Source of the DNA: a virus
Reading direction: 5' to 3' (one strand)
Length of the DNA stretch: 33,889 nt
IMG/VR virus record: IMGVR_UViG_3300042868_007409
Coordinates: 1 to 33,889 of that record
Under the pieces are notes generated by a model, which was not told the DNA's origin, made no database searches, and saw only the letters and a program-made list of their open reading frames with translations. Numbering within the stretch: position 1 is the stretch's first letter; the number at the start of each line of letters is the position of its first letter. A program made the position numbers and the translations under genes. Shown here one piece after another: positions 1 through 33,889 of this stretch.

Positions 1-260
1 CTTTTTTGGCTTCAACTGCCCGTTGCTCAGCAGCAGCCTTTTCAGCAGCAGCTTTTTCAGCCACTTCTCTTGCGGCTTTTTCAGCAGCGGCTTGTTGGGC
101 TGCCCGTTGCTCAGCAGCAGCTTTTTCAGCAGCAGCTTTTTCGGCAGCAGCTCGGGCCTCAGCAGCGGCTTTTTCGGCAGCAGCTTCTTGTTGTGCTTTT
201 AACTGTGCAGCAGCCTTTTCGTTGATGATACGGTTGGCTTCAGCTTCTTTTTGCTGATTG
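1..260. repeat. Terminal overlap, left copy
   Basis: Bases 1-260 match 33630-33889 at 258 of 260 positions. The differences are A128 against G33757 and A134 against G33763. Both lie in the Ala/Glu-coding low-complexity part of the giant gene. The simplest reading is a circular or circularly permuted molecule assembled with overlapping ends and minor strain variation. A true direct terminal repeat inside a coding gene would be unusual. Confidence 0.9.
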
Positions 261-466
261 GCTTGTTCAATTTTGAATGCATTGGCCCTGGCAGCATTTT
301 GAGTGGAGGTCGGAATGCTGATACCCAGTTGCTTGGCCTGATTGAGATACATGTTCAACTGGCTGGTACTGGTGGCCGCGTTGATTTTTTTCAATAAGTC
401 TTGAGTTTGTGCTGCTTTTTGTTGCGCTGCCTTTTGTGCAGCATTGGAAGTAGTTGTTGTGGCCAT
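1..466 (-). CDS. Giant ejection-type virion protein, N-terminal part (gene crosses the contig junction)
   Basis: This is the first 155 codons of a gene that runs off base 1 and continues at 33629 when the duplicated ends are merged. The start is the ATG at 466. A GTAAATA box at 472-478 lies exactly five bases upstream and no Shine-Dalgarno is present, so a leaderless start is likely. The protein opens MATTTTSNAAQ and then has a segment (LLKKINAATSTSQLN...AKQLGISIP) that looks like a divergent copy of the helical repeat found later in the protein. It then enters an Ala/Glu/Lys/Gln heptad-like coiled coil. Merging the ends gives 5,154 nt, 1,717 residues plus stop, with the frame kept. Function is inferred from size, composition and position beside other virion proteins: probably an internal or ejected protein analogous in role to T7 gp16, with no sequence homology claimed. 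Confidence 0.8.
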   Translation of the reverse strand, partial: MATTTTSNAAQKAAQQKAAQTQDLLKKINAATSTSQLNMYLNQAKQLGISIPTSTQNAARANAFKIEQANQQKEAEANRIINEKAAAQLKAQQEAAAEKAAAEARAAAEKAAAEKAAAEQRAAQQAAAEKAAREVAEKAAAEKAAAEQRAVEAKK

Positions 467-471
467 ATCAA

Positions 472-478
472 TATTTAC
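472..478 (-). promoter_or_regulatory. T4-late-type promoter, GTAAATA
   Basis: On the minus strand GTAAATA is followed by TTGAT and then the ATG of the giant protein at 466. The five-base spacing matches the distance from a T4 late -10 box to +1, so the transcript would begin at or next to the start codon. Confidence 0.65.
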
Positions 479-507
479 TCATATTTTTTAAACCGCTGTT
501 GTTAGCG

Positions 508-1371
508 TTATTCTTTGACCACCTGAGCACTGAGACTGCGAAGATTAAATTCGGCTTGATCTATTTTTAGATCTCCAGTGGGTTCAAACAACACTTCAAG
601 AATGTACCAGAAATAGCCTGGTGGTGGTTGGTCAATCACTGTGCTGAACACAGTTTCAATTTCTGTCAACAATCCTGTGCCTGTGATACCATCAATCTGA
701 TACACTTTGCGACTCACAGTTTTGTCAAAGTCAAACAAGAAGTCTGGATTTATAGGGTCATTGTTGGGAAAGCCCACATACCTATTGACTTCCACAGTGT
801 AGGTTAGATCTCCACCAGTGCTGCTGACATAACTCATGATGTTGCTGAGTTGTGCAGAAATAAACACACGGTCAGTACCACCTGTCACAGTCACACGAGC
901 ATTTGAATCTGTTGAGTTTAATTGGTCGTTGGCATCGTACTCAATTGTGCCACCGGTAAGGTCATCACCTATGCCTGGATAACTTGCTGCTGTGCGAATA
1001 ATAACAAAAGTGGTTGTGCATTGAACCACACCAATGGCACCTGATCCACCATTGTAGAATGTGTTGGTCCAGCCAGCTCCAAATGTGTTGTTGCCAGGTT
1101 TGAACGGTGCTGTTGGTTGTGCTGATGTAAAATTGTATTGAAATGTTCTGTCATCAATCTGTTCTGCACTGCTGCATGAAATAGGCGGCACATAGATTGA
1201 TTCTGGCGTGGTGGAGCCGTAGGGACGACGAAAGTTGCCTGTTAGGTATCCTGTTTCATAGGCACTGAAGCCTTCAAAGTTCTGTCCCAGGCCACCTGGG
1301 CCTGACAGCACATAGTTTAGGCCATCAACCAGACCTTGTTGATCACCAGGCTCAATAGGAAATTGACTCAT
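508..1371 (-). CDS. Putative tail protein, unknown family (287 aa)
   Basis: The start is taken at the ATG at 1371, which overlaps the stop of the upstream nozzle-like gene as TAATG. A GGAGGA lies about ten bases upstream. The 287-residue product (MSQFPIEPGDQQ) is rich in Thr, Gly, Tyr and predicted beta strands and has no signal peptide. It lies last in the tail operon, after the fibre, LamG and nozzle genes, so a role in the tail tip or fibre attachment is likely. I do not recognise the family. Confidence 0.75.
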   Translation of the reverse strand: MSQFPIEPGDQQGLVDGLNYVLSGPGGLGQNFEGFSAYETGYLTGNFRRPYGSTTPESIYVPPISCSSAEQIDDRTFQYNFTSAQPTAPFKPGNNTFGAGWTNTFYNGGSGAIGVVQCTTTFVIIRTAASYPGIGDDLTGGTIEYDANDQLNSTDSNARVTVTGGTDRVFISAQLSNIMSYVSSTGGDLTYTVEVNRYVGFPNNDPINPDFLFDFDKTVSRKVYQIDGITGTGLLTEIETVFSTVIDQPPPGYFWYILEVLFEPTGDLKIDQAEFNLRSLSAQVVKE

Positions 1372-3290
1372 TAGCGGTCGTCCTCCACCTGTGTATACTG
1401 CCACGTTGTGGCTGAACACATCCAAATGTCAGCGTTGCTGGTGTTTGAAATTTCAATGGCATGCACACGAAAAGCGTTTTGGTTGATCTGGCACCAAGGA
1501 TTGTTGGTGTCTATCTCCATTTCAACAGGTGTTTTAACAGCAGGTTCTGATCCCACTGAGTTGGCGCCTTCCACTGTGATTGAAACATTGCCTGTTGATG
1601 GGTACTCAGGCAGTTCATTGTTGTTCATGTTTACTACTTCGGGCAGGATACGATGAACCATGCTCAAACTTGAATAGTTGGGCAAGACCTTGACATTGTC
1701 TCTGCGGAAACTTGATGCAATGTTGCCATTGGGGTTGGCATTGGCTGTGAGAAAACTGTAGCCTTGATCTTTCATGACCAGTTGTTGATTGGTCAAGCCA
1801 CGAGCATACACCACTGTTCTTGAACCTTCGTCAAATGTCCAGACAGGCAGGCTTGAGTCTGTGGTGTCTGACCAGATTGGTGATTCAGAAGCAAATGTAG
1901 CACTGCTTACTTCGCGTGGTGCGTTCCAGCAGTCCAGGTCATATCTATAACTAATCATCTTGTTGGGTACACCATTCACAATAGGGTTTAGAGCACTTGC
2001 GTATTCTGGCTTTGATGTGTAGTAGATTTCAACTTGGTTGCGTTGTGTGTTGACTTCCATGAATATTCGTTGAACATAGGCAGGATCCAGCTGATCAAAC
2101 AACCAGTTTTTGAGTCGTTGATTGCCCAGTCCAGTAAAGTTCTGTCCATCAAACACCCACACATCGCGTGAGTCAATGCCATACACTTCTTTGTCAGTGT
2201 TGGCCCATGCATTGCTGGTCAACATACCACGGCCCTGGTTGTAGAGTCGCACACCCAGAATAGGTGCTGATGTTGTGGTATAGTTGATTGGGCTAAAAAC
2301 CACAGTGTCCCAGTACGAGCTTAGAAACAACTGACCGTTTGATGGAAACGCATCCACACAGGTGCCACGCAAGGGCACTTCAAGTTGGTTGGCCACATTG
2401 GTCACAGTGGGTTGCCATGTTAGTGGTGCTTCGTTGAGTCCAAACGCTTGGCTCCATTGAACTGTGACAGGAAACTCCAGGATCTCATCGTTGATGTCTG
2501 TCACAGTTAGGTTGCCAGCCACAAGGATTGAGCCCACATTGGGTGTGTTGTAGATACGCATCCAACCAGCGTAATAACTCTTCCAGTTGGGGTTGTAGTT
2601 CCATTGAAACTTGGGTGCCACAGTACCGCCGCCTGGGAAAGCAGCACCTGGTATGGCCAAGTAATCTACATAGGCTGTGGTGCCACCTGTGACAGTGAAC
2701 ACACCATCATAGAATGTGTTCACATCTGAAATAACAATCTGCTCACCAGCAGCATAAGGAGTAGTCACTGCACTTGAGAATGTGAGTCGTTGTGTTGTGG
2801 GTGATTGATATTGAATGTCATCAATGTCTGCACTCAAGGTGTTGGAATACAACACCAGCACAGCAGCATCTTGATCAGGCAAGAACATTGGCGGGTTGAT
2901 ACTGTCATTGAAAAACGGCACAGTGCCGTTCCAGGCTTCTGTGATGTTGGTGCTTTGTGTGTAGCCTGTGAATGGCACACCACCAGGTGTGATGTCATAC
3001 CAGTTGTCATAGCCATTGCTGGCCCACCAGCGTCCTTCTGTTGTGGCAGCAATGAACCAAAATTCACCATTGCGTCTAAATCCAGAACTCACAAATGTGG
3101 GTGTGCCAGGAATAAAATCCAGGATCTTTTGATCGCCAGCCATTGATCTGATGCCACGCACATCAGTTTCCACATTTTCACCTGCGTTGTATTCATTGGG
3201 TCCCAGTGCCGTTGATGGCACATCGGGTGAGAATGTCATCTTGGCAAATGGGACTCGGGCTTCTTCAAAACTTGATTTAATTTGTGCCAT
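1371..3290 (-). CDS. Tail nozzle/hub protein, T7 gp12 or P22 gp10-like (putative)
   Basis: A 639-residue beta-rich protein starting MAQIKSSFEEARVPFAK, with AGGA upstream of the ATG. The middle part (QGRGMLTSNAWANTDKEVYG, DVWVFDGQNF, then MISYRYDLDCWN) has the repeated aromatic beta-strand pattern of the propeller-like nozzle proteins of short-tailed phages (T7 gp12, P22 gp10). An N-terminal segment around residues 150-215 (ITLSS-like, GVFTVTGGTTAYVDY) resembles an inserted Ig-like sandwich. The position after the adaptor and fibre genes and the length fit the nozzle. Homology is inferred from pattern, not from a search. Confidence 0.6.
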   Translation of the reverse strand: MAQIKSSFEEARVPFAKMTFSPDVPSTALGPNEYNAGENVETDVRGIRSMAGDQKILDFIPGTPTFVSSGFRRNGEFWFIAATTEGRWWASNGYDNWYDITPGGVPFTGYTQSTNITEAWNGTVPFFNDSINPPMFLPDQDAAVLVLYSNTLSADIDDIQYQSPTTQRLTFSSAVTTPYAAGEQIVISDVNTFYDGVFTVTGGTTAYVDYLAIPGAAFPGGGTVAPKFQWNYNPNWKSYYAGWMRIYNTPNVGSILVAGNLTVTDINDEILEFPVTVQWSQAFGLNEAPLTWQPTVTNVANQLEVPLRGTCVDAFPSNGQLFLSSYWDTVVFSPINYTTTSAPILGVRLYNQGRGMLTSNAWANTDKEVYGIDSRDVWVFDGQNFTGLGNQRLKNWLFDQLDPAYVQRIFMEVNTQRNQVEIYYTSKPEYASALNPIVNGVPNKMISYRYDLDCWNAPREVSSATFASESPIWSDTTDSSLPVWTFDEGSRTVVYARGLTNQQLVMKDQGYSFLTANANPNGNIASSFRRDNVKVLPNYSSLSMVHRILPEVVNMNNNELPEYPSTGNVSITVEGANSVGSEPAVKTPVEMEIDTNNPWCQINQNAFRVHAIEISNTSNADIWMCSATTWQYTQVEDDR

Positions 3291-3293
3291 TGG

Positions 3294-3575
3294 TTATGTT
3301 CCTGCTTGTTCGCGACCTGAAGTAGCGTATAATTCTTGTGCTTGTTCAGCTGTGAGATTGTTGATCCAACCTGTGCTGTTCCACACATGACCATAATACA
3401 CAGTGGCATTGGTATGTGTGGGATCAAATTTTGTGCTGTCGCGAGTTTGTGCGGCAGCATCGCCCACAGGGCGTTGTCCTGCAGCAATGGTTGCAAATGT
3501 TGCCTGATCTATCTCACGCCACTGATAACCACGCAGCGTGCCATCTTGTAAAACACAACTCAATCTATAATACAT
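3294..3575 (-). CDS. Hypothetical small tail-operon protein (93 aa)
   Basis: Starts MYYRLSCVLQDGTLRG with AAGGA seven bases before the ATG. It contains WREIDQATFATIAAGQRPVG and an alternation of polar and aromatic residues. It sits between the LamG-type adhesin and the nozzle-like protein with gaps of only 3 nt, so it is co-transcribed with tail genes. Function unknown; perhaps a small tail accessory protein. Confidence 0.7.
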   Translation of the reverse strand: MYYRLSCVLQDGTLRGYQWREIDQATFATIAAGQRPVGDAAAQTRDSTKFDPTHTNATVYYGHVWNSTGWINNLTAEQAQELYATSGREQAGT

Positions 3576-3578
3576 CTT

Positions 3579-4334
3579 TTATCCTTGATCATTGTCACAT
3601 GTGGTAGCACCATTGGCACCATCCCAATGCACCAACTGTGTGGTAAATTCTTCAACAACAAAAGGTGCTGTGGGCACAGTTAGACTTCCTGAAGCAGGAT
3701 ACAGTGCTGTGCCAACCGTGATATTGAGTTCATCAAAATACACAAATTGACTGCCATCAGAGCCTTGAGCATTGCCAAAAGTGATTTGTTGGCCGCCACT
3801 GTTGTCAGCAAAATTTCGAGTGCCGCCACCAGAACCTTGTGTGGTCTGTTGTGTGCCATCTACCCAGAAAGAGATAGTGGTGCCTGACCTTTGTATCACT
3901 ATCCAATACCAGGTGTCATTGCTCCAGGTAAAGTTGCAATAATCTAAGTCGGCCTGGCCGCGGGCAAAAATGTTTAACCCGTCGCGAGTAGTAGCATTGA
4001 AGTTTGGTCCAAAACGGAATCCCAATCCACCGATGGTGTTGTTGGACATAATGTCTTGCCAACGGTTGGTGGGTGTGCTGGAAGTCATTCGAGCCCAAAA
4101 ACTTATGGTAAAATCACCAGTGTTCACATCCATAAATGTGCGATCTCCTGACGATGCATAAAATCCACTGGTGGTAGCCTGGTTTGAATCAGTGTACATG
4201 CTGGCAGTGCCAAACTGGAATTGTGCTGTTGACAATTCAGCAGCACCCTCAGCAGTCCAAGTTGTCAGCGGATTGGTAAATCCTCCTGCGGTCCAGGCAC
4301 GAGACAACCAGGCTGTTTTTGCTGATCCCAACAT
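3579..4334 (-). CDS. LamG/concanavalin-like tail adhesin (putative)
   Basis: 251 residues. The core (GDFTISFWARM, then WYWIVIQRSGTTISFWVDGTQQ, then FDELNITVG) is the recognisable pattern of a Laminin-G/concanavalin A-like jelly-roll domain, which binds carbohydrate. The ATG at 4334 overlaps the stop of the tail fibre gene as TAATG, so translation is coupled. A likely role is recognition of host surface glycan as part of the tail fibre assembly. There is no signal peptide. The domain call is fairly sure; the ligand is unknown. Confidence 0.7.
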   Translation of the reverse strand: MLGSAKTAWLSRAWTAGGFTNPLTTWTAEGAAELSTAQFQFGTASMYTDSNQATTSGFYASSGDRTFMDVNTGDFTISFWARMTSSTPTNRWQDIMSNNTIGGLGFRFGPNFNATTRDGLNIFARGQADLDYCNFTWSNDTWYWIVIQRSGTTISFWVDGTQQTTQGSGGGTRNFADNSGGQQITFGNAQGSDGSQFVYFDELNITVGTALYPASGSLTVPTAPFVVEEFTTQLVHWDGANGATTCDNDQG

Positions 4335-6649
4335 TACACAAACTCCGGTGAAACTGTGGTCAAGTAAGTGACTGTTCCACGTACATTGGCTGCTGTCACA
4401 GATATCATTGTGACTGCGTTGGCTGTGGCACCCACTGTTGACACATTGCCAGCATACTTGTATGTGCTGCCTGTGGGCAAGGTCACTGTGTAAGGTGTTG
4501 ACCCTTGTTCCACAATAATTGTGAGTGTGTCTACTTGTGAGTCTGTGTTGGTGCCATCGCTGGCACTTGTGACCATGTTTGAATATCCTGTAATGGTGCA
4601 GTTGCCTGTGGGTGCAATATTGTGCACCTGTGCTGTGTTTTTGTCTATGGCAAAACTGCCTGATGTAGCAGTGGCTGCTTCAAACTCGTGATATCGCTTC
4701 AAGCTACCCAATTGCACCTGTGCCACATTGTCTTCGTTCATCAAGAAGTAATAATTGGTAGCACGACGCCAGTTGTTGGTGTTGCTGAGGCCATGTGTGG
4801 CAGTAGTGCCAGGCATGTAGAAACCATACACATTGGTTGGTGCTGTAGTGCTGGTCACAGTGCCACCAAAATTGCTGAAAAAGCTTATGGCTGATGTTGT
4901 ATTGCTGCTGGTGCCTGTGATTGTCTGAATCTGACCCACAACACCTACAGCATTGCCCACATTGGCATTGGAGCCCACTGAGATACTGGACTGTGATCCA
5001 GCAACATGGCTTACAGTGGCAGTTCCGCCCATGTCTACGGTGCTGCCACTCACTGTAATATTACCAATGCCAACAGCACTACCAACACCAGTGGCAGTAG
5101 AATACACAGCACCTGCTGATATTTGTTGTGTGCCGTTGCCCATAAACAACATACCCTGCAAGGGTTGTAAACGACGAGCGTTGTTGGTCAATGTAGCACC
5201 GCCCATGTCAGCATACAGCGTAGATGTAGTCAGACGCTGTGCCATGTTGGTGTCAGAGTTGCCAATGTTGTATTTGTCAATCACAGCCAGGGTGCCGCCG
5301 CGGCTGATTGTCAGTGGATCCACATTTGACCCAAAGTTGCCATTGTAGCCATTGCCTATGGTAATACGCTGTGGGCTGGGCGTGGTATTCAAATCAACAG
5401 CATTTATACTCTTGATGTTGTTGTTGGCCAGGCTAATAATGATATTACCAGTGGTTGTGTTGGTAGTAGCATTTAGGTTGGCACCAGCGACATTACCTGT
5501 GGCTGTTATAGTAGCCGGAACAAATGCGCCGCTTACAATTAAGTTACCACCTGAAATGTTGGCTGTGGTTGTGATGTTGCCAGTTGCAGTAATAGTGTCA
5601 ACCGAAGTGATACTGCCACCGGACACACTTAAATTGCCAGTCACAGTATTGCCAAACACCACCAGGTCAGTATTGACCTGTAGATTGGCGCCAATTTCAG
5701 CAGCTCCCAGTCCTGTGATTTTACCACTGAACTGCACATTTCCTGTTGAACTCAAAATTCCAGGGCTGTATGTAAATCCTGTTGTGCCAGCTAGGACACC
5801 ACCGTTGTTGTATTGGATTTCTCCACTGCTGCCGCCTGGAGTGGCAGTTGAGACAATACCAGTTAGTAAACTACCATTGCCAATGAAAAATCCGCCGCTG
5901 GTAATATTGCCAGCTAATAAAGGTGCATTTTGTATTCCTGACCCTACCAATGGATCGTTAAACGATATAGCTTGATTTGCTGCTGCATTCTGAATCTGAG
6001 CAGTTTTCAATACACCTGGCAAGAAAAAACTGCCAATTACATTGCCTGTGATAGAAATGTTGTTGGCATTGGTGCCTGATGCAAGAAATTGGGCCACATT
6101 GGCGTTGCCATATGATGTGGTAATACCTGTGAGCAAAGCACCGTTGCCCAGGACATAGTTGCCAGACACATTTCCAGCTGTGATCAAATTACCACCAGTA
6201 ATATTGCCAGTGGTCTGAATGGTGTTTGAACCAAAGTTGGCCAACAAGGTCACAACATTGGCGTTGCCATAACTTACTGGCAGGCCTGTGAGCTGTGATC
6301 CATTGCCCAGGATGTAATTGCCTGACACATTGCCAGTGGCTGACACATTGCCAGTCATGGACAATGCTGTGCCAGTGTAGGACAAGTTGGATGTGCCAGC
6401 TAGGGCACCGTTGTTGTTGTAAATAATCTGTGTGTTAGACCCAGGTGCTGCAATGTTGACATTGGCAATCAGAGTGCCAGTCACTGTCAAGTTACCAGTA
6501 ACTGTTTCGTTGCCTGACACCAGGAGATTGCCACCTATAGCAGCATTGCCTGAAACATTTAGATTGGTAGCAAACAGCGTGTTGCCGATTGATACGGTGG
6601 TGTCAACACCATATAAGCCTGTGGTGTTGTTGGGTTGGATAATTGGCAT
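4334..6649 (-). CDS. Repetitive tail fibre protein (771 aa)
   Basis: A 771-residue protein starting MPIIQPNNTTGLYG, with AAGGA upstream. Residues 30-430 are built of short Gly/Asn/Thr beta repeats of the form TGNV-x-GNL and blocks such as GNYVLGNGALLTGI followed by SYGNANV. These are typical of trimeric phage fibres and tail spikes. The C-terminal third is less repetitive and ends MISVTAANVRGTVTYLTTV. It is followed directly by the LamG adhesin. Its role is host adsorption. The opposite strand carries a long open frame that is only a shadow of the biased codons. Confidence 0.8.
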   Translation of the reverse strand: MPIIQPNNTTGLYGVDTTVSIGNTLFATNLNVSGNAAIGGNLLVSGNETVTGNLTVTGTLIANVNIAAPGSNTQIIYNNNGALAGTSNLSYTGTALSMTGNVSATGNVSGNYILGNGSQLTGLPVSYGNANVVTLLANFGSNTIQTTGNITGGNLITAGNVSGNYVLGNGALLTGITTSYGNANVAQFLASGTNANNISITGNVIGSFFLPGVLKTAQIQNAAANQAISFNDPLVGSGIQNAPLLAGNITSGGFFIGNGSLLTGIVSTATPGGSSGEIQYNNGGVLAGTTGFTYSPGILSSTGNVQFSGKITGLGAAEIGANLQVNTDLVVFGNTVTGNLSVSGGSITSVDTITATGNITTTANISGGNLIVSGAFVPATITATGNVAGANLNATTNTTTGNIIISLANNNIKSINAVDLNTTPSPQRITIGNGYNGNFGSNVDPLTISRGGTLAVIDKYNIGNSDTNMAQRLTTSTLYADMGGATLTNNARRLQPLQGMLFMGNGTQQISAGAVYSTATGVGSAVGIGNITVSGSTVDMGGTATVSHVAGSQSSISVGSNANVGNAVGVVGQIQTITGTSSNTTSAISFFSNFGGTVTSTTAPTNVYGFYMPGTTATHGLSNTNNWRRATNYYFLMNEDNVAQVQLGSLKRYHEFEAATATSGSFAIDKNTAQVHNIAPTGNCTITGYSNMVTSASDGTNTDSQVDTLTIIVEQGSTPYTVTLPTGSTYKYAGNVSTVGATANAVTMISVTAANVRGTVTYLTTVSPEFV

Positions 6650-6661
6650 TTGCTCTTTTCC

Positions 6662-7651
6662 TTATTTGATGTTGTATTGGCGATACTGTCGTGGTTGCCA
6701 TACGGATGTCATACGAGTGTGACCTCCTGACCATTTGCCAAGGTTGTTTTGATCCATTACAATGTTCCAGGCATTGTCATATTTGCTGGCATAGATAGCT
6801 GCGTCTTGATCATTGTGACGCTTGATGTAGTATTCACGCAAGGTAGCATACACATAGCCTTCAGGCCATGATTGCAACACTGCATTGTTTTGAACTGTCT
6901 GATCAGTTAGACCCACATTGGTCACTGTGCCTGCTGTGGGCGTGGTGCCTCCAGTGGCTGTGAATGTGATTGAAGTTGAACTGGGAATTGAAGCCACTGT
7001 GTATACACCACCAGCACCTAGGCTACCTGTGCCAGCATTGGCTGATATCTTGTCGCCTACGCTGAGTCCTGTCACCGTGGTCATACCTGTGATTGTGGCA
7101 GTCCAAGGTCCTGTGCCTGTGATTGATCCAACTGTGCCTGTTGTGCTTACAATGGCATCATCCACAGGTGTAAACAACAAGGGCCATGATTTGTAGTAGT
7201 ACAGGTTGATCAGGTCGCCTTCGCCCACATACGGCAAAAACTTGTAGCTGTCATACACTTCTGAGAACTTGCCGCGGATCACAGCAGGCACATTCACTGG
7301 CGATAGATACAACTGAGCAATCATGCCCTGTGTGATAATGTCTCTATCACCAATACGGTCATACACAATCCAAGGACCAGTGGAACTTGAGGTGACGCCG
7401 CCAGGATTGCCCTGTTTGAAAAACACAATGGGCTTGTTCATGTCAGCTGGGATTGGTACCATGCCTTGTGCGTCTGCCACGCCAATGTTCACAGGATCAT
7501 AGGGATCGCTACGCAAGGCTGGCAGTTCCAGGTTACGCATTGATAATTCAGCAAGAAAGATACACTGTTTGATTTCAGTGTCGTTTGCGGATCCTGTGAA
7601 GTCCTGGATGTATTCAACCAGTGCGTCACCGTTGGGTATTAAGAAACTCAT
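6662..7651 (-). CDS. Head-tail adaptor / tail tubular A-like protein with inserted beta domain (putative)
   Basis: 329 residues. The N-terminus (LIPNGDALVEYIQDFTGSAND...CIFLAELSMRN) and the C-terminal helix-rich segment (WPEGYVYATLREYYIKRHND) fit the helical fold of T7 gp11/P22 gp4-type adaptors. Between them, residues about 168-250 form a Thr/Gly/Val-rich beta module (GSITGTGPWTATITGM, GGVYTVASIPSSTSITF) that looks like an inserted Ig-like domain exposed on the virion. The ATG overlaps the upstream stop as ATGA, and AAAGGA serves as ribosome binding site. It is the first of the tail operon proper. Confidence 0.6.
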   Translation of the reverse strand: MSFLIPNGDALVEYIQDFTGSANDTEIKQCIFLAELSMRNLELPALRSDPYDPVNIGVADAQGMVPIPADMNKPIVFFKQGNPGGVTSSSTGPWIVYDRIGDRDIITQGMIAQLYLSPVNVPAVIRGKFSEVYDSYKFLPYVGEGDLINLYYYKSWPLLFTPVDDAIVSTTGTVGSITGTGPWTATITGMTTVTGLSVGDKISANAGTGSLGAGGVYTVASIPSSTSITFTATGGTTPTAGTVTNVGLTDQTVQNNAVLQSWPEGYVYATLREYYIKRHNDQDAAIYASKYDNAWNIVMDQNNLGKWSGGHTRMTSVWQPRQYRQYNIK

Positions 7652-8241
7652 ATTGTGTGTCCTTTAAAGAACTTTTGTTCGCCTACTCGAGCAGGATATG
7701 GCACATCAACAGGGATGGGCAACTTGCCGCCAGGATAACAAACATATTGATTGTATTCACGTTCTACCACCCGGTAAAACTGTGCTTTGAGTGTGCGGTC
7801 ATGTTTGATAGCAGCCCAGGGCATGCCACCAAAATACTGATCACTGATACGAATGCTCACAACATTGGGCAGGTCCATCCATTTGTATGTGAGTCGGCCA
7901 TCATCACCAATGGGTGCCAAGGGATCATGGTGTCCTGCTTCGGCTGCTTTGCGATATTCAGCACAGCGGCGTGCCACTGCTTCAGCATTCTTTTGTTCAC
8001 GACGAATGTAGAACTTGCCATCTTCACGCCCAGTGGTTGTGATGATGTTTTTGCTGCCGCTGAGACTGGTGCGTTTCCAATCGCCTTTCATGCTGCGATA
8101 TAGCTGGTCGTTTTTGAGCAGTGTGTCTGCTACGCCGTTGTGATTTGTGACAATACCACCATGATCTTGACGCCAATAATCATAATTGCGTTCTGGATCT
8201 GTGTTGTCTAGGTATTCTGGTTGGTTGATATCTTGGCTCAT
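7648..8241 (-). CDS. Hypothetical virion-operon protein (197 aa)
   Basis: Starts MSQDINQPEYLDNTDPERNYDYW at the ATG at 8241, five bases after a CTAAATA box, with no Shine-Dalgarno. An in-frame GTG at 8256 lies upstream of or inside the promoter and is unlikely to be used. The 197-residue product is hydrophilic, with a central helix (NAEAVARRCAEYRKAAEAGHH) and a conserved-looking C-terminus (YPGGKLPIPVDVPYPARVG). It opens the tail operon just after the capsid terminator. Family not recognised; probably a head-completion or tail protein. Confidence 0.75.
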   Translation of the reverse strand: MSQDINQPEYLDNTDPERNYDYWRQDHGGIVTNHNGVADTLLKNDQLYRSMKGDWKRTSLSGSKNIITTTGREDGKFYIRREQKNAEAVARRCAEYRKAAEAGHHDPLAPIGDDGRLTYKWMDLPNVVSIRISDQYFGGMPWAAIKHDRTLKAQFYRVVEREYNQYVCYPGGKLPIPVDVPYPARVGEQKFFKGHTI

Positions 8242-8246
8242 ATGGA

Positions 8247-8253
8247 TATTTAG
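8247..8253 (-). promoter_or_regulatory. T4-late-type promoter, CTAAATA (tail operon)
   Basis: CTAAATA, then TCCAT, then the ATG at 8241. It follows the strong terminator behind the capsid gene, so it probably restarts transcription for the whole tail operon down to 508. Predicted leaderless. Confidence 0.75.
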
Positions 8254-8282
8254 CACTAATGCAACATACAGGGTTTTTGATC

Positions 8283-8308
8283 AAACAAAAAGGCCCCGAA
8301 GGGCCTTT
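8283..8308 (-). terminator. Intrinsic terminator after the major capsid gene
   Basis: On the minus strand AAAGGCCC-TTCG-GGGCCTTT is followed by TTGTTTGA. The stem, UUCG tetraloop and U-rich tail are a classical Rho-independent terminator, 25 nt past the capsid stop codon. Confidence 0.9.
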
Positions 8309-8332
8309 GAATATCCATCAACTCAGGGTTGA

Positions 8333-9508
8333 TTAGACATAGCTGTTGCCTGCACCAGCGTTGATACGCTGAACGAAGCTGGCTCCACGCGGTGCACTTA
8401 CTGCTGCACCAGTTGTTGAGATGTTGTGCAACACGCCAACGCCTGCTGGGTTGCGAACAATCAATGTACCTTCCATCAAGAACTGATCCAATGAAGCGTC
8501 AGCATTGCTGAATACTTCGTTGTTGGGTCCTAGATCGCGGAGTGAACCCCACTGTACAACATCTTCGTTCAAGAAGTAGATCTGATCGCTTACACCAGCA
8601 CTGTCCATTATCCAACTATCATATATCTCATATGTGTAGTTGAAGTCACCTTCGTAAGTCTGGATTGTGTCGCCACGCTCCACATTACGACGGTTGATGC
8701 TGGTGTTGCTGTTCACGATGTTGTCAGAGATCATGGTACGCAGGCTGGTTGGAACAACCATGGTACGGATCTTGGCATTGTAACGCTGTTCAGCAGTGGT
8801 GACCAATTGCTTGTAAATCACAGGCTGGAACACTTGGTTAGTGAAAGTACCTGTGTAGAACTGGCTACCGTCAGCTTGAATGTTCAAGTTACCTACGTTG
8901 GCAGTGCTGCTGTCTGTAGATTCGTTGTTGGTGTTTGTGGTGATGTTGCCGATAGCAGCACCGCTGGGGTTGAAACTGTGTGTGCCAGCAAAAGCATCCA
9001 GGCTACCCATACGACGACCGCCGTCTTGAGCTGTGCCTGGGTTGGTAATTGCTGTACCAGTTTGGCCGCCGTACTTGGTACCAATTTGGTCGCCACGCAC
9101 AAGTTGCATTTCCACATCGAACATCAATTCGATCAACTGCTTTACCTCTTGGTAGGCCTGCGGATCTCCGCCCGCCTGCATAACAGCACGAGCAGTACCA
9201 CTAGCAGCGATAGTTGTTTGGAAGATCTGTGTGTAGTTGCCCAAGTTGTAACGGCTGTTACTCTCTGCGTTGCTTGTGCTAACTGCGGCACCTTCTTTCA
9301 CAGCTTGTGCTGAAGGCAAGCGATAGATGTCGTCAGTCCACAATGGAAGTGTGCTGTTGACCTTGCGCTTTTTGCTCATACACATGTTGAGCACGGGGGT
9401 ATCGTCTTTTACACGATTGGATACATCTAGATCTAAGTCTTTGACAACGATGTCAGCACCATATGCTGTTGTACCATTACCAATTTGACTGGTTGTAATT
9501 TCTGCCAT
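8333..9508 (-). CDS. Major capsid protein, DUF5309/SU10-type
   Basis: 391 residues with a strong AAGGAG ribosome binding site. The sequence has the features of the DUF5309 (phage SU10 major head protein) family. These are an N-terminal segment ending in KDDTPVLNM, then LPLWTDDIYRLP and EGAAVSTSNAES, then RYNLGNYTQIFQTTIAASGTA, and a later VEMQLVRGDQ. The fold is the HK97 capsid fold in this family. It lies directly after the scaffold gene and is closed by a strong terminator, as expected for a highly expressed capsid. An AT-rich TATAAT-like stretch is present just upstream, but no -35 is visible. Confidence 0.85.
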   Translation of the reverse strand: MAEITTSQIGNGTTAYGADIVVKDLDLDVSNRVKDDTPVLNMCMSKKRKVNSTLPLWTDDIYRLPSAQAVKEGAAVSTSNAESNSRYNLGNYTQIFQTTIAASGTARAVMQAGGDPQAYQEVKQLIELMFDVEMQLVRGDQIGTKYGGQTGTAITNPGTAQDGGRRMGSLDAFAGTHSFNPSGAAIGNITTNTNNESTDSSTANVGNLNIQADGSQFYTGTFTNQVFQPVIYKQLVTTAEQRYNAKIRTMVVPTSLRTMISDNIVNSNTSINRRNVERGDTIQTYEGDFNYTYEIYDSWIMDSAGVSDQIYFLNEDVVQWGSLRDLGPNNEVFSNADASLDQFLMEGTLIVRNPAGVGVLHNISTTGAAVSAPRGASFVQRINAGAGNSYV

Positions 9509-9538
9509 GTTATTCTCCTTGAATATTATATTAGGCTA

Positions 9539-10708
9539 TTATCTACCACCTCTGTTGCCACGAATCTGTGCGAGTCGCTGCACCAAGAGGTTGTCTCCGG
9601 CTTTTTTATCGCCGGCTTTGGCTTGTTCACGAAGTTTGCTCACACCATCATCGCTGTTGCGTTGAGTGCTGGAACCTTTCCGACTGGTCAATTGTGCTAT
9701 GCTGGCACCTGCTGTTTTGGGCTTGGCAGCGTTGCGGTATTTCAATCCGTCTCGCACCAGTCCCAGCAGTGTTTCATCTGATGATATCAGGTCAATGTTG
9801 GCCACTCCAGGCACAAGTTCATTACGGGCTCCGGTCCACATCTTTTCAACCTTGTTGCGCAGTTCGTTGTAGACATATTCGTTTTTCAACTCCTTGTCTT
9901 GAAACGCCTTGCGGTTGTTTTCCAAGATTTCCTGCACTTGCTGTCGGCGAACCTGACGGAACTGATCCACTGCTGGGCGTAGTCTTCCAATAACATCTTG
10001 CTGCTGGCGAATGTATTGCTCATTCTGCTGCATTCCTGCCTGGATCCTGGCCTGTTGGGCAGGATCATGTGTGGCTGCAAGTTGTTGTTGAAACACAGTT
10101 TGGTAACCCTGCGTCTTCACAATCTCATCATAGGCCTTCTGCAGTTGCGGTTCAACTGTGAATTCCATTGCCAGTGTCAAACCTTCCTGGCGGCTACGAG
10201 TTTCCTTGATATATTCATCAAACTCAGCACGCTCGATTTTCAACTGTCGGGCATCTTCGTGGATGGCTCCACCCTGTCCCAGTATAGCAGCGGCTCTCTT
10301 GGCATCAACTATGACTTCTTTACCGTTGCGGGTAAATTTGAATTTGGCATTGGGGTTTGTCTCTGCAAATTCAATAAAGTCTATGAGTTCTTCTGCCGAA
10401 GTATTGTCTGAATTATCGGTGTCGCTTACAGACTGTTCAGTCTGGGCTGGTTCCTGTTCAGCGCCTTCATGCTGTTCCGGGGCAAAAATGTCGTCATCTT
10501 CTGGCACATCGGGTGCCACAGGGCTTGAGGCTTCTGCCTGTCCATCCTCTTGTCCTGTTGCAGTATCTTCGGTAGCACGAATCTGGTTACGCAGCGTTTG
10601 TTCACGCATCACGGCCATTTTCTCTGCTATAGAACCCAAAGTCGGTCCTGCAGTGTTGTCAGTGGCCGCATCCGTTAACGGGATGTTAGGCTTGATCAGT
10701 TCTGTCAT
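9539..10708 (-). CDS. Capsid scaffold protein (putative)
   Basis: The start is the ATG at 10708 (MTELIKPNIPLTD), with AAGGA six bases upstream; an upstream in-frame start lacks such a site. The 389-residue protein has an acidic, Pro/Glu-rich N-terminus (VPEDDDIFAPEQHEGAEQ), a long coiled coil (residues about 165-270, many Gln/Arg/Glu) and a basic C-terminus ending RGNRGGR. This charge layout and the place between portal and capsid genes are typical of scaffolds. The 47-nt gap to the CTAAATA box gives a leader of about 42 nt. Confidence 0.8.
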   Translation of the reverse strand: MTELIKPNIPLTDAATDNTAGPTLGSIAEKMAVMREQTLRNQIRATEDTATGQEDGQAEASSPVAPDVPEDDDIFAPEQHEGAEQEPAQTEQSVSDTDNSDNTSAEELIDFIEFAETNPNAKFKFTRNGKEVIVDAKRAAAILGQGGAIHEDARQLKIERAEFDEYIKETRSRQEGLTLAMEFTVEPQLQKAYDEIVKTQGYQTVFQQQLAATHDPAQQARIQAGMQQNEQYIRQQQDVIGRLRPAVDQFRQVRRQQVQEILENNRKAFQDKELKNEYVYNELRNKVEKMWTGARNELVPGVANIDLISSDETLLGLVRDGLKYRNAAKPKTAGASIAQLTSRKGSSTQRNSDDGVSKLREQAKAGDKKAGDNLLVQRLAQIRGNRGGR

Positions 10709-10755
10709 GTTTTTCCTTAAAATTTGCAAGGGCCTTGTGGTTACCTTGCTGTGAA

Positions 10756-10762
10756 TATTTAG
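10756..10762 (-). promoter_or_regulatory. T4-late-type promoter, CTAAATA (scaffold-capsid)
   Basis: CTAAATA includes the TAA stop of the upstream 128-residue gene. It is followed by a leader of about 42 nt with AAGGA before the scaffold ATG at 10708. It would drive scaffold and capsid up to the terminator at 8283-8308. Confidence 0.7.
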
Positions 10763-11145
10763 TCATTCGGATCAAAAACTTGTTTTAATTCGGTCTTTTG
10801 ATTCTTGGTCTGTGGTGACTGTTCCCAGGCCACAATTTTGTTTTTGTAGTACACAGCACGCTTGAGGCTGTTGACAAAGCCATTGATGCCTGTAAGCTGA
10901 TTGGCAATGGCCACTCGCTCACTGTTGGCTTCTGCTGTGTGTGCAGTGAGTTCACTTTGTGTGTCAGCCAGCAAGAACTTGAAGTGATGTATAAACTGAG
11001 CCAGGTCACGATTCTTCAACAGTGCTTCGGCCTGTGAGCCATAGCTTTTTACTGTGTCACGTTGTGATGGCGAAAGTTTTTGTATACTTGATACATCAAC
11101 AGTGAGCCGTGTGTTGTATGCCTCAATGGCTTCTTCAGATATCAT
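10759..11145 (-). CDS. Hypothetical helical protein between portal and scaffold (128 aa)
   Basis: Starts MISEEAIEAYNTRLTVDVSS with AAGGA nine bases upstream. Mostly helical and hydrophilic, with LLADTQSELTAHTAEANSER as a likely coiled coil, and acidic at the end (FDPND). Its stop codon forms part of the next promoter. Position suggests a head assembly or portal-associated function. Not recognised as a named family. Confidence 0.75.
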   Translation of the reverse strand: MISEEAIEAYNTRLTVDVSSIQKLSPSQRDTVKSYGSQAEALLKNRDLAQFIHHFKFLLADTQSELTAHTAEANSERVAIANQLTGINGFVNSLKRAVYYKNKIVAWEQSPQTKNQKTELKQVFDPND

Positions 11146-11167
11146 TGCAGTTCCTTGTTAAATTGGA

Positions 11168-13447
11168 TCAGTGCCCATAATCTTGGGTCTTGCCCATTGC
11201 TATGGCCATGTAGTTGAGTTGTGTGTCTGGGTCAAGTCCTTGTGTTTCAGCAGTGATTTGTTCTGCTTTGACAGCATTGAGTGCTGCCACGCTGAGGTCT
11301 TTCTTTTCTGCTGGGCTAGGTTCTTTTTGTCCAGCAGCAGCCTTGCCAGATTCAATCATGGCTTTGATTTCTTCATCACTGGGCAGATATGTGTCAGCAT
11401 CTTTGACACCCAGGATATACAGTGTTTCACTGAATGGTCGCTTGATCTTTTGGTACACTGTTTCATTCAGCGTACCTTGTGCTACCATGCCTTGTGTTAC
11501 TGCATAAAGATCTGTCTGACACTTCTGAATCAGCTGCTGGCGTCCAATTGCGTTTTCTTGGCTTTGCATGCCCAGGGCCAATTCAATCTGAATGTGCTTG
11601 CGATCAGCCAGTTCCATGGCGTCCCAACGAGTGTAGTCCATAAACTCAGACTTGCTGTCAGGGTGGAACTTGGCAGCCAGGCGCTTGACACCATGGTCAT
11701 CGCCGTATTGTATCAGAGTACGCCATACCAAGTAGATTGCTTGCTTGAGTCCATCCGCAGCATTGCGTACTGTGTTGTCTTGAATGATCTGGTTTGGTGT
11801 CAGTGCCAGTTGTAGTTTGACACCTGAGTTGCCGGGTGCCATAACTTCTGGATTGAATGTGTCCTGTGGTGTGGTCATACCAACCATGGCCATTGTGTCC
11901 TGCTGGATACGAGTCATGGCCACTTCCAAGAACTGGAGATTGCCTGCTGGAGGTGGCATTGGGTAAATGTCTTTGGCAGGATCAAATTTTGAATCCAGGA
12001 TAAAGATGGCTGCTTCGCCGTCCTGCATCATTTCAAAGTCCACACGGTCTGGCTTGACACCAATGCGTGGTGTTGCTGTCAGCAGGCCCAGTTGAATTTC
12101 TGCTCGTGCTGCTGATGTTTGGTATTCCTGCATGGGAATCACTGATTCAGCAATGCTCATACCGTAGAAGTTGCCAGGCAATGGTTTAGGACACATGTTG
12201 GCCACAGGGATAAACTCCACTTCACGGGCACTGATAATGTAACTGCCACTATAGATCAGTTCAACCAGTTCCAGTTCACCATCACCATCAATGTCATATC
12301 GGTTCCACACAGTCACAACAGTGATCTGGCGGCTGTCTGGATCTGCTGATGCTGCACTTGAAACTGGCACACCCATAACAGGTACACTGTCTCTAGCGTG
12401 AATGGCCAGGTTGTTGAGCACTGAACCTGCTTGGTACGCACCGTTCATGTTGTATTCAGCGTGGCGTTCAAATTCGCTTAGATTCAAACCCGGATACAGT
12501 TCTGTGGCTTCCTGAATGGTCATGGGATCGTAGTAGCCGCAGAAGGGTTGATCTTCCATCTTGGGCACTGTGGGATCACAGATCCAGTAGTGTTGTGCGA
12601 TAGGGTGGAACTTGATGTACAGGTTGTAGCCTGTGAGTTTGTATTTGGCTGTGTAGATTGTGTTGCGAGCAATGGCGTCATTCAACACAGACTCTTCACC
12701 TTCCAGCTGAGCTTGCTGAGCCATGTCCTGCATCTGAGTGGTATCGTCCAGGAATTCTTCTGAATCACTCATGCCTGCTATGATTGAATCCAGCATGTTG
12801 CGGCTGTTGTCTGCACTGACCTGCGGCAAGTTTTGTTGCACTTCTGCCATCACAGCTTCCATGTCAACTCCTGTGCGTCTGCGCATTTGTTGCACAGCAT
12901 TCATGCCAGAATCTCGTGCTTGTTGTTCAAAAGCCAACAGTTGATCTGCTGTGCCCTGTGTGTCAACATAACGCACAATGGGTTCACGCACAGGCTTGAT
13001 CATCATCATGCCGTTTTTGTGCATGTTGGCGTCCATGATCCAGCGTTCCATAATGAAATGCGGATCATTCATTTCATTGATCACATGACTTACCATGTTG
13101 GTGGCCTGTCGTGCTGCTTCTGCGTCAAATTCGTTTTCAGGCACAAAGTCAAAGTTTACTTCACCATTGGGTGCAATGCCTTTGGCAATCACAGCAGTAG
13201 CATAATCTACCACAGGCTTCACACTAGGGTGAATATAATCTATGCCGTTAACGGGTGCTGTTGAGTCTGTGACTGCCAAACACAGGTAGTGGTAGTCTGA
13301 CGCACGGTTCACAGCGTTCTTGGTGCCTAGATAACGCAGGTAAGATGCCATCTTGACATCCATCAGGTTCTTCATTCGCACAAAGTTGGCATTGATTTTA
13401 CGGTTTTGGTTGATTCTCTCAACCGGGATGTTTTTGATATCCAGCAT
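11168..13447 (-). CDS. Portal protein, P22 gp1-like
   Basis: 759 residues, close to the 725 of P22 gp1. It contains the clip/stem-type features of P22-like portals: HPSVKPVVDYATAVIAKG near the N-terminus, TVWNRYDIDGDGELELVELI in the middle, and PMPPPAGNLQFLEVAMTRIQQ before a long helical region. The C-terminus is rich in Ala and Lys. The portal forms the dodecameric DNA channel to which adaptor and nozzle attach. The ATG at 13447 has AAGGA upstream and a CTAAATA box at 13470-13476. Confidence 0.85.
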   Translation of the reverse strand: MLDIKNIPVERINQNRKINANFVRMKNLMDVKMASYLRYLGTKNAVNRASDYHYLCLAVTDSTAPVNGIDYIHPSVKPVVDYATAVIAKGIAPNGEVNFDFVPENEFDAEAARQATNMVSHVINEMNDPHFIMERWIMDANMHKNGMMMIKPVREPIVRYVDTQGTADQLLAFEQQARDSGMNAVQQMRRRTGVDMEAVMAEVQQNLPQVSADNSRNMLDSIIAGMSDSEEFLDDTTQMQDMAQQAQLEGEESVLNDAIARNTIYTAKYKLTGYNLYIKFHPIAQHYWICDPTVPKMEDQPFCGYYDPMTIQEATELYPGLNLSEFERHAEYNMNGAYQAGSVLNNLAIHARDSVPVMGVPVSSAASADPDSRQITVVTVWNRYDIDGDGELELVELIYSGSYIISAREVEFIPVANMCPKPLPGNFYGMSIAESVIPMQEYQTSAARAEIQLGLLTATPRIGVKPDRVDFEMMQDGEAAIFILDSKFDPAKDIYPMPPPAGNLQFLEVAMTRIQQDTMAMVGMTTPQDTFNPEVMAPGNSGVKLQLALTPNQIIQDNTVRNAADGLKQAIYLVWRTLIQYGDDHGVKRLAAKFHPDSKSEFMDYTRWDAMELADRKHIQIELALGMQSQENAIGRQQLIQKCQTDLYAVTQGMVAQGTLNETVYQKIKRPFSETLYILGVKDADTYLPSDEEIKAMIESGKAAAGQKEPSPAEKKDLSVAALNAVKAEQITAETQGLDPDTQLNYMAIAMGKTQDYGH

Positions 13448-13468
13448 CGCAGGTTCGTTCCTTATGGC

Positions 13469-13603
13469 TTATTTAGCGTCTGGTGTTTTACCTGGTGGTT
13501 TAGGTTCAGGTTCAGGCTTTTTCCGACTGAATATCCTGTCCCAGTTGTCTCTGTAGTCTTGTTTGGGTATGTCGATTGGTCTGGGGTTTGATCCTTTGCC
13601 CAT
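13469..13603 (-). CDS. Small basic proline-rich protein (44 aa)
   Basis: Begins MGKGSNPRPIDIPKQDYRD at the ATG at 13603 and ends KKPEPEPKPPGKTPDAK. AAGGA lies six bases upstream of the ATG and overlaps the end of the preceding gene. Tight packing on both sides and the strong site argue that it is real despite its size. The C-terminal Lys/Pro/Glu tract looks disordered. It lies just before the portal gene. Function unknown. Confidence 0.65.
   Translation of the reverse strand: MGKGSNPRPIDIPKQDYRDNWDRIFSRKKPEPEPKPPGKTPDAK
13470..13476 (-). promoter_or_regulatory. T4-late-type promoter, CTAAATA (portal)
   Basis: CTAAATA overlaps the last codons and stop of the 44-residue gene. A leader of about 17 nt containing AAGGA precedes the portal ATG. 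Confidence 0.7.
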
Positions 13604-13612
13604 GGTGATTCC

Positions 13613-13855
13613 TTAGTGTAAGATTATTTTGGGTCGCTTGACTTCTGTGAGATGACAGGCTTGGCAAGCAATGGGTTCTTCATCTTCTGGCAGTTCATAC
13701 ACTGAGATTTCCACAGCGGCTGCTTCACAAGCCAATCTCATGGCTGTCATGTGTGCAGTGCACAACACAGTGGCATTGCCGTCCTGGAAATCCACAATGT
13801 ATTCAGAGTCAGGCACTGCGTTCCAGTGCTGTCCGTATTCATCTATATCTTTCAC
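13613..13855 (-). CDS. Small putative zinc-binding protein (80 aa)
   Basis: Starts with GTG at 13855, overlapping the glycosyltransferase stop as GTGA, so it is translationally coupled. Two paired ligand motifs are visible, C-x2-H (CTAH, about residues 32-35) and C-x2-C (CQAC, about 64-67), spaced as in a small zinc ribbon or treble clef. The linker is acidic (YELPEDEEP). The role is unknown; nucleic-acid or protein binding are both possible. Confidence 0.7.
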   Translation of the reverse strand: MKDIDEYGQHWNAVPDSEYIVDFQDGNATVLCTAHMTAMRLACEAAAVEISVYELPEDEEPIACQACHLTEVKRPKIILH

Positions 13856-14571
13856 AGCGTGACTCCTGTTAGACCAGCCAGCAAGGCTGCTACATCTTGT
13901 CCGCGTGTGCTGCCGCGTGTGCCATGATAGTGCAAGATGCGTGTGTGCTGTATGGGAAAACTGTTGAACTGTGCGTGTGCTGCCAGTTCTGGCAGTGTGG
14001 TGCCTGTGGGTGCTTGCCAGTTCAGTTCTGGGTGGTGTGCGTCTTCAAATGTGAGTCCTTGACTCCAGAACATTGCGTTGAATATGATCTGCTCTTGATC
14101 CCAGATATCCATACGCCAATTGGCTGCTAATTCATCGCCCACAGCCCAGGTCTCAGCTGACATTGTGTGCGGATGATAACGCACAGCAGCATTGAAGTAG
14201 TTTTCAAAGCCGTGGTCCTGTGGTGGGGTTGACCAGTTGAACAAGCGGTATTGATCAAATCGTCCAAAAATTTCAGTGGGCTTGAGAAACACAGTGTCAC
14301 TGTCAAGATACAGCACATTGCAGGGTTCGCTGTGCCATAGGTCGCGGATGCGTTGCCAATTGCTGCGAAACATTTCAATACGGTTTTCAGCTGGCTCTGT
14401 GAACACAACGGGTTCCCAGTCACCACGCAAGAATTTCTGGGCTGATGCCAGGCTGTATCTAAACATTGTGTCATAGTCTGCTGTGACGCTGTCATCAGCA
14501 CAGGGTTCAATACCAAAGCGGTGCTCAGTTTCACGGACTTTACAGTTGGTCCAAACTACATAGTTTTTCAT
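13852..14571 (-). CDS. GT-A type glycosyltransferase (putative)
   Basis: 239 residues. NVLYLDSDTVFLKP (residues 85-98) carries the DxD metal/nucleotide-sugar motif (DSD at 90-92) preceded by a hydrophobic strand. Further on, MDIWDQEQIIFNAMFW and a C-terminal ILHYHG fit the later acceptor and metal-ligand elements of GT8-like retaining transferases. It overlaps both neighbours by 4 nt (ATGA and GTGA) and lies with the methyltransferase in the morphogenesis operon. It probably transfers a sugar onto a virion protein or a host glycan. Donor and acceptor are not known. Confidence 0.7.
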   Translation of the reverse strand: MKNYVVWTNCKVRETEHRFGIEPCADDSVTADYDTMFRYSLASAQKFLRGDWEPVVFTEPAENRIEMFRSNWQRIRDLWHSEPCNVLYLDSDTVFLKPTEIFGRFDQYRLFNWSTPPQDHGFENYFNAAVRYHPHTMSAETWAVGDELAANWRMDIWDQEQIIFNAMFWSQGLTFEDAHHPELNWQAPTGTTLPELAAHAQFNSFPIQHTRILHYHGTRGSTRGQDVAALLAGLTGVTL

Positions 14572-15224
14572 TTTGGTTTCTTTATGATCAAAATTTGGTC
14601 ATCAGCACGACCACCCTTGTGTCCCAGGTGTTGGTTTATGCCCACAGTGACATCTGGACCCAGCCAACGTAGTATGGTTTCACGCAGTTTTTGCATGCTG
14701 TCTGAACTTTCCACATCTTCAATGTAGTACACACCACCCTCAGCCAGGGCAGGCCAGTAGTTGCGGAATGTGAGGAATTGACTTTGCCAATCGTGAGCAC
14801 CGTCATCCAGGATAATGTTGAATGGTTCATCAAACTCCACTTGCTGGCGTGTTGAATCAATACCAAAGTGTAGTTCAATCTTGGGGTCACTCTCTAAATC
14901 AGCTTGCCAGGGTCGAGTATCATTCCAACCGTTTCGCAGGTCAATGCCAGCAATTTCGTACAGGTAAAAATACTCTGTCCACAGTTTCATACTAGCACCT
15001 GTCATCAAGCCAATCTCCAGCATGCGACAAAACTTGCGTGCTGATTCAAAATTGGCTGCATAGAAATCAATGTAACTGTGAACAGTGCCCTTGTCAGAGA
15101 ACTGTTCTACTATCTCTCCCACAGTGTTGATGTTGTAGTGTGCAATAAGATCCAGATAGATCTCCTGCATGCTCTTGTCTATTCTTTTCCAGGGCTCTGG
15201 TCGGTATATTGAATTTGTGTTCAT
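14568..15224 (-). CDS. Class I SAM-dependent methyltransferase, sugar O-methyltransferase-like
   Basis: 218 residues. Motif I is LEIGLMTGAS (69-78). It is followed by IAGIDL (91-96), the acidic DDGAHD (140-145) and GGVYYIED (163-170). The DDG-[AS]-H plus GG-x-YxIED pattern is that of the MycE/CmcI-like family, whose members often methylate sugar hydroxyls. It overlaps its neighbours by ATGA on both sides. Next to the glycosyltransferase it suggests a two-step glycan decoration, an O-methylated sugar on capsid or receptor. Substrate inferred only. Confidence 0.75.
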   Translation of the reverse strand: MNTNSIYRPEPWKRIDKSMQEIYLDLIAHYNINTVGEIVEQFSDKGTVHSYIDFYAANFESARKFCRMLEIGLMTGASMKLWTEYFYLYEIAGIDLRNGWNDTRPWQADLESDPKIELHFGIDSTRQQVEFDEPFNIILDDGAHDWQSQFLTFRNYWPALAEGGVYYIEDVESSDSMQKLRETILRWLGPDVTVGINQHLGHKGGRADDQILIIKKPK

Positions 15225-15523
15225 TTTTTGTACTTTAAGATTAAAAAAGTTCGCTGGGGGTTGTCGTCTCCAGGTGCCACTTCATCTAGGAAATCATCAA
15301 AGCTCATTGTGCGACCATCAATCATGAATCGGTGCTGTCGGGCTGACAAGGCACTGTTGTAGGCTGCCTGTTGCTGAGCCAGCATGTTGGACGCATGCTG
15401 ACCACTGTAGGCTTGATTCTGGTTGTAAGCGTTTTGCAACGCTGAACCTGATGTCATCAGCATGTTCTGACCAGACAGGGCTGAAGTGGTTGATACCGGG
15501 ATTCCAAATAATGAATTAAACAT
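15221..15523 (-). CDS. Hypothetical Gln/Ala-rich small virion-type protein (100 aa)
   Basis: The start is chosen at the ATG at 15523 (MFNSLFGIPVSTTSALSG) because AAAGGA lies seven bases upstream; an ATG at 15538 would overlap this site. The middle is a Gln/Ala/Asn-rich helix (QNAYNQNQAYSGQHASNMLAQ), followed by DGRTMSFDDFLDEV and a basic end. It heads an operon with the methyltransferase, glycosyltransferase and two small genes. Function unknown; perhaps a minor structural protein. Confidence 0.7.
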   Translation of the reverse strand: MFNSLFGIPVSTTSALSGQNMLMTSGSALQNAYNQNQAYSGQHASNMLAQQQAAYNSALSARQHRFMIDGRTMSFDDFLDEVAPGDDNPQRTFLILKYKK

Positions 15524-15542
15524 AGTGTGTCCTTTCACATTG

Positions 15543-15549
15543 TATTTAG
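15543..15549 (-). promoter_or_regulatory. T4-late-type promoter, CTAAATA (glycan-modification operon)
   Basis: CTAAATA, five spacer bases, then a leader of about 14 nt with AAAGGA before the ATG at 15523. Placed between the terminase stop and the next gene, it gives the decoration operon its own start. Confidence 0.75.
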
Positions 15550-15556
15550 CATAATG

Positions 15557-17167
15557 TCAAGCATCTGGATTATAACTGCGCTTCCAGGCTGGCAACTTGT
15601 CTTCAACCCGGCGAACATAACGATCACGCTGTGCTGCCATTCGTTGTTGTGGTGTGCGGTTGTCCCAGGGTTCAGCAATGCCTTGCAGTGCTGCCAAGTA
15701 GGCGTAGCGGGCTGAGTCTATGCAGTCGTCTGGATCACTGAAACGACCCTTTTCATCCACGTGATAGTTCTGTGCTTCGTTCAGAAACTCTGTGCAGTTC
15801 TCATTGATGTAGAATGTGCCAAACTCCAGACTCTGTCGCATGGCATTGATACCATAACTCTTGTGGTTGCTGCGTCGACCTTCAGAGTCAGGTGGATTCA
15901 GGATAGCACTCTGAACCACATTGAGTTCATACTTTTCAAACAGTTGACGGATACTATCACTACTCATTGTGTAGCGTCCAGGTGTTGATGCATCAGCAGG
16001 CAGCACAATGGGTGTGCCAAACACTTCAGGGCGGAGCAAGTGGTTGATGTATTGGCTGGGCACTGCTTCTTCAACACCCTGAATCACAATCTGTTTGTGC
16101 AACCAGAATGTTTCTTCCCACGGATCCCAGTAGGCCAAGGTGATCACTGTTTTGTCGTTGACCAGTCCTAGATCCAGTGCAATGACCCGTTGGATATTTG
16201 GCATTTCGCGGAAGTTGAAATCACTAGGTTTATAGGTTGGCCAAGAGCGAAGTTGGAAAACAGCACCCTTGCCCATGATAGGCCGCCCTTGGATACGAGC
16301 CTCGCGTTCGTGCGGAAGATAATCTCGCTCCAGTTGGGCTCTGGTTGAGGCAAGTAGGAAGGGCTCTCCCCAAGGGTCATATTCGGGCACATCGTCCCAA
16401 CTGACCCTAATATAGTCATAGCCCGACTCACGATTCCAGAACTTGGAGACGAGTCCGTTAAGGCCTTTAAGCGGGGTAAAACTGCAGAGAACCATGCCTT
16501 GTGTTGTTGCAGTTCGGGTGACAATCTCAGAGAAGAAGTCATCTGGTGGTTGTTCATCAAATACCGCCAAGTCCAGTTTGAAACCCTGCAACTGGCGGAC
16601 CTCCTGTGTGTAGTTAGCAAACAGCAAATAACTGCGTCCACCAGAGGCGTGCAGTATCTCACAGCCTATGCAGTTAGCACCATCATTGCGCATGGTATCT
16701 GTCACAATGGCTGCACGTGGTATAGCACCAGTGCCCAGTTGTTGTTGCAGTTTGACATCGGGTGTGCCCAACAGTTCTTGTTGTAGCACAAGAGCAACCT
16801 GGCTCCAACCTTCACCAGCAACCATCACTGTGACAGGCCGGTCAAAGCGATGGCCTTGCCACCAGTCTGGATACTGTCCAGTAAGGTGCATGGCAGTTTC
16901 ATAGCAGGTGCTTACTGTTTTACCAATACGGTTGGCAGCAAGAATACCTCTACGGTCGTTCTGGGTAGTGAAGAATTTCAGCTGGTGTGCAAATGGTCTG
17001 AAGTATCGCAGTTGATTGAACTGCATGTCATCAGCCACAGCAGTCACCAGGTCTTGTAGGCGTAGTTGTTGGTCTGTGGTCAGTGTCACATACTGAGCAG
17101 GCTCAATGTCGTGCTGATCACAAACCCAACGCACAGCTCGACGCATTAGAACGCTGGGATTGATCAC
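15557..17167 (-). CDS. Terminase large subunit
   Basis: 536 residues. The start is GTG at 17167 with GGGAG six bases upstream. The packaging ATPase has Walker A GILAANRIGKT (74-84), Walker B LDLAVFDEQ (198-206) and a coupling motif VLCSFTPLKG (227-236). The nuclease half begins with the acidic strand ALDLGLVNDKT (D332). A late DDCIDSARYAY provides further acidic residues. It cuts and pumps DNA into the procapsid through the portal. Order and length are normal for short-tailed phages. Confidence 0.92.
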   Translation of the reverse strand: MINPSVLMRRAVRWVCDQHDIEPAQYVTLTTDQQLRLQDLVTAVADDMQFNQLRYFRPFAHQLKFFTTQNDRRGILAANRIGKTVSTCYETAMHLTGQYPDWWQGHRFDRPVTVMVAGEGWSQVALVLQQELLGTPDVKLQQQLGTGAIPRAAIVTDTMRNDGANCIGCEILHASGGRSYLLFANYTQEVRQLQGFKLDLAVFDEQPPDDFFSEIVTRTATTQGMVLCSFTPLKGLNGLVSKFWNRESGYDYIRVSWDDVPEYDPWGEPFLLASTRAQLERDYLPHEREARIQGRPIMGKGAVFQLRSWPTYKPSDFNFREMPNIQRVIALDLGLVNDKTVITLAYWDPWEETFWLHKQIVIQGVEEAVPSQYINHLLRPEVFGTPIVLPADASTPGRYTMSSDSIRQLFEKYELNVVQSAILNPPDSEGRRSNHKSYGINAMRQSLEFGTFYINENCTEFLNEAQNYHVDEKGRFSDPDDCIDSARYAYLAALQGIAEPWDNRTPQQRMAAQRDRYVRRVEDKLPAWKRSYNPDA

Positions 17168-17170
17168 GAC

Positions 17171-17476
17171 TTACTCCCAGCTTTGGCGTATCAAGTCCAG
17201 GTGATACAGTGCTTGTGCTAGGTCAGCAATCTCGTGTGTTGTTGCTGGCCATGTGTCAGGATCAGCAAGATCAGTGCCTTCTGGCTTGTTGAGGCAGTTC
17301 ATGAGTCGTTCGTTGACCAGGCGCATTGAATGCTGCAAGTATCCTGGAAACTTGATCACAAAGGCTTCGCGGTTTACGGCCATGACCTTTTGCTGGATCT
17401 TGGTGTCGACCACTCGTCGAGCCTCTGTGGCTGCTCGGATCTCAGCGTCACGCATCTGGGGAGTGATATCACTCAT
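17171..17476 (-). CDS. Hypothetical protein upstream of terminase (101 aa)
   Basis: Starts MSDITPQMRDAEIRAATEARR and overlaps the preceding gene by 8 nt. Helical, with ETHEIADLAQALYHLDLI-like helix at the end. Its place immediately before the large terminase is where a small subunit is often found, but no helix-turn-helix is evident and another candidate lies at 19571-19936. Function unresolved. Confidence 0.75.
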   Translation of the reverse strand: MSDITPQMRDAEIRAATEARRVVDTKIQQKVMAVNREAFVIKFPGYLQHSMRLVNERLMNCLNKPEGTDLADPDTWPATTHEIADLAQALYHLDLIRQSWE

Positions 17477-18248
17477 TGCCCAAGTCCCAGGGATTGATAG
17501 CAGCCTTCATGTCAAGACTGATAAAGTCTCGGTCCACATAACGCACCCATTGGTTGGAGTCATTGTAGCGGAATGTCTGCATCATGGCACGCAGTCTGCG
17601 GCCAATGGGAGTGAGTGTGCCATCTTCACGCTGAACCAATTGTTCGCCTGTGCGTGGATCAACCCAACGAATGATTTCAGGACGCACTTTGCCCCACTTG
17701 TCAATCTTTTCACCATAAGGGCGTGGTTCAATAGGACCCAGCACTTCATAGGTGATTTCGCCTGTGCGATACTTGCGGAATGTGCAGTGCATCTTGCGAC
17801 CCTGTGCGTGATATTCTGGATCACTATGTGGCACAAAGGCAGTGAAGAATTCGTTTTGCACTTCTGTGCGTGGTGGTAGGCTGGCCAGGCGTTCAGGCAA
17901 GGTTTTCATGGGCTCTTCAGGCACAAGATCAGTCTTCTCCAGGTAAGGATTGTCTTTGCCCAGGTAAGCAGGATCAACTTCCGAACCGTTGAGCACATCC
18001 ATGGCCACTTGGTATTTGAGTTTGTTTGAGCGACCTTTGAGGTTCAACACAATGCCAGTTTCGTCGAACACAAAGCGTTCAAGGTCTCGGGCAGTGGGAA
18101 AGTCAGTCATGAGGCCGTCCAGGTCATATTCAACCTGGGTGGCCAATTGTTGCTCAAGATTTTTTTTTGGTGCTGCGGCCTTTGCGGGCTTTACAGTCTT
18201 GGAGGTGGGCTCTTCGTCAGCCCAAGGGTTGGTGGTTTGATCAGTCAT
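17469..18248 (-). CDS. Hypothetical protein in packaging operon (259 aa)
   Basis: AAGGA precedes the ATG at 18248. The N-terminal 45 residues are a disordered Lys/Ala/Pro tail (NPWADEEPTSKTVKPAKAAAPKK). A helical domain (DFPTARDLERFVFDETGIVLNLKG) and a C-terminal mixed domain (VRYVDRDFISLDMKAAINPWDLG) follow. It overlaps the next gene by 8 nt. No known motif was found, and nothing suggests a sigma factor or polymerase. Perhaps a packaging or head accessory protein. Confidence 0.75.
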   Translation of the reverse strand: MTDQTTNPWADEEPTSKTVKPAKAAAPKKNLEQQLATQVEYDLDGLMTDFPTARDLERFVFDETGIVLNLKGRSNKLKYQVAMDVLNGSEVDPAYLGKDNPYLEKTDLVPEEPMKTLPERLASLPPRTEVQNEFFTAFVPHSDPEYHAQGRKMHCTFRKYRTGEITYEVLGPIEPRPYGEKIDKWGKVRPEIIRWVDPRTGEQLVQREDGTLTPIGRRLRAMMQTFRYNDSNQWVRYVDRDFISLDMKAAINPWDLGNE

Positions 18249-18277
18249 ATCAGTTCCTTACAGTTATAGATCAGAAA

Positions 18278-18304
18278 ACAGCCAGTGCCCTGGGCACTGA
18301 CTGT
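18278..18304 (-). terminator. Strong hairpin, probable terminator or processing site
   Basis: The inverted arms ACAG-C-CAGTGCCC and GGGCACTG-A-CTGT around a single T give twelve paired positions with one C/A mismatch. On the minus strand TTTTCT follows. It lies between the stop at 18316 and the next start at 18248, so it may attenuate or process the operon mRNA. Confidence 0.6.
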
Positions 18305-18315
18305 GAATAGGCTGT

Positions 18316-18576
18316 TTAGGCCTTGTTGCCTTTTGTAGGTCCTCGTCCCACATTTACCATGGGTTTGAGTCCTTCCACTGCGGCGTCGCGGAAGCCTTTC
18401 ATTTTGCGGCCACGGTTGGCCACAGCGTCACTTACCATGTCAGCAAGAGCACTGCGTTCATTACCAGATTTGGCTTTGGCTGTCATGAACTGTTCACGCT
18501 TGCTTGCAGTACCAGCGTTGCCTGTTGTGGGTCCACGCTTTTGGTTGATGGGTTTAGATTCTGGATTGGTTTTCAT
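18316..18576 (-). CDS. Small basic protein with two RGPT-x-GN motifs (86 aa)
   Basis: Starts MKTNPESKPINQKRGPTTGNAG with AAGGA upstream and ends VGRGPTKGNKA. The short motif RGPT-x-GN occurs near both ends, and once more in the protein at 18955-19410. The protein is strongly basic (many Lys/Arg) with one predicted helix (SALADMVSDAVANRG). It could bind nucleic acid or pack in the virion. Family not recognised. Confidence 0.7.
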   Translation of the reverse strand: MKTNPESKPINQKRGPTTGNAGTASKREQFMTAKAKSGNERSALADMVSDAVANRGRKMKGFRDAAVEGLKPMVNVGRGPTKGNKA

Positions 18577-18585
18577 TGTTGTTCC

Positions 18586-18939
18586 TTACTTGTACTGTGT
18601 CACGCCAGGTGTCACAAACACATTGCCTGTGGCACTGTCGCCAGCAGCACTTAGATACACAGGCCCAGTGCGGTAGTGTGAGTCAATGCCAATCATGGCA
18701 TAACCAAACGGTGCGATCACTGTGCCTATGCCATTGGCTCCTGATGTAGGGATGCTGGCGTTGGTGTCCAGTGGATCAAAACTCACATTGACCACAACCA
18801 CATTGGCAGTGTCTGGGTTCACAACATACAGCACATTGGGCACGCCTAACGCACCCATGTCCAGGGTCACGCTGTTGTCTGTTGAGTCATCAGTGTAGGG
18901 CAGTATCACTGATGGACCTTGGGGGATAAATGGGATCAT
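18586..18939 (-). CDS. Beta-rich small protein, possible capsid decoration (117 aa)
   Basis: Starts MIPFIPQGPSVILPYTDDST with AGGA upstream. Almost wholly beta: VLYVVNPDTANVVVVNVSFDP, then GTVIAPFGYAMIGIDS and GPVYLSAAG. Acidic and lacking Cys. Such compact beta proteins near head genes are often decoration or fibre proteins, but this is inference from composition and neighbourhood. Confidence 0.7.
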   Translation of the reverse strand: MIPFIPQGPSVILPYTDDSTDNSVTLDMGALGVPNVLYVVNPDTANVVVVNVSFDPLDTNASIPTSGANGIGTVIAPFGYAMIGIDSHYRTGPVYLSAAGDSATGNVFVTPGVTQYK

Positions 18940-18954
18940 GGTGTCAGGTTCCTA

Positions 18955-19410
18955 TTAGTATTGCTTCTTGGGGCCATAGTTGATGCCTTCGGTGCTGCCT
19001 GGGGCAACAGGACGACTACCACGACTTGTGGCACCATAACTTGTGCCGCCACCTTGACCAATACGAATGTTGTCAGGTGCGGGCTTGCGTACTTGTGTGC
19101 CACCTGCACCACGGTCTTGATGACCACGGTTGATGTTGTCGCGTACACTGCCTTGTGCGGGCACTGCGGGCAGGGCTGATGTGGGAGGACGACGACCTTT
19201 GTCTTTGGTCACTGAAGCACCCAAGTTCTTTGGAGTGTCGCACATGCCGTCGTTGCCTCGGGTGGGGCCACGACCAAAGTTTACTTCACGACCATCATTA
19301 GAGTGTCCTGACCACTTGTTGTGTGCAAACTTTGAACTGCGGCTGGGGCTCATGCTTTCCATGCCATCAAAATTCAAGTTGGTATCTCGTTGTGTACCTG
19401 CTGGTTTCAT
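18955..19410 (-). CDS. Disordered Gly/Arg-rich protein with RGPT-x-GN motif (151 aa)
   Basis: Starts MKPAGTQRDTNLNFDGMES at 19410, overlapping the preceding small gene as ATGA, with AAAAGGA upstream. Gly, Arg, Ser and Pro dominate (RGAGGTQVRKPAPDN, GQGGGTSYGATSRGS), and NFGRGPTRGNDG shares the short motif with the 86-residue neighbour. Likely disordered and basic; perhaps packaged with DNA. No family recognised. Confidence 0.7.
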   Translation of the reverse strand: MKPAGTQRDTNLNFDGMESMSPSRSSKFAHNKWSGHSNDGREVNFGRGPTRGNDGMCDTPKNLGASVTKDKGRRPPTSALPAVPAQGSVRDNINRGHQDRGAGGTQVRKPAPDNIRIGQGGGTSYGATSRGSRPVAPGSTEGINYGPKKQY

Positions 19411-19562
19411 TTTTGTTTTCCTTTTGACTTCGAAGTCTTTGCTGCCGATCGCTTGGTGGCATACGCGATAGCCACAGCCTGACGAGGCGGTTTCCCCGCT
19501 GCGATTTCTGTCTTGACATTTTTGTCAAACGCTTGTTTTGATTTGGACTTTATCAACGGCAT
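19407..19562 (-). CDS. Small Lys/Ala-rich phage protein (51 aa)
   Basis: Starts MPLIKSKSKQAFDKNVKTEI and continues AAGKPPRQAVAIAYATKRSA with a basic tail. This resembles the widespread small phage protein with NIKTEMxAGKPQxQAVAIA. The ATG at 19562 lies five bases after CTAAATA, with no ribosome binding site. Its stop overlaps the next start as ATGA. The family is common in phages, but its function is unknown to me. Confidence 0.8.
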   Translation of the reverse strand: MPLIKSKSKQAFDKNVKTEIAAGKPPRQAVAIAYATKRSAAKTSKSKGKQK

Positions 19563-19567
19563 ATGAT

Positions 19568-19574
19568 TATTTAG
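19568..19574 (-). promoter_or_regulatory. T4-late-type promoter, CTAAATA
   Basis: CTAAATA contains the TAA stop of the TerS-like gene and is followed by ATCAT and the ATG at 19562. Predicted leaderless; it heads the 51/151/117/86-residue gene group. Confidence 0.75.
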
Positions 19575-19936
19575 TGTTTCTTGGCTATACCAGCTATTTG
19601 GGCTATGGCTTCTGCAAAAGCTGCTGATTTTTGTGCCACTGTGTCTGCACTGTCTACTGTGGTCACTTCAGTTTTGTCAGCAATCATCTTGTTCATGAAT
19701 GCTTTGTCGTAGTCGCGAACACCATTCCAGTCTTCACGAGCAATGGCTTGAACATAGTTCTGTGCCAGGAGTTCACCATAGGGGCGACCAGCCGTGGTGT
19801 GTATGGTGGTCATGAGTTCTTCAATCCGGATCTTGTTGGTTGATCCTACGGGACGGCCAGCACCTTTGCGAGCACCACCACGACTGGGTGCCTTCTTACG
19901 CACTTTTGGTTGATCTGATTGTTTTTCCGTTGTCAT
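19571..19936 (-). CDS. Terminase small subunit-like DNA-binding protein (putative)
   Basis: 121 residues from the ATG at 19936 (MTTEKQSDQPKVRKKAPS). RGGARKGAGRPVGSTNK is the basic motif seen at the N-terminus of many phage small terminase-like and DUF5681-type proteins. A helical domain follows (RPYGELLAQNYVQAIA, DYDKAFMNKMIAD). It lies at the head of the packaging/head module. The ATG is five bases after CTAAATA. Alternative: an unrelated DNA-binding protein using the same motif. Confidence 0.55.
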   Translation of the reverse strand: MTTEKQSDQPKVRKKAPSRGGARKGAGRPVGSTNKIRIEELMTTIHTTAGRPYGELLAQNYVQAIAREDWNGVRDYDKAFMNKMIADKTEVTTVDSADTVAQKSAAFAEAIAQIAGIAKKH

Positions 19937-19941
19937 GCAGA

Positions 19942-19948
19942 TATTTAG
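19942..19948 (-). promoter_or_regulatory. T4-late-type promoter, CTAAATA (TerS-like gene)
   Basis: CTAAATA, TCTGC, then the ATG at 19936. It lies just past the terminator at 19954-19980. Predicted leaderless. Confidence 0.75.
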
Positions 19949-19953
19949 CGGAA

Positions 19954-19980
19954 ACAAAAAAGCCCTGCGTTTAACAGGGC
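19954..19980 (-). terminator. Intrinsic terminator after the 66-residue gene
   Basis: On the minus strand GCCCTG-TTAAACG-CAGGGC is followed by TTTTTTG. It separates the sigma70-driven small genes from the T4-type promoter of the TerS-like gene. Confidence 0.88.
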
Positions 19981-20003
19981 CAAAACCTATAAACAGGGAG
20001 GCT

Positions 20004-20204
20004 TTAGGTTTTCTTCATTTTCATTGTTTCCATAATCCATACACGATTATCTTCAATGCCTGCTTGAATGTCATCAAGACTTTTGCCAAGAGCCAGTTCG
20101 TGATTGATAAATTCTGTTGGTTCTACATTGTTTGAAATGTCGTCGTATGATCTCATTAGCAATGCTTTGTATTCTAATAGTTGTTCTTGTGTGCGTTCTG
20201 TCAT
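20004..20204 (-). CDS. Hypothetical acidic helical protein (66 aa), probably early
   Basis: Starts MTERTQEQLLEYKALLMRSYDD with AAAGGA nine bases upstream. Wholly helical, acidic, with a basic end KMKKT. It follows the 103-residue gene across a hairpin and is closed by a strong terminator. No T4-type box precedes it, so its transcription should come from the sigma70 promoter at 20589-20617. Early phage genes of this size often bind host proteins; nothing here shows which. Confidence 0.75.
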   Translation of the reverse strand: MTERTQEQLLEYKALLMRSYDDISNNVEPTEFINHELALGKSLDDIQAGIEDNRVWIMETMKMKKT

Positions 20205-20221
20205 TTTAATTCCTTTGTAGG

Positions 20222-20239
20222 AAAGCCCTTTCGGGCTTT
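20222..20239 (-). terminator. Hairpin between the two sigma70-driven genes, possible attenuator
   Basis: AAAGCCC-(4 nt)-GGGCTTT lies 3 nt past the stop of the 103-residue gene. On the minus strand only a short TTTCC follows, so termination is likely partial. On the plus strand a T-rich tail follows. Confidence 0.6.
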
Positions 20240-20242
20240 GTT

Positions 20243-20554
20243 TTATTTCTTTCTAACTATTACGCTGAACTCGTAATGGTCCAGGATATCAGCAGGACCA
20301 AGACTACTGTGTGCAATCCTGGGATCTACTTTGTCTTCAGGGAAGGCCTTTTGGGCTGCTTCATACAAGAACTTTAGTTGGTTCCTGTATTCTTGTTCTA
20401 CTGATTCAAGATATGCTTTGGCTGATTTATCATGCTTGGCATCTTGTTTGACCATTTCTAACTTGGTAAAAGTTTTGAGAACTGGTGTGATAAAATCAAC
20501 AACGCGACTGTTGTCTTTCATGATATCTAATGTGATGTCTTGTGGTGTTTGCAT
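20243..20554 (-). CDS. Hypothetical protein (103 aa), probably early
   Basis: Starts MQTPQDITLDIMKDNSRVVD with a strong AGGAGG. Helical; the middle (QDAKHDKSAKAYLESVEQEY) may form a coiled coil, and HSSLGPADILDHYEF follows. It is preceded by the only convincing host-type promoter in the window, so it is likely made first after infection. The family was not recognised. Confidence 0.75.
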   Translation of the reverse strand: MQTPQDITLDIMKDNSRVVDFITPVLKTFTKLEMVKQDAKHDKSAKAYLESVEQEYRNQLKFLYEAAQKAFPEDKVDPRIAHSSLGPADILDHYEFSVIVRKK

Positions 20555-20588
20555 TGTAAGCCTCCTGTTTGTTTAACAATGTGTAGTA

Positions 20589-20617
20589 ATTATAGCATGA
20601 GTTTGAATACTGGTCAA
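20589..20617 (-). promoter_or_regulatory. Sigma70-type promoter (TTGACC-N17-TATAAT)
   Basis: On the minus strand the -35 TTGACC (20617-20612), a 17-base spacer and the perfect -10 TATAAT (20594-20589) precede the 103-residue gene. It is divergent from a TTAAATA box at 20628-20634, and this intergenic region may therefore separate early from late transcription. Confidence 0.85.
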
Positions 20618-20627
20618 CACATTTTGG

Positions 20628-20634
20628 TTAAATA
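20628..20634 (+). promoter_or_regulatory. T4-late-type promoter variant, TTAAATA
   Basis: TTAAATA, CACC, then the ATG at 20639. The spacing of four differs by one base from the leaderless set. Confidence 0.55.
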
Positions 20635-20638
20635 CACC

Positions 20639-20995
20639 ATGCCCAATTCAACACCAGTTCGCACACCCCTAGGTACCTTTGCCAGTGCAGCACAGGCAGC
20701 ACGAGCACATCACTGTGATCGCTCAACCATATTGAATCGTGTTCACGCTGATCCTGAAAACTATGTCATGGTTGTTCGTGAAACCAGACTGCCTGTGCTG
20801 AAATCCATCTCCAATCCCAGTTGGACACAGTACTGGAGCATGAATCATGATCAGCGTGATGCTTGGTATCAGGCCTGGTGTCAGGCTGCTGCACTGGATC
20901 CTGACCATGACAGATCTGGTGATGCGTTCTTTGCTGCATTGGATGCTGCTGGTGTTCAGGCAGACCAGGATCAGGACACACATGAAGCAGCCTAA
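20639..20995 (+). CDS. NUMOD-like/HTH DNA-binding protein (118 aa)
   Basis: The start is the ATG at 20639 (MPNSTPVRTPLGTFASAAQ) behind the TTAAATA box. TPLGTFASAAQAARAHHCDR followed by STILNRVHADPENYVMV is the small helix-turn-helix module of NUMOD type found in homing endonucleases and phage proteins. It has the usual G-x-F-x-S-x2-x-A-A-x-A start. The C-terminal half (YWSMNHDQRDAWYQAWCQAA) is acidic and helical, without an HNH or GIY-YIG domain. It may bind DNA as a regulator or be a homing remnant. Confidence 0.65.
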   Translation: MPNSTPVRTPLGTFASAAQAARAHHCDRSTILNRVHADPENYVMVVRETRLPVLKSISNPSWTQYWSMNHDQRDAWYQAWCQAAALDPDHDRSGDAFFAALDAAGVQADQDQDTHEAA

Positions 20996-21326
20996 ACTCA
21001 AAAACTACTTTGTGGCAGTGCCGCCGGACTTGTACGCCGAATTTGAATCAACTCGTGTGCTGCCTGTGACTCCTATCACAGTGGACATCATGACTGGTGG
21101 CGTTAGTGGGCGCCCCTCATGGTATTTGACAGCCACGCCAGATCTAGCAGACAATCTTGTGCGTGAGCAGTATCGTTATGGTGGGGTGGTGTATATTTTG
21201 AGAGTGCCCGCTGACTGTGTACGTAGAGATCAACTACTGAACCTACCTGGCAGCAGTCAAGTTTGGCAGTACAATCACAGCTTGACCATACCGCACTGTG
21301 CTGTGTACACATACCAAACAGCATGA
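20982..21326 (+). CDS. Hypothetical protein, weakly ADP-ribosyltransferase-like (114 aa)
   Basis: Starts MKQPKLKNYFVAVPPDLYAEF at the ATG at 20982 with AGGA upstream, overlapping the previous gene by 14 nt. SWYLTATPDLADNLVREQY, then GGVVYILRVPADCVRRDQLL, recalls the YLT-x-D/ATP..A pattern and following strand of small KptA/RES/DUF952-like ADP-ribosyltransferase folds. The classical catalytic triad cannot be assigned with certainty. If real it would modify host proteins or RNA; otherwise unknown. Confidence 0.65.
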   Translation: MKQPKLKNYFVAVPPDLYAEFESTRVLPVTPITVDIMTGGVSGRPSWYLTATPDLADNLVREQYRYGGVVYILRVPADCVRRDQLLNLPGSSQVWQYNHSLTIPHCAVYTYQTA

Positions 21327-21344
21327 TCGGGTCAACTGCGTGTA

Positions 21345-21351
21345 TTAAATA
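21345..21351 (+). promoter_or_regulatory. T4-late-type promoter variant, TTAAATA
   Basis: TTAAATA, seven bases, then the ATG at 21359. Weaker evidence than the five-base sites. Confidence 0.45.
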
Positions 21352-21358
21352 GGCAGTT

Positions 21359-21559
21359 ATGAAATATCAAGTACGCAGCATTTACCGACGCAGCACTCGT
21401 TGGCGCAACCGACCTCCTGGAGCCTGGATTGAAGGTATCACGCGAACACAACAATTGGATCCTGCTGTGGTGGCCTGGTACCAGAGGTGGCTTCAAGATC
21501 AATCTGCCAAGGAGTGCCTTCACACAATCGATTCCAACGACCAATCATGGCCTCGGTGA
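21359..21559 (+). CDS. Small basic protein (66 aa), convergent overlap with next gene
   Basis: Starts MKYQVRSIYRRSTRWRNRPPG behind a TTAAATA box and ends NDQSWPR. It is basic and Trp-rich. RSTR-x-RPPG-x-W near the start resembles the start of the opposing gene at 21438-21842, with which it overlaps tail to tail by 122 nt. Function unknown. The overlap makes one of the two less certain. Confidence 0.5.
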   Translation: MKYQVRSIYRRSTRWRNRPPGAWIEGITRTQQLDPAVVAWYQRWLQDQSAKECLHTIDSNDQSWPR

Positions 21560-21842
21560 TGTCACGGCCATGTGCCAGCTGATCAATCATGTCTGTGATC
21601 AATTCTTCTGGTGAGTAGTAGTGGCCACGTATGCTTTTGCGAAAGTCTGGCATTGGTCGGCAGAACCATTGAGCCAGATCAGCATCTATCTGTGCTATGC
21701 CCACAATGTCTTCAGCTATGCGCACCAACCAGGTCAGCAGGCGTTGATGTTCCGCCGGATCCTGTCGAATATACACTGTGCTCCACACAGTGCCGGGTCT
21801 GGGTTCCAGTTGACGAGTTGAACGATAATAGAATGTGGCCAT
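21438..21842 (-). CDS. Hypothetical protein (134 aa)
   Basis: Starts MATFYYRSTRQLEPRPGTVW at 21842. A CTAAATA box at 21865-21871 precedes an 8-bp hairpin whose 7-nt loop holds AGGA, then the ATG. The product has a helical middle (AEHQRLLTWLVRIAEDIVGI) and an acidic Trp/Arg part (EAMIGRWNRLCEGTPWQID). It is not recognised. The RSTR...RPG-x2-W start may be related to the convergent gene at 21359. Confidence 0.7.
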   Translation of the reverse strand: MATFYYRSTRQLEPRPGTVWSTVYIRQDPAEHQRLLTWLVRIAEDIVGIAQIDADLAQWFCRPMPDFRKSIRGHYYSPEELITDMIDQLAHGRDITEAMIGRWNRLCEGTPWQIDLEATSGTRPPQQDPIVVFA

Positions 21843-21865
21843 AATGGGAATGTTCCTTTCCCATT
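21843..21865 (-). promoter_or_regulatory. Leader hairpin with ribosome binding site in the loop
   Basis: On the minus strand AATGGGAA-AGGAACA-TTCCCATT lies directly before the ATG at 21842. The eight-base arms are perfectly complementary and the loop contains AGGA. Confidence 0.65.
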
Positions 21866-21871
21866 ATTTAG
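21865..21871 (-). promoter_or_regulatory. T4-late-type promoter, CTAAATA
   Basis: CTAAATA on the minus strand. The predicted start falls inside the 5' arm of the leader hairpin of the 134-residue gene. Confidence 0.7.
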
Positions 21872-21881
21872 CCAAATGGCA

Positions 21882-22070
21882 TTATTTTGGTGTCTTGCGA
21901 TATTCAGGATGTCGTCGTTGCCATTCCACTGCCATCATCTCACAGATGCCACGATCGTTGTGATTGATCAATGCCCATTGAACATAGTTGTCAGGTACAT
22001 CTTTGAGAAACCAACCACGATATTTGCCAAACGGCACTTTGGTATAAGCAAATTCATATTTCAAGTTCAT
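21882..22070 (-). CDS. DUF3820-like small protein (62 aa)
   Basis: Starts MNLKYEFAYTKVPFGKYRGW. The pattern PFGKYRGWFLKDVPDNYVQWAL is that of the DUF3820 domain, found alone in phages and at the end of exonuclease-like proteins. No ribosome binding site precedes the ATG at 22070 and no T4-type box is near. Upstream lie two tight hairpins and the large minus-strand RNA, so expression may depend on that transcript. Biochemical function unknown. Confidence 0.7.
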   Translation of the reverse strand: MNLKYEFAYTKVPFGKYRGWFLKDVPDNYVQWALINHNDRGICEMMAVEWQRRHPEYRKTPK

Positions 22071-22092
22071 GAAGCAAGTTTAACACACATCA

Positions 22093-22135
22093 AGATCTCT
22101 AAGCGAGATCTATTGAGCGTCTGTCGCCGCTCAAT
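22093..22135 (-). other. Two abutting perfect hairpins upstream of the DUF3820-like gene
   Basis: AGATCTC-(5)-GAGATCT at 22093-22111 is followed without gap by ATTGAGCG-(8)-CGCTCAAT at 22112-22135. The arms of 7 and 8 bp are perfect. On the plus strand a T-rich stretch follows; on the minus strand none does. They may end or process the structured RNA or control the DUF3820-like gene. Confidence 0.6.
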
Positions 22136-22144
22136 TTGCTCTTG

Positions 22145-22585
22145 TTTGTTTTTGTTTAGAGAGGTGGGCGATGTGGAGTCAGAATCACGCTATCCAAGCG
22201 TGATTCTTGTGCTGGGCAGCATCATCAGATCCATACAAACACACCATTTCAGGCCGGGCAGGTTTTGCGATCTCCCGTTTCAGTGTCCATCTTACGCACA
22301 GCACAGCAGAGTATGGAGTCTGGACTCTGTGCTGATATGAGGTAGTCTTTGTCAGACCGTGTTTCTCATTCACTTTGACAACCTTTACGATTGAGCAAAC
22401 TTCTGACCGTAGGGCTGAAGTTTTAGGCATCCTTTGGGGTAGTGCTCAAAAGCCCGACAACAGCAATCGGATTTGGCTACCGTCACACATCAGAACGGAT
22501 TCACCAGTGGTATTACAATCGGCCCACCAACCTTGTGCTGTTTTTCAACAAATAAAAATTATTTGTTTTTGTATTCCTCTCTAGT
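22145..22585 (-). ncRNA. Large structured non-coding RNA candidate (about 430 nt)
   Basis: A CTAAATA box at 22590-22596 predicts a start near 22585. The 5' TAGAGAGG (22583-22576) can pair with CCTCTCTA at 22164-22157. Next, GGTGGGCCGAT (22528-22518) pairs with ATCGCCCACC (22172-22163) with one bulge, so the ends close on each other. Inside lie hairpins 22547-22567 (9 bp), 22391-22449 (7 bp plus 6 bp), 22349-22381 (6 bp), 22299-22334 (11 bp with a 3-nt bulge) and 22181-22207 (11 bp, 5-nt loop). No credible protein is encoded. The family is not recognised. The 3' end is not fixed; it may continue into the hairpins at 22093-22135. Confidence 0.65.
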
Positions 22586-22589
22586 ATTG

Positions 22590-22596
22590 TATTTAG
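22590..22596 (-). promoter_or_regulatory. T4-late-type promoter, CTAAATA (minus-strand RNA)
   Basis: CTAAATA with no ATG or Shine-Dalgarno in a useful position downstream; instead it opens the structured RNA. It is divergent from the box at 22646-22652. Confidence 0.7.
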
Positions 22597-22645
22597 TATC
22601 TTGACAAAAATCAACAACTTTTTTCACTAGTTTTGTTTGAACCCG

Positions 22646-22652
22646 CTAAATA
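22646..22652 (+). promoter_or_regulatory. T4-late-type promoter, CTAAATA (plus-strand RNA)
   Basis: CTAAATA followed by GTAGC. The predicted +1, G22658, is the first base of the helix that closes the downstream RNA, which supports the spacing rule. Confidence 0.7.
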
Positions 22653-22657
22653 GTAGC

Positions 22658-22868
22658 GTCAGTGCTGAGAGATGTTGTTCAATCGCGAGCAGTGTCTTAA
22701 ACGCAGAGGCAGGTTGGGTCTCCCTCCATCGTCCTGAAGGTAAAGTGTTAGGTCATAGTTTTTGGAGTCCTTTCTAAGTTAGTCTGTTTAATTGCCATTT
22801 TACAGAGTCCTATACCAACCCCAGCACCGACACTTATACAAAAAAGCAGCCCCAGGGCTGCTTTTATT
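22658..22868 (+). ncRNA. Structured small RNA candidate (about 210 nt)
   Basis: It starts five bases after CTAAATA and ends at the terminator at 22842-22865. GTCAGTGCTG (22658-22667) pairs with CAGCACCGAC (22822-22831) with one mismatch. Inside, GGTTGG (22712-22717) pairs with CCAACC (22815-22820), and TTAAAC-GC-AGA (22697-22707) with TCTGTTTAA (22783-22791). The last two helices cross, so a pseudoknot is possible. There is no open frame with a plausible start. No tRNA or tmRNA features were seen. Confidence 0.65.
22842..22865. terminator. Bidirectional intrinsic terminator
   Basis: AAAAGCAGCC-CCAG-GGCTGCTTTT has A and T tracts on both sides. It can end the plus-strand RNA and, from the other strand, the HNH gene whose stop lies at 22864-22866. 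Confidence 0.88.
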
Positions 22869-23262
22869 TTGGCCGGTTTTTGCTGCCCAGTTTCCTACCT
22901 GACGCTTGATAGCGTGCGTTTTGTTTCATGACATCATGCACAGTGTATCGATCACCCAGCATTAGGTGATCTTCTGTGACACAGCGTGGATTTGAGCAAG
23001 TGTGTATCACAAACTCATCTGAATCCAGGGCACGACCAAACTTTCGGCGACCAGCAATCCTGTGGGTCACTGTCATGATCTTGACACCATCTGCTTGACG
23101 CCAAGCACCAATCATGCCATAGCCTTGACGATGTCGGGGTCCGTGCCATTCATCACAACCTGTGTTGGGATTGTGATGTATGTGTTGTAGATAATAACTT
23201 TCTTGATAGTTGAGATCAAACAAAGGGTCTTTGGGTAGGGGTCTGCGTCCAGGTGTTTTCAT
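22864..23262 (-). CDS. HNH endonuclease
   Basis: 132 residues from the ATG at 23262, five bases after CTAAATA. GCDEWHGPRHRQGYGMIG (35-52), THRIAG (66-71), then HTCSNPRCVTEDHLMLG (87-103) form the HNH fold of free-standing phage endonucleases. H67 and H99 are candidate catalytic or metal residues, and the Cys pair C89/C94 probably binds zinc. A basic C-terminus (GRKLGSKNRPK) suits DNA binding. Probably a homing-type nicking or cleaving enzyme. It lies next to the RNA region. Confidence 0.85.
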   Translation of the reverse strand: MKTPGRRPLPKDPLFDLNYQESYYLQHIHHNPNTGCDEWHGPRHRQGYGMIGAWRQADGVKIMTVTHRIAGRRKFGRALDSDEFVIHTCSNPRCVTEDHLMLGDRYTVHDVMKQNARYQASGRKLGSKNRPK

Positions 23263-23267
23263 ATAGA

Positions 23268-23274
23268 TATTTAG
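23268..23274 (-). promoter_or_regulatory. T4-late-type promoter, CTAAATA (HNH)
   Basis: CTAAATA, TCTAT, then the ATG at 23262. Only 18 bp separate it from the divergent box at 23293-23299, leaving no room for independent -35 elements. Confidence 0.75.
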
Positions 23275-23292
23275 CCAAATGGTACAATATCA

Positions 23293-23299
23293 ATAAATA
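23293..23299 (+). promoter_or_regulatory. T4-late-type promoter, ATAAATA (GNAT-GroES)
   Basis: ATAAATA, TACAC, then ATGATG at 23305. It matches the T4 consensus TATAAATA at seven of eight positions, counting the preceding base. Predicted leaderless. Confidence 0.75.
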
Positions 23300-23304
23300 T
23301 ACAC

Positions 23305-23790
23305 ATGATGACCTGGACTTGGAGACCCGCAACTGGTGCTGATGTGCAGCCCATTGTGGATATTGCTGTTGCACATTTCGAAACTGAGATAGATCACCTA
23401 TTCACACCTGATCCTGTGGCGTATGCACGCAATCTCACGCTTGCTGTTGTTAACAGCTTTTATCTTCCCCAAATGGAAATGCTGTGGGTATGTGAGCAAG
23501 CCAGTGGTATCATTGCGTATGTGTGGGCACATCGTAGCACAGCACCGTGGTCAGATGATGCAATGTGTGCTGTGCGTATGGTGCATATAGACTTGAGTCT
23601 ACCTGTGCGTGATAGAATACGCTTGGTGGGAGAAATGATTGAGATTTGGGAACGCTGGGCACGAGCCAGTGGTATCCCTGTGATCTGCAGCACAACCATG
23701 CGTGGCGACCAGTCAGGATTTTTACGCATACATCAACGCTGCGGCTATGATGTTAGAGGCAGTTTCGCCTACAAAAGACTAAAGGAATGA
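23305..23790 (+). CDS. GNAT-family N-acetyltransferase (putative)
   Basis: 161 residues starting MMTWTWRPATGADVQPIVDIA, the usual first strand and helix of GNAT enzymes. MLWVCEQASGIIAYVWAHRS gives the central strands, VRDRIRLVGEMIEIWERWAR stands where acetyl-CoA binds, and GFLRIHQRCGYDVRG is the typical ending. It would acetylate an amine on a host or phage molecule. The substrate is unknown. It is coupled to the GroES-like gene, one base downstream. Confidence 0.7.
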   Translation: MMTWTWRPATGADVQPIVDIAVAHFETEIDHLFTPDPVAYARNLTLAVVNSFYLPQMEMLWVCEQASGIIAYVWAHRSTAPWSDDAMCAVRMVHIDLSLPVRDRIRLVGEMIEIWERWARASGIPVICSTTMRGDQSGFLRIHQRCGYDVRGSFAYKRLKE

Positions 23791-23791
23791 A

Positions 23792-24046
23792 ATGTTAAAA
23801 GCAGTTGGAACAACAATGGTTATCGAGCGAGTAGCCGGCACCAAAACTACCCAGGGCGGTATTATTTTACAAACAGAACAACAGCGTCCCAATGCTCGTG
23901 TGCTGAGTGTGGGCCCACAAGTAAAGGAAGATATCTCCACGGGAGACATCATTGTTGTGGATTGGTCAAAGTGTGGCCATTTTGAACATGAAAACCGCAC
24001 TTATCACATTGTGGATGAAAGCACTGTGTTGGCAGTGCTGGAGTAA
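23792..24046 (+). CDS. GroES-like co-chaperonin (Cpn10)
   Basis: 84 residues with AAAGGA before the ATG at 23792. MLKAVGTTMVIERV, the mobile loop region TKTTQGGIILQ, then NARVLSVGPQVKEDISTGDI and the ending YHIVDESTVLAVLE follow the Cpn10 pattern in order. It is about ten residues shorter than bacterial GroES. Phage co-chaperonins (T4 gp31 is the known case) adapt host GroEL to fold the capsid protein, and the DUF5309 capsid here is a reasonable client. It ends back to back with the Dps-like gene. Confidence 0.8.
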   Translation: MLKAVGTTMVIERVAGTKTTQGGIILQTEQQRPNARVLSVGPQVKEDISTGDIIVVDWSKCGHFEHENRTYHIVDESTVLAVLE

Positions 24047-24478
24047 TTAACCCAGGGTGCTGTCCAGCATCCAAATTGACTTGGCTATGTCCAACACTTG
24101 TTCTTGGGCATAGTTGGCAATTTCTTGATGGCCTTCACCTTCAGCAATCTCCATGAGTTCTTGATAACAGCCACGTAATTGATCCAGGTTGTCTCTCACA
24201 GAAGCCAGCATGTCATCTGCTGATCCGTCTTGCTCATCATCGGCAATTTGACTCATGGCCAACACATCCGCAATGCAGCAGGGCATGAACTCGCCTACAG
24301 TGCGAATCAATTCACCCAGCACATCAATTTGGGCTTGACGGCGTTCATACACACCTTGCAGCAGTTTGTGATCGCTGCGGAAGTTGCGGCCTGTGATGTT
24401 GATGTGTGCAACATGGCTGCGGAAGTAGGCCACAAAGTTGTCGTTGAATACTTGTAAGAGTTGTTGTGCTGTGTTCAT
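24047..24478 (-). CDS. Dps-like ferritin-fold protein
   Basis: 143 residues. HINITGRNFRSDHKLLQGVY, then QAQIDVLGELIR, follows Dps. The ferroxidase ligands H25, H37, D52 and E56 all stand at the family spacing (12, 15 and 4 residues apart). The C-terminal helix (MLASVRDNLDQLRGCYQELM) completes the four-helix bundle. It may bind iron, detoxify peroxide and protect DNA. It starts in an ATGA overlap with the small Lys-rich gene and is co-transcribed with virion genes, so it could be packaged. Confidence 0.8.
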   Translation of the reverse strand: MNTAQQLLQVFNDNFVAYFRSHVAHINITGRNFRSDHKLLQGVYERRQAQIDVLGELIRTVGEFMPCCIADVLAMSQIADDEQDGSADDMLASVRDNLDQLRGCYQELMEIAEGEGHQEIANYAQEQVLDIAKSIWMLDSTLG

Positions 24479-24636
24479 TTCTTTTTACCCCCAGCAGGTT
24501 TGGCAGTCTTGGCTGACTGCTTGAAGGCTTCAGCAGTGGGTGCTCCTTTTGAGCCAGGCTTACGCATCCGCTCTTTAGATCCTGCTTCAATTCGTTCACG
24601 CTTGGCGTGTATGTTTGCGTACAATCCGTTTTTCAT
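24475..24636 (-). CDS. Small Lys-rich conserved phage protein (53 aa)
   Basis: Start chosen at the ATG at 24636 (MKNGLYANIHAKRERIEAGS), which directly follows the stop of the DUF6321-like gene. An in-frame GTG at 24702 would overlap that gene by 65 nt. The pattern GLYANIHAKRERI, then KERMRKPGSKGAPTAEAFKQ, and a Lys tail is common to many phage small proteins. Function unknown to me. Overlaps the Dps-like gene by ATGA. Confidence 0.7.
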   Translation of the reverse strand: MKNGLYANIHAKRERIEAGSKERMRKPGSKGAPTAEAFKQSAKTAKPAGGKKK

Positions 24637-24637
24637 T

Positions 24638-24862
24638 TTAACAATCCCATCTTTTTCTTGCTGCTCGGCCGCGTTCACCAGTCCAGCTGGCACTTCTGGC
24701 ACAGAAACTTTTTTGTCGCGGACCGCTTTTGGTTGGTGCTTTTAGGTTGCTGCCAGTTTCACGATTGTACTTGGCACGGCCTTTGGCTGTCAAGCCTGCA
24801 CCCTTGCTCACAGGCAATTTCTCACCGCGTCCAACTGAAAGTTTGACTGTTTTCTTGGCCAT
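24638..24862 (-). CDS. DUF6321-like small basic protein (74 aa)
   Basis: Starts MAKKTVKLSVGRGEKLPVSK. GLTAKGRAKYNRETGSNLKAP, then RQKSFCARSAS and a C-terminal RKRWDC, follow the DUF6321 pattern seen in many aquatic phages. Very basic, so nucleic-acid binding is plausible. AGGA lies upstream of the ATG at 24862, which falls 3 nt past the preceding stop. Confidence 0.75.
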   Translation of the reverse strand: MAKKTVKLSVGRGEKLPVSKGAGLTAKGRAKYNRETGSNLKAPTKSGPRQKSFCARSASWTGERGRAARKRWDC

Positions 24863-24865
24863 ACT

Positions 24866-25819
24866 TTATTGTCCTGCTCGTTGGCGTAAGAATGCAGCAC
24901 CACCAAAAGCTGTGATGTCTCGCATGCTACCAGATGCCAAGATATCTCTTGCTTGCTGTGGTGACACTGTGTTGCGGAATGCTTCACCGTAATTGGAACC
25001 AATATTTCTAAAAGCCTGCTCAGCACGCTGACCTTGACCTTGTACCAGTCGTGGACCCAGCTGTGTTTCTCGAGCCATTTGGCCTGCTTCATACAAGTTC
25101 ATGGCAGCACCTACAGGACCAACAACTCTTGCCGCAGTGTTCAACGCAGGTGCTACTGCACCAGCTACTTGACCCATTGTTTGCATGACCTTGCTCATGG
25201 CCAATTTCTGTATCATGGTGCGGTTGGCCAAGCTTTCTGTTTCCAGTGCCGCTTGGCGTGCAGCCATTTCTGCCAACATTGGATTGCCAGCTATTTGAGT
25301 AGATGTGGGAGCAGGACCTGCACTTTGAAAAGTAGGCATTGCAGGCGGGGCTGATCGACTTCTCATAGCGGCTGAACCTGCTTGCTGTGTAGCTTGCAGT
25401 GCTTGACTTGTTGCTATAGGAGGCGGTATACCAGCAGCAATAGATGCTAGGTCAGGAGCCAATTTGGTCAGTGGGCTGGCCGCATATTGTCCCATGACAT
25501 TTTGTGCTGCCCTAGTATAAGGTTGTGCCATAGCTGAAGCAGTTTGACCCAGTCCTGTCTGAGCCAATTGACTACCAATACCTGGTCCATATCCTGTCAA
25601 TGGCAACTGTGGTACTGCATCGACTGATGTTGGTGCAGTCAAAGGTACCTGGGTGTTGGACACCATGCTGGGTTCAGAAGTGCCACCCAGTGCATTGGCA
25701 GGATCCGATAAAAAAGCATCTGGATCAAAACTGTCGCTGACAGCAGCTGGTGCAGCAATTGATGCAGCAGTAGGCTTCTTCTTTTCTTGTTTTAAGAATT
25801 CATCTGGATCAAATGCCAT
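24866..25819 (-). CDS. Putative internal virion/ejection protein (317 aa)
   Basis: The start is the ATG at 25819 (MAFDPDEFLKQEKKKPTAAS), with AGGA upstream and the ATG one base past the preceding stop. The motif FDPD-[EA]-FL occurs twice in the first 40 residues. A Pro/Ala/Thr/Gln-rich middle follows, and then a helical region with hydrophobic runs (VAGAVAPALNTAARVVGPVG). The composition and position match ejection proteins of short-tailed phages. No enzymatic motif. Confidence 0.65.
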   Translation of the reverse strand: MAFDPDEFLKQEKKKPTAASIAAPAAVSDSFDPDAFLSDPANALGGTSEPSMVSNTQVPLTAPTSVDAVPQLPLTGYGPGIGSQLAQTGLGQTASAMAQPYTRAAQNVMGQYAASPLTKLAPDLASIAAGIPPPIATSQALQATQQAGSAAMRSRSAPPAMPTFQSAGPAPTSTQIAGNPMLAEMAARQAALETESLANRTMIQKLAMSKVMQTMGQVAGAVAPALNTAARVVGPVGAAMNLYEAGQMARETQLGPRLVQGQGQRAEQAFRNIGSNYGEAFRNTVSPQQARDILASGSMRDITAFGGAAFLRQRAGQ

Positions 25820-25820
25820 G

Positions 25821-28148
25821 TTAGAATCCTGACAACATTTTACGAACAGCAGGGGCCTTGGGATTGTTGGGATTGTCACGCAACCATTGTTTGGCTTCTT
25901 CACGCTGTGGTGATTCACGATACTTGGGCGGTTGTCCAACCAATTCTCGTTGACGATCAAATCCAGACTTTACAGCATCCTGCAAGATCCACATGTTCTT
26001 TCTGAACTCTGCTGGACTGATACCAGTGTCTTTGAGTGCACTGATAGCTTGTTCAGCTTTTTGACCTTCAATTTCGCTGATACCACCACCGCCACGCAAT
26101 TCATTGTAGGCAGCAAGGAATTCTTGACCACCCAGTTGCTTGAACTTTGCAGCAAATGCTCGTTGATCGCTTTGAGGAATCATTTCCAAAGGAGTGGCCA
26201 ACAATCTTGGCAAGCCAACTGATTTGTCTAGGCCAGGATGTGTAACAATATCATTCAACGTGGTTAGAATTCTATTGACATTGCCTTCACTTGCTGGCAT
26301 TGCAGTGCGAACTTTGTTCTTTTGTTCTTCAAGGTTCTGACCCACATTGATCTGTGCCTTAGCAGCAGCTTCTCTTAGGGTACGGTTGAGATCTGATTCT
26401 TTGGTTTGTTCTGCCATCTGAGCAGCAGTAGGAATTGTTCCTGCAGGCACTGTTGTTGCTGCTCCGCCTGCGCCTGCTGATATTGCAGGTCCTGGTCTTG
26501 GTGCTGCTGCGGGTGTTATTGCAGTGGGTGCCACAGGACCAGGTCTTGGTGCTGCTGCTGGCGCAGGCGCTGTTGCTGCTGGTGCAGGTGCTGCCATTGC
26601 TGGCGCTGTAGTTGTAGCTGCTGCACCTGGACGGCGTATGGCTTCTCCAACAATGCTACCATCAGGATTTAATCCCATTTCAGCAAGACTCAACAATGGC
26701 AAGCCTCGATCTGCTCGTAGACTGTTGGTATTGTTAAATGCCTTGATTCTTTCTGTTGAAGTTTGCTGTCCAAACTTGGCAATAGTTTCCATATCCAGTT
26801 TGTTTTGTGCAATTTCAAGATCGCTGCCCACAGCAATGGGCACAGTGCGGCCTTCAGGAATACCAGCATTGCCTTGATTGTCAAAGAACTTCATGCCTTG
26901 TGGTGTAGGAACCTGACTCCATTCTGTGCCTTTGCTGTCTCGGATACGAGTAGATGTAGCACTTGGCGGTGTAGCTGTGCTTACTGCTCGGCTTTCAGCA
27001 CGCAGTTTGTTCAAGGTGTTTTCAGTGGCTGCGGTGCCTTCATTGTCTCGCGCACCCACAATGTTGCCTTGACTATCAGTTTCAACTTGCCAATTTGAAT
27101 TGCCCAGGGTAACTTGTCCAAACTTTGTAGACTTGCCTAGGATTTTCTTTTGTGCTTCTAAAGCTAGTTCGTTCAATCCCAAGCGTGCATACAAATAGGC
27201 CTTGACATAATCACTGGTTGTGACTTCTTCTTTTTTGCGTCCTGTTTCTGGTCGCAATGCTTGTTGTAGTTGATTTTGAGCTTTGGGATCGCCTTGAGCA
27301 GCTTTCAACACAATATCTTGTGCTTCTTGTTCTTTGCGTTGGCCTTCTAGAGCAGTGCGCATTTTTTCTTTTAGTGCACCGCGAGCTTCTGGGAATTGAG
27401 CAGCAACCTGGATCAATTTGTCAAAGTCATTGCCAGCTTCATTGGCTGCTGCGATCCAGGCAGGACCAGCAGGTGCGGCTTGTTGTGCTTGTTGTGCAGC
27501 GGCTGCTTCAGCAACTCCAGCACTGGGCACAGTGCTGGCAACTTGAACAGCAGGTCCAGGTACAGGAGGTGCACCAATGTTAGGCATGGGTGCGTTGGGA
27601 TCAATTGGTGCAACCTGTGCCATTGTCTGCGGCTGTGGTTGTTGTTGTGGCAAGCCAACAGCAGCCTGTTGAGCCGTGCTCATTGGTTGTTGTTGTGCCA
27701 TTGGCTGTGCAGCACCAGCTTGTTGTGCTACCATTGCTCTAATTTGTTCGGCCTGTGCTTGCTGCTCTGGAGTAAGTTGCGGATTCAACACATTGAGATC
27801 TTGCTGAGATTGTGTCAAAGGGTTTGGTGCCATCATGTCAGGACCAGGAACCTGAGCTGCCATAGGATCTACAGCACCAGCTGCAGGTATTTGACGCTTG
27901 ACAATTTCTTCTTGTGAACCATCGCCGTATGTTTTTATCTGTGTGCTGGCAACTTCAGTGTTGGCAGCATCTTCTGTGGTCATACTCATAGGACTCACAG
28001 CACCAGGAGCAACACCAGGCAGGCCAGCCAACATAGCAGATTCGCGCTGAATGCGCTCTTGTTCTTCGCGTTGTCGGCGTTGTTCTTCAGTTTCAGTCTG
28101 AGAGTCAGTGCCGTAACCTGGCATGAATGATAGTTGGTTGATTGCCAT
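25821..28148 (-). CDS. Putative internal virion/ejection protein (775 aa)
   Basis: Starts MAINQLSFMPGYGTDSQTET. The first 250 residues are Gln/Ala/Pro-rich and partly coiled coil (EEQRRQREEQERIQRES). The centre has a TPR-like helix (DYVKAYLYARLGLNELALEA) and a beta part (FGQVTLGNSNWQVETDSQGN). An Ala/Pro linker and a helical C-terminal domain ending RKMLSGF follow. It is flanked by the other two proteins of this type. A virion-internal role is inferred from layout, and no family is certain. Confidence 0.65.
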   Translation of the reverse strand: MAINQLSFMPGYGTDSQTETEEQRRQREEQERIQRESAMLAGLPGVAPGAVSPMSMTTEDAANTEVASTQIKTYGDGSQEEIVKRQIPAAGAVDPMAAQVPGPDMMAPNPLTQSQQDLNVLNPQLTPEQQAQAEQIRAMVAQQAGAAQPMAQQQPMSTAQQAAVGLPQQQPQPQTMAQVAPIDPNAPMPNIGAPPVPGPAVQVASTVPSAGVAEAAAAQQAQQAAPAGPAWIAAANEAGNDFDKLIQVAAQFPEARGALKEKMRTALEGQRKEQEAQDIVLKAAQGDPKAQNQLQQALRPETGRKKEEVTTSDYVKAYLYARLGLNELALEAQKKILGKSTKFGQVTLGNSNWQVETDSQGNIVGARDNEGTAATENTLNKLRAESRAVSTATPPSATSTRIRDSKGTEWSQVPTPQGMKFFDNQGNAGIPEGRTVPIAVGSDLEIAQNKLDMETIAKFGQQTSTERIKAFNNTNSLRADRGLPLLSLAEMGLNPDGSIVGEAIRRPGAAATTTAPAMAAPAPAATAPAPAAAPRPGPVAPTAITPAAAPRPGPAISAGAGGAATTVPAGTIPTAAQMAEQTKESDLNRTLREAAAKAQINVGQNLEEQKNKVRTAMPASEGNVNRILTTLNDIVTHPGLDKSVGLPRLLATPLEMIPQSDQRAFAAKFKQLGGQEFLAAYNELRGGGGISEIEGQKAEQAISALKDTGISPAEFRKNMWILQDAVKSGFDRQRELVGQPPKYRESPQREEAKQWLRDNPNNPKAPAVRKMLSGF

Positions 28149-28158
28149 GTTTTATACC

Positions 28159-28881
28159 TTAGAGTTTGATACCATAATCGTATTTGGTGCCTATAGTCGT
28201 TGAGCCTTGTGTTCCGCGGAAATCAGGGTTGTAGCTGGCAGCAGGTGTACCAAAGATCACACTGGCGTATTGATTGTACAGTTGTTGTGGTGTCATAGCA
28301 GCACTGACTTGCTGTCCAGCTGCGCCCAGGGCTTGACCAATACCACCTTGACCCAGTTGAGCCAGGTTCTGTCCTGCTGTGAGTCGTTGAGCACTGATGT
28401 CACGTAAAATGTTGGCAGCAGTTGCAGCCTGTGCACTTTGTGTCTGACCAGCCAATTGCTGACCAGCCAGGGCTTGTCTTGCGCTGCCTAGGTTGCCTGT
28501 GCCACCAAACTGTGCTGCTTGACTTGCCAAGTTTTGTTCATACTGTGCTTGAGCAGGTGCCATGGCAGCGTTGAGCTGTTCTTGTGCGTATTGTGGTGAG
28601 AACAGGCTTTGCAGTCCTGTGATACCTGTACGCAGTGCTGATTCACCTGTTTCGCCCAGACTTTGCTGAGCTTGACTGGCAGCACCTGCCAAGTTTTGTG
28701 CAGCATTTGTAACACCTGCACTACCTTGGTTGTACAAATCAGTGGCCCCACGCACAGCACCTTTATAGGTAGGAGCAACGGTTCCTGTGAAAAATTCAGT
28801 TTGAGCCTGAATCTGTGCTCTTTGTTCTGGAGTCATTTCCGGTGTCTGAACCGTTGTGCCTCCGCCTTTTCCAAAACTCAT
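28159..28881 (-). CDS. Putative internal virion protein (240 aa)
   Basis: Starts MSFGKGGGTTVQTPEMTPEQ with AAGGAG upstream. The body is helical and Gln/Ala-rich (RQALAGQQLAGQTQSAQAAT). The end YASVIFGTPAASYNPDF followed by GTQGSTTIG is a pattern I associate with phage internal or ejection proteins. It heads the operon of three such genes and follows a CTAAATA box. Confidence 0.7.
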   Translation of the reverse strand: MSFGKGGGTTVQTPEMTPEQRAQIQAQTEFFTGTVAPTYKGAVRGATDLYNQGSAGVTNAAQNLAGAASQAQQSLGETGESALRTGITGLQSLFSPQYAQEQLNAAMAPAQAQYEQNLASQAAQFGGTGNLGSARQALAGQQLAGQTQSAQAATAANILRDISAQRLTAGQNLAQLGQGGIGQALGAAGQQVSAAMTPQQLYNQYASVIFGTPAASYNPDFRGTQGSTTIGTKYDYGIKL

Positions 28882-28903
28882 TGTGTGTCTCCTTGCGATC
28901 TAA

Positions 28904-28910
28904 TATTTAG
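28904..28910 (-). promoter_or_regulatory. T4-late-type promoter, CTAAATA (ejection-protein operon)
   Basis: CTAAATA with a leader of about 17 nt containing AAGGAG before the ATG at 28881. It probably serves the genes down to the Dps-like gene at 24047. Confidence 0.75.
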
Positions 28911-28941
28911 CGTATTCATGTTTTTGATCCTTTTTCGGCCC

Positions 28942-31900
28942 TCAAACTTGTGGTGCCTTGGGTATGTTGTATGGCGCCTGACCTGATGCTTCACGCACTC
29001 CTGCCAATAGTGTGTTGATGCTCTGTGACTCAGGTGTGTACATCTGTTGTAGGCCAAATGGCACAGCAGGAGCAGGTACCTGGCGATACTGTTCAGGACT
29101 GAATCTAGCACCTGTCTGATATGGGCGTTGTCCCCAATAGAACTTGCTTTGTACAGGACTTGTGGTCTGGTACTGAGCAGGCACATTGGTAAAGAAGCCT
29201 GGATTGGTTCCTGGCAAGTTGACCTGACCTATTGTGCCAAAATTAGTGGGATCAATGGGTCCGTATGGAGCACGGCCAGTTGGTATTGGCGGTGTCAGGA
29301 TACCGTTGATTATGACCCAACCAGCAGCAATCTTGGCCAAGTCTGCAGCACTCAATCCGCTGGTAGCAGCATCAACCACTTTTCCTACACCATCAATCAC
29401 ACTGGGTGCAGGAGGATTGGTGTAGTTGGGATTTGGATTAACCACTGCATTTTCAACGGGTACTTGTGGCTTTGTGGGTGCAGTAGGCTGTGTAGGTGTA
29501 GTGGGTGCAGTGGGTTGAACAGGCGTTGTACCTGCACCACCTCCAGCACCTGCACCACCTCCAGCACCTGCACCACCTCCAGCACCTGCACCACCTCCAG
29601 CTAGAGCGCCACCAGCTAGAGCGCCACCAGCAATTACAGTGCCACCACCAACTCCAGTTCCAGGTACTGTGGGAGGAACTGGACTCACAATTACTTCAGC
29701 AACGCCGCCAGGACCTGCTGGAATGGTTGTTTCATACATGCCAGTTCCAGGATTGAACACAGTTGTAGATCCAGGTGGCGCAGTACCACCAACAACGCCG
29801 CCAGGTGTACCGCCAGGTGTACCGCCAACAACACCACCAGGTTCAAGTATGGCAGGGCCACCGCCTATTGATGGGCCACCAGGTGTACCACCAATGTTTG
29901 ATCCGCCGCCCATGCCTGGAACACTAGGTTCAAGTATAGCAGGGCCACCGCCTATTGATGGGCCACCACCAGGTGTACCACCAATGTTTGATCCTCCGCC
30001 AGCAGGAGCAGTTGGTGTAGAAGGAGGAGTTACAGTAGTACCTGGTGGCACAGTTGTGGGCTGTGTCACAGTGGTTGTGGCACCAGTCACAGGATCCGTA
30101 ATCACTGTACCAGGAGGAACCACAGTGGGTTCAGTTACTGTGGTAGGAGGTTGTGTGGGTGCAGTAGGTTGTGTGGGTGCAGTGGGTGCAGTAGGTTGTG
30201 TGGGTGCAGTAGGTTGTGTGGGTGCAGTAGGTTGTGTGGGTGCAGTGGGTGCAGTAGGTTGTGTGGGTGCAGTGGGTGCAGTAGGTTGTGTGGGTGCAGT
30301 GGGTGCAGTAGGTTGTGTGGGTGCAGTAGGTTGTGTGGGTGCAGTTGGTGCAGTAGGTTGTGTGGGTGCAACAGCACCGCCACCGCTGGCAGCTCCTCCA
30401 GCAGCACCACCGCCTGCACCTGCTAATCCTGCCACAGTAAGTCCGCCGCCCAACAACATTCCTGGTGTCAATGCGCCAGCAGTTGTGGCAGCAGTTGTGG
30501 CTGCGGCAGCAGCAGGAGAACTCAATACCACACTGGCCACTGGGCTTGATCCAATGCCTGGAGTTACAGTTTCCAACAGGCCTGTCACAGGATTTATAGC
30601 TGAACTGGCCACAGCACCTGGCACAGCAGGCACAGCAGGAGCAACAGCGCCACCAGCTCTGCTCATGGCTGCTTCAAATGCAGCATCGCTGGCAGCAGGT
30701 CCTTTCATGCCAGCAGTGACATCAATTGCTGCGTCGCCAGGACTAGGCACAATCAATCGACCTTGAGCATCAAAATATGTGCCTGATCCTTGTCCACCAG
30801 CACGACCAGCTTCAGCAGCCGCATTAGGATCCTGGAATCGATTGATCAGTTCTGGATCAATGTTTCTTTCAAGAGCAGCAGTTTCTGCTGCACTGAGTTC
30901 ACGCAGACCATAAGGATCCAGGCCCAGGCCCACATTGGTAGCTTGTGCTTGTGCAATTAAGCTGGCAGGAGCACCAATTGATGCCAAATATCCCACATCC
31001 ACGGCAGTCCAACCAGCAGCAGCGTTGAGTGCAGCAATGGGATCCAGTGTGGAATTGGCAATAGCAATCATGTCTGCTGTGACACCACTGCTGGCCAGGG
31101 TACTGGCCACATCCACAGCGCCAGTTACCACACCAGTGGCAGTGTTGGCAGCAGTTGTGGCAGCAGCACTGTTGAGACCTTGTGTTTGCAGTGCAGATGA
31201 AATTTCAGCTGCTGATGCGCCTGCTTCAGCCATTGACGCAGCAGTGCTGGCAGCATTGGATGCACTGGTGGCAGCACCAGCAGCACCTTGAATCAAGGGC
31301 AGTATTGCTGATGCCACTGTCATTATACCTAGAACTTTAAAAAAGTCTTTGAACCCAGGGCCTTCTTGGCTTTTTCGATATGCCTCTTGTTGTGCTCTTC
31401 TTTGTTCAGCGTAAACTTCATTGTTTTCGTTGTATGTGGTTTTTTCAATGTTGCGGTACTCATCCAGATTGACATTTTTGCCACTGTCAAGATAAGTTAT
31501 ACCCTTGCCTAGATCGGCATTTGGCATCTTGACCCATTGTGCCTTTTCGCCAGTTTTTAAATTGTCTGTCGTAATGTAGTATTCAGAGTTATCTGGACCA
31601 CGAAGTATGCTGGCTCCTGACTTGCGGAAATCAGCAATGCTGGGCAATGCGGCTTCAAATTGTTTGACATTGGTAGCCAGTGTGCTGGCTGCCAGGGCTT
31701 TTGTTTGTTCTTTTTGTTGTTGTTGCCAGGCCTGAGTTTCCTGATTCTGTTGTTGTACCAACTTATTGTATTCAGCATAATTAGGAATAACAGGACCAGT
31801 TAGTTTGCCATCCTGTCCCACCCGTTGTAGGCCATCAGCAGTGGGTACATACCAACCAGATTCATCTTCTGGTGTGGCAGGATTGTCAGGACGACCCTGA

Positions 31901-33889
31901 ATTTCAGTGCCATTGGGTGTGAACTTGTTTTCAAAGCGGGATGGCGTTGCTAATTCAGCTGCAAAATTGGCCGCTTCTTGACGCGACGCAGCTATCTGAT
32001 CTTTGGCACGCAAATCATAATCTACCTGGGCCTGAGCCTGTTCTTGTCGGCGAAGGTTGGCATCAATGCGGCTTTGTGCTGATTGTACAATTTGCTCAGT
32101 CATTAGGTCATTGACATTCCATTGACCAGCGGCTTGTGCTTGGGCAATTATTGATTTTGCCTGTTCTGGTGTTGCGGCTTGTGAAGCCTGTTGTCGCCAG
32201 TTTTGTTCAGCCTGTGTTTGCTGATCTCGAGCAATACTTTGTTCTGCGTTTTGCAGCACAACTGGATCAATTGTGACACCTTCGGCTTGAGCCTGTGCTG
32301 TAATTTTGTCTACAGTATCACGTGTGAGTGAACCTGTGTTGCCTGCTTGAACAAACATGTTGCGATATTTGTTTTGTACAGCAGCATCAGCAGTTCTTTG
32401 TTGAAATGCAGCAGTATCTGACACTGATTTTTTGGCAGAAGTCAATTGCTCAGGATTGATAGCAACGCCTTCGGCTTTGGCTTTGGCCAATATGTCGTCA
32501 AATTCTTGTTGTGTTAATCCGCCTTCGTTGCCTGCTTGAACAAACATGTTGCGATATTTGTTTTGTACAGCAGCATCAGCAGTTCTTTGTTGAAATGCAG
32601 CAGTATCTGACACTGATTTTTGTGCTGATGCAATCTGATCAGGATTGATAGCAACGCCTTCGTCTTTGGCTTTGGCCAATATGTCATCAAATTCTTGTTG
32701 AGAAATACCACCTGTGTTGCCAGCTTCCACAAACATGTTGCGATATTTGTTTTGTACAGCAGCCTCGGCATTTCTTTGTTGAAATAATTCAAACTCTTTT
32801 GCTCTATTTGAAAAATACTGTAGATTATCAGGATTGATAGCAATGCCTTCGGCTTGTGCCTTGGCCAGAATGTCATCAAATTCTTGCTGTGATAATCCGC
32901 CTGTGTTGCCGGCTTCCACAAACATGTTGCGATATTTGTTTTGTTCAGCAACTTTTATTTGATTCTGTTGTTCTACTTCGTTGGTTTCAACCCTTTTGGT
33001 ATAGTAATCCAGGGTCCCTAAATCAAGTTCAACACCCTGGGCTTGAGCACGAGACACAATGTCATTGAATGTTTGCCGATTCAGATTGCCAGTATTACCT
33101 GCTTCAACCAATTGATTACGGTATTGTTGTTGTGCAGCAACTTCGGCCTGGCGTTGTTGTTCTGCTGCCCGTTGTTCAGTACGCTTTTGTTCAAAAGCCA
33201 GGTTGCTATCAATTTGTTTTTTTATTGCTTCAGCACTGCCTGAATTGATAATAGCACCTTCGGCTTGAGCACGCTGTAGCACAGCATCATATTGTTCTTG
33301 AGTTTTGGCGTTTCGAAGTTCTGGTAGATACTTTTCGCCTAGTTTTTCACCGGCGATACGAGTTCTAGCACCTTCGATAATATCTTGTGGTATGGTAATA
33401 CCATCCTGTCGAGCCATGCCCATTAGGCTAGAAATGTTGCCTTCTGTGGCAGCGTTCTTCATCCAGTTGCTGTATTCTTCAGTGGCTTTGACTTTGGCAG
33501 CAGCGGCCCTGGCATCAGCTTCTTCTCGAGCTTTGGCAGCAGCGGCAGCACGCTCTTGTGCTGCTTTTTCTTGTGCTGCTTTTTCAGCAGCTTCTTTTGC
33601 GGCTTTTTCAGCAGCAATTCTATTGGCTTCTTTTTTGGCTTCAACTGCCCGTTGCTCAGCAGCAGCCTTTTCAGCAGCAGCTTTTTCAGCCACTTCTCTT
33701 GCGGCTTTTTCAGCAGCGGCTTGTTGGGCTGCCCGTTGCTCAGCAGCAGCTTTTTCGGCAGCGGCTTTTTCGGCAGCAGCTCGGGCCTCAGCAGCGGCTT
33801 TTTCGGCAGCAGCTTCTTGTTGTGCTTTTAACTGTGCAGCAGCCTTTTCGTTGATGATACGGTTGGCTTCAGCTTCTTTTTGCTGATTG
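28942..33889 (-). CDS. Giant ejection-type virion protein, remainder to stop
   Basis: This is the body of the 1,717-residue protein whose ATG is at 466 across the junction. Bases 33630-33889 duplicate 1-260. In order from the N-terminus, it has an AEKAA-type coiled coil, several alpha-helical units of 63 residues (EAGNTGG...QEFDDILAKA...GVAINP), a Q-rich linker and a globular part. Next come a hydrophobic Ala-rich stretch (FKDFFKVLGIMTVASAILPLIQGAAGAA) that could cross a membrane, a long Ala/Ser/Thr region, a TAPTQP tandem tract, Gly-rich repeats and a Tyr/Pro-rich C-terminus (YQTTSPVQSKFYWGQRPYQTG). The modular low-complexity build, size and place upstream of 28159-28881 fit a structural or ejected protein. 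No enzymatic motif was recognised, although a buried lytic domain cannot be excluded by eye. An ATG at 33693 is internal, not the start. Confidence 0.8.
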   Translation of the reverse strand, partial: NQQKEAEANRIINEKAAAQLKAQQEAAAEKAAAEARAAAEKAAAEKAAAEQRAAQQAAAEKAAREVAEKAAAEKAAAEQRAVEAKKEANRIAAEKAAKEAAEKAAQEKAAQERAAAAAKAREEADARAAAAKVKATEEYSNWMKNAATEGNISSLMGMARQDGITIPQDIIEGARTRIAGEKLGEKYLPELRNAKTQEQYDAVLQRAQAEGAIINSGSAEAIKKQIDSNLAFEQKRTEQRAAEQQRQAEVAAQQQYRNQLVEAGNTGNLNRQTFNDIVSRAQAQGVELDLGTLDYYTKRVETNEVEQQNQIKVAEQNKYRNMFVEAGNTGGLSQQEFDDILAKAQAEGIAINPDNLQYFSNRAKEFELFQQRNAEAAVQNKYRNMFVEAGNTGGISQQEFDDILAKAKDEGVAINPDQIASAQKSVSDTAAFQQRTADAAVQNKYRNMFVQAGNEGGLTQQEFDDILAKAKAEGVAINPEQLTSAKKSVSDTAAFQQRTADAAVQNKYRNMFVQAGNTGSLTRDTVDKITAQAQAEGVTIDPVVLQNAEQSIARDQQTQAEQNWRQQASQAATPEQAKSIIAQAQAAGQWNVNDLMTEQIVQSAQSRIDANLRRQEQAQAQVDYDLRAKDQIAASRQEAANFAAELATPSRFENKFTPNGTEIQGRPDNPATPEDESGWYVPTADGLQRVGQDGKLTGPVIPNYAEYNKLVQQQNQETQAWQQQQKEQTKALAASTLATNVKQFEAALPSIADFRKSGASILRGPDNSEYYITTDNLKTGEKAQWVKMPNADLGKGITYLDSGKNVNLDEYRNIEKTTYNENNEVYAEQRRAQQEAYRKSQEGPGFKDFFKVLGIMTVASAILPLIQGAAGAATSASNAASTAASMAEAGASAAEISSALQTQGLNSAAATTAANTATGVVTGAVDVASTLASSGVTADMIAIANSTLDPIAALNAAAGWTAVDVGYLASIGAPASLIAQAQATNVGLGLDPYGLRELSAAETAALERNIDPELINRFQDPNAAAEAGRAGGQGSGTYFDAQGRLIVPSPGDAAIDVTAGMKGPAASDAAFEAAMSRAGGAVAPAVPAVPGAVASSAINPVTGLLETVTPGIGSSPVASVVLSSPAAAAATTAATTAGALTPGMLLGGGLTVAGLAGAGGGAAGGAASGGGAVAPTQPTAPTAPTQPTAPTQPTAPTAPTQPTAPTAPTQPTAPTAPTQPTAPTQPTAPTQPTAPTAPTQPTAPTQPPTTVTEPTVVPPGTVITDPVTGATTTVTQPTTVPPGTTVTPPSTPTAPAGGGSNIGGTPGGGPSIGGGPAILEPSVPGMGGGSNIGGTPGGPSIGGGPAILEPGGVVGGTPGGTPGGVVGGTAPPGSTTVFNPGTGMYETTIPAGPGGVAEVIVSPVPPTVPGTGVGGGTVIAGGALAGGALAGGGAGAGGGAGAGGGAGAGGGAGTTPVQPTAPTTPTQPTAPTKPQVPVENAVVNPNPNYTNPPAPSVIDGVGKVVDAATSGLSAADLAKIAAGWVIINGILTPPIPTGRAPYGPIDPTNFGTIGQVNLPGTNPGFFTNVPAQYQTTSPVQSKFYWGQRPYQTGARFSPEQYRQVPAPAVPFGLQQMYTPESQSINTLLAGVREASGQAPYNIPKAPQV
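29530..29595 (-). repeat. Gly/Ala-rich tandem repeat inside the giant gene
   Basis: Four near-identical 18-bp units encode GAGGGA on the minus strand. They form part of a glycine-rich linker of the giant protein. Confidence 0.8.
30150..30370 (-). repeat. TAPTQP coding tandem tract
   Basis: About 220 bp of 9- and 18-bp units encode repeated TAPTQP/TAPTAP. The product is a stiff, Pro-rich linker between the Ala-rich and Gly-rich parts of the giant protein. The tract is prone to slippage and assembly error. Confidence 0.9.
32341..33285 (-). repeat. Five 189-bp tandem repeats (63-residue helical units)
   Basis: The sequence encoding EAGN recurs at 32341, 32530, 32719, 32908 and 33097, exactly 189 bp apart. 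Each unit encodes (V)EAGN-x-G-x-LxxQEFDDILAKAxxEGVAINP, then a charged linker. The middle units are nearly identical and the outer ones diverge, which suggests recent duplication in the middle. Confidence 0.9.
33630..33889. repeat. Terminal overlap, right copy
   Basis: Second copy of the 260-base overlap described at 1-260, with two A-to-G differences. Removing one copy gives a unit of 33,629 bp and an uninterrupted reading frame through the junction. Confidence 0.9.

Follow-up and report, generated by a model that had tools for sequence, protein, structure and literature searches.

A stretch on the minus strand of a 33,889-base IMG/VR virus record (positions 22160-22546 of the window, by which the entire record is meant) encodes a genuine structured RNA, about 400 nt in length, which is located between an HNH gene and a gene of 62 amino acids, whose fold is kept across dozens of phages and whose 5' domain of about 150 nt is a distant relative of the Polynucleobacter-1 RNA (RF01718). 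The first-pass annotation had proposed a large structured RNA on this strand, a proposal borne out by covariation in relatives, as the test for compensatory changes in an alignment of relatives, named beforehand, came out clearly positive. The two pseudoknots, the link to RF01718 and a further structured RNA adjoining on the plus strand had been missed.

Relatives of the large terminase occur at 80 loci; of these, L046 and L031 alone resemble the window over the RNA at the DNA level, with the similarity of L041 confined to the adjoining upstream element. A 26-base core without differences between the window, L046 and L031 was made degenerate and served as a pattern to scan 2.9 million viral contigs of IMG/VR, which retrieved 34 loci (contigs); blastn against annotated phages and plasmids gave four chance-level hits and no true match, and patterns derived from the Rfam consensus yielded no hits or hits at chance level. 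By inspection, the RNAs are of two subtypes, type 1, to which the window and about a dozen further RNAs belong, and type 2; both have the 5' 150-190 nt in common and differ in their downstream parts, with L095, on a T4-like contig, as a diverged member. The structure was assessed on two alignments, A2 with the 5' domains of 26 relatives and A3 with type 1 at full length in 11 relatives (Table 1).

The hand-written structure of the 5' domain, comprising 34 pairs, is paired in 95.4% of the cells of A2, and 24 of the 34 pairs have changes on both sides (181 such cells). With partners moved by 1-3 columns, pairing dropped to 28-49% and the covariation score to 0.06-0.11 from 0.517. Helices P6 and P7 lie inside P5. 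The pairing of the leader with the P4 loop, PK1, is found as AACAGCA/UGCUGUU in the window, UAUAGAC/GUCUAUA in L104, UAUCAC/GUGAUA in L111, AACAGG/CCUGUU in L114 and CUAUCG/CGAUAG in L095, and the mean score of a leader with its own partner, 13.07, compares with 10.28 ± 0.39 for permuted partners, the maximum of 301 permutations being 11.77.

For type 1, the full-length structure of 45 pairs, PK2 included, is paired in 90.2% of the cells of A3 with 25 pairs changed on both sides, while slid versions reach 30-46%. A structure derived from the same sequences is favoured in such comparisons with slid versions, but the observed count of compensatory changes was reached in none of 500 shuffles. PK2 connects the P9 loop with a downstream strand in 11 of 11 type-1 RNAs by 7-9 bp in four sequence classes. 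Both predicted pseudoknots, PK1 and PK2, are supported by the relatives. The internal hairpins described earlier are real, for example the perfect 3' terminal hairpin, which was left out of the covariation evidence as its type-1 alignment had been out of register. The 'paired ends', on the other hand, find no support in the relatives: the 8-bp outer closing helix TAGAGAGG/CCTCTCTA is present in the window, but relatives display only ad hoc complementarity at this place. Two short hairpins 3' of the RNA may belong to the transcript or mark its end. In many phages, two short and perfect hairpins of varying sequence, such as ATTGAGC..GCTCAAT followed by AGATCTC..GAGATCT, are located 3' of the RNA.

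Table 1. Features of the two structured RNAs and their surroundings, in positions of the window.
Feature	Position	Strand	Basis or remark
Structured RNA core, type 1, about 387 nt	22160-22546	-	A3 alignment of 11 relatives
Conserved 5' domain, common to all subtypes	22383-22532	-	RF01718 match 22388-22534
CTAAATA promoter-like box	22590-22596	-	Motif enriched upstream of relatives' RNAs
PK1 5' strand AACAGCA, leader, pairs with P4 loop	22536-22542	-	Permutation score
PK1 3' strand UGCUGUU, in P4 hairpin loop	22459-22465	-	Permutation score
P1, 22528-22524 with 22510-22506	22506-22528	-	5/5 pairs covary
P2 (GGU/GCC), encloses P3	22475-22505	-	A2 alignment and covariation
P3, CCGU/ACGG, nearly invariant loop UUCUGAUGUGUG	22498-22495/22483-22480	-	A2 covariation
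P4 hairpin, 22470-22467 with 22457-22454	22454-22471	-	A2 covariation
P5 long-range helix, UUGAGCA 22449-22443/UGCUCAA 22397-22391	22391-22449	-	7/7 pairs covary
P8, AUGAG 22369-22365/CUCAU 22341-22337	22337-22369	-	100% paired in 11 relatives, four sequence classes
P9 hairpin, loop holds PK2 5' strand	22301-22332	-	A3 covariation
PK2 5' strand UCCAUAC	22311-22317	-	A3 covariation
PK2 3' strand GUAUGGA	22230-22236	-	A3 covariation
P11, CGGG 22277-22274/CCCG 22258-22255, around conserved GCAAAACCU segment	22255-22277	-	A3 covariation
3' terminal hairpin, perfect 11 bp	22181-22207	-	Window sequence; equivalents in relatives by eye
Two short hairpins (GAGC..GCTC, AGATCT..AGATCT) 3' of RNA	22093-22135	-	Relatives
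Second structured RNA	22658-22831	+	Closing helix 22658-22667 with 22822-22831
TAAATA box of second RNA	22647-22652	+	Closing helix starts about 5 nt after box
Terminator-like inverted repeat 3' of second RNA, in window	22842-22865	+	

The RNA had been left unassigned among the large orphan phage RNAs, but its 5' domain can be assigned. While an Rfam scan of the window at gathering score gave no match, a permissive scan gave one meaningful match, to RF01718, over the whole model (1-141) with 36.1 bits (E 6.3e-6), 0.9 bits short of the gathering score of 37; the family search of the whole record gave E 4.4e-8. The model alignment and the independent covariation structure agree in the order and position of the helices, and the CACUA..CC..GGA segment is likewise common to both RNAs. 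R1, a covariance model of this RNA built without L095, finds L095 (E 2e-8 and 4e-10), and as L095 also clears the RF01718 gathering score (38.7 bits), it passes both models and bridges the two. Canonical RF01718 copies are not recognized by R1, with a best score of 4.5 bits at another place in L127 and none in L147-L150. The sub-gathering match and the blindness of R1 to canonical copies suggest that the window RNA, which also has another 3' domain, is a homologous sister of RF01718 and not a member.

A contig of 299,983 bp possesses a type-2 RNA and, elsewhere, a canonical RF01718 copy (112.5 bits). A pattern from the 3' part common to this copy and L095 identified three more contigs (26-91 kb), each with RF01718 at 108-120 bits, and phage contigs with RF01718 copies span 26-300 kb. 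Upon alignment, RF01718-type copies show strong conservation for about 250 nt past the end of the Rfam model, which indicates that the Rfam entry represents only the 5' third of the RNA. In L127, L095, L147 and L149, genes for SegE-type GIY-YIG endonucleases end shortly before RF01718-type RNAs, preceded by a recombination-nuclease-like gene in two of the four, L127 and L095.

With respect to transcription, the promoter box of the first-pass annotation stands only in part. The sigma-70 match TTGATT-17-TACAAT (22614-22586) does not exceed chance, with 1 match against 1.9 expected, and was rejected, but a CTAAATA box fits a motif of the relatives, of which 14 of 26 have a TAAATA box in the 115 nt that precede the RNA, compared with 7.4% of random windows. 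The probable transcript start, as judged from the box, would be near 22583. The box at 22595 resembles boxes before several genes, some of which overlap stop codons. A CTAAATA or TAAATA box, which recalls the T4 late promoter TATAAATA, recurs before many genes and both RNAs, with copies on the minus strand at 28909, 23273, 22595, 21870, 19947, 15548, 13475 and 8252 and on the plus strand at 22647 and 23294, some of all these copies overlapping stop codons.

The second structured RNA, of about 175 nt, adjoins the first one upstream, is unrelated to it and is conserved in six other contigs. Its closing helix and three hairpins covary, with 99.5% of 200 cells paired and 15 of 29 pairs changed on both sides (slid controls 31-48%). 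As the consensus fold contains 1 A-C cell on the plus strand and 16 on the minus strand, this RNA is assigned to the plus strand; it is probably transcribed divergently from the first. None of the 4227 Rfam families matches it, also in a permissive scan. Elsewhere on the record, phage-encoded genes for a GroES-like co-chaperonin (23792-24046, plus strand) and a ferritin-like (Dps-type) protein (24047-24478, minus strand) adjoin each other.

Concerning its role, the RNA, about 400 nt in length, is likely a stand-alone, trans-acting non-coding RNA of the phage. The covarying parts, which are the conserved 5' domain P1-P7, related to RF01718 and with PK1 as the link between leader and P4 loop, and in type 1 the 3' domain P8-P11 with PK2, would fold compactly in an RNA transcribed alone from the phage CTAAATA-type promoter and acting in trans during infection. 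The constant functional core would then reside in the 5' domain, to which the 3' domain would add a subtype-specific module, in an RNA that may work as a large free-standing phage RNA, as GOLLD and ROOL.

Polynucleobacter-1 has been judged to be probably an RNA and probably cis-regulatory ('cis-reg? y' in the table of Weinberg et al., 2010; PMC2864571), in a work where cis-regulatory calls usually rest on the position upstream of genes (PMC2864571). By analogy, the RNA could be the leader of the downstream gene, as in the window and several relatives the next gene 3' is small, PF12843/ExoX-like and of the same orientation, and a PF12843-like gene so placed in about a third of the loci counts against a stand-alone RNA. 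A leader is nevertheless unlikely. The downstream genes vary between phages, and hairpins, often with a new TATAAT-like box, are located between RNA and gene. In L109 and L123, genes on both flanks are on the opposite strand, the gene after the RNA in L123 encoding a fatty acid desaturase, while elsewhere the neighbours differ; such opposite neighbours in several phages argue against the published cis-regulatory assignment.

An RNA element that travels with homing endonucleases (SegE GIY-YIG, HNH) and is perhaps catalytic or intron-like has little probability. An HNH gene adjoins the RNA in the window, as do SegE GIY-YIG genes in L094 and L095 and, by sequence, in L127, L147 and L149, and the RNA is patchily distributed among TerL relatives; however, such endonuclease genes are common in phages, many loci are without an adjoining one, no intron family matches and the intergenic RNA interrupts no gene. 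That the region is coding sequence or a collection of chance hairpins can be dismissed with near certainty, as, despite an open reading frame of 81 amino acids (22185-22430) and a merely modest folding anomaly of the single sequence (z -2.42; 3 of 100 shuffles equally stable), the extensive compensatory change already in the 5' domain refutes it, the frame, the sole one present, is truncated to 0-23 amino acids in 24 of 25 relatives, none of the frames is conserved among these 25 and its region has no protein family match, in line with the earlier statement that a credible gene is lacking.

Beyond the stand-alone RNA itself, we tentatively consider that large phage RNAs of this type might form a widespread superfamily, with Polynucleobacter-1 as no more than their 5' tip. 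Such an RNA might operate on its own, perhaps as an oligomer, as an RNA machine in the infected cell, its 5' core being constant and its 3' modules exchangeable, and would here be paired with a second divergent structured RNA. In contrast to its Rfam description, the orphan family of 2010 is re-described as an RNA about three times the length of the entry, which unrelated phages carry, among them T4-like ones of up to 300 kb, and for which the role of a cis-regulatory leader is improbable. Another class thereby joins the small set of large ornate phage RNAs, and its pseudoknots are defined in enough detail for the design of probing and cryo-EM constructs.

RNase P, tmRNA and group I introns had been noted as absent, in agreement with the Rfam scans, which gave no match, and with ARAGORN, which found neither tRNA nor tmRNA in the window. 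The likeness to GOLLD and ROOL suggested earlier is one in kind and not in membership, as neither matched when all 4227 families were scanned, even with E values of up to 10 admitted. GOLLD and ROOL, large RNAs from phages and prophages whose function is unknown, assemble into homo-oligomeric cages (PMC12286853). With about 400 nt, it is smaller than a ROOL of 659 nt and many GOLLD RNAs of over 800 nt (PMC12286853), and unlike these it is accompanied by no tRNA genes in the window. Similar is the nature of a large pseudoknotted phage RNA which, like GOLLD, where a conserved region stands beside a less conserved one (PMC12286853), combines a conserved with a less conserved part.
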